NCBI RefSeq assembly: GCF_003955715.1
Contig: NZ_CP034463.1
Span: 8,184,001-8,248,000 of the forward strand
Origin: Streptomyces aquilus
Lineage (GTDB): Bacteria; Actinomycetota; Actinomycetes; Streptomycetales; Streptomycetaceae
DNA: 64,000 nt
Direction: 5' to 3'
A program made the translations under genes and the position numbers. The notes under the pieces were generated by a model, which worked only from the letters and a program-made list of their open reading frames with translations, had not been told where the DNA came from and made no database searches. This document shows positions 1-64,000 of this stretch, piece after piece. Each line of letters opens with the position of its first letter. Positions within the stretch are counted from its first letter, which is position 1.

Positions 1-504
1 CCACCACGGTTGCCAGTCGACTCCCCGCCCCGTCCCGCCGGGCGGCCCGAAGCCGAGGTCGCGGGTGGCGCCGCCCGCGTGGCAGCAGTCGAGGACCGCG
101 AGGACATGGCTGCCGTGCGCCGCGATGCCGTCGAGCAGCGCGCCGAGCTCGCTGTCCTGGAGCATCGGCCGGCCGCCCGGCCCCAGACTGTCCTGGCACA
201 CCAGCGCCTGCGCCCAGCCGGTCGCCTCGCGCGGATCGTCGGTGCGGTACTCGCTGCCGTGCCCGCTGAACCAGAACAGCGCGGTGTCGTCCCGCCCGCA
301 CTGCCCGAGATGCCGCTCCACGGCCGCCAGCACGGCCGCCCTGGAGGCCTCCTTGTCGTGCAGGGCCTTGACCACGGGCGTCAGCGCCCCGGTCTGCCGC
401 CGCAGCCAACGCTCCGCTTCTCTCGCGTCGTTGACGCAGCCCCGCAGCCGATGGCGTCCGGGATAGTCGTCGATGCCCACGAACAAGGCGTACACGGTGC
501 GCAT
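1..504 (-). CDS. Caspase-like (peptidase C14) protein, N-terminal part
   Basis: This gene is cut by the window edge; 168 codons are visible from the ATG at 504. The visible protein is a caspase-type fold (metacaspase/C14 clan). It opens with a hydrophobic strand (YALFVGIDDYPG), then has the His motif FWFSGHGSEY (His82) and the Cys motif LDCCHAGG (Cys140/141, the second being the likely nucleophile). No signal peptide is seen, so it should act in the cytoplasm. Bacterial C14 proteins often carry C-terminal sensor or effector domains (WD40, FGE-sulfatase, NACHT); those would lie beyond position 1 and cannot be seen. The substrate is unknown. The family call is firm; the role is not known. Confidence 0.88.
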   Translation of the reverse strand, partial: MRTVYALFVGIDDYPGRHRLRGCVNDAREAERWLRRQTGALTPVVKALHDKEASRAAVLAAVERHLGQCGRDDTALFWFSGHGSEYRTDDPREATGWAQALVCQDSLGPGGRPMLQDSELGALLDGIAAHGSHVLAVLDCCHAGGATRDLGFGPPGGTGRGVDWQPWW

Positions 505-673
505 ACGGCGATCTTGCCAGCAATGACAGGGCGCATACGGGGCGTTCACGGGGCGTGAGCGGGTCGGATCCGCGCAACCCCCTGACCCGGCGGCGCGAAG
601 CGAGTTGACTGGAGCGCACCGCTCGGCCGCCTCGCGCGGGCGCGGCACCGCGAACACCGGAAGGAACAGCAGC

Positions 674-1753
674 GTGAGCTTCGGGGGACCCAACAATCCG
701 TACCAGCCGCCGTATCAACCACCACCGACGAACCCGTACCAGCCACCACCTCCCAACCCCGGTCCGTACGGCCCGCCTCCACCACCCCCGAACACCGGGC
801 CCTACGTCCCGCCCCAGCCGTATCCGTACCCCAACCCCTACCCGTACCCCAATCCTTTCCCGCCGTACGTCCCGCGGCCGCGCCCGGGTGGCCTGCTGGG
901 CGGTCTGCGCGGCGCCGAATGGCCGCCCCTGCGCGACCTGTTGCGCAGCGGACGGCAGCGGATGCACGGCTGCGCATGGCTGTTCCTGTTGCTGCCGTGC
1001 ACCTGGTTCGTGGTGCCCGGCCTGATGGTGGCGTACGTGTTCGCCCGCTCGGCCCGCGTCAGGGCGCACCGCCTCTTCCCGCCGCGCGCCCACCGCCTCT
1101 ACCACGACCCGCAGGTGACACGCCTTCAGAAGGCGCGGGCCCTGAGCGCGGCCGCCATGACCCTCGCCCTGCTCGTTGCCTACGGCAAGCCGGAGGACTT
1201 CGGCGAGGTCGAGCAGCAGTACGTGATTCGGCTCATGGTCACCCCGCCGCTGCTGCTCCTGAGCGCCCCCCTGGTGATCGCGGTGGTGTACCGCTGGGCG
1301 CCGCCGCACGCCAGGCCGTACATGGGTCAGCGGGTGCGCGCCGCGGGCAAGGCCGCCCTGTGGTACGTCGGCGCGGTGACGGCGATTTCCTTGATCATCA
1401 GCATATTCGCGCTGCTCGAATGGAAGGGACTGGCCACCGACGACGTGCCCTGGCTCGTCATCCCGTTCATGGTGTCCTTGTTCTGGCTGCTGTTCTTCCT
1501 GGCGTTCGCCACCGGCCCCGCCGTGCGCAGCGGTTTCAACTCCGCCGAGGTGCACGCGGCGCTGCCCGCCCTGCTCACCTGCGTGCTGGTCTGGGAGTTC
1601 GCGATCATCAGCCTGGCCGCGGGCGGACCGCCGCCCGGACCGCCCCTCGTCTCGGTCCTGGCGTTCGTCGGCGGCCCGGCCTCGGTGTGCGCGGTGGCCT
1701 GGTGGGAGGTTCACCGGCTCCAGACCCGGCACGGAGTGCGGCTGCGCGGCTGA
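674..1753 (+). CDS. Multi-pass membrane protein with Pro/Tyr-rich cytoplasmic N-terminus
   Basis: A 359-residue protein of unknown function. Residues 1-75 are disordered and rich in Pro, Tyr, Asn and Gly (repeated NPYQPP and PYPNP). About six hydrophobic segments follow between residues 95 and 345, and it ends in a basic tail (LQTRHGVRLRG). The GTG at 674 is chosen because AAGGAA lies 7 nt upstream and the Pro-rich segment begins there. It is clearly paralogous to the gene at 13094-14134: same architecture, a shared APPHxRP motif, a shared SxFNxxxVH motif and the same basic tail. It sits 45 bp before a LuxR response regulator. Expression and function cannot be inferred from sequence. Confidence 0.82.
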   Translation: MSFGGPNNPYQPPYQPPPTNPYQPPPPNPGPYGPPPPPPNTGPYVPPQPYPYPNPYPYPNPFPPYVPRPRPGGLLGGLRGAEWPPLRDLLRSGRQRMHGCAWLFLLLPCTWFVVPGLMVAYVFARSARVRAHRLFPPRAHRLYHDPQVTRLQKARALSAAAMTLALLVAYGKPEDFGEVEQQYVIRLMVTPPLLLLSAPLVIAVVYRWAPPHARPYMGQRVRAAGKAALWYVGAVTAISLIISIFALLEWKGLATDDVPWLVIPFMVSLFWLLFFLAFATGPAVRSGFNSAEVHAALPALLTCVLVWEFAIISLAAGGPPPGPPLVSVLAFVGGPASVCAVAWWEVHRLQTRHGVRLRG

Positions 1754-1798
1754 CGGCATGGCAAGTGCGCCCCTCGAAACCGTGATTACGTAAGCCCC

Positions 1799-2479
1799 AT
1801 GACCGCGATCAGACTGCTCCTCGTCGACGACGATCCGCTGGTGCGGGCCGGCCTGTCCCTGATGATCGGTGGTGCCGACGGCATCGAGATCGTCGGGGAG
1901 GCCGCCGACGGAAGCGATGTCGAGGCGCTCGTCGACCGCAGCCGCCCGGACGTCGTCCTCATGGACATCCGGATGCCGTCCATGGACGGCCTGACCGCCA
2001 CCGAGCGGCTGCGCGCCCGCCCCGACGCCCCGCAGGTCGTGCTCCTCACCACCTTCCACGCCGACGACCAGGTGCTGCGCGCGCTGCGCGCGGGTGCCGC
2101 CGGGTTCGTCCTGAAGGACACACCGCCCGCCGAGATCGTCGACGCGGTGCGCCGGGTCGCGGCCGGCGACCCCGTCCTGTCGCCCACGGTCACCCGCCAG
2201 TTGATGCGGCACGCGGCCGGCACCGCCGCCGACACGCGCCGCGCACGCGCGCGGGAGCGCATCGCCGCTCTCAACGACCGTGAGCGCGAGGTGGCGGTGG
2301 CCGTCGGCCGCGGCCTGTCGAACGCCGAGATCGCCGCGGAGCTCTACATGAGCGTGGCCACCGTCAAGACCCATGTCTCCCGCGTCCTCGCCAAGCTCGA
2401 CCTCAACAACCGGGTGCAGGTCGCCCTCCTTGCGTACGACGCGGGGCTTCTGGAGGAACTGGAGGAGGACGGGCACTAG
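1799..2479 (+). CDS. LuxR/NarL-family response regulator (orphan)
   Basis: A DNA-binding response regulator of 226 residues. The receiver domain (1-120) has the acidic pair at Asp10/11, the phospho-acceptor Asp56 in VVLMDIRMP and Lys in VLKD. The LuxR-type helix-turn-helix is at about 160-220 (LNDREREVAVAVGRGLSNAE...). No histidine kinase is adjacent, so its partner is elsewhere or it is an orphan. It is 45 bp downstream of a membrane protein and 44 bp upstream of a cytochrome P450, both on the same strand, so a small operon is possible. No strong ribosome site precedes the ATG. Confidence 0.93.
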   Translation: MTAIRLLLVDDDPLVRAGLSLMIGGADGIEIVGEAADGSDVEALVDRSRPDVVLMDIRMPSMDGLTATERLRARPDAPQVVLLTTFHADDQVLRALRAGAAGFVLKDTPPAEIVDAVRRVAAGDPVLSPTVTRQLMRHAAGTAADTRRARARERIAALNDREREVAVAVGRGLSNAEIAAELYMSVATVKTHVSRVLAKLDLNNRVQVALLAYDAGLLEELEEDGH

Positions 2480-2523
2480 CGGGCGGTCCCGCGCGTTGTG
2501 GGGGCGACGGGGAGGGGATCGGG

Positions 2524-3708
2524 ATGAGCGAAGTGATCGACCTGGGGGAGTACGGCGCGGCGTTCCGCACGGACCCGCATCCGGTGTACGCGCGCCTGCG
2601 CGCCCGCGGACCGGTGCACCGGGTCCGACTGCCGTCACCCGACGCCCACCACGAGACCTGGCTGATCGTGGGATACGAGGAGGCACGCGCGGCCCTCACC
2701 GACCCGCGCCTGTCCAAGGACGGCCGCAAGATCGGCGTGACGTTCCTCGACGAGGAGCTGATCGGCAAGTACCTCCTGGTCGCCGACCCGCCCCAGCACA
2801 CCCGGCTGCGCTCGCTGGTCTCCCGTGCCTTCACCATGCGCCGCGTGGAGGAACTCCGGCCCAGGATCCAGCGGATCACCGACGACCTGCTCGACGCGAT
2901 GCTCCCGCAGGGCCGCGCCGACCTCGTGGAGTCCCTCGCCTACCCGCTGCCCCTGACCGTCATCTGCGAACTCCTCGGCGTCCCCGAGCTGGACCGCACG
3001 GAGTTCCGCAAGATCTCCGGCGAGGCCGTCGCCCCCACCAGCGCCGAGAGCGAGTACGACGCGTTCGTCCGGCTCGCCGAGTACCTCACCGGCCTCATCG
3101 AGGACAAGCGGTGCGCCGGACCGAGCGGCGACCTCCTCGGCGACCTCATCCGCACCACCGCCGAGGACGGCGACCGCCTCTCCCCGGAGGAACTGCGTGG
3201 CATGGCCTTCGTCCTGCTGATCGCGGGCCATGAGACCACCGTCAACCTCATCACCAGCGGGGTGTACGCCCTGCTCACGCACCCGGGCCAACTCGCCGAC
3301 CTGCGCGCAGACATGAGCCTGATCGACGGCGCGATCGAGGAGACGCTGCGCTGGGAGGGCCCGGTGGAGAACGGCACGTTCCGCTATGCCGCCGAGCCCC
3401 TGGAGATCGGCGGTACGCACATAGCGCGGGGCGACGCGGTGATGGTCGGCCTCACCGCCGCCGACCGCGACGCGGCGCGCTACCCCGCCCCCGACCGTTT
3501 CGACCTCCACCGAGACACCCGCGGCCACCTCGCCTTCGGCCACGGCATCCACTACTGCCTGGGCGCACCCCTGGCCCGCCTGGAGGGCCGCACGGCGATC
3601 CGCACGCTGCTGGAGCGGGCACCGGAACTGGCCCTCGACGGCCCCACGGGGGAGTGGCTGCCGGGGATGCTGATGCGGGGGATGCGGAGTCTGCCGGTGC
3701 GGTGGTGA
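2524..3708 (+). CDS. Cytochrome P450 (CYP107-like)
   Basis: A heme-thiolate monooxygenase of 394 residues, the normal length for a soluble bacterial P450. It carries the I-helix oxygen-activation motif AGHETT (about 237-242), the K-helix ExxR motif (EETLRWEGP) and the heme-binding loop FGHGIHYCLG with Cys345 as axial ligand. Sequence style is closest to the Streptomyces CYP107/CYP105 group; the exact family cannot be set by eye. No ferredoxin or ferredoxin reductase gene is adjacent, so electron transfer must come from elsewhere. The substrate is unknown. A GGGGAGGGG stretch lies just before the ATG. The stop codon lies inside the first partial copy of the downstream tandem repeat. Confidence 0.94.
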   Translation: MSEVIDLGEYGAAFRTDPHPVYARLRARGPVHRVRLPSPDAHHETWLIVGYEEARAALTDPRLSKDGRKIGVTFLDEELIGKYLLVADPPQHTRLRSLVSRAFTMRRVEELRPRIQRITDDLLDAMLPQGRADLVESLAYPLPLTVICELLGVPELDRTEFRKISGEAVAPTSAESEYDAFVRLAEYLTGLIEDKRCAGPSGDLLGDLIRTTAEDGDRLSPEELRGMAFVLLIAGHETTVNLITSGVYALLTHPGQLADLRADMSLIDGAIEETLRWEGPVENGTFRYAAEPLEIGGTHIARGDAVMVGLTAADRDAARYPAPDRFDLHRDTRGHLAFGHGIHYCLGAPLARLEGRTAIRTLLERAPELALDGPTGEWLPGMLMRGMRSLPVRW

Positions 3709-3840
3709 ATCCGGCGGACTGCGGTACCGGCCTATCGCGGTGGGAATCCGGTGGAATCCGGTGGGCTGCGGTACCGGTCCATCGCGGTGGTGAATCCGGT
3801 GGGCTGCGGTACCGGTCCATCGCGGTGGTGAATCCGGTGG
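3697..3840. repeat. 38-bp tandem repeat between convergent genes
   Basis: Two perfect 38-bp units (3760-3797 and 3798-3835) each contain the palindrome GGTACC and end in GCGGTGGTGAATCC. A diverged copy lies at 3713-3749, a 10-bp partial at 3750-3759, and partial copies abut both sides, including the last codons of the P450 gene. The array fills almost the whole 157-bp gap between the convergent P450 and oxidoreductase genes. It may serve as a bidirectional terminator or simply be a slippage-prone minisatellite; no U-tract is visible. Confidence 0.9.
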
Positions 3841-3865
3841 GGCGACACCGCGGCCCCGCCGGGCG

Positions 3866-4867
3866 TCAGCCCGGCACCTCCGCCAACCGCACCGGCCGCC
3901 GCTCCCGCCGTGACACCTCGCACGCCTCGGCGATCCGCAGCGCCTGCAACGCCTCGCGCCCGTCGCAGGGGTTGGCGCGCTCACCTCGTACCACCTCGAC
4001 GAACGCGTTCAGTTCGGCCTCGTAGGCCGGTCCGAACCGCTCCAGGAACCCCGCCCACGGCTTGTCCGCGGCCGGTGGGCCCGTCGGCTCGGTGGACGCG
4101 ATCGGGGTGCGGTCGTCCAGGCCGACCACGATCTGGTCCAGCTCTCCGGCGAGCTCCATGCGGACGTCGTAGCCCGCCCCGTTCAGCCGGGTCGCCGTCG
4201 CCGTGGCCAGCGTGCCGTCGTCGAGGGTGAGGACCGCCGCGGCCGTGTCGACGTCGCCCGCCTCGCGGAACATCGCGGGCCCGGCGTCGGACCCGGCCGC
4301 GTACACGTCCACCACCTCGCGCCCGGTCACCCAGCGCAGCACGTCGAAGTCGTGGATCAGCGTGTCCCGGTACAGCCCGCCCGACACCGGCAGCCACGCG
4401 GCGGGCGGCGGCGCCTGGTCGGAGGTGAGCGCCCGTACGGTGTGCAGCCGCCCGAGCCGTCCCGAGCGCACCGCCTCCCGCGCGCCCGCGTACCCCGCGT
4501 CGAAGCGGCGCTGGAAGCCCATCTGGAGGACCGTCCCGGCCGTCTCCACCTCCTCGATGGCGTGCAGGGTGCCGGGCAGGTCGAGAGCAATCGGCTTCTC
4601 GCAGAAGACCGGAAGCCCCGAGCGTGCTGCCCGACCGATCAGTTCGGCGTGTGCCGACGTCGCCGTGGTGATCACCACGGCGTCCACGCCCCACTGGAAG
4701 ATCTCGTCCACCCCCGGCGCGGCCGTCTCACCCAGCCGGTGCGCGAGCTCCTGGGCCCGCGCCCCGTCCGCGTCCGTGAGGATGAGGGACCCGACGTCGC
4801 GATGCCGGCTGAGCGTGTTGGCGTGAATGGTGCCGATCCGGCCCGTCCCGATGACCCCGATGCGCAT
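3866..4867 (-). CDS. Gfo/Idh/MocA-family NAD(P)-dependent oxidoreductase, inositol 2-dehydrogenase-like
   Basis: A 333-residue sugar/polyol dehydrogenase. The N-terminal Rossmann fold has GTGRIG (7-12); the conserved EKPI motif sits near residue 95 and a catalytic-region DTLIHDFD (Asp/His) near 180. The sequence resembles inositol 2-dehydrogenases (IolG), which oxidise myo-inositol to scyllo-inosose, but substrate cannot be fixed in this broad family and no other iol genes are adjacent. The open frame continues far upstream; the ATG at 4867 is chosen because it begins the canonical RIGVIGTG strand. There is no ribosome site, and a TTGACA-like box sits about 35 nt upstream, consistent with a leaderless mRNA. 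It is divergent from a GntR regulator. Confidence 0.85.
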   Translation of the reverse strand: MRIGVIGTGRIGTIHANTLSRHRDVGSLILTDADGARAQELAHRLGETAAPGVDEIFQWGVDAVVITTATSAHAELIGRAARSGLPVFCEKPIALDLPGTLHAIEEVETAGTVLQMGFQRRFDAGYAGAREAVRSGRLGRLHTVRALTSDQAPPPAAWLPVSGGLYRDTLIHDFDVLRWVTGREVVDVYAAGSDAGPAMFREAGDVDTAAAVLTLDDGTLATATATRLNGAGYDVRMELAGELDQIVVGLDDRTPIASTEPTGPPAADKPWAGFLERFGPAYEAELNAFVEVVRGERANPCDGREALQALRIAEACEVSRRERRPVRLAEVPG

Positions 4868-4969
4868 GTGAACAAAGTGTGGTCGCGGACCTCCCGCTGT
4901 CAATGCATATGTCTGGACAATCTGACTACACAACTTCCCGTCAACCGGCCGCGGAGCTACGCTCGGCCC
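4868..4969. promoter_or_regulatory. Divergent promoter region with TGTC-TG-GACA dyad
   Basis: This 102-bp region separates the oxidoreductase from the GntR gene. It holds ATGTCTGGACAAT at 4909-4921, a TGTC-NN-GACA inverted repeat like the one before the ROK kinase (5798-5813). For the minus-strand gene there is TTGACA (4903-4898). For the plus-strand gene TACGCT (4958-4963) ends 6 nt before the GTG, the usual layout of a leaderless Streptomyces promoter. Operator assignment to the GntR protein is inference. Confidence 0.6.
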
Positions 4970-5734
4970 GTGCCGAAACCAGATGTGGACCCGACCGTGA
5001 CACTCGACCTCAGTGTGGACCGGAGCAGCCCGGTGCCGTTGTACTTCCAGCTGTCCCAGCAGCTGGAGGCCGCGATCGAGCACGGAACGCTCACCCCGGG
5101 CAGCCTGCTGGGCAACGAGATCGAGCTCGCCGCGCGCCTCGGCCTGTCCCGGCCGACCGTCCGCCAGGCCATCCAGTCGCTCGTCGACAAGGGCCTGCTC
5201 GTACGCCGCCGCGGCGTCGGCACGCAGGTCGTGCACAGCCAGGTCAAGCGCCCGCTGGAACTCAGCAGCCTCTACGACGACCTGGAGACGGCCGGCCAGC
5301 GCCCGGCGACCAAGGTCATCGTCAACACCGTCGTCCCGGCCTCCGCCGAGGTCGCCGCCGCGCTCGGCGTGGCCGAGGACAGTGACGTGCATCGCGTCGA
5401 GCGGCTGCGCCTCGCGCACGGCGAGCCGATGGCCTACCTGTGCAACTTCATCCCGCCGGGCCTGCTCGACCTGGACACCGCCCAGCTGGAGTCCACCGGC
5501 CTGTACCGGCTGATGCGCTCCGCCGGGATCACCCTGCACAGCGCCCGCCAGTCCATCGGCGCCCGCGCCGCCACCGCCGCCGAGGCCGAGCGGCTCGCCG
5601 AGGAGGAGGGCGCCCCGCTGCTCACCATGCAGCGGGTGACCTTCGACGACACCGGCCGCGCGGTCGAGTTCGGCACGCACACCTACCGGCCGACCCGCTA
5701 TTCGTTCGAGTTCCAGCTGCTCGTGCGGCCGTAG
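4970..5734 (+). CDS. GntR/HutC-family transcriptional regulator
   Basis: A 254-residue repressor-type regulator. The winged helix GntR domain is at about 20-90 (LGLSRPTVRQAIQSLVDKGL is the recognition region) and a UTRA ligand-binding domain fills 100-250. UTRA domains of this subfamily bind sugars, sugar phosphates or other small carbon metabolites. The GTG at 4970 is preferred because TACGCT sits 6 nt upstream and the preceding open frame is non-homologous. It lies between the divergent dehydrogenase and the ROK kinase; the same dyad occurs at both promoters, so it probably controls both and itself. Confidence 0.9.
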   Translation: MPKPDVDPTVTLDLSVDRSSPVPLYFQLSQQLEAAIEHGTLTPGSLLGNEIELAARLGLSRPTVRQAIQSLVDKGLLVRRRGVGTQVVHSQVKRPLELSSLYDDLETAGQRPATKVIVNTVVPASAEVAAALGVAEDSDVHRVERLRLAHGEPMAYLCNFIPPGLLDLDTAQLESTGLYRLMRSAGITLHSARQSIGARAATAAEAERLAEEEGAPLLTMQRVTFDDTGRAVEFGTHTYRPTRYSFEFQLLVRP

Positions 5735-5797
5735 AGAACGGTCTGAGCGGGTCCGGCGGGGCGCTGGAAGGCCGCTGGGACAGGACCGACTTGGTCG

Positions 5798-5813
5798 CAA
5801 TGTCAGGACATTG
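5798..5813. promoter_or_regulatory. 16-bp dyad CAATGTC-AG-GACATTG upstream of ROK kinase
   Basis: A perfect 7+2+7 inverted repeat 72 bp before the kinase start. Its core matches the imperfect dyad in the divergent promoter at 4909-4921 (ATGTC-N-GGACA). It is the most likely operator for the GntR regulator encoded immediately upstream. The size and spacing suit a dimeric winged-helix protein. Confidence 0.6.
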
Positions 5814-5884
5814 TGGCCGCCCGGAACCGCCCCGGTGTTTCCCCGTACGGCACCCATACCGGCGGTGAGGCAGAATCGAGGCCG

Positions 5885-7033
5885 ATGAGCACCTACGGCA
5901 ACTTCAGCGCCCCGATCGGCTCCCGCCGCGCCCCGGCCCTGCGCACGGTCGGCACCCGCGAGCGCCGCTCCCACCTCACCGCGCCCCGCGTGCCCACCGT
6001 GGGCATCGACATCGGCGGGACCAAGGTGATGGCCGGAGTCGTCGACGCCGACGGCAACATCCTGGAGAAGCTCCGGACCGAGACGCCGGACAAGTCCAAG
6101 AGCCCGAAGGTCGTCGAGGACACCATCGTCGAGCTGGTCCTGGACCTCTCCGACCGGCACGACGTGCACGCGGTCGGCATCGGCGCGGCCGGCTGGGTCG
6201 ACGCCGACCGCAACCGCATCCTGTTCGCCCCCCACCTGTCCTGGCGCAACGAGCCGCTGCGCGACCGCCTCGCGGGCCGTCTCGCCGTGCCCGTCCTCGT
6301 CGACAACGACGCCAACTCCGCCGCCTGGGCCGAGTGGCGCTTCGGCGCCGGCCGCGGCGAGGACCACCTCGTCATGATCACGCTCGGCACCGGCATCGGC
6401 GGCGCGATCCTGGAGGACGGCCAGGTCAAGCGCGGCAAGTACGGCGTCGCCGGCGAGTTCGGCCATATGCAGGTCGTTCCCGGCGGGCACCGCTGCCCGT
6501 GCGGCAACCGCGGCTGCTGGGAGCAGTACAGCTCCGGCAACGCGCTGGTCCGCGAGGCCAAGGAACTGGCCGCCGCCGACTCCCCGGTGGCGTACGGGAT
6601 CATCGAGCACGTCAAGGGCCAGATCGGCGACATCACGGGCCCGATGATCACGGAGCTGGCCCGTGAGGGCGACGCGATGTGCATCGAGCTGCTCCAGGAC
6701 ATCGGCCAGTGGCTCGGCGTCGGCATCGCCAACCTCGCCGCCGCCCTCGACCCGTCCTGCTTCGTGATCGGCGGCGGTGTCTCGGCCGCCGACGAGCTGC
6801 TGATCGGCCCCGCGCGGGACGCGTTCAAGCGCCAGCTCACCGGCCGCGGCTACCGCCCCGAGGCACGCATAGTCCGAGCCCAGCTCGGCCCCGAGGCCGG
6901 CATGGTCGGCGCCGCGGACCTGGCGCGGCTGGTCGCCCGCCGCTTCCGGCGCGCCAACCGACGCCGCGTCGAGCGGTACGAGCGCTACGCGAAGTACACG
7001 GAGGCCCGCCGCACCACCCGGGAGTCCCTGTGA
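5885..7033 (+). CDS. ROK-family sugar kinase, glucokinase-like
   Basis: A 382-residue ATP-dependent hexose kinase. After a basic 38-residue extension come the phosphate-binding motif DIGGTK (42-47), the sugar-binding DNDANSAAWAE, and the ROK zinc motif HRCPCGNRGCWE (Cys ligands) near residue 200. ATP-binding glycines (GGGVSAADELL) follow near 300. ROK enzymes phosphorylate glucose, fructose, ManNAc or related sugars; this context does not settle which. The C-terminus has a very basic tail. The ATG at 5885 has a weak GAGG site; an in-frame upstream start at 5813 would place the operator-like dyad outside the promoter, so the shorter protein is preferred. The downstream gene overlaps by GTGA. 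Confidence 0.88.
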   Translation: MSTYGNFSAPIGSRRAPALRTVGTRERRSHLTAPRVPTVGIDIGGTKVMAGVVDADGNILEKLRTETPDKSKSPKVVEDTIVELVLDLSDRHDVHAVGIGAAGWVDADRNRILFAPHLSWRNEPLRDRLAGRLAVPVLVDNDANSAAWAEWRFGAGRGEDHLVMITLGTGIGGAILEDGQVKRGKYGVAGEFGHMQVVPGGHRCPCGNRGCWEQYSSGNALVREAKELAAADSPVAYGIIEHVKGQIGDITGPMITELAREGDAMCIELLQDIGQWLGVGIANLAAALDPSCFVIGGGVSAADELLIGPARDAFKRQLTGRGYRPEARIVRAQLGPEAGMVGAADLARLVARRFRRANRRRVERYERYAKYTEARRTTRESL

Positions 7034-7614
7034 CGGCCTCGCTGCCCCGCCAGGCCGCCCACTCCCCGGACGAGCCGCCCCGACCGACCGAGGACCGCCG
7101 CCACCGCAACCGCCGCCGGGCACTCACGCTGCTCATCATCGTGCTGCTCATCGGCGTCCCGGCCGGCTATCTGGTGATCTCCGCCAACCAGAGCCGCAAC
7201 AGCGGCAAGGACAAGGAGGAGAAGTACTCGGCGACCGGCCTCAGCGCCGGGTACCCGTCGAAGGTCCAGCGCCGGCTGTACCAGGTGCCGGTCCCGCACC
7301 CCGCGGACCAGATCGCCTACTACGAGACCAACAACTGGCGGACCAGCCGCCTCTACGTCCAGTTCCGCACCTCCAACGCGGGCCTGGACACCTTCCTCGC
7401 GGGCGTCGGCGTCGGCCGTGACGATCTCGAGAAGGGCGACATCACCATCAGCGCCCGCGACCAGAAGATCACCGGCTGGACCTTCACCGGCCCCGGCCCC
7501 TGGGCGGGCCTGGTCCACAAGCAGAAGAACCCGGCGCCGACCCAGGACATCGTCGTGAACACCGCGGACCCGGCCAACCCGATGGTGTACGTCGTCTCGC
7601 GCACGGTCCCGTAG
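7030..7614 (+). CDS. Single-pass membrane-anchored protein of unknown function
   Basis: A 194-residue protein starting at a GTG that overlaps the kinase stop codon, so the two are translationally coupled. Residues 1-30 are charged and basic, 31-52 form one hydrophobic anchor (ALTLLIIVLLIGVPAGYLVI), and the remaining 140 residues should lie outside the membrane. The outer domain has no motif I recognise; it contains alternating aromatic beta-strand-like stretches (SRLYVQFRTSN, KITGWTFTGPGPWAG). Conserved pairing with a sugar kinase hints at a role in sugar sensing or the cell envelope, but this is only context. Confidence 0.8.
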   Translation: MTASLPRQAAHSPDEPPRPTEDRRHRNRRRALTLLIIVLLIGVPAGYLVISANQSRNSGKDKEEKYSATGLSAGYPSKVQRRLYQVPVPHPADQIAYYETNNWRTSRLYVQFRTSNAGLDTFLAGVGVGRDDLEKGDITISARDQKITGWTFTGPGPWAGLVHKQKNPAPTQDIVVNTADPANPMVYVVSRTVP

Positions 7615-7644
7615 GCAGGGGGTGCGGCCCGTCGCCGGAGCCGA

Positions 7645-7667
7645 TTGTCAGACCCCGCCCGTAGAGT
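7645..7667 (+). promoter_or_regulatory. RecA-independent DNA-damage-type promoter before SNF2 gene
   Basis: TTGTCAGAC, exactly 8 bp, then TAGAGT. The published actinobacterial RecA-independent damage promoter (PafBC-dependent) is TTGTCRGTG-N8-TANNNT, so this matches spacing, the -10 box and seven of nine upstream bases. The expected transcription start is about 40 nt before the helicase ATG. Confidence 0.6.
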
Positions 7668-7712
7668 CGTAGACGTCTGATCCGACACACGGGTGGGGAG
7701 GTGGCAGGACGT

Positions 7713-10541
7713 ATGAGTGACACGGCCACGGCGGTGGCCGAGCGGGCGACCCGGCCGCTCTCCGCGCGCCTCGCCGCCGTCTTCCTCCCCGCACCCCTCC
7801 CGCGCGAGGGCCGCATGGCCTTCTGGGACCCCGAGGACGGCCCGCTGCCGGAGGCCTCCGCGAGCCTCACGGACCTGACGGTCGTACGACCTCACGGCGC
7901 CGGTGTCCGCCGCCGCACCGCCCCCGCGCTCACCGTCCCTCTGGTCGAGGCCCTGCCCCTCCTCGCGCGCGCCCGGCGCGACCCCGCCGCCCACCCCGCC
8001 ACCGCCTGCTGGGGCGCCGCCGCACTGCACGCCCTGCGGCTCGCCGCCCGCGGCCGCCTGCTCCCCGGCCTGACCGCCACGGGCCACGACGCCTGGCGGG
8101 CCGGCCCCCTCGACCCCGACGACATCGCGCACCTGCGCGCCATCGCCGCCGCCCTGCCGTACGAAGGCCATGCGGTGCCCCTGCCCGGCCCCGGCCCGCT
8201 GCGGCTGCCCGAGCCGGAAGCGCTGCTGCGCGCCTTCCTGGACGCCGTCGCCGACACCCTCCCGCGCACCCCCGCCGCCCCCTTCGCCTCCGGCAGGCCC
8301 TTCGCCGACCGCCGCCCACAGCATCTGCCGGGTGCGCACGACTGGGCCGCGGAGGTCGCCGCCGGCATGGACGCGGGCGTGCGGATCTCGCTCCGCCTCG
8401 ACCTGTCGGCCTACGACCTGTTCGACGCCGACGAGCAGGTCCGCAGCGCCGGTGCCGCCATCGTCCAGGTGCACAGCCTCGCCGACCCCACCCTCGTCGC
8501 CGACGCGGCGGCCCTGTGGGCGGGCGAGGCGGACGCGGTGTTCGGCCCCCGCGCGCGCGTGGACGCGGCCCTCGCCGTGCGGCGCGCGGCTCGGGTCTGG
8601 CCACCCCTGGACCGGCTCGCCGAGCAGGACGTGCCCGACGTACTGGCCCTGTCCGAGCACGAGTTGGGCGAACTGCTCGGCGTCGCCGCGACCCGGCTGG
8701 CGGCCGCCGGGGTCGCCGTGCACTGGCCCCGGGACCTGGCGCAGGACCTCAGCGCCGCCGCCGTCGTCCGCCCTGCCCCCGGCTCGGCCACCGACGGCAC
8801 CGGGTTCTTCGAGAGCGAGGAACTCCTCCAGTTCCGCTGGCAGTTGGCGCTCGGCGGCGACCCGCTCACCGAGGCCGAGATGGACGCGCTCGCCGAGGCG
8901 CACCGGCCCGTCGTCCGGCTGCGCGACCAGTGGGTGCTGGTCGACCCGGCGCTCGTCCGCAAGGCCCGCAAGCGCGAACTGGGCCTCCTCGACCCGGTCG
9001 ACGCCCTCTCCGTCGCCCTCACCGGCAGCGCGGAGGTCGACGGGGAGACCGTCGAGGCGGTACCGGTCGGCGCGCTGGCCGCCCTGCGCGACCGCCTGAC
9101 GACGGGTGTCCGGCCGGCCGAGCCACCCCCGGGCCTGCACGCCACCCTGCGTGACTACCAACTCCGCGGCCTGGCCTGGCTGGACCTCATGACCACCCTG
9201 GGCCTCGGCGGCTGCCTCGCCGACGACATGGGCCTCGGCAAGACCATCACCGTGATCGCGCTGCACCTCAAGCGCGCCCGCCGCGAGCCGACCCTGGTGG
9301 TCTGCCCGGCCTCGCTCCTCGGCAACTGGCAGCGGGAGATCGCCCGTTTCGCGCCCGGCGTCCCCGTCCGCCGCTTCCACGGCCCCGACCGCACCCTGGA
9401 CGACCTCGACGGCGGTTTCGTCCTGACCACCTACGGCACCATGCGGTCGACGGCCGCGCGGTTGGCCGAGCAGCACTGGGGCATGGTCGTCGCGGACGAG
9501 GCCCAGCACGTCAAGAACCCGTACTCGGCGACGGCGAAGGCGCTGCGCACGATCCCGTCCCCCGCGCGCGTGGCCCTCACCGGCACACCGGTCGAGAACA
9601 ACCTCTCCGAACTCTGGGCCCTGCTCGACTGGACGACCCCCGGGCTCCTCGGCCCTCTCAAGTCCTTCCGCGCCCGCCACGCGCGTGCCGTGGAGAACGG
9701 CGAGGACACGGAGGCGGTGGAACGGCTGGCCCGCCTGGTCCGCCCCTTCCTCCTGCGCCGCAAGAAGTCCGACCCCGGTATCGTCCCCGAACTGCCGCCC
9801 AAGACGGAGACGGACCACCCTGTCCCGCTCACCCGCGAACAGGCCTCCCTCTACGAGGCGGTGGTCCGCGAGTCGATGCACGTCATCGAGACGGCGGACG
9901 GCATCGCCCGCAGGGGCCTGGTGCTGAAGTTGCTGGGTGCGCTGAAGCAGATCTGCGACCACCCCGCGCTGTACCTCAAGGAGGAGGCCGGGGCGGCCGA
10001 GCGGCTGGTGCTCCGCTCCGGTAAACTCGCCCTGCTCGACGAGCTGTTGGACACCGTCCTCGCGGAGGACGGCTCGGCGCTGGTCTTCACTCAGTACGTC
10101 GGCATGGCTCGCCTGATCACCGCCCACCTCGCCGCCCGCGCGGTGCCCGTGGACCTGCTGCACGGTGGCACCCCGGTGCCGGAGCGTGAGCGCATGGTGG
10201 ACCGCTTCCAGGCGGGCACGACCCCGGTCCTGGTGCTGTCCCTGAAGGCCGCGGGCACTGGCCTCAACCTCACCCGCGCGGGTCATGTCGTGCACTTCGA
10301 CCGCTGGTGGAACCCGGCCGTCGAGGAACAGGCCACCGACCGCGCCTACCGCATCGGCCAGACCCAGCCGGTCCAGGTCCACCGCCTCATCACCGAGGGC
10401 ACGGTGGAGGACCGCATCGCCGAGATGCTCGAAGCGAAGCGAGCCCTCGCCGACGCGATCCTGGGTTCCGGCGAATCGGCCCTCACGGAACTGACGGACC
10501 GCGAACTGACGGACCTGGTCTCCTTGCGGAGGACCTCATGA
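7713..10541 (+). CDS. SNF2-family DNA translocase/helicase
   Basis: A 942-residue Swi2/Snf2 ATPase. The N-terminal 440 residues are the SNF2-associated region of bacterial proteins. The motor follows: motif I DDMGLGKT (about 504-511), motif II DEAQ (about 594), motif III LTGTPVENN, motif V LSLKAAGTGLNL and motif VI ATDRAYRIGQ. Such enzymes move along duplex DNA and remodel protein-DNA or RNA polymerase complexes (RapA/HepA class). The ATG at 7713 has GGGAGGTGG 8 nt upstream and is preferred to GTG 7701. It is translationally coupled (ATGA) to a SWIM zinc-finger protein, a conserved bacterial pairing. A damage-type promoter lies upstream. Confidence 0.95.
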   Translation: MSDTATAVAERATRPLSARLAAVFLPAPLPREGRMAFWDPEDGPLPEASASLTDLTVVRPHGAGVRRRTAPALTVPLVEALPLLARARRDPAAHPATACWGAAALHALRLAARGRLLPGLTATGHDAWRAGPLDPDDIAHLRAIAAALPYEGHAVPLPGPGPLRLPEPEALLRAFLDAVADTLPRTPAAPFASGRPFADRRPQHLPGAHDWAAEVAAGMDAGVRISLRLDLSAYDLFDADEQVRSAGAAIVQVHSLADPTLVADAAALWAGEADAVFGPRARVDAALAVRRAARVWPPLDRLAEQDVPDVLALSEHELGELLGVAATRLAAAGVAVHWPRDLAQDLSAAAVVRPAPGSATDGTGFFESEELLQFRWQLALGGDPLTEAEMDALAEAHRPVVRLRDQWVLVDPALVRKARKRELGLLDPVDALSVALTGSAEVDGETVEAVPVGALAALRDRLTTGVRPAEPPPGLHATLRDYQLRGLAWLDLMTTLGLGGCLADDMGLGKTITVIALHLKRARREPTLVVCPASLLGNWQREIARFAPGVPVRRFHGPDRTLDDLDGGFVLTTYGTMRSTAARLAEQHWGMVVADEAQHVKNPYSATAKALRTIPSPARVALTGTPVENNLSELWALLDWTTPGLLGPLKSFRARHARAVENGEDTEAVERLARLVRPFLLRRKKSDPGIVPELPPKTETDHPVPLTREQASLYEAVVRESMHVIETADGIARRGLVLKLLGALKQICDHPALYLKEEAGAAERLVLRSGKLALLDELLDTVLAEDGSALVFTQYVGMARLITAHLAARAVPVDLLHGGTPVPERERMVDRFQAGTTPVLVLSLKAAGTGLNLTRAGHVVHFDRWWNPAVEEQATDRAYRIGQTQPVQVHRLITEGTVEDRIAEMLEAKRALADAILGSGESALTELTDRELTDLVSLRRTS

Positions 10542-12970
10542 CCGGGCGCCCGGCGGACGAGGCCCGGCGCGCGCTGCGCGAGGCACGGGAGCGGAAGGCC
10601 CTGGAGCAGACGGAGGGCTCGGGGGCTGCCGGTTCGGCGACCGAGGGGACCGCGCCCGGCCCGTCTGCCGAGGCGCCGGGGACCGTGTCCGGACCGTCTG
10701 CCGAGGCGACGGGGAGCGCGTCCGGCACGGCTGGCGAGGCGCCGGGGAGCGCGGGCGGCGGACCGGCTGGCGAGGCGACGGGGGAGCGCCGGGAGGCCCG
10801 GCCGGGCGACGCGGCACGCGCGGCGTTGCGGCGCGCGCGGTCGGAGCGGCGGGGTGCGCCAGGGGGAGAGGGCCGACCTGAGCGCGGTCTGCCGGAGGCT
10901 GCTGGTGTCCCGGGCGAGGGGGGCGGGCGCCCCAGGAAACTCGGTCATGACGAGCCTGGGAGGCTCGGTGGAGCTGCTCCGGGTCGGTCTGGGTGGCACG
11001 GGGAGTCTGCTCCGGGTCAGTCCGGGAGCCACGGCGAAGCTGCCCCCGGTCAGCCTGGCAGCCACAGCCAACCAGCTCCGGACCAGTCGAGGCCCGAAGG
11101 CGCCGCCGCTGAGGGAGCCCTGGACCCGACTGAACCCGACAGCGCCCTCGGCATGGGGACGGCCGACCGGGCCGCTCCGGACCGGGCTGCCGACCGCGTG
11201 CGGGAAGCCTTGCGCGCCGCCCGCGAGGAAGCGCGGCGGGCTCAGCAGGAGGACGCGGTCGAGGCCGCCCGGGCCAGGCGCCCGGCACCGCGGTCGACGC
11301 CGGGGGCATCCGGCCACTCCCCGCGTGGCGGTCGAGGCGCCGGTGTGCGGGCCCGTGACCTCCGGGCACTCATCGGTGACGCCTTCAGCATGCCCCGCGA
11401 GGAGGACGAGCCGACCGGGCGCGACGACGCCGACAGCCAGGCAGACCACGGCAGTTCGGCCAACTCGGCGTCCGCCCACGGCAGCTCGGCCGACCCCGCG
11501 GCCCCCCACACCGCCACCCCGCCGGCAGCACCAGCCACCAGTTCCGCACCCCGCACCGACCCGGAGACCGAGCCGGACACCACCCCCACTCCCACCTGGC
11601 CGACGCCCTCGACGCCTCCCACCCCTCCACCCCGCGGCAACGCCGAGCCGCACCCGCCCACCACAGCGACAGCCACAACCACAGCCCTCCACCACCCCCG
11701 CTCCATGGCCGCCCCCGGCCGGGACGGCGAACTCCGGCGTACCTTCCCGGCGTTCGACCCCCGAGTCGCGGACGGTGAGCACGGCTTCGCCGAGACCTGG
11801 TGGGGCAACGCCTGGGTCAGGGCGCTGGAGGAGGGCGCCTTGGACGCGAAACGGCTCGCGCGCGGCCGCGGGTACGCCGAGCAGGGCAACGTCGACGCCA
11901 TCACCGTGACCCCCGGGCTGGTGCTCGCATACGTCCAGGGGAGCCGTCCTCGCCCCTACCGGGTCCAGGTACGGCTGCGGACGCTGGACGACGCGGAATG
12001 GCAGTGGTTCCTGGATGCCGCCGCCGAACGGCCCGGGCACATCGCGGCGTTGCTGGACAAGGAGATGCCGCATTCGCTCGCCGAAGGCAGGGTGCGGCTG
12101 CTCCCCGGGCCCGGCGAACTCGACCCGCACTGCAGCTGCCCGGACCGCGGTCACCCCTGCAAGCACGCCGCCGCGCTCTGCTACCAGACGGCCCGTCTGC
12201 TCGACGCCGACCCCTTCGTGCTGCTCCTGTTGCGCGGCCGGGGTGAGCGCGAACTCCTCGACACCCTCTCCCGGCTGAGCGCCGCGCGCGCGGCCCGCGC
12301 CGCCCAGGAGAAGGGCCCGGCCCCCCTGCCCGGCGTACGCGCCACCGAAGCCCTCGCCCCCCGGCAACTCCCGCCTCTCCCGGCCCCGTTGCCCGTACCG
12401 GCGCACCCCGAGCAGCCCCCGGTCTATCCGGCGGCCCCGGGCGGCCCGGACCCCTTCGCGCTGGACCAGCTCGCGACCGACGCCGCCGCCCGCGCCCACG
12501 CCCTGCTCGCCACCGGCCGCGACCCGGTCGCCGAACTGACGCTGTGGCAGGACGCGGTGCGGCTCGCCGCGGCCCGCCCCGGTTCCGGCCTCACCGCCGC
12601 CACCCGCTCGCTGTACGCCTCTCTCGCCTCCGCCGCCGACCGCACCCCGTCCGATCTGGCGCGCGCGGTCGCCGCCTGGCGCCAGGGCGGGTTCGAGGGG
12701 CTCGCCGTACTGGAAGAACCCTGGGACCCGCCGGCCGGCCGCTTCGACCGCGCCCGCCCGCTCCTCCTCGCCGCCGACCTCCCGGCCTTCCGCCCCTGGC
12801 GCAACCGCCTCACCCACCCCCGCGGCCATGTCCAACTCCGCCTGGGCCGCGACGGGTTGTGGTACGCCTACGAGTCCGACCCCGGCGCCGACGACTGGTG
12901 GCCCCGCGGCACGCCCGACCTCGACCCGGTCGGTGCCCTGACCGGACTCGGGGCCTCGCCGGAGAGTTGA
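10538..12970 (+). CDS. SWIM zinc-finger protein, partner of the SNF2 ATPase
   Basis: An 810-residue protein whose ATG overlaps the SNF2 stop; GGAGGA lies 4 nt upstream. The first ~390 residues are low complexity: Gly/Ala/Glu-rich with repeated (G/A)EAxG segments, SHGE/SHSQPAPGQ-type repeats, then Pro/Thr-rich sequence. The conserved part begins near 400 (LRRTFPAFDPRVADGEHGFAETWWG...). The SWIM motif HCSCPDRGHPCKHAAALCY is at about 530-549 (CxC...CxH zinc ligands). SWIM domains bind DNA or protein and in bacteria are regularly encoded with SNF2 helicases. The disordered N-terminus is unusually long and may vary between strains. Exact biochemical role is unknown. Confidence 0.92.
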   Translation: MTGRPADEARRALREARERKALEQTEGSGAAGSATEGTAPGPSAEAPGTVSGPSAEATGSASGTAGEAPGSAGGGPAGEATGERREARPGDAARAALRRARSERRGAPGGEGRPERGLPEAAGVPGEGGGRPRKLGHDEPGRLGGAAPGRSGWHGESAPGQSGSHGEAAPGQPGSHSQPAPDQSRPEGAAAEGALDPTEPDSALGMGTADRAAPDRAADRVREALRAAREEARRAQQEDAVEAARARRPAPRSTPGASGHSPRGGRGAGVRARDLRALIGDAFSMPREEDEPTGRDDADSQADHGSSANSASAHGSSADPAAPHTATPPAAPATSSAPRTDPETEPDTTPTPTWPTPSTPPTPPPRGNAEPHPPTTATATTTALHHPRSMAAPGRDGELRRTFPAFDPRVADGEHGFAETWWGNAWVRALEEGALDAKRLARGRGYAEQGNVDAITVTPGLVLAYVQGSRPRPYRVQVRLRTLDDAEWQWFLDAAAERPGHIAALLDKEMPHSLAEGRVRLLPGPGELDPHCSCPDRGHPCKHAAALCYQTARLLDADPFVLLLLRGRGERELLDTLSRLSAARAARAAQEKGPAPLPGVRATEALAPRQLPPLPAPLPVPAHPEQPPVYPAAPGGPDPFALDQLATDAAARAHALLATGRDPVAELTLWQDAVRLAAARPGSGLTAATRSLYASLASAADRTPSDLARAVAAWRQGGFEGLAVLEEPWDPPAGRFDRARPLLLAADLPAFRPWRNRLTHPRGHVQLRLGRDGLWYAYESDPGADDWWPRGTPDLDPVGALTGLGASPES

Positions 12971-13093
12971 CACCTATCGTGCACCAAGTCGCCACAAAGC
13001 GCGTGACAGCGGTCGGCACCTGAGCCATTACACTGCCGCGATGTCGCCGCGCGACACAGCGAACTGACAGAGAAACACCTCGGGGGACAAGAC

Positions 13094-14134
13094 ATGGCAA
13101 CGGGCGGATGGGGCCCCGGCACGGGCCCGGGAGGACAGACCGGACATCCCGGCGGCGACGGGGGCGGTGGCCAGGGCTGGGGCCCGCCGCCCGGGCAACC
13201 GGCGACCAACCCCTACGGTCTGCCGCCCCAGGGAGGCCCCTACGGGCCGGCGGCGCCGCAGAACCCGTACCCGCCGCAGAACCCGTACCCCTACGTGCCC
13301 CCGGCCCCCGTGCCCACGCGCGGCCGGGCGCCGCGCCGCCGCAGCCGGCTGTGGTTCTTCTCTGTGCCCTACCTCACCGGCGGTGTCATCCGCTCCGCGC
13401 ACCGCGTCGCCACCCGGCTCTTCGTGCGGGCGGGCCAGGATCACATCCAGGACCGCACCGTGGACCGCGTCCAGACGGCCCGCACCGTCCTCGGCGCCGC
13501 CGCCACCGTCGTCCTGTTCCTCGTCTACGGCACGGACAAGGGTGGCTGGCAGGACGCGGCGGCCGGCAGCGCCGCGCAGGCGCTCGTCGCCCCGGTCCTG
13601 CTGATCGTCGGCGGCCCCCTGATCATCCTCGGCTTCATCTACTACGCGCCCCCGCACCTGCGGCCCCACCTGCGCTCCCGGCTCCGGGTGCCGTTGAAGG
13701 CGGTCGGCTGGTACGTGGCGACCGTTGCCGTCCTCGGTGGAACCCTTTTCGGAATCTCCCTGTTGGCCAAGACCGACCTGAGCGGCTGGCAGGGGTTCTG
13801 TGTGGGCATCGTGGGGCTGGTCGCGCTGGCCTGGGGCCTGCCCTTCTTCGTCCTGGCCTCCCTCTACTCCGCCCGCAGCGCCTTCAACACCGGTCACGTC
13901 CATCCGATGCTGCCGCCCGTGGTGACGATGGTGTTCGTGTGGGTGTTCGCGATCTTCAACTTCATCGACAGCGGGATGCCGGCGCAGGGCCCGCCCGGCG
14001 TGCAGCTCTGCTCGCTGCTGGGCGGCCCGGTGTCCGTGACGATCGTCGGCCTGTGGGAACTGCGGCGGATGCGCACCCGCTACGGCGTCCGGGTCCGTGG
14101 CCAGGCCCCCGCCCCGGCGCCCGGCTTCCAGTAG
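13094..14134 (+). CDS. Multi-pass membrane protein with Gly/Pro/Tyr-rich N-terminus (paralogue of 674-1753)
   Basis: A 346-residue protein. Residues 1-75 are Gly/Pro/Tyr/Asn-rich (QNPYPPQNPYPYVPP); about six hydrophobic segments follow and the protein ends MRTRYGVRVRGQAPAP. It matches the protein at 674-1753 along the whole membrane part (YAPPHLRPH, SAFNTGHVH, MRTRYGVRVRG). The ATG has CGGGGGA 7-9 nt upstream. A possible -10 box TACACT is at 13029-13034. Unknown function; the repeated Pro-Tyr tail resembles disordered cytoplasmic leaders of actinobacterial membrane proteins. Confidence 0.85.
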   Translation: MATGGWGPGTGPGGQTGHPGGDGGGGQGWGPPPGQPATNPYGLPPQGGPYGPAAPQNPYPPQNPYPYVPPAPVPTRGRAPRRRSRLWFFSVPYLTGGVIRSAHRVATRLFVRAGQDHIQDRTVDRVQTARTVLGAAATVVLFLVYGTDKGGWQDAAAGSAAQALVAPVLLIVGGPLIILGFIYYAPPHLRPHLRSRLRVPLKAVGWYVATVAVLGGTLFGISLLAKTDLSGWQGFCVGIVGLVALAWGLPFFVLASLYSARSAFNTGHVHPMLPPVVTMVFVWVFAIFNFIDSGMPAQGPPGVQLCSLLGGPVSVTIVGLWELRRMRTRYGVRVRGQAPAPAPGFQ

Positions 14135-14234
14135 CGCGCCCTTCGGTGAAGGCCCTGTGAGGGTTCGCCGTCGATGTGCGGGTGCGAGGTGTGGGGACTG
14201 GGGGCCCAGGGTTCGGGCCCTCGGAAACGGCGGT

Positions 14235-14246
14235 TAGCGTGGAGCG
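14235..14246 (+). promoter_or_regulatory. Leaderless-type -10 box before the pcaDC-like gene
   Basis: TAGCGT (14235-14240) lies exactly 6 nt before the GTG start. That spacing places transcription initiation at or next to the start codon, a common arrangement in Streptomyces. No convincing ribosome site exists apart from GGAG within the 6-nt gap. Confidence 0.5.
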
Positions 14247-15554
14247 GTGAGTGAGAAGCAGACCCCCGCCCTCCAGTACCGCCTCGACGGCCCGGACGAC
14301 GCCCCGGTCCTCATCCTGGGGCCCTCGCTCGGCACCACCTGGCACATGTGGGACCGCCAGGTCCCCGAACTGGCCAAGCAGTGGCGGGTCTTCCGATTCG
14401 ACCTGCCGGGCCACGGCGGCGCCCCCGCGTACCCGGCCGGCTCGGTCGGCGACCTCACCGACCGGCTGCTCGCCACCCTCGACGGCCTCGGCGTGCAGCG
14501 CTTCGGCTACACGGGCTGTGCGCTCGGCGGCGCGATCGGCCTGGAGCTGGCGCTGCGGCACCCGGAGCGGATCGCCTCGCTCGCGCTGATCGCCGCCTCG
14601 CCCCGGTTCGGGACGCCGGACGAGTTCCGGCAGCGGGGTGTGATCGTGCGGACGAACGGCCTCGACCCCATCGCCCGTACGTCCCCCGACCGCTGGTTCA
14701 CCGGCGGGTTCGCCGCCGCGCAGCCCGCGATCACCGACTGGGCCGTGCAGATGGTCCGCACCACCGACCCCGGCTGCTACATCGCCGCCTGCGAGGCCCT
14801 CGCCGCGTTCGACGTCCGGGCCGAACTCGCCCACGTCGGGGTGCCGACCCTCGTCCTCGTCGGCTCCGACGACCAGGTCACCGGCCCCGCGGAGGCCCGT
14901 ACGCTCGTCGCCGGCATCCCGGACGCGCGGCTCGCCGTCGTACCGGGCGCCTCCCACCTCGTACCGGTGGAACAGCCCGCGGCCGTCACCGACCTCCTGG
15001 TCCGGCACTTCTCCACCGCCTGGCAGCCCGCCTACGACTCCACCACCGGCCAGATCGCGATCCCCGCGGCCCCCGTCAAGCCGGTCCTGGCCGCCGCGGG
15101 ACCGCCGCCGCAGGCCGTCCCGATCGCCGAGATCGCCCCGCCCGCACCGGCGCCCCAGGCCCTGGGCGGGCGGCCCGACCCGTACGACGCCGGGCTCAAG
15201 GTGCGCCGCGAGGTGCTCGGCGACGCGCACGTGGACCGGGCGCTGGCGCAGGCCGACGAGTTCTCCGGCGACTTCCAGGAGTTCGTCACCCGCTACGCCT
15301 GGGGCGAGATCTGGGACCGCCCAGGCCTCGACCGCCGCTCCCGCAGCTGTGTCACGCTCACCGCGCTGGTCGCGGGCGGCCACCTGGACGAGCTCGGCTT
15401 CCACGTCCGGGCCGCCCTGCGCAACGGCCTCACCCCGGGCGAGATCAAGGAGGTGCTCCTCCAGGCGGCCGTGTACTGCGGCGTACCGGCGGCCAACAGC
15501 GCCTTCAAGGTCGCCCAGGAGGTCATCCGTGAGGAGACGACCCCCGAGGAGTGA
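14247..15554 (+). CDS. PcaD-PcaC fusion: alpha/beta hydrolase plus carboxymuconolactone decarboxylase
   Basis: A 435-residue two-domain protein resembling PcaL of the beta-ketoadipate pathway (4-carboxymuconolactone decarboxylation then enol-lactone hydrolysis). Residues 1-255 form the hydrolase and 309-430 the decarboxylase, with VTLTALVAGGHLDELGFHV as in PcaC. The nucleophile elbow reads G90-C-A92-L-G94-G instead of G-x-S-x-G, so the serine is absent, while the Asp (208/209) and His237 of the triad are in place. The hydrolase half may therefore be inactive, use another residue, or do another job. No other pca genes are near, unlike the usual pca operon. A Pro/Ala linker (255-308) joins the domains. 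Confidence 0.88.
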   Translation: MSEKQTPALQYRLDGPDDAPVLILGPSLGTTWHMWDRQVPELAKQWRVFRFDLPGHGGAPAYPAGSVGDLTDRLLATLDGLGVQRFGYTGCALGGAIGLELALRHPERIASLALIAASPRFGTPDEFRQRGVIVRTNGLDPIARTSPDRWFTGGFAAAQPAITDWAVQMVRTTDPGCYIAACEALAAFDVRAELAHVGVPTLVLVGSDDQVTGPAEARTLVAGIPDARLAVVPGASHLVPVEQPAAVTDLLVRHFSTAWQPAYDSTTGQIAIPAAPVKPVLAAAGPPPQAVPIAEIAPPAPAPQALGGRPDPYDAGLKVRREVLGDAHVDRALAQADEFSGDFQEFVTRYAWGEIWDRPGLDRRSRSCVTLTALVAGGHLDELGFHVRAALRNGLTPGEIKEVLLQAAVYCGVPAANSAFKVAQEVIREETTPEE

Positions 15555-15626
15555 GCACCTCAGCCGGGCAGCGGGACCACCAGGGTGAGCCGCCCAGGAA
15601 TCCCTGCCAGGAGGCAGGATGGTGCC

Positions 15627-16268
15627 ATGACCACGAAGCTCACGAAGAAGTCGCACGCCTGCGTCCGCCTGGAGAAGGACGGGCGCACGCTCGTCCTCGA
15701 CCCGGGCGTGTTCAGCGAGGAGGACGCGGCGCTCGGCGCGGACGCCATCCTGATCACGCACGAGCATCCCGACCACTTCAACGAGGAGCGGCTGCGCGCC
15801 GCGATGGAGGCGAACCCGGCCGCCGAGATCTGGACCCTGAGGTCGGTCGCGGAGAAGATCTCCACCGCCTTCCCCGGCCGTGTGCACACCGTCGGCCACG
15901 GCGACACCTTCACCGCCGCCGGCTTCGACGTCCAGGTCCACGGCGAGCTGCACGCTGTCATCCACCCGGACATCCCGCGCATCACCAACGTCGGCTACCT
16001 GATCGACGGCGGCCGTGTCTTCCACCCCGGCGACGCCCTCACCGTCCCCGACCACGCGGTGGAGACGCTGATGCTGCCGGTCATGGCGCCCTGGAGCAAG
16101 ATCTCCGAGGTGATCGACTACGTCCGCGAGGTCAAGCCGCAACGGGCCTACGACGTCCATGACGCCCTGCTCACCGACCTCGCCCGGCCGATCTACGACA
16201 ACCAGATCGGCGCCCTCGGCGGCGCCGAGCACCTGCGTCTGGCGCCCGGGGAGAGCACGTCGCTGTGA
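15627..16268 (+). CDS. MBL-fold metal-dependent hydrolase
   Basis: A 213-residue metallo-beta-lactamase-fold protein of the short UPF0173/UlaG-like type. The metal motif THEHPDHF (HxHxDH) is near residues 52-58, with further His at VHGELHAVIHPD and the Asp in FHPGDA. These enzymes hydrolyse phosphoesters, lactones or amides; the substrate here is unknown. The ATG at 15627 is chosen because AGGAGG lies 12 nt upstream and the preceding codons do not look like family sequence. It sits 72 bp after the PcaDC gene and 30 bp before xthA, on the same strand. Confidence 0.88.
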   Translation: MTTKLTKKSHACVRLEKDGRTLVLDPGVFSEEDAALGADAILITHEHPDHFNEERLRAAMEANPAAEIWTLRSVAEKISTAFPGRVHTVGHGDTFTAAGFDVQVHGELHAVIHPDIPRITNVGYLIDGGRVFHPGDALTVPDHAVETLMLPVMAPWSKISEVIDYVREVKPQRAYDVHDALLTDLARPIYDNQIGALGGAEHLRLAPGESTSL

Positions 16269-16291
16269 GTGTCAGTGGGGCCCGGTAGGTT
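16269..16291 (+). promoter_or_regulatory. RecA-independent DNA-damage-type promoter of xthA, leaderless
   Basis: GTGTCAGTG, 8 bp, TAGGTT: one mismatch to the published TTGTCRGTG-N8-TANNNT motif of PafBC-controlled DNA-damage genes. The -10 box ends 7 nt before the ATG of exonuclease III, so the transcript should be leaderless. The motif overlaps the stop region of the upstream MBL gene, giving xthA its own promoter. Confidence 0.7.
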
Positions 16292-16298
16292 GTCAGGC

Positions 16299-17081
16299 AT
16301 GCGCATCGCTACCTGGAACGTGAACTCGATCACCGCCCGCCTGCCGAGGCTCCTGGCCTGGCTGGAGAGCAGCGGCACCGACGTGCTCTGCCTCCAGGAG
16401 GCCAAGCTGGCCGAGGAGCAGTTCCCGTTCGACCAGCTGCGCGAGCTGGGCTACGAGGCGGCGGTCCACGCGACCGGCAGGTGGAACGGCGTGGCGGTGC
16501 TCTCCCGGGTCGGCCTGGAGGACGTCGTGAAGGGCCTGCCCGGCGACCCCGGTTACGACGGCGCCCCCGAGCCCCGCGCCATCTCCGCGACCTGCGGCGG
16601 CGTCCGGGTGTGGTCGGTGTACGTGCCGAACGGCCGCGAGGTGGACCACCCGCACTACGCCTACAAGCTCCAGTGGTTCGAGGCCCTCAAGGCGGCCGTC
16701 GCCGGTGACGCGGCGGGCAGCCGCCCGTTCGCGGTGATGGGGGACTACAACGTGGCGCCGACGGACGACGACGTCTTCGACGTGGCCGCCTTCGAGGGCC
16801 TCACCCACGTCACCCCGGCCGAGCGCGCGGCCCTCGCCGCCCTGCGCGAGACCGGCCTCTCGGACATCGTCCCGCGCCCCCTGAAGTACGACCACCCCTT
16901 CACGTACTGGGACTACCGCCAGCTCGGCTTCCCCAAGAACCGCGGCATGCGCATCGACCTGGTGTACGGCAACGAGCCGTTCGCGAAGGCCGTCACCGAC
17001 GCCTACGTGGACCGTGAGGAGCGCAAGGGCAAGGGCGCCTCGGACCACGCGCCGGTGGTCGTGGACCTCGACGTGCCGTAG
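16299..17081 (+). CDS. xthA: Exodeoxyribonuclease III (AP endonuclease)
   Basis: A 260-residue Mg-dependent nuclease of the EEP family that cuts at abasic sites and trims 3-prime blocked ends in base-excision repair. Seen motifs are MRIATWNVNS, the metal-binding Glu in LCLQEAK, the GDYNVAP (Asp/Asn) motif near residue 150, WDYRQLGFPKNRGMRID and the terminal SDHAPVVVDL with the catalytic Asp-His pair. Length is normal. The ATG at 16299 fits a leaderless start 7 nt after a damage-type -10 box. It is convergent with the secreted esterase gene, whose stop is one base away. Confidence 0.96.
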   Translation: MRIATWNVNSITARLPRLLAWLESSGTDVLCLQEAKLAEEQFPFDQLRELGYEAAVHATGRWNGVAVLSRVGLEDVVKGLPGDPGYDGAPEPRAISATCGGVRVWSVYVPNGREVDHPHYAYKLQWFEALKAAVAGDAAGSRPFAVMGDYNVAPTDDDVFDVAAFEGLTHVTPAERAALAALRETGLSDIVPRPLKYDHPFTYWDYRQLGFPKNRGMRIDLVYGNEPFAKAVTDAYVDREERKGKGASDHAPVVVDLDVP

Positions 17082-17082
17082 C

Positions 17083-18846
17083 TCACAGCAGCGACAGGTC
17101 CACGGACTCCGCGAGGGCGGCCAGCCCCGCGTCCCCCGGATGCAGATGGTCCCCGCTGTCGTACGCCGGCAGCATCCGCGCCGGATGGTCCGGGTCCCGT
17201 ACGACCCCGTCGAAGTCGAGGACGCCGTCGAACAGGCCGGCGTCCCGGATCCAGGCGTTCACCTCGGCACGCTCGGCGTCGACCGCGGCCGTGCAGCGGG
17301 CCTCGCCCTCGCAGGGCAGGATCGTCGCCGCCAGCATCCGCAGCCCCCGCGCATGCCCCCGGTCGGCGAGCTCGCGCAGCCCGCCGATCACCTCGTCGGC
17401 CGTGGCACCCCAGCGCACGTCGTTGACGCCCTGGAAGACGACCGCCGTGCGCGCCGAGGTCTGCGCGAGGACGTCCCGGTCGAAGCGGTGCAGGGCACTC
17501 ACCCCTCCGGTGTCGGTGGCGACGCCGTCGCCGGGATAGCGGTCGCTCACCACGCGGTTCGCTGAGATCCCCTGGTTGAGCACGCCGTAGTGCGGGACCT
17601 CGTCCTGGGCGAGCAGCCGGTCCGCGAGCACGTCCGGCCAGCGCCGGTCGGCGTCGGCCGTCGCCCCCTCCCCGTCGGTGATCGAGTCCCCGAGCAGCAC
17701 CACCGACCCCGGCCCGCCGCCCACGTCCACCCCGGTGAGCAGCGGCCAGCCGGTCAGGACGGTGGTGTACACCGTCGCCGAGACGTCCGCCGTGTGGTCG
17801 CCCGCCGCGCTGACGTACGACCGCTGCCGCGCGAGCCGGTGCACGGGCGCCGCCGTCACCGTCCCCGGCAGATGGAAGCTCACCAGCAGACTGCTGTCCG
17901 CGGGTACCTCGAAGTCGAGCGGATCGCTGAACACCTGTGCCCCGGCGGCCACTTCGACGCCCGCCGCACCCCCGAAGGCCACCGCCACCGGCGCCTCCCG
18001 CGCCGCCGCGCCCGCGGCCTGCACCGCCACCGTGGCGCTCCCGATCCGCACCGGCGCCGCCGCGAAGGTGTTGTCGAACCGCAGCCGCACCCGAGGCCCG
18101 CCCACCGAGGTGTGCACGACGAGCCGCAGCGTACGGTCGCGCCACGGCCCCACCGCCGGGTATCCGGCGGTCGCGGCCGCCCAACTCCCCGACCAGCCGG
18201 GCGTATCGCCCCGCACCGACACGGCGAACACATGCAGGCCCGGCGAGTCGGGCAGCCGTACCGACGCGACCTGCTCTCCGGGCACGAGCGGCACCGTGAC
18301 GACGTACAGCCGTGCCTGCGCGGCGAGTTGGCCGCCGGGCGTGTTCACGTGCGGCAGTGCCACCGCCTTCGTGGCGAGCGGGCCGGTGCGCCAGTCGGGG
18401 GCGGTCAGGCGGTACGAGGAGGTCGTGCCGTTCGCGTACGACACCGAGCCCGTGCCCGTCACGTCGACGCCGTCCGTGCCCGCTGCCAGGAAGGCGAGCG
18501 CGTCGCCGCGGCCGGTCACGCGTACCGACTGGCCCGCGGCGCGCACGTTGTCGGGATCGCCCGGCTCCCGGCGCGGCCAGGCCAGCCGGGCCCGCTGCAC
18601 GGTCAGTGTCCGGCCCGGCGTCCAGCCCGCCGCCGCCAGGTCGGCTGCCGACAGCGAGGCGCCGGTGCCGTCGAAGTCCGCCTCGCCGGGCCGGGCGTCG
18701 TCGCTCACGGCCGTGTTGTCGAAGAGCCGCTCCAGCGGCAGGGGTTCCGTGGCGCTGCGCACCGGCGCCGCCCGCACGGGAGCGGTCGGCGTCAAGGCGC
18801 CGAACAGGGAGAGGACGAGCAGGGACATGCGGACACCTCGGCGCAC
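17083..18846 (-). CDS. Secreted SGNH/GDSL esterase
   Basis: A protein of about 587 residues with a signal peptide (basic start, MSLLVLSLFGALTPTAPVRA, cleavage after ...VRA). The first 350 residues are beta-rich and of unknown role; the SGNH hydrolase domain occupies the C-terminal ~220 residues. Catalytic blocks: GDSITDGEG (Ser, about 386), NQGISANR (Gly), GVNDVRW (Asn) and SGDHLHPGD (Asp-His near the end). It should hydrolyse ester bonds outside the cell; similar proteins are annotated as GDSL-like lipases or acetylxylan-type esterases. The GTG at 18846 has GGGGGA 5-6 nt upstream and gives a normal n-region; ATG 18828 is an alternative. Confidence 0.9.
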   Translation of the reverse strand: MRRGVRMSLLVLSLFGALTPTAPVRAAPVRSATEPLPLERLFDNTAVSDDARPGEADFDGTGASLSAADLAAAGWTPGRTLTVQRARLAWPRREPGDPDNVRAAGQSVRVTGRGDALAFLAAGTDGVDVTGTGSVSYANGTTSSYRLTAPDWRTGPLATKAVALPHVNTPGGQLAAQARLYVVTVPLVPGEQVASVRLPDSPGLHVFAVSVRGDTPGWSGSWAAATAGYPAVGPWRDRTLRLVVHTSVGGPRVRLRFDNTFAAAPVRIGSATVAVQAAGAAAREAPVAVAFGGAAGVEVAAGAQVFSDPLDFEVPADSSLLVSFHLPGTVTAAPVHRLARQRSYVSAAGDHTADVSATVYTTVLTGWPLLTGVDVGGGPGSVVLLGDSITDGEGATADADRRWPDVLADRLLAQDEVPHYGVLNQGISANRVVSDRYPGDGVATDTGGVSALHRFDRDVLAQTSARTAVVFQGVNDVRWGATADEVIGGLRELADRGHARGLRMLAATILPCEGEARCTAAVDAERAEVNAWIRDAGLFDGVLDFDGVVRDPDHPARMLPAYDSGDHLHPGDAGLAALAESVDLSLL

Positions 18847-19018
18847 CTGATTCCCCCGTTCACGACCGGTCAGGACGAGACGCGTGACGCACGGTGAAGG
18901 TAGGGACGCCCTGGGTGACCCGTCAACGTGCCATGCGCGAACTCGGCGCGAAGTCCCCCGGAATCGACTGCCCGCGCGCCTGTGGTGCGCACGCCGGTGC
19001 GAATGACACGCTGGACGT

Positions 19019-19426
19019 ATGAAGATCCCTTTTCTGGGCAACCGGCGCGAGGAACCCGGGGCGCACGACGCCGAGGGCATCGCCGAACTCCTCGCCGAGT
19101 GTGAGCTGCTGCGTCATCAGGCGGCCCGGTCCGGTGTCCAACTGGACGACACCGTCGCCTCGTTGGAGGACCTCGACCAGCTGGTGCCGCGATGGCGGGA
19201 CGACGCCGATGTGCTGGAGTGGCTCGGCAACGACGCCGGGCTGTATCTCGGGACGGTGATCGTGCGGACCGTACCGGGCGCCGTGTGGGGGATTCGGGCC
19301 GACGGCCAGCCGGTGATCCGGCTCGCCTCCGGCCGGGAGTTCGACGTGGTCGCCGACGGCCATGACTGGGCGGCGAGCGGAGTGCCCGAACTGTCCCAGG
19401 TCTACGGCGAGGTGGCGGAGGCCTGA
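19019..19426 (+). CDS. Small conserved actinobacterial protein, unknown function
   Basis: A 135-residue acidic, soluble protein resembling a Streptomyces family of uncharacterised proteins (possibly DUF6278; not verified). The N-terminus is helical and charged (EGIAELLAECELLRHQA), followed by a conserved-looking segment of alternating strands (GLYLGTVIVRTVPGAVWGI, QPVIRLASGREFDVVADGH). No catalytic motif or signal peptide is seen. It is monocistronic, divergent from the esterase gene, and followed by the ABC ATPase gene after 129 bp. Confidence 0.75.
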   Translation: MKIPFLGNRREEPGAHDAEGIAELLAECELLRHQAARSGVQLDDTVASLEDLDQLVPRWRDDADVLEWLGNDAGLYLGTVIVRTVPGAVWGIRADGQPVIRLASGREFDVVADGHDWAASGVPELSQVYGEVAEA

Positions 19427-19555
19427 TGCGGGCCCGTACATAAGCGGGGCGTAAATACGGCTAATGCCCGAAAAGTGCGTGTCGTGTATTAACTCCACTG
19501 TTGTCTGGATAGGTTGCGGCAACCGCGACACAGCTGAGAGTGGGTAGGGCTGGGC

Positions 19556-20299
<744 letters not shown>

Positions 20300-20321
20300 C
20301 GGCACTGATGGGGGAGTGCCG
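20300..20321 (+). terminator. Hairpin directly after the ABC ATPase gene
   Basis: CGGCACT (20300-20306) and AGTGCCG (20315-20321) form a 7-bp stem with an 8-nt loop. It begins right after the TGA stop. There is no U-tract, as is usual for Streptomyces stem-loops. It supports a single-gene transcript for the ATPase. Confidence 0.6.
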
Positions 20322-20460
20322 CGCCTCGACTACGATGTGCCGTTCATCCCTGTGATGAAGGCGATCTCGCCGCTGCCCGGTGGGGAACCCCCCACGGCCC
20401 CGGGACCGTAGGGGGCGGCAGCTCACAAGAGCCATACCCGCCCGGCGCGTAGGCCGGAGA

Positions 20461-22029
20461 TCACTGCTCACGCAGCGGAATCGACACGTACGACGGGTCG
20501 TCCGCCGGTGAGGAGAAGGTCAGCTGCGCGCCGGACGGGTTGTGCTCGATGTAGAGCGGGTCGACCGTGTCGACGACCAGGGCGAGACGATGCCCCGCCG
20601 GGACGTCGTAGGCCGTGGAGTACAGCTCCAGGTCGAGGCCGAACGCCGTGCCGGGCGTCCGTCCGTGGAAGGTGTACGGCGCGTGGGTGACCAGCTTGCC
20701 GAGGCCGAGCGGGCCCACGTCGTAGAGGTAGGCGACGAGGGTGCCGCTCTCGTCGGTCGGGGTGACGGTGGTGTGCAACGTCGTGGTGCCGCGCACCTGT
20801 TGGGCGGTCCCGTACTTCTCCGACTGCCAGACGGCCGCCCAGCGGCGGGGGAGCAGGGGGATCGAGGCGACCGGGGGGATCCGGGCGACCTGGTCGAGGA
20901 TGCTGGAGAGGAAGACGACCCCGCCGTCCGCGCCCGAGTCGACGTTGGTGTGCAGGGTGGTCGTGCCGGACAGGGCCAGCTTCTTCGTCGTGGCGCCGAC
21001 CGACTTCCAGTCCGGGTAGCCCTCGTAGCCGCCGGTGGAACGGGACTTGAGCTGGACGGGCTGCTCGCGGTCGATGCCGTTGTCGTCGCCCTGGAGGTAG
21101 CGGTCGAACCAGCGCTCGGTGTCCGTCCAGACGTCGTTGGGGAGCCCGAACAGGCCCGTCAGTTCGGCGGTCGCGTGGTCGCCGGGGCGGAACTCCAGTC
21201 TCTTGGGGCCGGTCAGCTTCTCGTAGAAGTGGGCGGACTGGTTGGGCGGGAAGACCGAGTCGCCCCAGGCGTTGGCCATCATGACCGCCGTGCCGTTCTT
21301 GTTCAGTTGGTCCACATAGGTGATGGCAGAACGTTTCTTCCCCCAATTGATCATGTCCTGTTCCTTGGACAGGTTGGAGGCGTAGAAGTTGTCGAAGATC
21401 TCCCGGATCTCGGCGCTCTGCCGTCCCGTGACGATGCTCGCGCCGTCCAGCAGCCCGCCCGCCTGGACGTGTTGGGTGCGGCCCGAGTAGATCGAGTCGA
21501 TGAGGTCGGCCCAGCCGCTGAGCGCGGCGACCGCCTTGACGCGCTGGTCGTGCGCGGCGGCGAGGAGGCTGATGCCGGCGCCGTACGAGACCCCGCCCAT
21601 GCCGATGTGCTGTGCGTCGGCGGGGGTGTTGGCGAGCGCCCAGTCGATGACCTTGGAGGCGTCGGCTATGTCGGGCGGGCCCGCCACTTCTATCCGTCCG
21701 CCCGACTGCCAGAAGCCGCGCACGTTGTAACTGACCACGACGTAGCCGGAGTTCGCGAGCTTCTGCGCCTGCGCCAGGTACTCGACCTGGGGCAGGCCCC
21801 AGCTCGTGGGGAACACGATCAGCGGGTAGCGTCGCGAACCGTCCGCGCCCGCCGGGGTGATGACGTTCGCCTTGAGGACGGTGCCGCCGTCGCCGGCGAT
21901 GTCGACGAATCGTATGCCGCCCGTCGAGGCCTGGGCGGCCGGAGCGAACCCGAGGGCGCTCCCGGCGATCAGCGTCGCGGAGACGGCGCCCACGGCGGTC
22001 GTGCGCAGGGCCTTGCGATGGTGTCCCAC
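20461..22029 (-). CDS. Secreted alpha/beta hydrolase, X-Pro dipeptidyl-peptidase S15/CocE-like
   Basis: A 522-residue exported protein. The signal peptide spans about 1-34 (basic start, TTAVGAVSATLIAGSALGFAPAAQA). The hydrolase core has the nucleophile elbow GVSYGAG with Ser near 147, preceded by VVVSYNVRGFWQSGG (Asp/oxyanion region). The C-terminal ~180 residues form a jelly-roll domain as in S15 peptidases and cocaine esterase. Likely activity is hydrolysis of peptides or esters outside the cell. The GTG start has GAGGAG 7 nt upstream. The promoter region carries two TTAC/GTAA dyads. Confidence 0.87.
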   Translation of the reverse strand: MGHHRKALRTTAVGAVSATLIAGSALGFAPAAQASTGGIRFVDIAGDGGTVLKANVITPAGADGSRRYPLIVFPTSWGLPQVEYLAQAQKLANSGYVVVSYNVRGFWQSGGRIEVAGPPDIADASKVIDWALANTPADAQHIGMGGVSYGAGISLLAAAHDQRVKAVAALSGWADLIDSIYSGRTQHVQAGGLLDGASIVTGRQSAEIREIFDNFYASNLSKEQDMINWGKKRSAITYVDQLNKNGTAVMMANAWGDSVFPPNQSAHFYEKLTGPKRLEFRPGDHATAELTGLFGLPNDVWTDTERWFDRYLQGDDNGIDREQPVQLKSRSTGGYEGYPDWKSVGATTKKLALSGTTTLHTNVDSGADGGVVFLSSILDQVARIPPVASIPLLPRRWAAVWQSEKYGTAQQVRGTTTLHTTVTPTDESGTLVAYLYDVGPLGLGKLVTHAPYTFHGRTPGTAFGLDLELYSTAYDVPAGHRLALVVDTVDPLYIEHNPSGAQLTFSSPADDPSYVSIPLREQ

Positions 22030-22068
22030 GGGTCACTCCTCACTTGTGTCAGTGCAAAGTGACCGAAC

Positions 22069-22123
22069 GGTAACCTCGGCTCCTTACTGGAGGTAACCCG
22101 TCGGTAAGTTACGCGGGAGTAAC
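22069..22123. promoter_or_regulatory. Cluster of TTAC/GTAA half-sites upstream of the secreted hydrolase
   Basis: Within 55 bp there are GGTAAC (22069-22074), TTAC-TGGAG-GTAA (22084-22096), GGTAAGTTAC (22103-22112) and TTAC-GCGGGA-GTAA (22109-22122). The arrangement resembles operators of TetR-type lipid/acyl regulators in actinobacteria, which favour TTAC...GTAA dyads. It lies 40-95 bp before the minus-strand GTG at 22029 and also abuts the 3-prime end of the next minus-strand gene. Confidence 0.5.
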
Positions 22124-22145
22124 GATTGTTGTCGTGTGAATGAAT

Positions 22146-22904
22146 TCAGGACGCACGGTGCGCGTTACGGGGAGCCGGAGCGGTCGGCGGCGGGGCCTGT
22201 GCCGCCCGGGTCACGTCGGCGACCAGCTCGGCGACGTCCGGGCCGTACGCCTGTGAGTTGACCACTTTCAGCAGCAGCACGAACGAGTTGTTCCCGTGCT
22301 TGCGGGCCAGACGTTCGTGGTTGCGGGCCAGATAGCGGGTCGCGGCCTGGTTGGTGATGGCGGTCTGGCCGCAGAACAGGAACACCGGCCTGCTCTGGCC
22401 CGGCTGGCCGGCGGTGAGCCGCGCCAGCAGCACGTGTTCGCTCTGCCCCTTCTCCATCCGGTAGCGCTCGCTGCCGATCTGGAAGGCCAGCCGGTCGGGC
22501 CCCGGCTCCGGATCGAGGTTGACCCGCACCCCGGGCAGCATGGCCTGCATATGGGCCTGCATCCGGCGGTTCGACCCGGGGCCGCCCACGCAGAACTCCG
22601 TCCGTTCCCCGAAGCCCTGCCGTGCGGCGTCCTGGGTGATCACGTCGGCGTGCGCGCCGCAGTCCTTGATGAGCGCGGAGAGTTCGAGCAGCGCGAAGAC
22701 GTCGTAGCGGTGCACCGCGAGGTCGGGGCCGGCCGCGTCCCGGTTGACGACGAGCAGCGACTCCGAGTGGTCGGGCAGCCCGAAGAAGGCCTGCTTGCGC
22801 CGGAGTTTCCGCTTCCACAGATAGGTCCGGGCCAGCCAGCCGAGCGTGGCGCTGATGCCGGCGGCCACCACGCCCAGGACGATGTTGCGCACGTCGTCAT
22901 TCAT
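22146..22904 (-). CDS. Membrane-anchored protein of unknown function
   Basis: A 252-residue protein with one N-terminal transmembrane helix (about 8-28, IVLGVVAAGISATLGWLA) followed by a basic stop-transfer stretch (KRKLRRK), so the bulk is cytoplasmic. The soluble domain has alternating strands and helices typical of an alpha/beta nucleotide-binding fold, including SESLLVVNRDAAGP, FCVGGPGSNRRMQ and RPVFLFCGQTAITNQAA. The GGPGSN motif recalls nucleotide- or NAD-binding sensor folds, but I cannot name a family. Similar proteins may be annotated as secreted proteins in Streptomyces because of the N-terminal helix. The C-terminal 25 residues are Pro/Ala-rich. Confidence 0.78.
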   Translation of the reverse strand: MNDDVRNIVLGVVAAGISATLGWLARTYLWKRKLRRKQAFFGLPDHSESLLVVNRDAAGPDLAVHRYDVFALLELSALIKDCGAHADVITQDAARQGFGERTEFCVGGPGSNRRMQAHMQAMLPGVRVNLDPEPGPDRLAFQIGSERYRMEKGQSEHVLLARLTAGQPGQSRPVFLFCGQTAITNQAATRYLARNHERLARKHGNNSFVLLLKVVNSQAYGPDVAELVADVTRAAQAPPPTAPAPRNAHRAS

Positions 22905-23048
22905 GGGCGCGCATGCTAGCGGGCCCGGATTGCCGGTACGTACCCGTGTTCGAGGTGTGGCGATCTCATGACAGCTGCCCTGAAGGGGGCTGTCGAGCCT
23001 CGGGTGTTGTGGTTACGCTGCGCGGACGGTCCTGGCCTGGAGGTGCGG

Positions 23049-24830
23049 ATGCGTCGCCCTGTCGCGCGGAAACTGTCGGTGCTCGCGGTCTCGGCAGCCG
23101 TGGTCTCGGTCGGGGCGGCGGCGCCACCGCCGACCGCCACGACACCACCGAAGGTGCCCGTCGCCGTCGGCTACGGCGGCGCCGTGGCCAGCGTCGACGC
23201 GGACGCCTCCGCCGCCGGCATCGAGGTGCTGAGGAAGGGCGGCAACGCCGTCGACGCCGCCGTCGCCACGGCCGCCGCGCTCGGCGTCACCGAGCCCTAC
23301 TCCTCCGGCATCGGCGGGGGCGGCTACTTCGTCTACTACGACGCCAAGTCCCGTACGGTGCACACCATCGACGGCCGTGAGACCGCCCCGCTCACCGCCG
23401 GTTCCGACCTGTTCGTCGAGAACGGTCAGCCCCTCGCCTTCGCCGACGCGGTGACCAGCGGCCTGAGCGTCGGCACCCCGGGCACCCCGGACACCTGGGC
23501 CACCGCCCTCGACCAGTGGGGCAGCAGAAGACTCGGCACGGTCCTCAAACCGGCCGAGAAGCTCGCGCGTGACGGCTTCACCGTCGACGACACCTTCCGC
23601 GCGCAGACCGCTTCCAACGAGACCCGCTTCCGCTACTTCCCCGACACGGCCAAGCTGTTCCTGCCGAACGGTGCCCTCCCTGTCGTCGGCTCCACCTTCA
23701 AGAACCCCGATCTCGCCCGCACCTACGCCGAGTTGGGCAAGAAGGGCGTCGGCGCGATCTACCACGGCGACCTCGGCGACGACATCCTCGACACCGTCAA
23801 CAAGCCTCCCGTGGACCCGGCTTCGGGCTGGAAGGCCCGCCCGGGCAAGCTGACGGAGAAGGACCTCGCGGCCTACGGGGCCAAGCTCCAGAAGCCGACG
23901 AAGACCTCCTACCGCGGCCTCGGCGTCTACTCCATCGCCCCCTCCTCCTCCGGCGGCACCACGGTCGGTGAGGCCCTCAACATCCTGGAGAACACCGACC
24001 TCTCCAAGGCGAGCGAGGTGCAGTACCTGCACCACTACATCGAGGCCAGCCGGATCGCCTTCGCGGACCGCGGCCGCTGGGTCGGCGACCCCGCCTTCGA
24101 GGACGTACCGACGAAGGGGCTGCTCTCGCAGCGGTACGCCGACGAGCGGGCCGCGCTCATCAAGGACGACGCGGTGCTCACCAGCCCGGTGGCGCCCGGC
24201 GACCCGCGCAACCCCGGCTCCACGGGCACGGCGGCGCCGACGACGTACGAAGGCGAGAACACCACGCATCTGACGGTCGCCGACAAGTGGGGCAACGTCG
24301 TCGCCTACACCCTCACCATCGAGCAGACCGGTGGCAGCGGGATCACCGTGCCGGGTCGCGGGTTCCTTCTCAACAACGAGCTGACCGACTTCTCCTTCGT
24401 GCCCGCGAACCCGGCCGTGCACGACCCGAACCTGCCGGGGCCGGGGAAGCGGCCGCGGTCGTCCATCTCGCCGACGATCGTGCTCGACCAGCACAACAAG
24501 CCTGTGGTGGCACTGGGTTCGCCGGGTGGGGCGACGATCATCACGACCGCGCTCCAGGTGCTGACCGAGTTCGTCGACCGGGGGCTGCCGCTCGTCGACG
24601 CGATCGCCGCGCCGCGGGCGAGTCAGCGCAACCAGACCACGACCGAGCTCGAACCGGCGCTCTACAACGGTGAGCTGAGGAAACAGTTGGAGGCGCTCGG
24701 GCACGGGTTCCGGTTGAACGCCGAGATCGGTGCGGCTACCGGGGTGCAGCGGCTGCCGGGCGGGAAGTGGTTGGCGGCCGCTGAGACCGTACGGCGCGGC
24801 GGCGGCTCGGCGCAGGTGGTGTACCCCGCG

Positions 24831-24836
<6 letters not shown>
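23049..24836 (+). CDS. ggt: Secreted gamma-glutamyltranspeptidase
   Basis: A 595-residue N-terminal-nucleophile hydrolase that cleaves gamma-glutamyl bonds of glutathione and related compounds. The signal peptide is basic then hydrophobic (LSVLAVSAAVVSVGAAA). GGNAVDAAVATAAALG and EPYSSGIGGGGYFVYYD mark the large subunit. The autoprocessing Thr begins the small subunit in ENTTHLTVADKWGN (about Thr406), and the SSISPTIV, GSPGG and LNNELTDFSF motifs follow. The ATG at 23049 has GGAGG 5 nt upstream. Its last codons overlap the end of the convergent clp gene by 6 bp. A second, leaderless-peptide homologue lies at 45394. Confidence 0.93.
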
Positions 24837-27374
<2,538 letters not shown>

Positions 27375-27460
27375 GGCCGTTCCCATCCGGCGTCCCTGCG
27401 GGGCCCGGGACGCCCTCGCTGATCGACGTGCCGGAGTCGGGTAACCCGGGCCGCGGCCCG

Positions 27461-27905
27461 CTACACCTGTGACCACTCCTTCGCCAGGCGACCCACCAGG
27501 GCGGCGGGCCAGGTGTACTCGATCTCGCCCACCACGAGGCCGGGCGCCGGCCGCAGCGGGCGCTCGGCCGTGCGCAGGCCGCCTTCACGCTCGTAGAACA
27601 CGATCGCACGATCGATGCCCCGCAGCACCTCCAGCCCGACGTCCCGGCCCGGCCGCGTGCCGGACGCCCAGGCGAGGCCGGCGCGCGGAAGACGACGGCC
27701 GAGGCCGGGTGCCCACACCGTCCGGGCGCACATGCAGGTCGTCGACGTGGACGGGACCGTCGGCGGTGGTGCGCACGTGGGCGAACCCGCACAGCTCGCC
27801 GTCCTCCTCCGCGGTCAGCGGCAGCTGGTCCGGGGCGAGGGCGGCGATCCGCTCGGTGTCGGCGGGGGTGCCGTGCGCGATACGCGGGTCGGCGCCGCCG
27901 TCAGA
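27461..27905 (-). pseudogene. GNAT N-acetyltransferase remnant, frameshifted and without a start
   Basis: Read on the minus strand, one frame gives TPADTERIAAL, then LTAEEDGELCGFAHV and HVDDLHVRPDGVG (start of the acetyl-CoA-binding motif A). Homology then switches frame near 27700 to GRRLPRAGLAWA, DVGLEVLRGIDRAIVFYER and EYTWPAALVGRLA, ending at a TAG. The first frame has no usable start after an in-frame stop near 27915, and the region between ERIAAL and LTAEEDG is shorter than in intact relatives. It is therefore most likely a decayed acetyltransferase downstream of map. A sequencing error could explain the frameshift but not the missing start. Confidence 0.72.
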
Positions 27906-28671
27906 TGCGCGCCGTCAGGACACGGGGGCCCGCGTCCGTGATCGCCACCGTGTGTTCGGCGTGGGCCGCCCGGGAGCCGTCGTTCGTGCGCAGGGTCCAG
28001 CCGTCGGAGTCGGCGTGGTAGCCGTCCGTGCCGCCGCCGATCACCATGGGCTCGATCGCCAGCACCATGCCGTGCCGCAGCTTCATGCCGCGGCCGGGGC
28101 GGCCCTCGTTCGGGACGCCCGGGTCCTCGTGCATCCGGCGGCCGATGCCGTGTCCGCCGAAGCCGTCCGGGATGCCGTAGCCGGCCGCGCGGCACACCGT
28201 GCCGATCGCGTGCGCGATGTCGCCGATGCGGTTGCCGACGACGGCCGCCGCGATCCCGGCGTCCAGCGCCCGCTCCGCCGCCTCGATCAGGCGCAGGTCC
28301 GCCTCGCGCGGGGTGCCGACCGTGAAGCTGATCGCCGAGTCGCCGACCCAGCCGCCGAGTTCGGCGCCGAAGTCCGCGGAGACGAGGTCGCCGTCGCGCA
28401 GCCGGTAGCGGGTCGGGATGCCGTGCACGATCGCGTCGTTCACGGAGACGCACAGGACGGCCGGGAACGGGGTGGGCGCGAAGGAGGGCCGGTAACCGAG
28501 GAACGGCGAGGTCGCGCCCGCCTCGCGGAGCACCTCATGCGCCACCTCGTCCAGCTCCAGCAGGGAAACGCCCACGTCGGCGGCCTTGTGCACGGCCGTG
28601 AGGGCACGTCCGACGACCTGCCCGGCCTCGTGCATGGCGTCGATCGATGTGTCTGTCTTCAGCTCCACCAT
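27901..28671 (-). CDS. map: Methionine aminopeptidase, type I
   Basis: A 256-residue dimetal protease that removes the initiator Met from nascent proteins. The pita-bread fold ligands are present: Asp in SADFGAELGG, Asp in GDSAISF, His in GFGGHGIGRRMHEDP, Glu in AIEPMVIGG and Glu in AEHTVAIT. Streptomyces usually carry more than one map; this copy is not beside secY/adk/infA, so it is an accessory copy. The ATG lies 7 nt after a TATAGT -10 box with no ribosome site, so translation should be leaderless. It is divergent from a tiny XRE regulator across 32 bp. Confidence 0.94.
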   Translation of the reverse strand: MVELKTDTSIDAMHEAGQVVGRALTAVHKAADVGVSLLELDEVAHEVLREAGATSPFLGYRPSFAPTPFPAVLCVSVNDAIVHGIPTRYRLRDGDLVSADFGAELGGWVGDSAISFTVGTPREADLRLIEAAERALDAGIAAAVVGNRIGDIAHAIGTVCRAAGYGIPDGFGGHGIGRRMHEDPGVPNEGRPGRGMKLRHGMVLAIEPMVIGGGTDGYHADSDGWTLRTNDGSRAAHAEHTVAITDAGPRVLTARI

Positions 28672-28703
28672 GCCAATTACTATACCGGTATTAGAATGGG
28701 GGC
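28672..28703. promoter_or_regulatory. Divergent leaderless promoters around the palindrome ATACCGGTAT
   Basis: Only 32 bp separate map and the XRE gene. The perfect palindrome ATACCGGTAT is at 28682-28691. The map -10 box TATAGT (minus, 28684-28679) ends 7 nt before its ATG; the XRE -10 box TAGAAT (28692-28697) ends 6 nt before its ATG. The palindrome overlaps one -10 box and abuts the other, so one bound dimer could silence both genes. Confidence 0.75.
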
Positions 28704-28955
28704 ATGGTGCGCACCCCCCTGACCCCCGAAGAGCGTGAACGCGGCGAGCGGCTCGGCCGGCTGCTGCGCGAGGCGCGCGGCGGCCGCAGCATGGCCGACG
28801 TCGCGACGAGCGCGGGCCTCTCGGCCGAGACCCTGCGGAAGATCGAGACCGGCCGCGCGCCGACCCCGGCGTTCTTCACGGTGGCGGCGCTGGCGCGGAC
28901 GCTCGGACTGTCGATGGACGAGATCGTGGAGAGGTGCGCGCTCGTCGTCGTGTGA
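28704..28955 (+). CDS. Small XRE-family DNA-binding protein
   Basis: An 83-residue stand-alone helix-turn-helix protein. Helices 2-3 of the Cro/CI fold are MADVATSAGLSAETLRKIETG (about 33-53, the conserved E-x-G turn), followed by the packing helix FFTVAALARTLGLSMDEIVE. There is no ligand-binding domain, so it should act as a simple dimeric repressor. Its gene is divergent from map with a shared 32-bp promoter; by context it probably represses itself and map. The start has no ribosome site and fits a leaderless transcript. Confidence 0.88.
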   Translation: MVRTPLTPEERERGERLGRLLREARGGRSMADVATSAGLSAETLRKIETGRAPTPAFFTVAALARTLGLSMDEIVERCALVVV

Positions 28956-29041
28956 ACGGCGGCCGTGCGGGCCGCACGTCACGTTCCGGAAGGTCCGGCG
29001 TACTCTGCGTCCAGTCCGAAAACTCTTCGTAGCGCGTTCGT

Positions 29042-29082
29042 AACACGGCTCGTGTTGTCTTACGGACCGGAGTGCTCCGGTC
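29042..29082. promoter_or_regulatory. Two successive perfect inverted repeats upstream of the repeat-rich protein
   Basis: AACACG-GCT-CGTGTT (29042-29056) is followed by GACCGGAG-TG-CTCCGGTC (29065-29082), 16 bp before the ATG at 29099. Either could be an operator; the second could also form a hairpin at the ribosome-binding region (GGGAG at 29087-29091 lies just outside the stem). Confidence 0.5.
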
Positions 29083-29098
29083 TGGCGGGAGTTGAACG

Positions 29099-31159
29099 AT
29101 GGCGGTGGATCAACTCCCGGGGCGGATACGGGAGTTCGTGAACTACCTGGACGCTCTGCTGGCGCGCCTGGATCAGGGCGGCGGCTGGTGCGCGGTGTTC
29201 TGGCAGCGCGACCCCGAGGGGATGCAGGCCTGTCTCGAAGGGCGCGAAGTACCGCCCTGGGACGTGGTGGAGGCACTCCTCCAGGACCTCGTCACGGAGT
29301 ACGGTCCCGCCGTCGCCGCCCCGGAGGTCGAACGGGCCCGGACCCTGCACGCCCAGGCCCTCGCCGCGTACGACGCCCGGCCCGGCGCCCGTGACGCGCT
29401 CGGCGACCGCCTCGACGTCATGCTCCGCGAACAGCGTTACGCCGCCGAACGCCAGGCGGAACTCGGCCACTTGCTCGCCACCGCCACCACCCGGGAAGCC
29501 GCCGACGCGATCCGCCTCGACCTCGCCTGGGCCCGCGACGACCACGAACGGGCGACCGCCCGCTGCGCCGAACTCCGCACCCGCATGGCCGACTTGGATC
29601 GCCGTACGGGGAGCGGCCAGGTCCAGGTGGTCCGGCGCGGGCAGCCCGTGTTCCGTGTCGACGACGAGCCCGACCCGGGCGGCGGAGCGCCGGGGCAGCG
29701 GGGCGGTGCCGCTCAGGCGGTCCGTGGGGGAGGACAGGCCGACCCCGGCGGGGCCGGGGTGAGCGGCGGTGCGGGGCAGATGGGACGTGGCGCGGGGCAG
29801 ACGGAGACGGGACGTGGCGCGGGGCAGATGGGACGTGGCGCGGGGCAGACGGGACGTGGTGCTGGGCAGCGCCCCGGCCGTGACGCCTTCGGCGACGGGA
29901 CGACGCGCATGCCGCAGCAGCGCGACGCGCGCACCGCCGCGGAGGCGGGCGGGACCGGGTGGCCGGGGGACGCGGCGGGGCGGGACGGCAGGGAGGACTG
30001 GGACGGTCGGGAGGGCCGGGCGGGCCGGGACGGTCGGGAGGGCCGGCACGGTCGGGCGGGCTGGGACGGTCGGGCGGGCTGGGACGGTCGGGAGGGCCGG
30101 GACATGGCGTCCGGCGGGGCGCGCGGCTTCGACGGCGCTGCTGCCTCCGGCTTCGACGGTGCTGCCCCCAGCTTCGAGGGCGGTGCCTCGGGCTTTGACG
30201 GCGTCGCTCCCGGCTTCGACGGCGCCGCCCCACGCTTCGACGGTGCCGCTCCCGGCTTCGACGGCGCTGCCACGGGTTTCGAGGGCGTAGCCCCGCGCTT
30301 CGATGGCGCCGCCCCCGCCTTCGATGGCGCCGCCCCCGCCTTCGACGGCGTAGCCCCCGCCTCCCACGCCCCCTCCGGCGACCCGACGGCTGCCCCCGAG
30401 CAGGACCCTGAACCGGCCCCCACCTCCAAGCAGCGCAAACGGCGCCGCGGTAGTGCGCGGTTCGCCGGGATGGTCGAGGAGGACGCCGCTCCGGTCGTCG
30501 TGTCGCCCGCTGTCGAGCCGGCGCTGCCCACCCCGGCCGCGACCGGTCGGCGTATCCCGCGCGGGGCCCGGTTCGCCGGGGCCGGTGCCGCGGCGCAGGC
30601 GCCGGAGCCGCAGGCCGAGCCGCTGGACAACGGGGACCGGCGTGAGGTGGCGCAGGCCGTCGAGCAGCTCGTACGACTGCGTCGTGAGGGGCGTAGCGGG
30701 GAGGCGCACGCCCTGCTGGTCGACGCCGCCTACTGGCCCGCCGCCCGCTTCCCGCTGCTCGCCGCCGAACTCCAGCACGCCGGGCTCGGCGCCGACTGGG
30801 CGACCCTGCTGTGGGAGGCCGCCTCGCTGCCCGCGGAGCGGCTCGTCGCGGCGGCGGACGCGCTGGTGGAGGCGGGGCGCGGCGCGGACGGGGAGCAGGT
30901 GCTGCGGCAGGGCGTCGTACGGCCCGCCGAGGAGGTCGGGCACGCCGTGCTCGGGCTCGTCCACGAGGGGCGCCGGCGCGAGGTGCGCGCACTGCTCGAC
31001 GCCTACGTCCGCGTCCGCACCCCGGAGGAGGCCGCCCGCAGCGCCGCCCCCGGCCCGCAGACCCTCGTACCGCTGCTCCTGGAGGCCGCCCGGGGGGTCT
31101 CGGAGGAACGGCACTGGGACCTCGTCCACGCCCTCCGGGTCGCCGGTCACACCGGCTGA
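29099..31159 (+). CDS. Large repeat-containing protein of unknown function
   Basis: A 686-residue soluble protein. Residues 1-185 are helical and probably coiled-coil (MLREQRYAAERQAELGHLL...). The middle is three repeat blocks: GAGQ(M/T)GR heptads (about 222-260), GREGRAGRDG/GWDGRAG repeats (about 300-338) and eleven copies of an 8-residue (G/R/A)F(D/E)G(A/V)AP unit (about 343-420). After a basic KQRKRRRG stretch come two ARFAG motifs, then a helical C-terminal domain (520-686) with LLxAA-type repeats. There is no signal peptide or catalytic motif. Proteins like this are often auto-named tegument-like in Streptomyces. GGGAG lies 7 nt before the ATG. Function unknown. Confidence 0.82.
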   Translation: MAVDQLPGRIREFVNYLDALLARLDQGGGWCAVFWQRDPEGMQACLEGREVPPWDVVEALLQDLVTEYGPAVAAPEVERARTLHAQALAAYDARPGARDALGDRLDVMLREQRYAAERQAELGHLLATATTREAADAIRLDLAWARDDHERATARCAELRTRMADLDRRTGSGQVQVVRRGQPVFRVDDEPDPGGGAPGQRGGAAQAVRGGGQADPGGAGVSGGAGQMGRGAGQTETGRGAGQMGRGAGQTGRGAGQRPGRDAFGDGTTRMPQQRDARTAAEAGGTGWPGDAAGRDGREDWDGREGRAGRDGREGRHGRAGWDGRAGWDGREGRDMASGGARGFDGAAASGFDGAAPSFEGGASGFDGVAPGFDGAAPRFDGAAPGFDGAATGFEGVAPRFDGAAPAFDGAAPAFDGVAPASHAPSGDPTAAPEQDPEPAPTSKQRKRRRGSARFAGMVEEDAAPVVVSPAVEPALPTPAATGRRIPRGARFAGAGAAAQAPEPQAEPLDNGDRREVAQAVEQLVRLRREGRSGEAHALLVDAAYWPAARFPLLAAELQHAGLGADWATLLWEAASLPAERLVAAADALVEAGRGADGEQVLRQGVVRPAEEVGHAVLGLVHEGRRREVRALLDAYVRVRTPEEAARSAAPGPQTLVPLLLEAARGVSEERHWDLVHALRVAGHTG
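29764..30370 (+). repeat. In-frame minisatellite blocks inside the repeat-rich gene
   Basis: Three blocks of short direct repeats: a 21-nt unit with GGGACGTGGCGCGGGGCAGA (four or so copies, 29764-29880), a GGACGGTCGGGAGGGCCGGG-type unit (about 29995-30105) and a 24-nt unit encoding FDGAAP (eleven copies, 30120-30365). All units are multiples of three, so copy-number change keeps the frame. Confidence 0.88.
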
Positions 31160-31182
31160 GCGGGCCCGCCGGACCGGCCCGC
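31160..31182 (+). terminator. GC hairpin after the repeat-rich gene
   Basis: GCGGGCC (31160-31166) and GGCCCGC (31176-31182) form a perfect 7-bp stem right after the stop codon, separating this gene from the hydantoin/pyrimidine block. No U-tract is present. Confidence 0.55.
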
Positions 31183-31199
31183 GCTCACCCACGTGAGTG

Positions 31200-31301
31200 T
31201 GAAACGTGATCGACTCCGCGGGTTAACGACGATGGTCTTGGCAAGGCTGCCGGAGAGGCTTACTTTCGACCCTCTACGGCCCGCATCTACGGGCGTAGAG
31301 G
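31200..31301 (+). promoter_or_regulatory. Promoter region of the first nitrilase gene
   Basis: TTGGCA (31238-31243), a 17-bp spacer and TACTTT (31261-31266) make a good housekeeping-type promoter. The start point would fall near 31272, at the left arm of a near-perfect inverted repeat: CCTCTACGGCCCG (31271-31283) against CGGGCGTAGAGG (31290-31301). TGAAACGTG at 31200-31208 lies about 30 bp before the -35 box and matches the TGAAACATG motifs at 35023 and 35054. The dyad at the start site could be a repressor site or a 5-prime hairpin. Confidence 0.6.
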
Positions 31302-31329
31302 CTCTGAGGTCCCGTCGAAGGAGCAGCTC

Positions 31330-32172
31330 ATGGCCAACGTCGTTCGTGCCGCTCTGGTCCAGGCCACCTGGACCGGCGACACCGAGTCCATGGTGGCGAA
31401 ACACGAGGAGCACGCCCGCGAGGCGGCCCGCCAGGGTGCGAAGATCATCGGCTTCCAGGAAGTGTTCAACGCCCCCTACTTCTGCCAGGTCCAGGAGCCG
31501 GAGCACTACCGGTGGGCCGAGCCGGTGCCCGACGGGCCGACCGTGCGCCGTATGCAGGACCTCGCCCGCGAGACCGGCATGGTGATCGTCGTGCCGGTCT
31601 TCGAGGTCGAGCAGTCCGGCTTCTACTACAACACCGCCGCCGTGATCGACGCCGACGGCACCTTCCTCGGCAAGTACCGCAAGCACCACATCCCGCAGGT
31701 GAAGGGCTTCTGGGAGAAGTACTACTTCAAGCCGGGCAACGCGGGTTGGCCGGTCTTCGACACGGCCGTGGGGAAGGTCGGCGTCTACATCTGCTACGAC
31801 CGCCACTTCCCGGAGGGCTGGCGCCAACTGGGCCTGAACGGCGCCCAGCTCGTCTACAACCCCTCCGCCACCCACCGCGGCCTGTCCTCCTACCTCTGGC
31901 GGCTCGAACAGCCGGCCGCCGCCGTCGCCAACGAGTACTTCGTCGCCGCGATCAACCGCGTCGGCGTCGAGGAGTACGGCGACAACGACTTCTACGGGAC
32001 GTCCTACTTCGTCGACCCGCGCGGTCAGTTCGTCGGGGACACGGCCAGCGACAAGGTCGAGGAACTCCTCGTCCGGGACCTCGACTTCGACCTCATCGAA
32101 GAGGTACGGCAGCAGTGGGCCTTCTACCGCGACCGCAGGCCCGACGCCTACGAGGGGCTGGTGCAGCCGTGA
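31330..32172 (+). CDS. Nitrilase-superfamily amidohydrolase, beta-ureidopropionase-like (copy 1)
   Basis: A 280-residue CN-hydrolase with the catalytic triad Glu44 (GFQEVF), Lys118 (YRKHH) and Cys155 (ICYDRHFPEG). It most resembles N-carbamoyl-beta-alanine/N-carbamoyl-D-amino-acid amidohydrolases, which cleave the carbamoyl group to CO2, ammonia and an amino acid: the last step of reductive pyrimidine or hydantoin breakdown. It overlaps the transaminase start by GTGA. The ATG at 31330 follows AAGGAGCAG, a strong ribosome site. A paralogue of exactly the same length is at 35358; large stretches are identical, including all catalytic positions. Confidence 0.92.
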   Translation: MANVVRAALVQATWTGDTESMVAKHEEHAREAARQGAKIIGFQEVFNAPYFCQVQEPEHYRWAEPVPDGPTVRRMQDLARETGMVIVVPVFEVEQSGFYYNTAAVIDADGTFLGKYRKHHIPQVKGFWEKYYFKPGNAGWPVFDTAVGKVGVYICYDRHFPEGWRQLGLNGAQLVYNPSATHRGLSSYLWRLEQPAAAVANEYFVAAINRVGVEEYGDNDFYGTSYFVDPRGQFVGDTASDKVEELLVRDLDFDLIEEVRQQWAFYRDRRPDAYEGLVQP

Positions 32173-33452
32173 ACGACCTGTTCGCACGCCATCGTTCCGT
32201 CCTCCCCGACTGGCTCGCCCTCTACTACGAGGACCCGCTGGAGATCACGCACGGCGAGGGCCGGTACGTGTGGGACGCCGAGGGCAACAAGTACCTCGAC
32301 TTCTTCGGCGGCATTCTCACGACGATGACCGCCCATGCGCTGCCGGAGGTCACCAAGGCGGTGAGCGAACAGGCCGGGAGGATCATCCACTCGTCCACGC
32401 TCTACCTGAACCGCCCCATGGTCGAACTGGCCGAGCGGATCGCCCAGTTGTCCGGCATCCCGGACGCCCGCGTCTTCTTCACCACCTCCGGCACCGAGGC
32501 CAACGACACCGCCCTGCTGCTCGCGACGACGTACCGCCGCAGCAACACGATCCTCGCGATGCGCAACAGCTATCACGGCCGTTCCTTCAGCGCGGTCGGC
32601 ATCACCGGCAACCGCGGCTGGTCCCCGACCTCGTTGTCCCCGCTCCAGACGCTGTACGTCCACGGCGGCGTCCGCACCCGCGGTCCGTACGCGGACCTGA
32701 GCGACGACGACTTCATCGCGGCCTGCGTCGAGGACCTGAAGGATCTCCTCGGCCACACCCGCCCGCCCGCCGCCCTGATCGCCGAGCCGATCCAGGGCGT
32801 CGGCGGCTTCACCTCCCCGCCGGACGGGCTGTACGCCGCCTTCCGCGAGGTGCTCAGCGAGCGCGGCATCCTGTGGATCGCCGACGAGGTGCAGACCGGC
32901 TGGGGCCGCACCGGCGACAACTTCTGGGGCTGGCAGGCCCACGGCGAGCACGGCCCGCCCGACATCCTCACCTTCGCCAAGGGCATCGGCAACGGCATGT
33001 CCATCGGCGGTGTCGTCGCCCGCGCCGAGATCATGAACTGCCTGGACGCCAACAGCATCTCGACGTTCGGCGGTACCCAGATCACCATGGCGGCGGGGCT
33101 CGCGAACCTGTCGTACCTCCTGGAACACGACCTCCAGGGCAACGCCCGGCGCGTCGGCGGACTCCTCATCGAACGGCTGCGGGCCGTCGCCGCGCAGGTG
33201 CCCGGCGTACGCGAGGTCCGTGGCCGCGGGCTCATGCTCGGCATCGAGCTCGTGAAACCCGGCACCGACCAGGCCGACCCGGACGCGGCGAGCGCGGTGC
33301 TGGAGGCGTGCCGCGCGGGCGGGCTGCTCATCGGCAAGGGCGGCGGCCACAACACCAGTGCCCTCAGGGTCGCCCCGCCGCTGTCCCTCACCGTCGCGGA
33401 GGCCGAGGAGGGCGCCGCGATCCTCGAGAACGCTCTGAGGGGCATTCAGTAG
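32169..33452 (+). CDS. Class III aminotransferase (beta-alanine/AGXT2-like)
   Basis: A 427-residue PLP-dependent transaminase starting at a GTG that overlaps the nitrilase stop. Seen motifs are TSGTEANDTAL (phosphate pocket), AEPIQGVGG, IADEVQTGWGR (Asp that contacts the PLP ring) and FAKGIGNG with Lys271 as the Schiff-base residue. The style matches alanine-glyoxylate/beta-alanine or beta-aminoisobutyrate transaminases. Given its coupling to a carbamoyl-amino-acid hydrolase, it probably moves the amino group of the released beta-amino acid to pyruvate or glyoxylate, giving a semialdehyde. Substrate assignment is by context. Confidence 0.92.
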   Translation: MNDLFARHRSVLPDWLALYYEDPLEITHGEGRYVWDAEGNKYLDFFGGILTTMTAHALPEVTKAVSEQAGRIIHSSTLYLNRPMVELAERIAQLSGIPDARVFFTTSGTEANDTALLLATTYRRSNTILAMRNSYHGRSFSAVGITGNRGWSPTSLSPLQTLYVHGGVRTRGPYADLSDDDFIAACVEDLKDLLGHTRPPAALIAEPIQGVGGFTSPPDGLYAAFREVLSERGILWIADEVQTGWGRTGDNFWGWQAHGEHGPPDILTFAKGIGNGMSIGGVVARAEIMNCLDANSISTFGGTQITMAAGLANLSYLLEHDLQGNARRVGGLLIERLRAVAAQVPGVREVRGRGLMLGIELVKPGTDQADPDAASAVLEACRAGGLLIGKGGGHNTSALRVAPPLSLTVAEAEEGAAILENALRGIQ

Positions 33453-33477
33453 CAGTACACAGCAAGGGATGTACGCC

Positions 33478-35025
33478 ATGACCACCACCTTGGACCACTT
33501 GGCACCGGCCCTGTCCGTCCGCCAGGTCCTCACCCTGGAACGGGTGCTCGCCGGGGAGCCCGAGGTGGTGGCCGGCGCGGCCCAGCTCGACCGGGCCGTG
33601 CGCTGGGTGCATGTCGCCGAGGCCGCCGACGTGGGCGTCATGCTCAGCGGCGGCGAGATGGTCCTCACCACCGGGGTGCTGCTCGCCGGTGACGAGGGCG
33701 CGCAGGCCGAGTACATCCAGTCGCTGCACCGCGCGGAGGCCGCGGCCGTCGTCCTCGGTCTGGGCCGGGCCTTCCCGGCCCCGCCGGACGTCATGCGCCG
33801 GGCCGCCGAGCGGTGCGGGCTGCCCATGGTCGTCCTCCACCGGCCGTTCCCCTTCGCGGAGTTGACCGAGGAGGTGCAATCGCGGCTGGTCCGGCGGAAG
33901 TTCGCGGCCGTGAGCCTCTCCGAGGCCGTCCGGACCGCCCTCACCGGCCTCATCACCGCGGGCGCCCCGCTCCAGCGGCTGCTCGACGAGGTCGCCCAGC
34001 ACAGCGCCTGCCCGGTCGTCGTCACCAACCTCGCCCACCGCGTCCTCGCCACCGCGGGGGAGCGGCCGGCCGTGGACGACGTGCTGCGCGACTGGGAGCG
34101 TATCGCCCGACAGGCCGGCGGCACCGAGGGCGACGGCTGGATCCGCGCCGAACTGGGCGGACGCGGGGAACGCTGGGGGCAGATCCTGCTCTGCGGCTAC
34201 CGCGGCGACACCGCCTCCGGACGGCTGCTCGCCGACCGGGCCGCCGAGGCCCTCGTCCTGCACCGCATGCTCGGCGGCAACTCCGCCCACACCTGGGAGG
34301 AGCAGTCCGCGCAGAGCCTGCTCACCGACCTCGTCAGCGGGGTCGTACCGGCGCGCCAGCTGCTGCCGCGGGCGCGGGCCGCCGGACTGCCCGTCAACCG
34401 GCGGACGTTCGTGCCGCTGGTCGTACGGGACGGTGATCCGGCCGAACTCGACCGGGTGCTGCGGCTGTTGGGGCTGCCGGGGCTCGTCGCCGAGCTCGCC
34501 GACGGGGTCACCGCCGTACTCCTGAGCCTGGCCCGGGACCAGGACGCGGCCGTCCTGACGGCGAACTTCGCGGCGCGGCTGACGCAGACCGTCGTGGCGG
34601 CGGCCGACCCGCGCACCGCCTGGGACGACGTCCCCGCCGGGATGCGCGAGGCCCAGCACGTCGCCGACGCGGTCGCCTCCGGGGCGCTCGACCTCCCGGC
34701 CGTCGTGCGCCTCAAGGACGTCCATCTGCGGGGCCTGATACGGCTGTTGCGCGACGACCCGTATGTGCAGTCCTTCGCCGAGCGCGAGTTGGACGGGCTG
34801 CTGTGCGACTCGGGCCCGGGGGAGGGGCTGCTGGCCGTCCTGCGGACGTATCTCGCCACCGGCCGCAACAAGTCCCGCACCGCCCAGCTCCACCACGTCT
34901 CGCGCCCCGCGCTGTACCGGCGCCTCGAAGCGATACAGACCCGGCTCGGCGTCGACCTCGACGATTTCGAGCAGGCCGCCTCGGTGCACATCGCGCTCCT
35001 CGCGCATGACGCGCAACAGAGCTGA
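33478..35025 (+). CDS. PucR-family transcriptional regulator
   Basis: A 515-residue regulator. The N-terminal PucR purine-catabolism domain is at about 10-130 (SVRQVLTLERVLAGEPEVVAG-type start), a GGDEF-like central region follows, and the C-terminal PucR-type helix-turn-helix is at about 445-505 (TYLATGRNKSRTAQLHHVSRPALYRRL). PucR proteins sense nitrogen-rich metabolites and activate purine, allantoin or pyrimidine catabolism. It lies between the transaminase and the second nitrilase and is the obvious local regulator of the block. The ATG at 33478 is preferred to ATG 33469 because AAGGGATG lies 7 nt upstream. Confidence 0.92.
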   Translation: MTTTLDHLAPALSVRQVLTLERVLAGEPEVVAGAAQLDRAVRWVHVAEAADVGVMLSGGEMVLTTGVLLAGDEGAQAEYIQSLHRAEAAAVVLGLGRAFPAPPDVMRRAAERCGLPMVVLHRPFPFAELTEEVQSRLVRRKFAAVSLSEAVRTALTGLITAGAPLQRLLDEVAQHSACPVVVTNLAHRVLATAGERPAVDDVLRDWERIARQAGGTEGDGWIRAELGGRGERWGQILLCGYRGDTASGRLLADRAAEALVLHRMLGGNSAHTWEEQSAQSLLTDLVSGVVPARQLLPRARAAGLPVNRRTFVPLVVRDGDPAELDRVLRLLGLPGLVAELADGVTAVLLSLARDQDAAVLTANFAARLTQTVVAAADPRTAWDDVPAGMREAQHVADAVASGALDLPAVVRLKDVHLRGLIRLLRDDPYVQSFAERELDGLLCDSGPGEGLLAVLRTYLATGRNKSRTAQLHHVSRPALYRRLEAIQTRLGVDLDDFEQAASVHIALLAHDAQQS

Positions 35026-35120
35026 AACATGCCATGACCTGGGAAAACGGCGGTGAAACATGGGATCGCGCGAGGGTGACACCGTGACACGCCGCACGCC
35101 CGCAGACGTGACACGCTGCA
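35013..35120 (+). promoter_or_regulatory. Candidate regulator sites: TGAAACATG pair and GTGACAC triplet
   Basis: TGAAACATG occurs at 35023-35031 and 35054-35062, 31 bp (three helical turns) apart, and in a close form (TGAAACGTG) at 31200. The two downstream copies also read as GCAAC-N6-GAAAC and AAAAC-N6-GAAAC, resembling the GlnR box GTNAC-N6-GAAAC. Further on, GTGACAC is repeated at 35076, 35084 and 35108 (intervals of 8 and 24), the last two within a 14-nt repeat CGTGACACGCYGCA. They precede the second nitrilase/hydantoinase unit. Confidence 0.5.
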
Positions 35121-35152
35121 ACTCAAAGCCCGCTTTCGGACTTCCTAGCCTT

Positions 35153-35333
35153 CTGGGGCGGGCGTCGGAAGTTCCGTCTGCCCCGCGACGCCCGGCACGC
35201 ACTCTCGACGCACCGCGCACAAGCCCAAGTACATCCAGTACGAGGGCTTGCGCGCGGCACGCCGAGAGCACGCACCGGACGCCGCAGGGCCCGCCCTTCG
35301 GGCGGACGACGGCACTTCCGACGCCCGCCCCAG
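35153..35333. repeat. 181-nt branched palindrome (structured RNA or MITE-like element)
   Basis: The outer arms (35153-35172 and 35314-35333) pair perfectly over 20 bp, then CCGTC/GACGG adds 5 bp after one mismatch. An inner 42-bp stem joins 35185-35226 to 35244-35285 around a 17-nt loop. A side hairpin CCGCCC-TTC-GGGCGG (35291-35305) makes a three-way junction. The inner stem has ten mismatches, every one A against C on the plus strand; on the minus strand all ten become G-U pairs. This implies folding of a minus-strand RNA (or minus single strand). It fills most of the 332-bp gap between the PucR gene and the second nitrilase gene; no transposase is present. Confidence 0.85.
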
Positions 35334-35357
35334 CACACCGAGCGACCGGAGGTCCCG

Positions 35358-36200
35358 ATGAGCAGAGTGATCCGTGCCGCCCTCTTCCAGACCGCGTGGA
35401 CGGGCGACAAGGAATCGATGATCCAGGTACACGAGCAGGCGGCCCGCGACGCGGCCGCGCAGGGTGCTCAGGTCCTGTGCTTCCAGGAGCTGTTCTACGG
35501 GCCCTACTTCTGCCAGGTCCAGGACAAGGCGTTCTACGAGTACGCCGAGCAGATCCCGGACGGGCCGATCGTCAAGCGGTTCCAGGCGCTGGCCAAGGAG
35601 CTGGGCATCGTCCTGATCCTGCCGATGTACGAGGAGGAGCAGCCCGGCGTCCTCTACAACACGGCCGCCGTGATCGACGCCGACGGCTCGTACCTCGGCA
35701 AGTACCGCAAGCACCACATCCCCCAAGTCCCGGGATTCTGGGAGAAGTTCTACTTCCGCCCGGGCAACCTGGGCTGGCCGATCTTCGACACCAAGGTCGG
35801 GAAGATCGGCGTCTACATCTGCTACGACCGCCACTTCCCCGAGGGCTGGCGGGCGTTGGGCCTCGCGGGTGCCGAGATCGTCTTCAACCCGTCGGCCACC
35901 TCGCGTGGACTGTCCGCCTACCTGTGGCAGTTGGAGCAGCCGGCGGCGGCCGTCGCCAACGAGTACTTCGTCGGCGCGATCAACCGGGTGGGCGTCGAGG
36001 AGCTGGGCGACAACGACTTCTACGGGACGACCTACTTCGTCGACCCGGAGGCCCAGTTCGTGGGCGAGGTGGCGAGCGACAAGGAGACCGAACTCGTCGT
36101 ACGGGACCTGGACCTGAACAAGCTGCGCGAGGTCCGCGACCGCTGGCAGTTCTACCGGGACCGCCGCCCCGACGCGTACCCGCCGCTGACCGCACCCTGA
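35358..36200 (+). CDS. Nitrilase-superfamily amidohydrolase, beta-ureidopropionase-like (copy 2)
   Basis: A 280-residue paralogue of the enzyme at 31330 with the same triad (Glu44, Lys118, Cys155) and long shared stretches around the active site. Differences concentrate in the first 100 residues and near the C-terminus, so the two may split substrates, for example carbamoyl-beta-alanine versus carbamoyl-beta-aminoisobutyrate or N-carbamoyl-alpha-amino acids. It has GGAGG 9 nt before the ATG and is followed 31 bp later by the hydantoinase, whose product it would hydrolyse. Confidence 0.93.
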   Translation: MSRVIRAALFQTAWTGDKESMIQVHEQAARDAAAQGAQVLCFQELFYGPYFCQVQDKAFYEYAEQIPDGPIVKRFQALAKELGIVLILPMYEEEQPGVLYNTAAVIDADGSYLGKYRKHHIPQVPGFWEKFYFRPGNLGWPIFDTKVGKIGVYICYDRHFPEGWRALGLAGAEIVFNPSATSRGLSAYLWQLEQPAAAVANEYFVGAINRVGVEELGDNDFYGTTYFVDPEAQFVGEVASDKETELVVRDLDLNKLREVRDRWQFYRDRRPDAYPPLTAP

Positions 36201-36231
36201 TCACATCGTCCACCCTGGCAGGAGAGGGAGC

Positions 36232-37635
36232 ATGAGCAGCCGTACCGTGATCCGCGGTGGTCTCGTCATCACCGCGTCCGACGAGATCCACGCCGACGTG
36301 CTGATCGAGGACGGCCGCATCGCCGCCCTCGCCGCCTCGGGCACGTCCGCCGCCGAAGCGTTCACCGGCGAGCGGACCATCGACGCCACCGGGAAGTACG
36401 TCATCCCCGGTGGCGTCGACGCCCACACCCACATGGAGCTGCCGTTCGGCGGCACCTTCGCCTCCGACACCTTCGAGACCGGCACCCGGGCCGCGGCCTG
36501 GGGCGGCACGACCACGATCGTCGACTTCGCCGTGCAGAGCGTCGGCCACTCCCTGCGCGAGGGCCTCGACGCCTGGCACGCCAAGGCGGAGGGCAACTGC
36601 GCGATCGACTACGGCTTCCACATGATCGTCTCCGACGTGAACCAGGAGACGCTCAAGGAGATGGACCTGCTGGTCGAGGAAGGGGTGACCTCCTTCAAGC
36701 AGTTCATGGCCTACCCGGGCGTCTTCTACTCCGACGACGGCCAGATCCTGCGCGCCATGCAGCGCTCCGCCGAGAACGGCGGCCTGATCATGATGCACGC
36801 CGAGAACGGCATCGCGATCGACGTCCTGGTGGAGCAGGCGCTGGCCCGCGGCGAGACCGACCCGCGTTACCACGGCGAAGTGCGCAAGGCCCTCCTGGAG
36901 GCCGAGGCCACGCACCGGGCCATCAAGCTCGCGCAGGTCGCGGGCGCCCCCCTGTACGTGGTGCACGTCTCGGCCATGGAGGCGGTGGCCGAGCTGGCGC
37001 GGGCGCGCGACGAGGGGCTCAACGTCTTCGGTGAGACCTGCCCGCAGTACCTGTTCCTGTCCACCGACAACCTCGCCGAGCCGGACTTCGAGGGCTCGAA
37101 GTACGTGTGCAGCACGCCCCTTCGCCCCAAGGAGCACCAGGCCAAGCTCTGGCAGGGCCTGCGGACCAACGACCTCCAGGTCGTCTCCACCGACCACTGC
37201 CCCTTCTGCTTCGTCGGCCAGAAGGAACTCGGCCGCGGCGACTTCTCCAAGATCCCCAACGGCCTTCCCGGCGTCGAGAACCGCATGGACCTGCTCCACC
37301 AGGCCGTCGTCGACGGACACATCACCCGCCGCCGCTGGATCGAGATCGCCTGCGCCACCCCGGCCCGGATGTTCGGCATGTACCCGAAGAAGGGCACCAT
37401 CGCCCCCGGCGCCGACGCGGACGTCGTCATCTACGACCCGCACGCCGAGCAGGTCCTGTCCGTCGAGACGCACCACATGAACGTCGACTACTCGGCGTAC
37501 GAGGGCAAGCGCATCACCGGCCGGGTCGAGTCGGTGCTCTCGCGCGGCGAACTCGTCATCACCGAGCGGGAGTACACCGGGCACGCAGGGCACGGCGTCT
37601 ACACCCCCCGTTCCACCTGTCAGTACCTCAACTAG
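36232..37635 (+). CDS. hydA: Dihydropyrimidinase / D-hydantoinase
   Basis: A 467-residue amidohydrolase-superfamily enzyme that opens the ring of dihydropyrimidines or 5-substituted hydantoins to N-carbamoyl amino acids. Dinuclear zinc ligands are visible: His65 and His67 in DAHTHMELP, carboxylated Lys156 in SFKQFMAYPG, His in YVVHVSA and HTE-type region GETCPQYLF, and the Asp in STDHCPF. Length is typical. It is placed between its likely product hydrolase (35358) and an LLM oxidoreductase, with short gaps (31 and 11 bp), so the three genes form one operon. GGAGAGGGAGC precedes the ATG. Confidence 0.94.
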   Translation: MSSRTVIRGGLVITASDEIHADVLIEDGRIAALAASGTSAAEAFTGERTIDATGKYVIPGGVDAHTHMELPFGGTFASDTFETGTRAAAWGGTTTIVDFAVQSVGHSLREGLDAWHAKAEGNCAIDYGFHMIVSDVNQETLKEMDLLVEEGVTSFKQFMAYPGVFYSDDGQILRAMQRSAENGGLIMMHAENGIAIDVLVEQALARGETDPRYHGEVRKALLEAEATHRAIKLAQVAGAPLYVVHVSAMEAVAELARARDEGLNVFGETCPQYLFLSTDNLAEPDFEGSKYVCSTPLRPKEHQAKLWQGLRTNDLQVVSTDHCPFCFVGQKELGRGDFSKIPNGLPGVENRMDLLHQAVVDGHITRRRWIEIACATPARMFGMYPKKGTIAPGADADVVIYDPHAEQVLSVETHHMNVDYSAYEGKRITGRVESVLSRGELVITEREYTGHAGHGVYTPRSTCQYLN

Positions 37636-37646
37636 GAGTGGCGCCC

Positions 37647-38666
37647 ATGGACTTCGGACTCGTCCTGCAGACCGACCCGCCGGCCTCGAAGGTCGTCAGC
37701 CTGATGAAGCGCGCCGAGCGCAACGGCTTCACCTACGGCTGGACCTTCGACTCCGCGGTGCTCTGGCAGGAACCGTTCGTGATCTACAGTCAGATCCTCG
37801 CCAACACCACGAAGTTGACGGTCGGCCCGATGGTCACCAACCCGGGCACCCGCACCTGGGAGGTCACCGCCTCCACCTTCGCCACCCTCAACGACATGTT
37901 CGGCAACCGCACCGTCTGCGGCATCGGCCGCGGCGACTCCGCGATGCGCGTCGCGGGCCGCACCCCGAACACCCTGGCCCGCATCAGCGAGGCCATGAAG
38001 GTCATCCGCGCCCTCGGCTCCGGCCAGGAGGCCGACCTCGGCGGCACGGTCATCAGGTTCCCCTGGATCAAGGAGGACGCCGAACTCCCCGTATGGATGG
38101 CGGCGTACGGCCCGAAGGCGCTGAAGATGACGGGGGAGGAGGCCGACGGGTTCATCCTCCAGCTCGCCGACCTGTATCTCACCGAGTACATGGTCAAGGC
38201 GGTGAAGGACGCGGCGGTCGCCGCCGGCCGCGACCCGTCCGAGGTCAAGATCTGCGTGGCCGCCCCCGCCTACGTCACCGAGGACGACTCGCCCGAGGCG
38301 CTCGCCCACGCGCGCGAGCAGTGCCGCTGGTTCGGCGGGATGGTCGGCAACCACGTCGCCGACCTGGTGTCGAAGTACGGCGAGCACTCGGCCGCCGTAC
38401 CGGACGAACTCACGGACTACATCAAGGCCCGTGAGGGGTACGACTATTCGCATCACGGGCGCGCCGACAACCCGGACACCGCGTTCGTGCCGGACGAGAT
38501 CGTCGACCGGTTCTGCGTCATCGGCCCCGTCGAGAAGCACATCGAGAAGCTCAACGCCCTGCGTGAGCTGGGCGTCGACCAGTTCGCCGTCTACGACATG
38601 CACGACGCGCAGGAGACGACCATCGACGCCTACGGCGCGAAGGTGATCCCCGCGGTCAACGCCTGA
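37647..38666 (+). CDS. LLM-class flavin/F420-dependent oxidoreductase of the hydantoinase-linked type
   Basis: A 339-residue luciferase-like (TIM barrel) oxidoreductase. The family pattern is clear: FGLVLQTDPPA start, LTVGPMVTNPGTRTWEVTAS (cofactor-binding non-prolyl cis-peptide region), VCGIGRGDSA and AAYGPKALKMTGE. It resembles a subfamily recurrently encoded next to dihydropyrimidinase and NCS1 permeases (TIGR03842-like, not verified). FMN or F420 could be the cofactor. By context it may perform a redox step on a pyrimidine or hydantoin ring, possibly in place of the missing dihydropyrimidine dehydrogenase; that is inference. GGAG lies 11 nt before the ATG. An 11-bp gap from hydA indicates one operon. 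Confidence 0.88.
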   Translation: MDFGLVLQTDPPASKVVSLMKRAERNGFTYGWTFDSAVLWQEPFVIYSQILANTTKLTVGPMVTNPGTRTWEVTASTFATLNDMFGNRTVCGIGRGDSAMRVAGRTPNTLARISEAMKVIRALGSGQEADLGGTVIRFPWIKEDAELPVWMAAYGPKALKMTGEEADGFILQLADLYLTEYMVKAVKDAAVAAGRDPSEVKICVAAPAYVTEDDSPEALAHAREQCRWFGGMVGNHVADLVSKYGEHSAAVPDELTDYIKAREGYDYSHHGRADNPDTAFVPDEIVDRFCVIGPVEKHIEKLNALRELGVDQFAVYDMHDAQETTIDAYGAKVIPAVNA

Positions 38667-38698
38667 CCGGCACCACCCCGACCCCCCACACCTTGACA

Positions 38699-38733
38699 CC
38701 CCTCTCCCCCCGCCGTCCCGGGGCGGAGAGGGG
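38699..38733 (+). terminator. Stem-loop between the LLM and NCS1 genes
   Basis: CCCCTCTCC (38699-38707) pairs with GGAGAGGGG (38725-38733), with further pairing of CCCGCC and GGGCGG inside. It begins 33 nt after the LLM stop. It may end the hydA transcript or attenuate read-through into the permease gene. Confidence 0.6.
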
Positions 38734-38784
38734 CCCAAGGCCCCCGCACGGCCTCTCCCGTCCCGCTCACTGATTGGCCTGCCC

Positions 38785-40335
<1,551 letters not shown>

Positions 40336-40348
40336 CGGTCATGGCGTC

Positions 40349-40398
40349 GGAGGGCGGCCGGTTGAGCTACTGGCCAATTGGCCTACTGGCCGCCCTCC
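40349..40398. terminator. Bidirectional palindromic terminator region
   Basis: GGAGGGCGGCC (40349-40359) pairs with GGCCGCCCTCC (40388-40398), an 11-bp stem enclosing the 12-bp perfect palindrome GGCCAATTGGCC (40372-40383) and a direct repeat CTACTGGCC (40367 and 40383). It sits between convergent genes and includes the last codons of the minus-strand gene. Confidence 0.7.
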
Positions 40399-41045
40399 AG
40401 CGCCGCCACCGCGTCCTTCGCCGCCTTGATGGCGCCCTTGTTGATGACGTCGGTGTCGGGTGCCTTCTTCGACTCGAAGTCGCTGCCGTTGTACGTGACG
40501 ACCACCAGCGCGTTGGACGCCTGGACGATCACCACGCCCTCGCGCGTCTGCTGTTTGTCCTCCGTGGTGAGGTTCACGACGGAGTAGGCCTGGTTGCCGA
40601 GGCCCGGGACGACCCCACCGCCGCTCTTCTCCTCGATGCGATCCTTGTACGTCTTCGCCGCCGACTCGTCCGAGTCCGTGATCTCGTACGACACGTCGAG
40701 CCAGCGGTAGTCGTAGCCCTTGAGCGCGTTCCAGGAGCAGGTGCGGCGGAGTTTCGTGTCCGTCGACGGGATCTCCTTGCCGGCCGTCTTGGCGCCCGGG
40801 ACCAGCGACTTGATGTTCTTCACCGTGATGCTGCCGCAGGGGGCGGGAGAGGCGGCGTACGTCTTCGAGGCCGCCGCGGTGGCGGGGGCCGACGCGGACT
40901 TGGTGCCGCCGCCACCGTCGTTCGACGCGGACTCGTGGTCGCCGGTGGAGGCGGGGCCGGACGACAGGGTCCAGCCGACGGCGGCGAGCACGACCACCGG
41001 CGACAGACGTGCGGTCAGGGCGAGCGGCAGAGGCAGGGAACGCAC
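40383..41045 (-). CDS. Secreted protein, DUF3558-like
   Basis: A 220-residue exported protein. The signal sequence is hydrophobic (LSPVVVLAAVGWTLSSGPAS); no lipobox Cys is visible. A Ser/Gly/Ala/Thr linker (35-65) leads to a globular domain with two Cys (SPAPCGSI and RRTCSWN) that probably form a disulfide, and the pattern VPGLGNQAYSVVNLTTED...VIVQASNALVVVTYNGSD, as seen in DUF3558-type actinobacterial surface proteins. The domain family is my best guess. The gene starts at a GTG; the upstream region carries repeated GTGCGGA-N5-TCCGCAC dyads. Confidence 0.75.
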   Translation of the reverse strand: MRSLPLPLALTARLSPVVVLAAVGWTLSSGPASTGDHESASNDGGGGTKSASAPATAAASKTYAASPAPCGSITVKNIKSLVPGAKTAGKEIPSTDTKLRRTCSWNALKGYDYRWLDVSYEITDSDESAAKTYKDRIEEKSGGGVVPGLGNQAYSVVNLTTEDKQQTREGVVIVQASNALVVVTYNGSDFESKKAPDTDVINKGAIKAAKDAVAALEGGQ

Positions 41046-41069
41046 AGGCGCACTTCTCGTGGGGGATGG

Positions 41070-41175
41070 GTGCGGAACGGGTCCGCACAGCGGACAGGGG
41101 GCGGCGTGGGCTTTGCGGGGGCGCCCGCACGGTGGACGGGAGGCGGTGCGGAGGGTGTCCGCACTGTGGACGGGA
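41070..41175. repeat. Two identical 7+5+7 dyads and a triplicated 18-bp motif
   Basis: GTGCGGA-N5-TCCGCAC occurs at 41070-41088 and 41146-41164, 76 bp apart. A wider motif YCCGCACNGYGGACRGG occurs three times, starting near 41082, 41123 and 41158. They lie directly upstream of the secreted-protein gene (start 41045, minus strand) within a 283-bp intergenic region and are candidate operators. The remainder of that region (41176-41328) holds a short direct repeat TCATGCCCSTGCGC near 41300 and nothing else I recognise. Confidence 0.65.
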
Positions 41176-41328
41176 CGCCAGTGTCACACGAGTCCCTGTG
41201 GGGCGGTAGTGCCAACTCGCTCCGTGCATGTGCGGTGACTGAGGCCTGTGGTTGACGCACACCAGACGCGCTGAGTGTCCCGTTATGTCCGTGCGGTTCA
41301 TGCCCCTGCGCCTCATGCCCGTGCGCTT

Positions 41329-42336
41329 TCACGTCCGCGCGATGTCGTGGTGGAACGCCGACTCGATCCGGTCGACCGCGAGGAACGCCCCGTACGACAC
41401 GAGGTGCACGAGGCAGCGGTCGGTGTGCTCCGGTCGGCGCCACGCCGCCACGTCCTCGTCCGTGATCCGGTACGGCGCCAGCGCGGCCAGCAGCACGAGC
41501 CGCGCCCCGGGCCGCTCGTCCCGGCCGGGGACGCCGGGGAGGGCGAGCGAGGGGTGCTCCCCGCCCCAGTCCTGAAGAACCTCCTCGACCACGTCCTGGT
41601 CCTCGCGGGTGAGGAGGCTCGCGCCCGCCATGGCGGCCCTGAGCAGCGCCGCGTACGCGACGCCGACGGGTGTGCCGCCCGCCCACGCGGGGGCCTCGCC
41701 GGGGTCCGGGCGGTCGAGCAGCGGGAGGCTCTCGCCGGGCACCGCGGTGCGGCGCACGGTCCGGGCGAGGGTACGGCCCGCGAGACTGCGCACCGTGCGG
41801 AACCGCTGGAGGTTGCCCGGCAGCATCTTCTCGGTCAGCAGGGCGGACACGACGCGGTTGATGAAGTGGAAGGCGAGCACGGTGCCGAGATAGCCCGGGG
41901 CGTCCTCGCGGGAGAAGGGCGGGGATCCGTCGCCGAAGGCCGCGCCGGGCACCCTGGTCCGCTTGCCCCAGTCCAGCACGCGCGCGTGCTCCACGTTCTC
42001 CGGTCGATGTCCCTTGGCGATGCGCTCGGCCATGGCGTGGTCGCCGGTGGCGTGCAGCAGCACGGTGTGCGCGTCCACGCAGAACGGACACTTGTTGGCG
42101 AGCGACACCCCCAGCGCGGCCAACTCCTTGCCGGTACGGCCACCGGGGCCGGCGATCAGGGACTCGCGCGTCAACGCCCAGGTGGCGGCGAGGAGTTCCG
42201 GAGCGGACGACAGCACCACGAAGGTGGGCGGCTCGTCGATGCCGAAGTCGCGGGAGAGCTGCGTGTAGACGGCGGCGGTGCGTCCGGTGGCCGCCTTGGG
42301 CGGCAGGGGTTCGGTGTAGCGGAATGAAGTGGACAT
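41329..42336 (-). CDS. AhpD/carboxymuconolactone-decarboxylase-fold protein
   Basis: A 335-residue all-alpha protein of the AhpD-like superfamily. The redox motif NKCPFCVDAHTVLLHATGD (CxxC...H) at about 83-101 marks the active site. The protein is longer than AhpD itself (about 175) and resembles two-lobed actinobacterial CMD-family proteins, which may reduce peroxides via lipoamide-linked disulfide exchange. A second segment (about 260-330, TREDQDVVEEVL and ITDEDVAAW) lacks Cys. No ribosome site precedes the ATG. It is divergent from the histidine kinase gene. The true substrate is unknown. Confidence 0.85.
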   Translation of the reverse strand: MSTSFRYTEPLPPKAATGRTAAVYTQLSRDFGIDEPPTFVVLSSAPELLAATWALTRESLIAGPGGRTGKELAALGVSLANKCPFCVDAHTVLLHATGDHAMAERIAKGHRPENVEHARVLDWGKRTRVPGAAFGDGSPPFSREDAPGYLGTVLAFHFINRVVSALLTEKMLPGNLQRFRTVRSLAGRTLARTVRRTAVPGESLPLLDRPDPGEAPAWAGGTPVGVAYAALLRAAMAGASLLTREDQDVVEEVLQDWGGEHPSLALPGVPGRDERPGARLVLLAALAPYRITDEDVAAWRRPEHTDRCLVHLVSYGAFLAVDRIESAFHHDIART

Positions 42337-42491
42337 GGGCGACAGCGTGCGCCGGGGACGGGGCTCCGGTCGTCGTACGGCGGAAGGGAGTTGCCGCTGC
42401 GCCGCCGAGGCGGGAGGGGGTGCCGGACTACTACGGGGGGAGTAGCCGCGGAGTTGTCCACAGGGCTGACGCGGGTGTCGGAACGGCGGTC

Positions 42492-42503
42492 TAGTGTGCC
42501 GAC
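42492..42503 (+). promoter_or_regulatory. Leaderless-type -10 box before the histidine kinase gene
   Basis: TAGTGT (42492-42497) ends 6 nt before the ATG at 42504. No ribosome-binding site is present, which supports a leaderless transcript for the kinase-regulator-methyltransferase operon. Confidence 0.55.
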
Positions 42504-43766
42504 ATGAGTGGGATCCAGGGCGGGACGGCCGTAGACACGGGGTCAGGGACGGCCGACGGCAAGGTCGTAGGGACGGTGTCAGGGGCGGCCGACGGGACGG
42601 TCGTGGGTACGGCGTCAGGGGCGGCCTCGGGAGGGGCACCGGGGATGGGGGCGGGTGCGGGGCCGGGTTCGCGGGTGGCCGCGCGTGAGCGGCTCGTCGA
42701 TGTGGTCCTCGCGGTCCTCGTCGGCGCCCTCGTCGGGGTCACGGCGGCTTTCGACACGGACACGACCGTCGTCGACTACGTGCTGATCGGCGTCGCGTCG
42801 GCCGTCCTGGCGCTGTACCGCACGGCGCCCAGGGCGGTGCTGGCCGTGGCGACGGCGAGTGGCGCGGCGTACGTCCTGCATGCCCACCCGGGCCCGCCTG
42901 CCGCCCTCCCTGTCATTGCCGCGAGCCATGTGGCGGCCCGTGTGGGACACCGCGCGTGGGCGGCCGTCGCGGGCGGGGTGTTCCTGGTGGCGTATCTCGC
43001 GACCGGCCCGACGACCCGGCAGATCGTCGAGCAGGCCGCGCTGCTCATGGGCTGGTTCCTGTGCGCGGTCGTGACGGGCCTGGCCGACCGCAACTGGCAG
43101 GCCTACCTCCGCCAGACGGAACAGCGCGCCCTGGAGGCGGAACGCACCCGCGAGGAGGTCGCGCTGCGCCGCGCGGGCGAGGAACGCCTGCGTATCGCAA
43201 GGGAGTTGCACGACTCCCTGACCCACAGCATCTCGATCGTCAAGCTCCAGGCGGGCGTGGCGGTGCACTTGGCGCGCAAGCGCGGCGAGGAGGTGCCGGA
43301 GGCCCTGCTCGCCATCCAGGAGGCGAGCGGCGAGGCCATGCGCGAACTCCGGGCCACGCTGGAGGTGCTGCGCACGGATGAGCCCACGGGAACGCCGGCG
43401 GTGCTGGTGGAGCGGGCGCGGGCCGCCGGCCTCGCGGTGGAACTGGCCGTGGAGGGGGAGGAGAAGCCGCTGGCGGCCACGGTGGACCGGGCGGTGTACC
43501 GCATCGTCCAGGAGGCGCTGACGAACGCGGCGCGGCATGCGGGGGCGGCGAAGGTGGGCGTGCGGCTGGCGTACGGGGAGGAGTGCGTGACGGTGGTGGT
43601 GGAGGACGACGGCAACGCCGACCCGAGCCGCCCGGTGACGCCCGGCATCGGCCTGCGGGGCATGCACGAACGCGTCACGGCACTGGGCGGCACGCTGACC
43701 GCCGCTCCCCGGGCGGAGGGCGGGTTCCGCGTGCGGGCCGAGCTGCCGCTGGCGGTGGCCGCGTGA
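42504..43766 (+). CDS. NarL-type sensor histidine kinase
   Basis: A 420-residue kinase. Residues 1-50 are Gly/Ala/Thr/Val-rich and built from a 12-residue repeat; four to five transmembrane helices follow (about 58-190). The HisKA_3 dimerisation helix has the phospho-acceptor His236 in ARELHDSLTHSISI. The HATPase has the N-box EALTNAARHA, and GIGLRGMHERV is the G-box. There is no large extracellular sensor loop, so it may sense a membrane or cytoplasmic cue. It overlaps its partner regulator by GTGA, so the two are coupled. Confidence 0.93.
   Translation: MSGIQGGTAVDTGSGTADGKVVGTVSGAADGTVVGTASGAASGGAPGMGAGAGPGSRVAARERLVDVVLAVLVGALVGVTAAFDTDTTVVDYVLIGVASAVLALYRTAPRAVLAVATASGAAYVLHAHPGPPAALPVIAASHVAARVGHRAWAAVAGGVFLVAYLATGPTTRQIVEQAALLMGWFLCAVVTGLADRNWQAYLRQTEQRALEAERTREEVALRRAGEERLRIARELHDSLTHSISIVKLQAGVAVHLARKRGEEVPEALLAIQEASGEAMRELRATLEVLRTDEPTGTPAVLVERARAAGLAVELAVEGEEKPLAATVDRAVYRIVQEALTNAARHAGAAKVGVRLAYGEECVTVVVEDDGNADPSRPVTPGIGLRGMHERVTALGGTLTAAPRAEGGFRVRAELPLAVAA
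42537..42632 (+). repeat. 36-bp tandem repeat in the kinase N-terminus
   Basis: Units at 42537-42572 and 42573-42608 and a partial unit from 42609 encode T-x-SG-x-A-DG-x-VVG. Unit length is a multiple of three, so copy number can vary without breaking the frame. Confidence 0.75.
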
Positions 43767-44434
43767 TCCGAGTGGCGCTCGTCGACGACCAGGCCCTCAT
43801 GCGTGCCGGCTTCCGGGCGCTGCTCGATGCCGAGGACGGTATCGAGGTGGTGGGGGAGGCGGCGGACGGGGAACGGGGCGTGGAGCTGGTGCGCGCCCAG
43901 GTGCCCGACATCGCGCTGATCGACGTGCAGATGCCGGTGATGACGGGCATCGAGGCGACACGCAGGATCGCGGCGGACCCGGCGCTCGCGGCCGTCCGGG
44001 TCGTGATCCTCACCAACTACGGCCTGGACGAGTACGTCTTCGAGGCGCTGCGGGCGGGGGCGAGCGGCTTCCTTCTCAAAGACACCGAACCGGCGGAGCT
44101 GTTGCAGGCGATCGAGGTGGTGGCGGGCGGCGAGGCGTTGCTGTCCCCGTCCGTCACCCGCACCCTGATCGGCGAGTTCGTCTCCCGCCCACCCGACCGC
44201 GCCACCGCCCCCGGCCTGGAATGCCTCACCCGGCGCGAACTGGAGGTCACCGCGCTGGCCGCACGCGGGCTCAGCAACGAGGAGATCGCCGAGCACATGG
44301 TGATCAGCCCGTTCACGGCGAAGACGCATGTGAGCCGTGCGATGACGAAGCTGGGGGCGCGGGACCGGGCGCAGTTGGTGGTGTTCGCGTACGAGTCGGG
44401 GCTGGTGACGGCCCGAGGCGGAACGTCAGGATGA
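43763..44434 (+). CDS. NarL/LuxR-family response regulator
   Basis: A 223-residue regulator coupled to the kinase upstream (GTG start overlapping its TGA). The receiver has Asp8/9, phospho-acceptor Asp54 in ALIDVQMP, and Lys in LLKDTEP. The LuxR helix-turn-helix is at about 155-215 (LTRRELEVTALAARGLSNEEIAEHM). It likely controls its own operon and unknown targets. The methyltransferase gene follows after 4 bp. Confidence 0.94.
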   Translation: MIRVALVDDQALMRAGFRALLDAEDGIEVVGEAADGERGVELVRAQVPDIALIDVQMPVMTGIEATRRIAADPALAAVRVVILTNYGLDEYVFEALRAGASGFLLKDTEPAELLQAIEVVAGGEALLSPSVTRTLIGEFVSRPPDRATAPGLECLTRRELEVTALAARGLSNEEIAEHMVISPFTAKTHVSRAMTKLGARDRAQLVVFAYESGLVTARGGTSG

Positions 44435-44438
44435 GCCG

Positions 44439-45305
44439 ATGACCCACACGACGCCACCGCGACGGCCCAATGTCCCTGCTGTCCCTGCTGTCCCTGCTGT
44501 CCCTGCTGTCCCTGCGGAGATTCTCGCCTATTACGGCCGCGGCAAGGAGGATGCCCGCCTCAGAGAAGGCGGTGCCCCCGCCGGACGGCTGGAGTTCTGG
44601 CGGACGCAGGACGTGCTGCGCCGGCTGCTGCCCACGGCCCCCGCGCGCGTGCTGGACGTCGGCGGCGGGAGCGGGGTCCACGCCGAGTGGCTCGCGGCCG
44701 ACGGGCTCGAGGTCGACCTCGTCGATCCCGTACCGCTGCATGTGGAACAGGCATCCCGGCTCGCGGGTGTCACCGCGCTCGTCGGGGACGCCCGGGACCT
44801 TCCCGCCGAGGAGGCCGCGTACGACGTGGTGCTGATGCTCGGCCCGCTCTACCACCTGCCCGAACGGACGGACCGGGTGCGTGCGTTGGCCGAGGCGCGG
44901 CGGGTGGTGAAGACGGGCGGGGTGGTGGTCGCGGCCACCATCAACCGGTACGCGCAACTGCACGACCTGCTGCGTGAGGAGCGCTACTTCACCCCGCTCA
45001 ACCGAGAACGTACCGACGCCGTACTGGAGGACGGCCGCCACCCCTACCATGAGGAGGGATTCTTCACGGTCGCCCACTTCGCCCAACCCGACGAGGTGCC
45101 AGGAGAGTTCACCGAGGCCGGGCTCACCGTCGAGCGCCAGTACGGCGTCGAGGGTGTCGCCTGGCTGATGGGCGGTGTCGAGAGCTGGCTGGACGATCCC
45201 GCACGGCGCGAGGCCGTTCTGGCCGCGACCCGGCACATCGAGTCGGAACCGGCGCTGCTCGGCGCGAGCGGCCATCTGCTGACGGCGGGGCGACGGGTGG
45301 ATTAG
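44439..45305 (+). CDS. SAM-dependent class I methyltransferase
   Basis: A 288-residue methyltransferase. After a (VPA)5 spacer (residues 12-26) comes the SAM-binding motif I VLDVGGGSGVH (about 72), motif II VDLVDP and motif IV YDVVLMLGPLYHL, the last typical of Methyltransf_11/25 enzymes. The acceptor is unknown. It starts 4 bp after the response regulator and probably belongs to that operon. The Val-Pro-Ala tract is encoded by five perfect 9-bp repeats, so its length may vary. Confidence 0.9.
   Translation: MTHTTPPRRPNVPAVPAVPAVPAVPAEILAYYGRGKEDARLREGGAPAGRLEFWRTQDVLRRLLPTAPARVLDVGGGSGVHAEWLAADGLEVDLVDPVPLHVEQASRLAGVTALVGDARDLPAEEAAYDVVLMLGPLYHLPERTDRVRALAEARRVVKTGGVVVAATINRYAQLHDLLREERYFTPLNRERTDAVLEDGRHPYHEEGFFTVAHFAQPDEVPGEFTEAGLTVERQYGVEGVAWLMGGVESWLDDPARREAVLAATRHIESEPALLGASGHLLTAGRRVD
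44471..44515 (+). repeat. 9-bp microsatellite (TGTCCCTGC)5 in the methyltransferase gene
   Basis: Five perfect tandem copies of TGTCCCTGC encode (VPA)5 near the N-terminus. Nine-base slippage would add or remove three residues without a frameshift. Confidence 0.95.
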
Positions 45306-45344
45306 GGCCGGGAGGCTCAGGGCCGGGAGGCTCAGGGCCGGGAG
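45305..45344 (+). repeat. 15-bp tandem repeat (GGGCCGGGAGGCTCA)2.7
   Basis: Two perfect copies and one 10-bp partial copy follow directly on the methyltransferase stop codon. No hairpin is evident; it fills the short gap before the next gene. Confidence 0.9.
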
Positions 45345-45393
45345 TGGCTGCATACGATCATCGAACCGTCACCGCGCTGTGAGGAGTCCGCCC

Positions 45394-47220
45394 GTGTTCA
45401 CCACCCGCCCCACCCTCCAAGGCACTTTCGGCATGGTCTCCTCCACGCACTGGCTGGCCTCGCAGTCGGCGATGGCCGTGTTGGAGGACGGCGGCAACGC
45501 CTATGACGCCGCCGTGGCAGGGGCGTTCGTGCTGCATGTCGTGGAGCCGCATCTCAACGGGCCCGCCGGAGAGGTGCCGATCCTGCTGGCGCCCGCCGGT
45601 GGCGACGTGCGTGTGCTGTGCGGGCAGGGAGTCGCGCCCGCCGGGGCGACCGTCGCGCACTACAGGTCGCTCGGGCTCGACCTCGTCCCCGGCACCGGGC
45701 CCCTCGCCGCCGCCGTCCCCGGTGCCTTCGATGCCTGGATGGTGTTGCTGCGGGACCACGGCACCAAGCCCCTCGCCGATGTCCTCAAGTACGCCATCGG
45801 GTACGCCGAACACGGCCACGCGCCCGTGGAGAACGTCGGCGCCACCGTCGAGACCGTGCGGGAGCTGTTCGAGACGGAGTGGACCTCTTCCGCCGAGGTG
45901 TATCTGCCGGGTGGGAAGGCACCGAGGGCCGGTGAGTTGTTCCGGAATCCCGCCCTCGCCGCCACCTGGAAGCGGCTGCTCGACGAGGTCGGCGGGGCCG
46001 GTGACCGGGTCGCGCAGATCGAGGCCGCGCGGGAGGTGTGGCGCACCGGGTTCATCGGGGAGGCGCTCGTGCGGCAGGCCGCACGGCCCACCCTGGACAC
46101 CAGCGGGGAGCGGCACGCCGGGACGCTGACGGCCGACGACCTCGCCGGCTGGTCCGCGACCTACGAGGCGCCGGCGACGTACGACTGGAACGGCTGGACC
46201 CTGTGCAAGGCCGGGCCCTGGAGCCAGGGGCCGGTGCTGTTGCAGCAGCTCGCCCTGCTGCCGGGGGAGCTTCCGGCGTACGGCTCCGCCGAGTACGTGC
46301 ACCTGCTCATCGAGGGGTGCAAGCTCGCCATGGCCGACCGGGAGGCCTGGTACGGGGACGCCGGTGAGGTGCCGCTCGGGGAGCTGCTGTCGGACGGGTA
46401 CAACGCCGGGCGGCGGGGGCTCGTGGGGGAGAAGGCCTCGTACGAGCTGCGGCCCGGGAGCCCCGGAGGGCGGGCTCCTCGGCTGTGTGCCCAGGCGCAG
46501 CTGGTGGTGTCCGACGATCCGGGGTTCAGCCCCATGGGCGTCGGCGAGCCGACCGTCGCCAAACCGCCCACCTCTCCCGTGCCGGGGGAGCCCGGTGTCG
46601 GTGCCGACGGTGCCACCCGCGGCGACACCTGCCACCTCGACGTCGTCGACCGGTGGGGCAACATGGTCGCCGCCACCCCCAGCGGGGGCTGGCTCCAGTC
46701 CAACCCCGTCGTGCCCGAGCTCGGCTTCCCGCTCGGCACCCGGCTCCAGATGACCTGGCTGGAGGAGGGCCTCCCCAACTCGCTCACTCCCGGCCGGCGG
46801 CCCCGGACCACCCTCACGCCCTCCCTGGCGCTGCGTGACGGGGTGCCCGTCATGGCGTTCGGCACGCCCGGCGGGGACCAGCAGGACCAGTGGCAGCTGC
46901 ACTTCTTCCTCGCCGTCGCGCTGAGGCCGGCGGTGCGGGGCGGGCTCGATCTGCAAGGCGCCGTCGACGCCCCGAACTGGCACAACGACAGCTTCCCCGG
47001 CTCCTTCTACCCGCGCGGCATGCGGCCCGGGAGCGTCACGGTCGAGGCGCGCATGGACGCGGAGGTCGTCGACGAACTGCGGCGGCGCGGGCATGAGGTG
47101 ACCGTGGGGGACGCCTGGTCGGAAGGGCGCCTGTGCGCCGTCGCGCGGGACCCGGAGACCGGCGTGCTGTCGGCGGCAGCGAACCCCCGCGGGATGCAGG
47201 GGTACGCCGTGGGGCGATGA
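45394..47220 (+). CDS. Gamma-glutamyltransferase-family protein, cytosolic
   Basis: A 608-residue Ntn-hydrolase homologue of gamma-glutamyltranspeptidase. The large-subunit signature DGGNAYDAAVAGAF and the processing Thr412 in GDTCHLDVVDRWGN are present, with RRPRTTLTPSLALRDG and FGTPGGDQQDQW in the small subunit. Unlike the copy at 23049 there is no signal peptide, so it should be intracellular, as in the YwrD-like group acting on cephalosporin-type or unknown gamma-glutamyl amides. The GTG at 45394 has GAGGAG 7 nt upstream. The glutamate-binding and oxyanion motif is GGDQ rather than the SGGxx of classic enzymes, so substrate use may differ. Confidence 0.88.
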   Translation: MFTTRPTLQGTFGMVSSTHWLASQSAMAVLEDGGNAYDAAVAGAFVLHVVEPHLNGPAGEVPILLAPAGGDVRVLCGQGVAPAGATVAHYRSLGLDLVPGTGPLAAAVPGAFDAWMVLLRDHGTKPLADVLKYAIGYAEHGHAPVENVGATVETVRELFETEWTSSAEVYLPGGKAPRAGELFRNPALAATWKRLLDEVGGAGDRVAQIEAAREVWRTGFIGEALVRQAARPTLDTSGERHAGTLTADDLAGWSATYEAPATYDWNGWTLCKAGPWSQGPVLLQQLALLPGELPAYGSAEYVHLLIEGCKLAMADREAWYGDAGEVPLGELLSDGYNAGRRGLVGEKASYELRPGSPGGRAPRLCAQAQLVVSDDPGFSPMGVGEPTVAKPPTSPVPGEPGVGADGATRGDTCHLDVVDRWGNMVAATPSGGWLQSNPVVPELGFPLGTRLQMTWLEEGLPNSLTPGRRPRTTLTPSLALRDGVPVMAFGTPGGDQQDQWQLHFFLAVALRPAVRGGLDLQGAVDAPNWHNDSFPGSFYPRGMRPGSVTVEARMDAEVVDELRRRGHEVTVGDAWSEGRLCAVARDPETGVLSAAANPRGMQGYAVGR

Positions 47221-47297
47221 GCCCCGGGCCTGGGCCTGCGCCCGCGCTTTCGTGAGTTCATCCCGATTCCACCCGGCATCCACCCGCCGGGTGGGGA

Positions 47298-47320
47298 TTG
47301 TCAGTGGCGCGTGCTCTCAT
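47298..47320 (+). promoter_or_regulatory. DNA-damage-type promoter motif before the IMPase-like gene
   Basis: TTGTCAGTG (a perfect match to the upstream half of the RecA-independent damage motif), 8 bp, then TCTCAT. The -10 lacks the second-position A. TCTCAT ends 6 nt before the ATG, so the transcript would be leaderless. Confidence 0.55.
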
Positions 47321-47326
47321 GGAGTC

Positions 47327-48172
47327 ATGATCGAAGACACGGAAACCATCGACGAGTTTCTCGCCCGCCACTCGGCCGACGTGGAGGAGGCGGTCCGCAA
47401 GGCCGCCGCGGCCGAGATCATGCCCCGCTTCCGCCGGCTCGCCGCCCACGAGGTCGACGAGAAGAGCGGACCGCACGACCTGGTGACCGACGCCGACCGG
47501 CTCGCCGAGCAGTATCTGACCGAGGCGCTGAGCGCGCTGCTGCCCGGCTCGGTCGTGGTCGGCGAGGAGGCGGTGCACGCCAACCCGGCCTCGTACGAGG
47601 CGATACGCGGCGACGCTCCGGTCTGGATCGTCGACCCGGTCGACGGGACACGGCAGTTCGTGCACGGCGACCCCGGATTCTGCACGCTGATCGCGCTGGC
47701 GCAGGGCGGCGTCGTGCGCGCCTCGTGGACGTACGCGGCCGCCCGCGACCAACTGGCCACGGCCGTACGGGGCCAGGGCGCGTTCCTCGACGGGGAGCGG
47801 CTGTACGCCGGGCCGCCCGAGCCCGGCCGCGACCTCGAAGTGGCCACGTCCCACCCGGACTACACGACAGACGAGCAGAAGCAGGCCCTGCGCGGACTGT
47901 GGAGGGACGGACTCGCGCCGCGGCCCTGCGGCTCGGCCGGACTGGAGTATCTGGCCATCGCCCGCGGGCAGTTGGACGCCACCGCGTTCTCCTGGGAGGC
48001 CGCGTGGGACCACGCCGCCGGGCTGCTCCTCGTCGAGGAGGCGGGCGGCGCCCACCTCACCCGGGACGGCGAGCCGTTCCGCATCACCGGCGGCAACACC
48101 CTGCCGTTCACCGCCGCCAGGGACACGGCGACGGCCCGGCGCATCGCGGAGGTGCTGGCGGGCACGGTCTGA
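47327..48172 (+). CDS. Inositol-monophosphatase-family phosphatase (histidinol-phosphatase-like)
   Basis: A 281-residue Mg-dependent phosphatase. Motifs: DLVTDADRLAEQYL, the metal Glu in VVGEEAVH, the core WIVDPVDGTRQFVHGDPGF (metal Asp residues) and the C-terminal WEAAWDHAAG. The family includes inositol-1-phosphatase, FBPase and HisN-type histidinol-phosphatase; motif details do not decide. The ATG at 47327 lies 6 nt after a -10-like box and has no good ribosome site (only GGAG 2 nt away), favouring leaderless translation. It is a single-gene unit. Confidence 0.9.
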   Translation: MIEDTETIDEFLARHSADVEEAVRKAAAAEIMPRFRRLAAHEVDEKSGPHDLVTDADRLAEQYLTEALSALLPGSVVVGEEAVHANPASYEAIRGDAPVWIVDPVDGTRQFVHGDPGFCTLIALAQGGVVRASWTYAAARDQLATAVRGQGAFLDGERLYAGPPEPGRDLEVATSHPDYTTDEQKQALRGLWRDGLAPRPCGSAGLEYLAIARGQLDATAFSWEAAWDHAAGLLLVEEAGGAHLTRDGEPFRITGGNTLPFTAARDTATARRIAEVLAGTV

Positions 48173-48314
48173 AGTCCAGCCGGGCACGAGGGGCGGCTGG
48201 TCGGATGGGTGTCATGGGGCCGACGGTCGGCTGCTCGGATGACGGCCGAACTGTCCCAGCGGGCGGGAACGGCGCGGACACCCCGCACCCCCGAACCGCC
48301 CCCGCGCCCCGGCG

Positions 48315-48337
48315 CTGTCAGTACCCCGTCATATCCT
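48315..48337 (+). promoter_or_regulatory. DNA-damage-type promoter motif before the FAD oxidoreductase gene
   Basis: CTGTCAGTA, 8 bp, TATCCT: two mismatches in the upstream half and a perfect TANNNT -10 at the correct spacing. Transcription would begin about 30 nt before the GTG at 48374. Confidence 0.5.
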
Positions 48338-48373
48338 GATCCAGTGGCCATCGGCTGACGAAGGGGTCCGAAG

Positions 48374-49798
48374 GTGCCGTCGATGCTCGATGCGGTCGTG
48401 GTGGGTGCGGGGCCGAACGGACTGACGGCTGCCGTGGAGCTGGCCCGGCGCGGCTTCTCCGTGGCCGTCTTCGAGGCACGCGACACCGTCGGTGGAGGAG
48501 CCCGCACCGAGGAACTCACCCTCCCCGGCTTCCGGCACGACCCGTGCAGCGCGGCCCATCCCCTCGGGATCAACTCCCCGGCGTTCCGCGCCCTGCCCCT
48601 GGAGCGGTACGGCCTGGAGTGGCTCCAGCCCGAGCTGCCCATGGCCCACCCCTTCACCGACGGCACCGCCGCCGTGCTGTCCCGGTCGGTCGCCGAGACG
48701 GCCGCCTCCTTCGGGGCGCGCGACGCGGGGGCGTACCGCAGGCTCGTCGAGCCGTTCCTGCCCCACTGGGACACCCTGGCCCGCGACTTCATGTCCCTGC
48801 CGCTGACCGCGCTGCCCCGCGACCCGGTCACCCTCGCCCGGTTCGGGCTCGTCGGGCTGCCGCCGTCGACGTGGCTGATGCGCCGCTTCCGCGACGAGCG
48901 GGCCAAGGCCCTGTTCTCCGGCCTCGTCGCCCACGTCATGGCCCCCTTGTCCGGCTTCGCCACCGGCGCCATCGGCCTGGTCTTCGCCCTCGCCGCGCAC
49001 GCCCGGGGCTGGCCCGTCGCCCGCGGCGGCTCCCAGTCGATCTCCGACGCGCTCGCCGCGTACCTCAAGGACCTCGGCGGCACCGTCCACACGGACTACG
49101 AGGTCAAGCGCCTCGACGACCTGCCGCCCGCGCGCGCGTACGTCTTCGACACCTCGCCCACCGCCCTGGCCCGGATCGCCGGCCTCGGCCGCTATTACGA
49201 CGGCTACCGGTACGGCCCGGGCGTCTTCAAGGTCGACTACGCGCTCGACGGCCCGGTGCCCTGGACCGCGCCGGAGGCCCGCGTCGCCGGAACCGTGCAG
49301 ATCGGTGCGAGCAGCGCGGAGATCGGCACGGCTCTGCGGGCCGCGTCCCGGGAGGGCCGGGCCCCCGACAGGCCGTTCATGATCACCGTGCAGCCGGGTG
49401 TGGTCGACCCCGACCGGGCACCCGAGGGCAAGCAGGTCTTCTGGGCCTACGGCCATGTCCCCAGCGGCTGGGACGGCGACCTCACCGACGCCCTCGAACG
49501 CCAACTGGAGCGCTTCGCCCCCGGGTTCCGCGACCGGGTGCTGGCCCGCGCCACGGCGGGACCGCCCGAACTGGCCGCCCGCAACGCCAACTACGTCGGC
49601 GGCGACATCGGCTCCGGAGCGGTCACCGGCCTCCAGATCCTGCTGCGCCCCAAGCTCTCCCTGTCCCCGTACGGCACCCCGCACCCCGCCGTCTTCATCT
49701 GCTCCTCGGCCACCCCGCCGGGCCCCGGTGTGCACGGCATGTCGGGGCACAACGCGGCGAAGGCGGTGTGGCGGCGGCTGCGGCAGCAGCAGGCGTGA
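48374..49798 (+). CDS. FAD-dependent oxidoreductase, phytoene desaturase/CrtI-like
   Basis: A 474-residue flavoprotein. The N-terminal dinucleotide motif [20 protein letters not shown] (9-28) and [15 protein letters not shown] (FAD ribose and pyrophosphate contacts) are intact; the C-terminal FAD motif is [19 protein letters not shown]. It belongs to the amine-oxidase/CrtI superfamily often labelled NAD(P)/FAD-dependent oxidoreductase, whose substrates range from carotenoids to fatty acyl chains. No carotenoid genes are near. GTG 48374 has AAGGGG 7 nt upstream; ATG 48383 would trim three residues. The 201-bp gap upstream holds only the damage-type motif. Confidence 0.88.
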
Positions 49799-49896
49799 CC
49801 CTGATGCGGCGGATCGCGACGCAGGACGTCGAGCTGGGCGGCGTACGGATCAGGGCAGGGGAAGGTGTGGTCGTGGCGCTGCCCGTGGCATGGTGA
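49798..49896 (+). pseudogene. Cytochrome P450 fragment
   Basis: Overlapping the end of the FAD oxidoreductase gene in another frame is a short stretch reading RRIATQDVELGGVRIRAGEG then VVVALP, ending at TGA 49894-49896. This is the beta-sheet segment that follows the ExxR helix in actinobacterial P450s (R-x-A-x-EDVELGGVxIRAGE). Nothing before or after it is P450-like, so it is a remnant of a lost or rearranged gene. It has no credible start. Confidence 0.6.
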
Positions 49897-49921
49897 ACCG
49901 CCTCGGGCGAGAGTGGGTCCC

Positions 49922-50437
49922 ATGACCGACACCACCATCACGCTCGTCCAGGGCGACATCACGCGCGAGAGCGTCGACGCGATCGTCAACGCGGCGAACT
50001 CCTCCCTCCTCGGCGGGGGAGGAGTCGACGGCGCCATCCACCGGCGCGGCGGCCCGGCGATCCTCGCGGAGTGCCGCGCGCTGCGCGCCTCGCGGTACGG
50101 CAAGGGGCTGCCGACGGGCCAGGCGGTCGCCACCACGGCCGGGGAACTGGACGCGCGGTGGGTGATCCACACGGTCGGCCCGGTGTTCAGCGCGCACGAG
50201 GACCGCTCCGACCTGCTCGCCTCCTGCTACCGGGAGTCGCTGAAGGTCGCCGACGAGCTCGGTGCCCGTACGGTCGCGTTCCCGGCGATCTCCACCGGCG
50301 TCTACCGCTGGCCGATGGACGACGCGGCCCGCATCGCCGTGCAGACGGTGCGGGCCGCGCGGACCTCGGTGACGGAGGTGCGGTTCGTCCTCTTCGGCGA
50401 GCAGGCGTACGAAGTGTTCGCCGCGCAGGCCGGCTGA
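49922..50437 (+). CDS. Macrodomain protein (O-acetyl-ADP-ribose deacetylase type)
   Basis: A 171-residue stand-alone macrodomain. It shows VQGDITRESVDAIVNAANSS (ADP-ribose contact, conserved Asn pair), LLGGGGVDGAIHRRGG (Asp and Gly-rich phosphate loop) and AFPAISTGVYRWP. This MacroD/YmdB class removes the acetyl from O-acetyl-ADP-ribose made by sirtuins and can also reverse mono-ADP-ribosylation of acidic residues. A sirtuin gene lies 5 kb downstream. It is tail-to-tail, with no gap, with the next gene. The longer open frame to 49865 is rejected because GAGAG precedes the ATG at 49922. Confidence 0.93.
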   Translation: MTDTTITLVQGDITRESVDAIVNAANSSLLGGGGVDGAIHRRGGPAILAECRALRASRYGKGLPTGQAVATTAGELDARWVIHTVGPVFSAHEDRSDLLASCYRESLKVADELGARTVAFPAISTGVYRWPMDDAARIAVQTVRAARTSVTEVRFVLFGEQAYEVFAAQAG

Positions 50438-51010
50438 TCAGGACACGGGAACGTCGGGCAGCTTCGGCACCGCGCTGCCCAGCAGCCCCGTGATGAGGCC
50501 GAGCACGGGCGACAGGAGCCCGGTCACCGCGCTCAGCACCCCGCCCAGGTCCAGCGAGGTCAGTGAGCTGAGCAGGCTGCTGACCGCGGCTTGGACCTGG
50601 GCGACGAGGTCGTCCACGGGGCCGGCGGCCCGGGCCACGGTCCGCTCGGCCGGGGTGTCGAGGCCGCGCAGACGCTCCTGGACGGTGGCGCCCCAGGCAC
50701 GGATCTCCGCCGCGTACGAGGTGGCCGCGGCCGGGTCGAGCCGGGCGCCGTCCGTCACGGCCGGGTCGAGGCGCGTACCGGCCGACGCGGGATCGAGCCG
50801 GGTGCCGTCCGGCAGGGTGCTCTCCGCCAGCAGCGAGTCCAGGAACGTGTCCATCCCGGCGTCGGCCCGCACAGCCGCCTCCGCGATGCTCGGGCCCGGC
50901 ACGGCCCGGCCCACGTCACCGACGGCGGCGGCGGTGCCGGCCTGGCCGAAGACGAGGGCGGCGCAGACCAGGGGCGGCACGAGGAGGCCGCGGGAGACAA
51001 GGGCGCGCAT
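50438..51010 (-). CDS. Secreted protein of unknown function with RLDPA repeats
   Basis: A 190-residue exported protein. The signal peptide is VSRGLLVPPLVCAALVFGQ followed by AGTAAA, with cleavage near residue 30. The mature part has three to four GTRLDPA-type repeats (about 68-95), a helical stretch and a hydrophobic Leu/Gly/Val-rich C-terminal region (LDLGGVLSAVTGLLSPVLGL...) resembling an amphipathic or membrane-active tail. Unknown function. The ribosome site AAAGGAAC, 5 nt upstream, is partly inside an inverted repeat. Confidence 0.78.
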   Translation of the reverse strand: MRALVSRGLLVPPLVCAALVFGQAGTAAAVGDVGRAVPGPSIAEAAVRADAGMDTFLDSLLAESTLPDGTRLDPASAGTRLDPAVTDGARLDPAAATSYAAEIRAWGATVQERLRGLDTPAERTVARAAGPVDDLVAQVQAAVSSLLSSLTSLDLGGVLSAVTGLLSPVLGLITGLLGSAVPKLPDVPVS

Positions 51011-51018
51011 GAAGTTCC

Positions 51019-51035
51019 TTTCGAAGCGCTCGAAA
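51019..51035 (-). promoter_or_regulatory. Hairpin overlapping the ribosome site of the secreted protein gene
   Basis: On the minus strand TTTCGA-GCGCT-TCGAAA precedes and partly overlaps AAAGGAAC, the ribosome site for the ATG at 51010. Folding would partly hide the site. The rest of the 324-bp gap (51036-51334) between this gene and the phosphatase gene shows no gene or motif I recognise, apart from the GGGAGG ribosome site at 51324. Confidence 0.4.
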
Positions 51036-51334
51036 CTGCAGTCCTTGCGCCCACGGTGAGAACGGGTCAGACGCCCCGCAAACCGATCGAGCGGCTCCAC
51101 GGCCACCCCGCCCCCTCGGCGCGATGACCCTGACCAGGCTGTTTCGCCGCCGAGGCAGCGCCATCCGGGCAAGGCGCCGCGTTCGCCCGTCAGGGTGCGG
51201 CCCAGCCGTACACCGGCCGTCACGCCGGCGACCGCACGGCCTCCACCGGACCCGTCCGCCGAGCTCCGCGACATGCGCCGCGCACCGTCCGGCCCGATCA
51301 TGGAACCCCCTGTCCCGGAGAACGGGAGGTGCCC

Positions 51335-53077
51335 GTGGGGACGGACCCCCCTCTCCCGCGGACCCTGCTGTCCGCGGACGTCGACGCGCTGCCGACGGGC
51401 GTGGGCGGGGATCTGGGACGGGAGTACCGGCTGCTGCGGGACATCGTGGAGGGCGGCACGGCGGCCGTCGCCGTCCTCGACACCCGGCTGCGCTATGTGT
51501 ACGTCAATCCCCACATGGCCCGGATCAACGGCGTACCGGTGCGGGAGCACCTGGGCCGCACCCTCACCGAGGTCATGCCCGGCGTGGAGCGGCCCGTCGA
51601 CGTGCCCCTGGCGGTGCTGCGCGACGGCCGGCCCCGTGACGTCGTCGTCTCCGGCAGCATGGGCACCGGCGTCCACCGGGTGCGCCGGGAGTGGCAGTGC
51701 ACCTACCACCGGCGTTACGACGAGCGGGGCGAGGTCATCGGCCTGGTGGCCGTCGGCGTGGAGGTGACCGAGCCGCGCCGCTACGTCACCGAGCTGGAGC
51801 GGGCCCACGGCCGGATGGCGATGGTCCACGCGGCCACTTTGCGCATCGGCACCACCCTCGACCTGGAGCGGACCTGCCGGGAACTCGTCGACTTCGCGGT
51901 GCGGGACCTGGCGGACGGGGCCTCCGTCGACCTGGTGGTCGAGGACGGCCCGCCGGGACCGCCGCCCGGCGGGGTGGTACGGCTGCGGCGCGCCGTGGTG
52001 AGCCGCAGTCCGGAGCTGGACCGGCGGCTCGGCAGGCCGCCCGTGCTCGGCGAGGTCAACGAGCACGGCCCGGCGTCCCCGGTGCGGCGGGTCCTGGAAC
52101 GCGGCAGACCGCTGCTGACGACCGTGCCCGGCAGACGCCCGCCGGGGCTGCGCGGCCCGTACGCGGACCGGCTGGCGGAGTACCGGGCCGCCGGCATCCA
52201 CTCCGGCCTCGTCGTGCCGCTCACCACCGACTCCCGGAGCGTGGGCGTCCTCGCCATGGTCCGGGCGGGCTCCTCACCGGCCTTCACGGTCGAGGACGGC
52301 GTGGTCGCCCAGGAACTCGCCGGTCGCGCCTCCCGCGCCCTGGAACGCGCCCGGCACTATGCCCGTGAACACACCATGGCCCTGGAGCTCCAGCGGGCCC
52401 TGCTCAGCGAGCCGACCCTCCCGCACCCCGACCTGGAGACCGCCTCCCGCTATCTCCCCGCCGACGACAGCGCGGTGGTGGGCGGCGACTGGTACGACTC
52501 GCTGGCGCTTCCGCAGGGCCGCAACCTGCTCGTCATCGGCGACGTGATGGGCCACGGGGTGGAGGCGGCCGTCGCGATGAGCCACTACCGGTCGATGCTC
52601 CGGGCACTCGCCTCCTCCTCGGGGCTGCCGCTCCACGAGATGCTCCACGCCGCCGACCGCATGATCGCCGCGTCCGGCTTCGACCGCGTCGCCACCTGCC
52701 TGCTCGCCCTCGGCGACCCGGCCACCGACACGATCAGCTACGCCAACGCCGGCCATCTGCCTCCGCTGCGGATCACCCCCGAGGGCCACGTGGAACTGGT
52801 CCCGCTGCCCGCCGGCCCCCCACTGGGCACCGGCCTCGGCGCCTACGAGACCGTCACCCGCCCCGGCGTGCCCGGCGGCACCCTGCTCCTCTACACCGAC
52901 GGCCTGGTGGAACGCCGCGACGAGGACATCGACACGTCCCTCAGCCGCCTGACCGACCTGCGCCTGCCACCCGGCGGCGACCTGGACGAGATCCTCGACG
53001 GCATCCTGGCCCACGCGGCCACGGGCTCGGTCCACGACGACATCGCCTTGCTGGCGGCTCGGGCGCGGGGGGTGTGA
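51335..53077 (+). CDS. PAS-GAF-PP2C (SpoIIE-type) phosphatase
   Basis: A 580-residue regulatory Ser/Thr phosphatase. A PAS domain is at about 28-150 (VLDTRLRYVYVNPHMARINGVPVREHLG), a GAF domain at 160-345 and SpoIIE/PP2C at 370-580. Metal ligands are visible in VGGDWYDSLAL and VIGDVMGHGVEAA (Asp-Gly pair), with a terminal SVHDDIALL (Asp-Asp). Such proteins dephosphorylate anti-anti-sigma factors, switching sigma-factor activity in response to small-molecule or redox signals. No anti-sigma or antagonist gene is adjacent. GTG 51335 is chosen because GGGAGG lies 5 nt upstream. Confidence 0.92.
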   Translation: MGTDPPLPRTLLSADVDALPTGVGGDLGREYRLLRDIVEGGTAAVAVLDTRLRYVYVNPHMARINGVPVREHLGRTLTEVMPGVERPVDVPLAVLRDGRPRDVVVSGSMGTGVHRVRREWQCTYHRRYDERGEVIGLVAVGVEVTEPRRYVTELERAHGRMAMVHAATLRIGTTLDLERTCRELVDFAVRDLADGASVDLVVEDGPPGPPPGGVVRLRRAVVSRSPELDRRLGRPPVLGEVNEHGPASPVRRVLERGRPLLTTVPGRRPPGLRGPYADRLAEYRAAGIHSGLVVPLTTDSRSVGVLAMVRAGSSPAFTVEDGVVAQELAGRASRALERARHYAREHTMALELQRALLSEPTLPHPDLETASRYLPADDSAVVGGDWYDSLALPQGRNLLVIGDVMGHGVEAAVAMSHYRSMLRALASSSGLPLHEMLHAADRMIAASGFDRVATCLLALGDPATDTISYANAGHLPPLRITPEGHVELVPLPAGPPLGTGLGAYETVTRPGVPGGTLLLYTDGLVERRDEDIDTSLSRLTDLRLPPGGDLDEILDGILAHAATGSVHDDIALLAARARGV

Positions 53078-53246
53078 CGGCGGTTGAGGCCGCCCCGGCC
53101 CCAGGTGCCCGCGCCCGGCACCCGACTCCGGCCTCCACGCGGACGGCCTCCTGGCCCTCGCCGGCGATCCGGGCCGGTGCAGCCAGCGCGAGGTTGATGT
53201 CGGATTCCCGCCAGCCGCCGGTCCGCCGCTGCACCATGCTGGTGCC

Positions 53247-54731
53247 ATGCAGAAGGGGATGCACACCGACACCGAGCGCTGCGTGCGCGCCGTCCAGTCG
53301 AAGGACGCCCGGTTCGACGGGTGGTTCTTCACGGCGGTCCTGACGACCCGGATCTACTGCCGGCCCAGTTGCCCGGCCGTGCCGCCCAAGCCCGCGAACA
53401 TGACGTTCTACCCGAGCGCGGCCGCCTGCCAGCAGGCCGGGTTCAGGGCCTGCAAGCGCTGCCGCCCGGACACCAGCCCCGGCTCCCCCGAGTGGAACGA
53501 GCGCGCGGACCTGGTGGCCCGGGCGATGCGGCTGATCGCCGACGGGATCGTGGATCGCGAGGGCGTGCCGGGACTCGCCGCCCGCCTCGGCTACAGCACC
53601 CGGCAGGTCGAACGCCAGCTCCTCGCCGAACTGGGCGCGGGCCCGCTCGCGCTGGCCCGCGCCCAACGCGCCCAGACCGCACGGCTGTTGATCGAGACGA
53701 CGGCCCTGCCGATGGCGGAGATCGCGTTCGCCGCCGGTTTCTCCTCGATCCGCACCTTCAACGACACCGTCCGCGAGGTCTTCGCCCTCTCACCCAGCGA
53801 ACTGCGCACCCGGGTGCCGCGCAGGAACGCGGGCGCGGTGACCCCCGGCGTTCTCACGCTCCGGCTGCCGTTCCGCGCCCCCCTCAACCCCGACAACCTC
53901 TTCGGCCACCTCGCGGCCACCGCCGTGCCCGGGGTGGAGGAGTGGCGGGACGGCGCCTACCGCCGCACGCTCCGACTCCCGTACGGCCACGGCATCGTGG
54001 CGCTGACCCCGAACCCCGACCACGTCGCCTGCCGCCTCACCCTGAGCGACCTGCGCGATCTGACCGTCGCCATCAGCCGCTGCCGGCGCATGCTGGACCT
54101 GGACGCCGATCCGGTCGCGATCGACGACCAGTTGCGCACGGACCCGGTGCTGGCGCCGCTGGTCGCGAAGGCGCCCGGGCGACGGGTGCCGCGCACGGTG
54201 GACGAGGCCGAGTTCGCCGTCCGGGCGGTCCTGGGCCAGCAGGTCTCGACCGCCGCGGCCCGCACCCACGCCGCCCGACTGGTGACGGCCCACGGCGACC
54301 CGGTGGACGACCCCGAGGGCGGCCTCACCCACCTCTTCCCGTCCCCGGAGCAACTCGCCGCCGTGGACCCCGAGTCGCTCGCCATGCCCGGCACCCGCCG
54401 CACGACCTTCACCACCCTGGTCGGCCAACTGGCGGACGGAACGCTGAACCTGGGCGTCGAGACCGACTGGTCCGAGACCCGCGCCCGCCTCCTCGCCCTC
54501 CCCGGCTTCGGCCCCTGGACCGCCGACGTCATCGCGATGCGCGCCCTCGGCGACCCCGACGCCTTCCTCCCCACCGACCTCGGCATCCGCAAGGCCGCCC
54601 AGGAGCTGGGCCTGCCCTCGACCCCGGCGGCGCTGACCGCGCGAGCGGCGGCCTGGCGGCCGTGGCGGGCGTACGCGGTGCAGTACCTGTGGGCGACCGA
54701 CAGCCACCCGATCAACTTCCTTCCGGTATAA
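53247..54731 (+). CDS. AdaA-AlkA fusion: methyl-phosphotriester sensor plus 3-methyladenine glycosylase
   Basis: A 494-residue three-part repair protein. Residues 1-85 are the Ada N-terminal zinc domain with four Cys (38, 42, 69, 72), Cys38 being the methyl-phosphotriester acceptor. Residues 90-190 are an AraC-type helix-turn-helix. Residues 200-490 are AlkA: its N-terminal domain, then the HhH-GPD module (LPGFGPWTADVIAMRALGDP) with the catalytic Asp. It thus senses alkylation, regulates genes and excises alkylated bases in one chain. It is 9 bp before ogt, so the two form an adaptive-response operon. The ATG at 53247 lacks a clear ribosome site; ATG 53259 is an alternative. Confidence 0.94.
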   Translation: MQKGMHTDTERCVRAVQSKDARFDGWFFTAVLTTRIYCRPSCPAVPPKPANMTFYPSAAACQQAGFRACKRCRPDTSPGSPEWNERADLVARAMRLIADGIVDREGVPGLAARLGYSTRQVERQLLAELGAGPLALARAQRAQTARLLIETTALPMAEIAFAAGFSSIRTFNDTVREVFALSPSELRTRVPRRNAGAVTPGVLTLRLPFRAPLNPDNLFGHLAATAVPGVEEWRDGAYRRTLRLPYGHGIVALTPNPDHVACRLTLSDLRDLTVAISRCRRMLDLDADPVAIDDQLRTDPVLAPLVAKAPGRRVPRTVDEAEFAVRAVLGQQVSTAAARTHAARLVTAHGDPVDDPEGGLTHLFPSPEQLAAVDPESLAMPGTRRTTFTTLVGQLADGTLNLGVETDWSETRARLLALPGFGPWTADVIAMRALGDPDAFLPTDLGIRKAAQELGLPSTPAALTARAAAWRPWRAYAVQYLWATDSHPINFLPV

Positions 54732-54740
54732 GGACGTTCC

Positions 54741-55241
54741 GTGAGTTCTGCAAAAACACTGAAGCAACACACTGTGCTCGACAGCCCGTACGGCCCGCTG
54801 ACCCTGGTCGCGACGGACGGCATCCTGAGCAACCTCTACATGACCGACCAGCGCCACCGTCCCGCGCAGGAGACGTTCGGCGTACGCGACGACCGCCCCT
54901 TCGGGGAGGCGATCGACCAGCTGGAGGCCTACTTCGCCTCCGAGTTGAAGGAGTTCACCCTCGAACTCCACCTGCACGGAACCCCGTTCCAGCGCAGCGT
55001 CTGGGAGCAGCTCCTGCGCATCCCGTACGGCGAGACCCGCTCCTACGGCGACCTCGCCGCGGCCCTGGGCAACCCCGGTGCCTCCCGCGCGGTCGGCCTC
55101 GCCAACGGCAAGAACCCGGTCAGCATCATCGTCCCCTGCCACCGCGTCGTGGGCTCCAACGGCAGCCTGACCGGCTACGGCGGCGGCCTGGAACGCAAGC
55201 AGCGCCTGCTGGACTTCGAGCGGGGAGCGGCGCTGTTCTAG
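54741..55241 (+). CDS. ogt: Methylated-DNA-protein-cysteine methyltransferase
   Basis: A 166-residue suicide repair protein that moves the methyl group from O6-methylguanine to Cys133 in the IIVPCHRVVGSNG motif. The DNA-binding helix (RSYGDLAAALGNPGASRAVG) with the arginine finger and the N-terminal ribonuclease-like lobe are normal. It completes the AdaA-AlkA function upstream, 9 bp away, so together they replace the classical Ada protein. It starts at a GTG with GGACG upstream. Confidence 0.96.
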   Translation: MSSAKTLKQHTVLDSPYGPLTLVATDGILSNLYMTDQRHRPAQETFGVRDDRPFGEAIDQLEAYFASELKEFTLELHLHGTPFQRSVWEQLLRIPYGETRSYGDLAAALGNPGASRAVGLANGKNPVSIIVPCHRVVGSNGSLTGYGGGLERKQRLLDFERGAALF

Positions 55242-55262
55242 GGCCTTCCGCCGGAAAAGCCC
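55241..55262. terminator. Hairpin between ogt and the sirtuin gene
   Basis: GGGCCTTCC and GGAAAAGCCC, with loop GCC, form a stem with one bulge beginning at the last base of the ogt stop codon. Because the neighbouring genes are convergent, it may stop transcription from both sides. Confidence 0.5.
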
Positions 55263-55272
55263 TGGCCGGCCG

Positions 55273-55998
55273 CTACCCCTGAAGCCGGCGCAGCAGCTGC
55301 GGCAGGGCCGTGCCGATCGGTTCGCGGACGACCTCGTCGGCGCGGTCGTCGTACGGGGTCGGCTCGGCGTTGACGATGATCAGCCGGGCTCCGTGATCGG
55401 CGGCGACGCCGGCGAGCCCGGCGGCGGGCTGCACCTGGAGGCTGCTGCCGACGGCGATGAAGACCTGGCAGGCCTTGGTGATGGCGACGGCCTCGCCGAG
55501 GACGACGGGGTCGAGGCGCTCGCCGAACATCACGGTCGCGGACTTCAGGATGCCGCCGCAGTCCAGGCAGGCCGGGTCGTCCTCCCCGGCGTCGAGCCGC
55601 GCCAGCGCGTCCTCCATGGGGCCGCGCGCGTGGCACCGCGTGCACACCACCTGCCGTGCGGTGCCGTGCAGTTCGAGGACCTTGCGGGCCGGCAGCCCGG
55701 CGAGCTGGTGCAGTCCGTCGACGTTCTGGGTGACGACCCGCACCGGCACCCCGGACCTCTCCAGCTCGGCCACCGCGTAATGCGCGGCATTCGGCTCTGC
55801 CGCGAGCGACTGATTCTCCTTGCGCATCAGCCACGACCGTCGCCGAACATCCGGATCGCTCATGTAGTAGTCGTACGTCACGAGCTTTTCCGCCTCGGGA
55901 TCCCGGCGCCACAACCCGTTCGGGCCGCGATAGTCCGGGATCCCTGAGTCGGTGGAAATGCCGGCCCCGCTGAGGACGGCGACGAGAGGCTTGTTCAT
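55273..55998 (-). CDS. cobB: NAD-dependent protein deacetylase, sirtuin
   Basis: A 241-residue Sir2 enzyme that removes acyl groups from lysine using NAD, releasing nicotinamide and O-acetyl-ADP-ribose. Motifs: GAGISTDSGIPDYRGPNGLW (NAD site), TQNVDGLH, catalytic His111 in ELHG, and four zinc Cys (119, 122, 144, 147). The substrate-recognition region shows no Tyr/Arg pair of the desuccinylase type that I can identify. It is a single gene. The macrodomain protein at 49922 would process its product. Confidence 0.95.
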   Translation of the reverse strand: MNKPLVAVLSGAGISTDSGIPDYRGPNGLWRRDPEAEKLVTYDYYMSDPDVRRRSWLMRKENQSLAAEPNAAHYAVAELERSGVPVRVVTQNVDGLHQLAGLPARKVLELHGTARQVVCTRCHARGPMEDALARLDAGEDDPACLDCGGILKSATVMFGERLDPVVLGEAVAITKACQVFIAVGSSLQVQPAAGLAGVAADHGARLIIVNAEPTPYDDRADEVVREPIGTALPQLLRRLQG

Positions 55999-56041
55999 GC
56001 GGCCGAGGTTAGATCGCAGGACGCACCGCGGCGAACGGTTA

Positions 56042-56326
56042 TCAGTCCTCGTCGTCCTTCGACTGCACCGGCCCGAACGGCTCGATCTTCGGGTTGGCGA
56101 AGGGGCCCTGGTGCGACCCCCGCGCCTCCGGTGCTCCCTGGAGCCTCGCCCCGGCCGCCTCGGTCACCAGCAGTGCGTAGGTGCCGCGCGCCGGGTCCAC
56201 CGGGACCAGGCCGTACGCCGTGTCGACCTCGTCGTCGGCGAGGCCGAGACGGCGCTGGGCGTCCTCGATGGTCGACCGCACCGGAAGGGTCACGGTGATC
56301 AGGACGGTGGGGCGCTCGGGAGCCAT
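56042..56326 (-). CDS. Small protein paired with the subtilase, unknown function
   Basis: A 94-residue acidic protein starting 7 bp after the subtilase stop, so co-expressed. Residues 1-65 read as beta-alpha-beta-type sequence (TVLITVTLPVRSTIEDAQRRLGL, YALLVTEAAGARL), similar in pattern to subtilase propeptide/I9-like inhibitor folds; the last 25 residues are Pro/Gly/Lys-rich and disordered. It may be a dedicated inhibitor, chaperone or substrate of the protease. No homologue is recognised with confidence. Confidence 0.72.
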   Translation of the reverse strand: MAPERPTVLITVTLPVRSTIEDAQRRLGLADDEVDTAYGLVPVDPARGTYALLVTEAAGARLQGAPEARGSHQGPFANPKIEPFGPVQSKDDED

Positions 56327-56333
56327 GGGTCTC

Positions 56334-57701
56334 CTACGGGCCGGCGTTGTTCTTGCCGACGCGGCGCACCGCGTCGACGAGCTGCGGGGTGTTGATGATG
56401 CCGTACCCGTAGTCGAAGTCGTAGCCGTGCCCGCCCGCGTCGTGTGCGGACCGGCGGATCAGCGTACGCAGCCGGGACGGTGACAGGTCCTGCACCGACA
56501 GCTTGCTGCGCACCGCGGCGACGACCCCCGCCGCGACCGGACAGGCCGCCGAGGTCCCCGAGTCGGGGCTGTTCTGCCCGAACGCCTTCGACCCGCTGAA
56601 GTGCGTGTACGTGGCGATGTCCGGCTTGCGCACGGCGAGCCGCCCCGGACCCTGGGACGAGTAGCCGACCCGGGCGTCATGGGTGTCCACACCGGCCACG
56701 GACAGCACGCTGGGGTGCGAGTTCGCCCCGTTGATGGGCCGGTTCGGGAAGCCGCAGCGCCCGTCGGGGCACTCGACACCGCAGTTGCCCGCGGCGAACA
56801 GGATGTCGGCGCCGGACACCTCAAGGGCGGCGACGATCAGGTTGAACGGGTGGGCGCGGTTGTCGGAGTAGTTGCCCGGGTGCCCCGGCGGGAAGTCCCA
56901 CGTCGGCTTGAACGACCCCCAGCTGTTGCTGATGACCATCCTGCGCCGCTCGCGCGGCATCTGCTCCAGCAGCCCCCACAGGTGGGCGTACGCGGAGATC
57001 GCGTCGGAGAGCAGGCCCTCCATCACGGTCGAGCCCTGCCGCTGCGAGAGCAGCACGGGAATGTCGAGGAGGGACACCTTGCGGGCCACGATCAGCGAGT
57101 CGAACGCGCACATCGTGCCGTGGTTCACCGGGAACTGGCCGAAGTTGCCGTTCACCCCCGGCGGCTTCCAGCTGCGTGCCGCGTCGACCGTCACCGGCGA
57201 GCCGAGGACCTGGCCGAGATGCGCGAGGTTGATGCCGGTGTCGACGATCGCCAGCGGGACGCCCGAACCGTCGAGGCCCTCGCTCTTCAGCGCGTCCGTG
57301 ACGAACCGCTGGACGTCGTGCCAGTCGCCGACCGGGGGCGTGTTGCCGCAGGTGGGCGTCGTCTCGACGGCCGGGTCGGCGGCGATCCCGACGATGTCCG
57401 CCCGCTGGGAGCTCAGCAGCGCCAGCCGGGCGGAGCCGTCGCGGTCCTGGATCTCGCCGCGCACCAGGACGCTCGCGTCCTCCGCGGCCAGCGAGAAGGT
57501 GAGCGGCTGGTCCAGCGACAGCGGATCGCCGTCGGAGTACACCGGCTTGGGCTGCGGCACCGGCACCGGCACGAAGTCCGCGTCCAGGTCGATGCCGGGG
57601 AGTGAGCCGGCGACGTCGGAGGCCGACGGAGTGCTGACGGACGGATCCACGACTGCCTGGACGACATCGTGTTCCGGGCGCATCTGAACGATTACCCGCA
57701 T
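56334..57701 (-). CDS. Cytoplasmic S8 subtilisin-like peptidase
   Basis: A 455-residue serine protease with the complete triad Asp154 (AIVDTGI), His194 (NHGTMCAF) and Ser384 (SGTSAACP), and the oxyanion Asn306 (AAGN). The first 110 residues form a propeptide-like region ending SQRADIVGIAADPAVE. There is no signal peptide or membrane anchor, so it should be intracellular. AGGGGGAAAC lies 6 nt before the ATG, and the open frame upstream of it is non-homologous. It is co-transcribed with the 94-residue protein downstream. The insert around 225-285 is longer than in subtilisin. Its targets are unknown. Confidence 0.92.
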   Translation of the reverse strand: MRVIVQMRPEHDVVQAVVDPSVSTPSASDVAGSLPGIDLDADFVPVPVPQPKPVYSDGDPLSLDQPLTFSLAAEDASVLVRGEIQDRDGSARLALLSSQRADIVGIAADPAVETTPTCGNTPPVGDWHDVQRFVTDALKSEGLDGSGVPLAIVDTGINLAHLGQVLGSPVTVDAARSWKPPGVNGNFGQFPVNHGTMCAFDSLIVARKVSLLDIPVLLSQRQGSTVMEGLLSDAISAYAHLWGLLEQMPRERRRMVISNSWGSFKPTWDFPPGHPGNYSDNRAHPFNLIVAALEVSGADILFAAGNCGVECPDGRCGFPNRPINGANSHPSVLSVAGVDTHDARVGYSSQGPGRLAVRKPDIATYTHFSGSKAFGQNSPDSGTSAACPVAAGVVAAVRSKLSVQDLSPSRLRTLIRRSAHDAGGHGYDFDYGYGIINTPQLVDAVRRVGKNNAGP

Positions 57702-57882
57702 GTTTCCCCCTGCAATGGAATCCGGCGGCACGGAGAACCGCGTGCCACCGGTACTCGCGGATGAGGCGAGGACTCGCACGCTATTGGCGCGGGTACAGGG
57801 GGTCCATACGCGCAAGGGCGTAGCTTCAAGAGCACATTTCCGCAGGGGAATTGACGGGAATCGACACCCGGAACAACAGGCG

Positions 57883-58377
57883 TCAGGAAACCCGCCGACC
57901 GTTCTCCAGCTCCGCCGTCCCGGCGCCTTCCGCGAGCACGTCCAGCGCGACCCGCACCCGGCCGCCCAGGAAACCCAGCAGATAGTCGTCCAGCTCCTCG
58001 CGCGGCACGAGCCGCCACGACAGCAGCTCCTCCTCCTGGAGCCGGATCGCCTTCAGCTCGTCCTCGCCGAGCACGCCACCGTCGTACAGGTACGCCACCA
58101 GCGGCGGAATGCCCGGCCGGTACACCCAGTCCACCGCCAGCAGCCGGCCGAGTTCACGGTCCAGGCCGATCTCCTCCAGCGTCTCGCGGCGCGCCCCCTG
58201 ACGTGGTGTCTCGCCGTCGTCCGACTCGATGGTGCCGCCCGGAAGCGCCCATCCCTCACGGTAGTTGGGCTCGACGAGGAGCACCCGCCCCTCGCGGTCA
58301 CGGAAGAGGGCGGCGGCACCGGCGAGGATGCGGGGGAGGCCGGCGATGTACGTGGCGAAGTCCTGAGCGCTGGTCAT
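57883..58377 (-). CDS. NUDIX hydrolase
   Basis: A 164-residue NUDIX enzyme. The box reads GGTIESDDGETPRQGARRE then TLEEIGL; compared with the consensus it has a two-residue insertion between the Gly pair and the first Glu, while the REtlEEiGl metal-binding part is intact. NUDIX proteins cleave nucleoside diphosphates linked to another group, for example ADP-ribose, NADH or damaged NTPs; the substrate cannot be read from sequence. The sequence is typical of small actinobacterial stand-alone copies. It lies 51 bp downstream of the ADP-ribosylglycohydrolase on the same strand, so ADP-ribose is a reasonable guess. Confidence 0.9.
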   Translation of the reverse strand: MTSAQDFATYIAGLPRILAGAAALFRDREGRVLLVEPNYREGWALPGGTIESDDGETPRQGARRETLEEIGLDRELGRLLAVDWVYRPGIPPLVAYLYDGGVLGEDELKAIRLQEEELLSWRLVPREELDDYLLGFLGGRVRVALDVLAEGAGTAELENGRRVS

Positions 58378-58428
58378 CCCTGAAGGGTAGTTCCCGGAGG
58401 GAGAGCCCCTGACCGTCGAGACGGAGGC

Positions 58429-59499
58429 TCACTCACCGCCGATCAACCGCACCGTGCGCTCCGCGAGTTCGCTGATCCGCACCCGGTCGAACCCGAACAC
58501 CGCGCTGCGCACCGTGTCCTCCAGCGGGTCCTTCCACTGCTCCGGGATCGCCTCCGCACCGGTCAGCACCCCGGCCACCGAACCGGCCGTGGCCCCGTTG
58601 GAGTCGGTGTCCAGACCGCCGCGGACGGTCAGCGTGACGGTCCGGGTGAAGTCGCCGTCGCCGTAGAGCAGCCCGGCGGTGAGCACCGCGGCGTTCGGGA
58701 TCGTGTGGATCCAGCCCAGCCCGGCGGTCTCCTCGGCCACCGTCGTCAGCGTGTCCTCCCAGGTCATCCGGGTGTCGTGCAGGGAGATCACCCGGCGCAC
58801 GGTCCGGGCCAGCCGGCTGCTCTCCGGTACGACGGCCAGCGCCTGGTCCAGCGCGTGCCGCACGGTCGCCGCGGTGAACGCCGCCGACACCAGCGCCGCC
58901 GCCCACATCGCCCCGTACACCCCGTTCCCGGTGTGCGAGAGCACCGCGTCCCGGCGGGCCAGCGAGGCCGCCCGGCGCGGCGCGCCCGGGCAGGTCCAGC
59001 CGTAGATGTCGGCGCGGATGAGCGCCCCGATCCACTCCTGGTACGGGTTGTCGTACGTCGCCGTCAGCGGCGGCTTCAGCCCGTTGGCGAGGTTGCGGTA
59101 GGCGGCCCGCTCCGCGGTGAACGTCTGGAGGTACGGCAGCCTCAGCAGCCACAGGCCGCCGACCTGCTCGGTGCTGAAGCCGAAGCCGTGGGTCTCCAGG
59201 AGGTCCAGGCCGAGGATGGCGTAGTCCACGTCGTCGTCGCGGCAGCTGCCGTGGATGCGGCCGCGCACGCACTGGCGCCACTCCGGGCGCAGCTCGAAGC
59301 CGTCGCTCTCGCTCGGCGGCTCCGGCAGATAGTCGGTCAGCGGCAGGGCGGCGGCCTGCCTCAGATAGCGGTCGATCCGGTCCCGCGTCCACAGGTCGCC
59401 CTGCTCGACCGGCTTGCCGAGCATGTTGCCCGCGATCCGGCCCAGCCAGCCCCCGAGAACGCGGTCGGCGAGCTCTGGCTCACTGCCCACAGGGGTCAT
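58429..59499 (-). CDS. ADP-ribosylglycohydrolase family protein
   Basis: A 356-residue all-alpha DraG/ARH-fold hydrolase. The paired metal motifs are CRDDDVDYAI (about 85-94) and GLDTDSNGATAGS (about 297-309), whose Asp residues hold two Mg or Mn ions. The domain begins LGGWLGRIAGNMLGKPVE as expected. The family removes ADP-ribose from arginine, serine or other acceptors, but many Streptomyces members act on unknown metabolites. It probably forms an operon with the NUDIX gene downstream. No ADP-ribosyltransferase is adjacent. Confidence 0.91.
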   Translation of the reverse strand: MTPVGSEPELADRVLGGWLGRIAGNMLGKPVEQGDLWTRDRIDRYLRQAAALPLTDYLPEPPSESDGFELRPEWRQCVRGRIHGSCRDDDVDYAILGLDLLETHGFGFSTEQVGGLWLLRLPYLQTFTAERAAYRNLANGLKPPLTATYDNPYQEWIGALIRADIYGWTCPGAPRRAASLARRDAVLSHTGNGVYGAMWAAALVSAAFTAATVRHALDQALAVVPESSRLARTVRRVISLHDTRMTWEDTLTTVAEETAGLGWIHTIPNAAVLTAGLLYGDGDFTRTVTLTVRGGLDTDSNGATAGSVAGVLTGAEAIPEQWKDPLEDTVRSAVFGFDRVRISELAERTVRLIGGE

Positions 59500-59657
59500 A
59501 GGACCGGTTTACCCGATTTCGCGAGGTCGCACAGTGGGGTCGTAGCGGCTTCTCAAGGTCCGGGCAGGGCATGACGGGGAGGGCGGGCTCCGGTTAAGGT
59601 CGCAGCGGCGCGACTGGCCCTGACATGCGTCGGGGCCTGAGAGCAAGGGGATGGCAA

Positions 59658-60809
59658 GTGGCTGACGCTGGAGGCAGGGGCACCGAGCGGGTGCTCGTCG
59701 CCGCGGACAAGTTCAAGGGATCGCTGACGGCCGTGCAGGTCGCCGAGCGGGTGACGGCCGGGCTGCGCCGGGTCGTGCCGGGCCTCGACGTGGCCGCGCT
59801 GCCGGTGGCCGACGGCGGCGACGGCACCGTGGACGCCGCGGTCGCGGCCGGTTTCGTACGGCACGAGGTCAAGGTCGCCGGGCCGCTCGGCCAGGAGGTG
59901 ACGGCCGCGTTCGCGCTGCGCGGCGACACCGCCGTCGTGGAGATGGCGGAGGCCAGCGGGCTCCAGCGGCTTCCCCAGGGTGTCTTCGCCCCCCTCACCT
60001 CGTCCACCTACGGCTCCGGCGAGCTGCTGCGGGCCGCGCTCGACGCGGGCGCCCGCACCATCGTCTTCGGCGTCGGCGGCAGCGCCACCACCGACGGCGG
60101 CGCCGGCATGCTCACCGCGCTCGGCGCCCGGTTCCTCGACAAGGACGGCGAGCCCATCGCCCCGGGCGGCGGCGGCCTCGCCGAGCTGGCCTCGGCCGAC
60201 CTGTCCGGGCTCGACCCGCGCCTCGCCGATGTGGAACTGGTCCTCGCCAGCGACGTCGACAACCCGCTGACCGGCCCGAAGGGCGCGCCCGCGGTCTACG
60301 GCCCGCAGAAGGGCGCCTCCCCGGACGACGTGGCGACCCTGGACGCCGCTCTCGCGCACTACGCGCGCGTGCTGGAGGACGCGGTCGGCGCCAAGGCCGC
60401 CGCGTACGCCGCGTCGCCGGGTGCGGGCGCGGCAGGCGGCATCGGCTACGGCGCGCTCCTCGTCGGCGCCCGGTTCCGCGCCGGCATCGAGGTCATGCTG
60501 GACGTCCTCGGCTTCGCCCCCGCGCTGGAGCGGGCGACCCTCGTCATCACCGGCGAGGGCTCCCTCGACGAGCAGACCCTGCACGGCAAGGCCCCCGCGG
60601 GCGTCGCCGCCGCGGCCCGCGCCGCCGGCAAGGAGGTCGTCGCGGTGTGCGGCCGCCTCGCCCTGCCCCCGGAGGCGCTCGGCAAGGCCGGCATCCGGCG
60701 CGCGTACCCGCTCACCGAGGTCGAGCCGGACGTGGCGAAGTGCATCGCGGACGCCGGCCCGATCCTGGAGCGGGTGGCGGAACAGATCGCGCGGGACTTC
60801 CTGAGCTGA
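59658..60809 (+). CDS. glxK: Glycerate kinase, class II
   Basis: A 383-residue kinase of the GlxK/GarK family that phosphorylates D-glycerate to 2-phosphoglycerate (or 3-phosphoglycerate), feeding glyoxylate and glycerate breakdown into glycolysis. Signature stretches are LVAADKFKGSLTAVQVAE, LPVADGGDGTVDA, VFGVGGSATTDGGAGMLTALG and VITGEGSLDEQT. Length is normal. The GTG at 59658 has AAGGGG 7 nt upstream. No glyoxylate carboligase or allantoin genes are adjacent, although a PucR-type regulator is next door on the opposite strand. Confidence 0.94.
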   Translation: MADAGGRGTERVLVAADKFKGSLTAVQVAERVTAGLRRVVPGLDVAALPVADGGDGTVDAAVAAGFVRHEVKVAGPLGQEVTAAFALRGDTAVVEMAEASGLQRLPQGVFAPLTSSTYGSGELLRAALDAGARTIVFGVGGSATTDGGAGMLTALGARFLDKDGEPIAPGGGGLAELASADLSGLDPRLADVELVLASDVDNPLTGPKGAPAVYGPQKGASPDDVATLDAALAHYARVLEDAVGAKAAAYAASPGAGAAGGIGYGALLVGARFRAGIEVMLDVLGFAPALERATLVITGEGSLDEQTLHGKAPAGVAAAARAAGKEVVAVCGRLALPPEALGKAGIRRAYPLTEVEPDVAKCIADAGPILERVAEQIARDFLS

Positions 60810-60848
60810 GCCGCAGCGCACTCACCTGCCGAGCCGGGCCCGCATCCC

Positions 60849-62045
60849 TCACCTCCGGGTCCCGGAGAGGCGGTACGCGTCCAGCGCCAGCGTCATCTCG
60901 ATCAGGTCCCGCGGCCGGGCCAGCGACCGTGACGTCAGCTGTTCCAGGCGCCGCAGCCGGTTGAACACCGTGTTCCGGTGGCAGTACAGCCGCGCGGCGG
61001 CCCGGCCCGCCGACCCTTCGCAGGTCAGCCACACATCGAGGGTCTCCAGCAGTACGGCCCGGTCGGCGGGCTCCAGTTCGAGGAGGCCGCCGAACACGTC
61101 CGACACCAGCCGGTCGGCCAGCTCCGGCTGGCTCACCACGAGCGCCGTGGGCATGCGCTGATCGAGGCGTACGACGGCGGTGCCGTCCGGCGGACAGGTC
61201 CGCAGCGCCAGCTCGGCCAGCCGCCGGGCCCGCCCCAGCTCGGCGAGGCCCGGCACCACCGGACTGATCCCGCCGGGCCCCGAGCACCGCCCGTCGAGCA
61301 CCCGCGCCACCCCGTCCAGGCCCTGACCGGGGGCGAGGGCCACCACCCCCACCTCGCCGTCGGCCCGCATCCGCCAGATGAACCGGAACCCGGCCCCCCG
61401 CACCGGCCGCTCGGCCGCGTCCCGCCGCTCGGCCCGCAGCACGACCACCGCGTACGGCCCGTGCTCCGGCAGGTCGAGCCCGGCGGCGGCCCGTGCCGCG
61501 AGCCCCGGCGTCGCCTGGCCCTCCAGCAGCGCGTCGAGCAGCGCCTGCAACTGCTCGTCCGTCCGCCGCCGCAGCTCCGCCTCCGTCGCCCGGTACGCCT
61601 CCGACGCCGCCTCCGCCTGCGCGTCCACCGCCGACCACACCATCGTCGTCGACCGCATCAGCGCCGCCAGCCGCTCCGGCTCCCGCCCGCCGGCGCCCTC
61701 CACCAGCGCGTCCCACACCAGATAGCCGGCGTTCCGGTAGGCGTGGATGAGCAGGTCCAGGGGCAGCCCCTGCCGAGCCCGCCGCCGCCCCGCGTCCTCG
61801 GCGTACTCCAGGTCGCGGCGCGGCGAGTCCCGGGGCGCGGAGATCGTCTCGATCCCGATCCGGATCGCCTCCTCCGCCTCCCGCCACTGCTGGTCGTACG
61901 GCAGCACCTGCGCGTAGACGGGGGAGTGGTCGAAGAGTTGTCTGAGGTGCTCGTCGACGAGCTCCGGCACCCGCTCCAGCAGAGCCGTGCAGGACTCCGC
62001 GAGCAGCTTCCAGTCATGACCGGTACGCGGCCGTCGCGCTCCCAT
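60849..62045 (-). CDS. PucR/CdaR-type transcriptional regulator
   Basis: A 398-residue regulator with an N-terminal RsbR/helical sensor region (about 1-160), a GGDEF-like degenerate central domain and the C-terminal PucR helix-turn-helix (about 340-390: LTCEGSAGRAAARLYCHRNTVFNRL). This arrangement occurs beside Liv-type ABC transporters and catabolic genes; such proteins usually activate uptake of the molecule they sense. It is divergent from livF with 181 bp between, so it probably controls that operon. ATG 62045 is the first family-like start; its ribosome site is weak. Confidence 0.9.
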   Translation of the reverse strand: MGARRPRTGHDWKLLAESCTALLERVPELVDEHLRQLFDHSPVYAQVLPYDQQWREAEEAIRIGIETISAPRDSPRRDLEYAEDAGRRRARQGLPLDLLIHAYRNAGYLVWDALVEGAGGREPERLAALMRSTTMVWSAVDAQAEAASEAYRATEAELRRRTDEQLQALLDALLEGQATPGLAARAAAGLDLPEHGPYAVVVLRAERRDAAERPVRGAGFRFIWRMRADGEVGVVALAPGQGLDGVARVLDGRCSGPGGISPVVPGLAELGRARRLAELALRTCPPDGTAVVRLDQRMPTALVVSQPELADRLVSDVFGGLLELEPADRAVLLETLDVWLTCEGSAGRAAARLYCHRNTVFNRLRRLEQLTSRSLARPRDLIEMTLALDAYRLSGTRR

Positions 62046-62226
62046 GGCCGGAGCATGCCATCGCGTCCGGCCTTCGCACAGGCCCCTGACACGCGGTGTT
62101 GTGCACGCGCACAACGGCGGCACCGGCCCGCTGGGCACCCGCAGCGATTCCGCCGCGGGCCGTGGACGGGCGCCCCCGCCGGTGCTGGGGTGAGCGCCAC
62201 ACCGAGTGAGGACAGAAGGGAAGTCC

Positions 62227-63021
62227 ATGGTCGGATCCGGACTCGTGGTGCGGGACCTGTCGGTCGGATACGGTCCCGTACGCGCCCTGCGCCGGGTGTC
62301 CCTGGAGGTGCCCGAGGCAGCCGTGGTGACGGTCCTCGGCGCCAACGGCTCGGGCAAGTCGACGCTGCTCCGCGCGATCAGCCGCACGCTGTCCTTCCAG
62401 GGCGGCGCGGTCACCGAGGGCGAGGTGCTGCTCGGCGACCGACGAATCGACCGGCTGCCACCGGACCGGGTGGTCGCCGCCGGGGTCTGCCAAGTCCCCG
62501 AGGGCAGGCGGGTGTTCGCCCGCATGACGGTCGCCGACAACCTGCGCGCGGGCGCCCTCGGCGGCGCACGGGCGGGCCGCGCCGAGTCCCTCGCCCGCGT
62601 CCGCGAACTGTTCCCCGTCCTGGCCCAACGCGCCCACCAACGCGCCGGGTTGCTCTCCGGCGGCGAACAGCAGATGCTCGCCGTCGCCCGCGCCCTCATG
62701 GCCGCCCCCCGGTTCCTCCTCCTCGACGAACCCTCCCTCGGCCTCGCCCCGCTCATGGCCGAGCGGATCGCCGACACCGTCCGGGAGATCAACGACCAGG
62801 GCACCGCCGTCCTCCTCGTCGAACAGAACGCCGCCCTCGCCCTGCGCCTGGCCACCCACGCCTACGTCCTCGAAGTCGGCGAGGTGACCCTGCAAGGCCC
62901 GGCGGCGGAACTGGCCGCCACCGACGAGGTCCGCCGCCGCTACCTGGGCGTGGTCGACGAGGACGCGGCGGCCGACGCGGAGACGACCGGCGCGAGGACC
63001 CTCACCCGGTGGGAGGGATGA
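62227..63021 (+). CDS. livF: Branched-chain-type ABC transporter ATP-binding protein LivF
   Basis: A 264-residue ABC ATPase. Walker A GANGSGKST (about 36), signature LSGGEQQMLAVARAL (about 145), Walker B FLLLDEPSLGLAP and the short LivF-type end (YLGVVDED) identify it. The family imports branched-chain amino acids, urea, amides or aromatic acids with a periplasmic-type binding protein. GAAGGGA lies 5 nt before the ATG. It starts the operon livF-livG-livH; the binding protein and livM should follow beyond the window. Confidence 0.93.
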   Translation: MVGSGLVVRDLSVGYGPVRALRRVSLEVPEAAVVTVLGANGSGKSTLLRAISRTLSFQGGAVTEGEVLLGDRRIDRLPPDRVVAAGVCQVPEGRRVFARMTVADNLRAGALGGARAGRAESLARVRELFPVLAQRAHQRAGLLSGGEQQMLAVARALMAAPRFLLLDEPSLGLAPLMAERIADTVREINDQGTAVLLVEQNAALALRLATHAYVLEVGEVTLQGPAAELAATDEVRRRYLGVVDEDAAADAETTGARTLTRWEG

Positions 63022-63025
63022 CCCG

Positions 63026-63790
63026 GTGGACCCCCTCGACGTACGTGATCTGACCGTCCGCTTCGCCGGGCTCACCGCCCTCGACGCCGTCTCCTTCACC
63101 GTCCGCCCCGGCACCGTCCACGCCCTCATCGGCCCCAACGGGGCAGGGAAGTCAACCTGCTTCAACGTCCTGTCCGGCGTCTACCGCGCCACCTCCGGCA
63201 GCGTCCGCTTCGGCGACCACGAACTCACCGGCATGCCCGCACACCGCATCGCCGCTCTCGGGATCGCCCGCATCTTCCAGAACCTCGCCCTGCCGCCCCG
63301 CGCCACCGTCGAGGACAGCCTGCTCCTCGGCCGTCACCGGCTCACCCGAACCGGCTTCCTCGCGGCCGGACTTCGTCTGCCGTCGGCCGCCCGCGAGGAA
63401 CGCGTCCACCGCGAACGCGTCCGCGAGATCGCCGAGTTCGTCGGCATCGCCGACTGCCTGGACCGCCCGGCGGGCTCGCTCCCGTACGGGCAGCAGAAGC
63501 TCGCCGAACTCGCCCGCGCGCTCTGCATGGAGCCGCGCCTGCTGCTCCTCGACGAACCCGTCGCCGGGATGACCGCCGGCGAACGCCGCCGGACCGCCGC
63601 CGTGATCGCGGGCGTCCGGGACGGCCTCGGCATCTCGATCGTGCTGGTGGAACACGACATGGGGGTGGTGATGCGGCTCGCCGACGCGGTGACCGTACTG
63701 GACTTCGGGCGCCGGATCGCCGACGGCGCCCCCGCCGACGTACAGAACGACCCGGCCGTCGTACAGGCCTACCTGGGAGCCGGAACATGA
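63026..63790 (+). CDS. livG: Branched-chain-type ABC transporter ATP-binding protein LivG
   Basis: A 254-residue ABC ATPase with Walker A GPNGAGKST (about 36), the LivG-type loop ARIFQNLALPPRATVEDSLLLG, signature LPYGQQKLAELARAL and Walker B LLLLDEPVAGMT. The signature Gly-Gly is replaced by YGQQ, as is normal in LivG. The GTG has GGGAGGG 8 nt upstream and sits 5 bp after livF. It ends in an ATGA overlap with livH. Confidence 0.94.
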   Translation: MDPLDVRDLTVRFAGLTALDAVSFTVRPGTVHALIGPNGAGKSTCFNVLSGVYRATSGSVRFGDHELTGMPAHRIAALGIARIFQNLALPPRATVEDSLLLGRHRLTRTGFLAAGLRLPSAAREERVHRERVREIAEFVGIADCLDRPAGSLPYGQQKLAELARALCMEPRLLLLDEPVAGMTAGERRRTAAVIAGVRDGLGISIVLVEHDMGVVMRLADAVTVLDFGRRIADGAPADVQNDPAVVQAYLGAGT

Positions 63791-64000
63791 GCACCTTCGC
63801 CGAAATCCTGCTGAACGGCGTCTCGTTGGGGTCGGTGTACGCGCTGATCGCCCTCGGGTTCGTGGTGATCTTCCGCGCCACCGAGGTCGTCAACTTCGCC
63901 CACGCGTCCCTCCTGCTGGCGGGCGGCTACGTCACCGCGAGCCTCCACGACGACCTCGGCTTCTGGCCCGCCCTGCTCGTCGGGATCGCGGGGGCCGCGC
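63787..64000 (+). CDS. livH: Branched-chain-type ABC transporter permease LivH, N-terminal part
   Basis: Seventy-one codons of a permease cut by the window edge. It starts STFAEILLNGVSLGSVYALI and continues ALGFVVIFRATEVVNFAHA, the recognisable LivH first helix and FGVINFAHG-type motif; the next helix (LLLAGGYVTASL) follows. Its ATG overlaps the livG stop, so translation is coupled. The substrate is unknown; the usual GEFLML motif is here SLLLAG, suggesting a non-leucine substrate, but this is weak evidence. Confidence 0.9.
   Translation, partial: MSTFAEILLNGVSLGSVYALIALGFVVIFRATEVVNFAHASLLLAGGYVTASLHDDLGFWPALLVGIAGAA

Follow-up and report, generated by a model that had tools for sequence, protein, structure and literature searches.

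A dispersed MITE family of Streptomyces with a conserved long hairpin and stem mismatches biased towards G-U pairs on one strand

Comparative sequence data identify the imperfect palindrome at positions 35153–35333 of the analysed stretch of Streptomyces aquilus DNA (64,000 nucleotides of contig NZ_CP034463.1, hereafter the window) as a copy of a widespread non-autonomous transposable element (MITE) with a structured, conserved fold. Mismatches in the stems of this family fall predominantly on one side: they are G-U on one strand and A-C on the other. We consider it probable that selection on the MITE favours a long one-strand hairpin RNA, in the window that of the minus strand, with the DNA itself staying an imperfect palindrome.

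Position, fold and insertion site of the element

The element lies between a PucR-type regulator gene and a hydantoinase operon. The features of the region are:

33469–35025, plus strand: upstream PucR-type regulator gene, from the gene caller, its name taken from the preliminary description
35146–35151, plus strand: putative -10-like box TAGCCT of the downstream operon, from orthologous regions, with a predicted promoter function
35153–35333, minus strand (the strand folding with G-U pairs): whole element, 181 bp including the CTGG/CCAG flanks and 173 bp between them, delimited by folds, empty versus occupied orthologous sites, and relatives with terminal repeats and CTAG flanks
35153–35172: left arm of the outer stem, made up of the flank CTGG and the terminal inverted repeat and pairing with 35314–35333 at 20 of 20 positions
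35180–35226: first arm of the inner stem, 47 pairs as minus-strand RNA, the 42-bp part being 35185–35226, from fold and direct pairing
35227–35243: apical part, a 4-bp GUAC stem with a 5-nt loop, from fold and covariance alignment
35244–35290: second arm of the inner stem, from fold and direct pairing
35291–35305: side hairpin of 6 bp, CCGCCC-TTC-GGGCGG, found in one of the family's subterminal types
35314–35333: right arm of the outer stem, terminal inverted repeat plus flank CCAG, from direct pairing
35358–36200, plus strand: first gene of the downstream hydantoinase operon, from the gene caller, putatively nitrilase/ureidopropionase-like by reading

A preliminary description of the window had proposed a perfect outer stem, a 6-bp side hairpin and an inner stem whose mismatches are all of one kind. 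Direct pairing of the window sequence reproduced both stems: the outer arms pair at all 20 positions, and 35185–35226 with 35244–35285 contain 10 mismatches in 42 pairs, all of them A/C on the plus strand, that is G-U on the minus strand. The side hairpin was present in the fold of the element. Folding of the minus strand lengthens the inner stem to 47 uninterrupted pairs (35180–35226 with 35244–35290; 11 mismatches, all A/C), and a 5-bp stem (35174–35178 with 35308–35312) sits between the outer and inner stems. Such a helix is exceptional, since the longest uninterrupted helix in 80 sampled elements of the family has a median of only 24 pairs on the G-U strand and 19 on the other. RNA folding energies calculated for 35140–35345 were -181.4 kcal/mol for the minus strand (z -18.7) and -137.3 kcal/mol for the plus strand (z -11.6), with none of 200 shuffles per strand doing as well. 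Under equal odds for the two polarities, ten of ten mismatches of one kind would have a two-sided p of about 0.002, and the family-wide data presented below make chance untenable as the cause. A covariance model of the family core (R1) matches the window copy at 35184–35285 on the minus strand with 107 bits, and Rfam 15 at gathering scores gave no match anywhere in the 64-kb window.

The element begins 2 nt after the last base of the -10-like TAGCCT, a box that mostly reads TAGGCT or TAGCCT in the orthologous regions compared. A scan for sigma-70 consensus promoters and terminators found nothing, including at this box. Because both neighbouring genes run on the plus strand, the leader of the operon would carry the weaker-folding strand, and with the insertion placed 2 nt past the box the hydantoinase leader would now start with it. 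All 15 other orthologous PucR-hydantoinase regions read were empty, the occupied ones being those of the window genome and of one further genome (G040). Empty sites read CTCG, CTCC, ACGG and similar, not CTAG, and the occupied flanks in the window are CTGG/CCAG. The window copy and its G040 orthologue share 92.8% identity over the element; in the 5' flank (150 bp) 77% of aligned bases agree, and in the 400 bp downstream 93.5%. The 13 differences within the element comprise two compensatory double changes (four differences), two that make G-U pairs, two that turn G-U into Watson-Crick pairs, three pair breaks and two at unpaired positions; there was no A-C gain. Direct repeats around GTGAAACATG and GTGACACGC-GCA were also seen at 35015–35062 and 35083–35120, between the PucR gene and the -10-like box, and are possible regulator sites. 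The genes at 31330–32172 and 35358–36200, about 3 kb apart, are similar to one another (74% DNA match over part of their length), and both read as nitrilase/ureidopropionase-like.

Spread and mobile-element anatomy of the family

The window copy had been suggested to be a MITE-like dispersed repeat, and this reading was borne out by many copies, terminal repeats and empty orthologous sites, homologous copies being numerous. The S. aquilus genome holds two full copies, the second with 84% identity to the window copy. With 8 candidates scored in each genome, sequence matches were obtained in 47 of 100 genomes. In the same genus, where 13 candidates were scored in each genome, model R1 found the core in 242 of 295 genomes; it did so in 184 of 245 genomes across the order, where 6 of 8 genera were represented, some only weakly, and in 7 of 346 genomes across the phylum, all of its own genus (1 of 218 genera); the own genome is included in each of these four counts. 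Copy numbers and presence counts are lower bounds, since the covariance searches scored 11–16 candidates per genome with stricter filters. Several contigs of one draft genome, G032 (loci L094–L098, L100, L102, L103 and L107), start or stop inside a copy, so that copy number in draft genomes may be underestimated. Near-identical copies are dispersed within single genomes, as indicated by identical bit scores at 13 places in G164 and 14 in G314. A pattern scan of named genomes returned at least 115 stretches; among the 80 matches listed almost all were from Streptomyces, the others being one Kitasatospora and three entries named "Actinobacteria bacterium". Matches on plasmids came from 29 records, 27 of Streptomyces and 2 of Embleya. 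The phage records searched gave no match, and a pattern scan of viral contigs gave one locus, which the covariance model matches weakly (24 bits, E 0.08). We found no description of the family in openly readable papers; subscription papers and supplements lay outside this scope, and an earlier description is possible. PMC2267715 does not mention Streptomyces, PMC1590033 names it in a reference only, and the accessible part of PMC4681348 does not describe the family.

Members share CTAG-type flanks, terminal inverted repeats of several types and one common core of about 102 nt. When terminal repeats were sought in the 75 nt to either side of the core, 192 elements had at least 15 of 20 outer pairs, with lengths between the flanks peaking at 161, 171 and 173 bp. 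CTAG, itself palindromic, stands on both sides of 100 of these 192 elements with clear repeats. The side hairpin is present in some end types and absent in others, and one copy (L216) has unlike ends on its two sides. Mobility is shown by comparison, since orthologous sites are empty or occupied and many copies have CTAG boundaries and near-perfect terminal repeats.

The window copy has no room for a transposase of its own. In a complete contig (G038:C1) paired ends lie about 55–170 bp apart, and this genome contains deletion forms of about 55–70 bp with the same ends and no pair of MITE ends about 1 kb apart. An autonomous copy, consisting of core and transposase, was found neither in 50 fetched IS5 loci, none of which contains the core, nor by terminal-repeat pattern searches of selected genomes, in several of which a reversed control pattern matched too, so that only closely paired hits with few mismatches were relied on. 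Elsewhere, two type-C-like ends lie about 536 bp apart (G134:C57:1677-2213), farther than is usual for the family, and longer versions may exist.

IS elements with DUF4096 transposases from the same genus and from other genera of the order have similar ends and CTAG or YTAR flanks, several of them with GGNNTGTC...AAAG-type ends; unlike the MITE, they carry a transposase and, in the fetched loci, lack the hairpin core. Eight of 13 IS ends agree with a MITE end at 11–13 of 16 positions, each better than any of its 200 null draws, and the remaining five are no better than the null. None of the 13 is an exact MITE end, the best agreeing at 13 of 16 positions. According to the consulted part of PMC5493358, IS5 in E. 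coli duplicates Py-T-A-Pu, most often CTAG. The CTAG flanks of the family agree with this YTAR/CTAG target, which alone is not specific to IS5, since IS of further kinds in the loci examined are likewise found at CTAG. The element thus looks related to IS5, and IS5-family (DUF4096) transposases would be the candidates for moving it.

Some copies have an IS at CTAG/YTAR directly beside them (L154, L430, L055 and L102); these are of IS5-like kinds and of a DDE_5 kind, which we take to be IS701-like. MITE ends may serve as landing sites for other IS. The transposases at these four loci were considered as the element's own and set aside, as they look like separate CTAG/YTAR-flanked neighbours, and the transposase beside the copy at L024 is decayed. 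An origin from a retron, attC site or IS200-type element appears less likely, symmetric repeats and CTAG sites being better suited to a DDE element.

Conserved fold and strand polarity

The preliminary description had looked to copies elsewhere for compensatory change, and this was found. From 165 candidates, 150 were foldable, 77 non-redundant and 71 of these were aligned; an earlier core set had left out 13 of 81 distinct cores that were truncated or carried inserts. In the 71 cores 24 of 38 pairs show compensatory change on both sides, 96.2% of cells are paired as compared to 30–53% for slid partners, and 0 of 500 shuffles reach any of five structure measures. In the apical helix 14 of 16 pairs changed on both sides. 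All 80 sampled elements fold better as RNA on the G-U strand, with medians of -149 versus -108.5 kcal/mol.

Copies also keep the strand bias noticed in the window, G-U being far above A-C in the core, in the terminal repeats and in events on the tree. Counting 161 of 184 distinct cores (those of 102 nt only) over 44 of 48 columns, we obtained 1464 G-U, 48 A-C and 303 other mismatched cells out of 7084, and in columns with a Watson-Crick majority G-U still exceeded A-C by 268 to 47. Comparisons of cores with at most four differing bases contributed 36 distinct changes between Watson-Crick and G-U, 4 involving A-C and 19 others. Parsimony on the tree placed 130 events from Watson-Crick to G-U, 18 to A-C and 72 to other mismatches, cells and tree events not being fully independent of one another since the copies are related. 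In the outer 20 bp there were 126 G-U, 32 A-C and 90 other mismatches.

We then distinguished four gene contexts for 151 of the 192 elements, according to whether neighbouring genes transcribe the G-U strand, the other strand, both or neither. The G-U share was 0.87–0.91 in the core and 0.69–0.88 in the terminal repeats, and the selection for folding of one strand proposed for the window copy is thus consistent with all four contexts. The polarity is a property of the element itself, being found in every context and also in the terminal repeats. Its independence of the strand transcribed by the neighbours argues against purely readthrough-based selection. It implies selection on the strand of the element itself, something that a 3'-UTR role by itself leaves unexplained. 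On that strand the element is kept able to fold over its length into a long hairpin: G-U mismatches, tolerated by the folding strand, accumulate and A-C mismatches are avoided, so that the DNA is not a perfect palindrome.

If a long hairpin RNA of one strand is what is selected, the selected entity would be the RNA of the G-U strand. In transcripts crossing the element the duplex would probably act as a cis-acting processing, stability or insulating module, and most likely as a substrate of RNase III. Cells tend to delete long perfect DNA palindromes, and G-U pairs would allow a strong RNA hairpin without one. We tentatively regard a selfish, mobile hairpin RNA as possible, in which the element would depend on the strand-specific duplex, with the terminal repeats, to spread or to control itself. 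Element-made dsRNA might, for instance, act on transposase or host mRNAs; wobble coding would then combine a strong RNA duplex with a stable, imperfect DNA palindrome open to mobilisation by different IS5 transposases. In antibiotic producers, a family found in most of the same-genus genomes, whose copies lie at stop codons or upstream of genes of ordinary kinds, would bear on operon expression and genome assembly as well as on RNA-seq and sRNA annotation. The wobble pattern on one strand would be a clean signature of selection on the RNA, or a single strand, of a transposon, and it suggests how a genome may encode a long RNA duplex while avoiding a perfect palindrome in its DNA.

Orientation, alternative explanations and known repeats

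Gene context was determined for 225 of 268 elements, using a simple composition-based gene caller rather than annotation and loci distinct by their flanking bases only. Where both neighbouring genes run in the same direction, the G-U strand is the sense strand of 30 elements and the antisense strand of 69 (p 0.0001); the same bias was obtained for 80 loci from genomes rich in near-identical copies (9 sense, 21 antisense) and for the rest (21 and 48). Convergent genes surround 82 elements and divergent genes 37, and 7 lie inside a called gene. As the G-U strand is less often sense in this arrangement of co-directional neighbours, its strong folding seems to carry a cost inside operons, and we take the bias as a hint of an effect at the RNA level. 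CTAG provides the TAG stop codon of a neighbouring gene in the direction of the G-U strand in 51 and in the other direction in 69 of 248 elements, 8 of them being counted in both directions. Among 562 neighbouring proteins no recurrent specific partner was found; the largest cluster comprised 20 proteins at 17 loci, ABC-transporter ATPases by reading.

Strand-specific folding might be selected in single-stranded DNA instead of RNA, the G-U strand folding with G-T pairs while the element transposes or at some other step that involves one DNA strand. It is known that attC sites and IS200-type ends work as folded single-stranded DNA. DNA folding energies favoured the same strand as the RNA energies in 80 of 80 sampled elements, and a polarity that is intrinsic to the element, independent of neighbouring transcription and inclusive of the terminal repeats speaks for this explanation as well. 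Nevertheless we regard it as rather doubtful, given that symmetric terminal repeats and CTAG sites resemble a double-strand DDE element and that an effect on RNA accounts more readily for the orientation bias seen between co-directional genes. An origin of the pattern in mutation rather than selection appears unlikely. Here template switching or hairpin repair would make the arms alike, and a mutation bias specific to one strand, such as deamination where it is exposed, would give G-T and not A-C. Compensatory double changes can indeed arise by template switching in palindromes, which predicts them, and 25 of the 36 recent Watson-Crick/G-U changes (at most four differences) are between G-C and G-U, counted in either direction. 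Changes from A-T are skewed too, though, with 11 to G-U versus 0 to A-C at up to four differences and 22 versus 5 on the tree. Moreover the four transcription contexts show a similar bias, and in a crude check for replication effects top-scoring copies were located on both strands in three genomes (8 + 8 in G468, 6 + 7 in G038 and 13 + 3 in G340). A-C changes are also rarer relative to G-U on internal branches (3 versus 45) than at tips (15 versus 85), a gap which is not large.

Two further explanations dispense with selection on a folded strand. In one of them the hairpin is merely the look of a short palindromic transposon, with no function beyond mobility. Other bacterial MITEs have long stem-loop transcripts as well, as reported in the part of PMC2229807 consulted, and our family lacks a recurrent neighbour gene; but one-strand polarity, compensatory change in the core and conservation above that of the 5' flank are all unpredicted by an ordinary MITE, which makes this distinctly unlikely. 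In the other, the fixed G-U columns go back to a direct repeat that is conserved because a protein binds it in DNA, GTGCGTGC being present in both arms on the same strand and self-complementary with wobble. Nine G-U-majority columns do hold 1196 of the 1464 G-U cells, and the conserved mid-stem contains this repeat. Yet the excess of G-U over A-C persists in the Watson-Crick-majority columns and in the terminal repeats, and the apical helix has changed on both sides at most of its pairs, so a direct repeat is a very improbable source of the pattern.

REP/REPIN sequences and IS200/IS605-type ends are imperfect palindromes dispersed between genes. With about 160–175 bp and long symmetric terminal repeats the Streptomyces element differs from them in layout. 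By analogy, the Streptomyces family may work like folded MITEs of other bacteria. Short bacterial repeats with long stem-loop transcripts have been described, and RNase III cuts Correia transcripts (PMC10969869 and PMC2229807, each as far as available); the word Streptomyces is absent from the main texts of both. Following the same portions of these papers, the Correia elements (CREE/NEMIS) of Neisseria are short, have terminal repeats with TA at the termini and form a hairpin in mRNA that is cleaved by RNase III. They belong to another genus, whereas the Streptomyces family has CTAG flanks, several end types around one core and strand-polarised covariation, and the two are likened by description. 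ERIC/IRU and RUP are short repeats with TA at their termini and folded transcripts (PMC2229807, in part) that occur in other hosts and are likewise compared by description. For ERIC, insertion at 3' ends is stated to alter mRNA levels in the part of PMC10969869 at hand.

A small palindrome, GGGGGTCCCCCCTGCTCGAAGAGCTTGGGGGA or a near relative, was also observed within the core itself, inserted in or replacing a segment at about the same place in copies at L048, L049, L056, L104, L105 and L431, as if a second mini-repeat lands in the hairpin.
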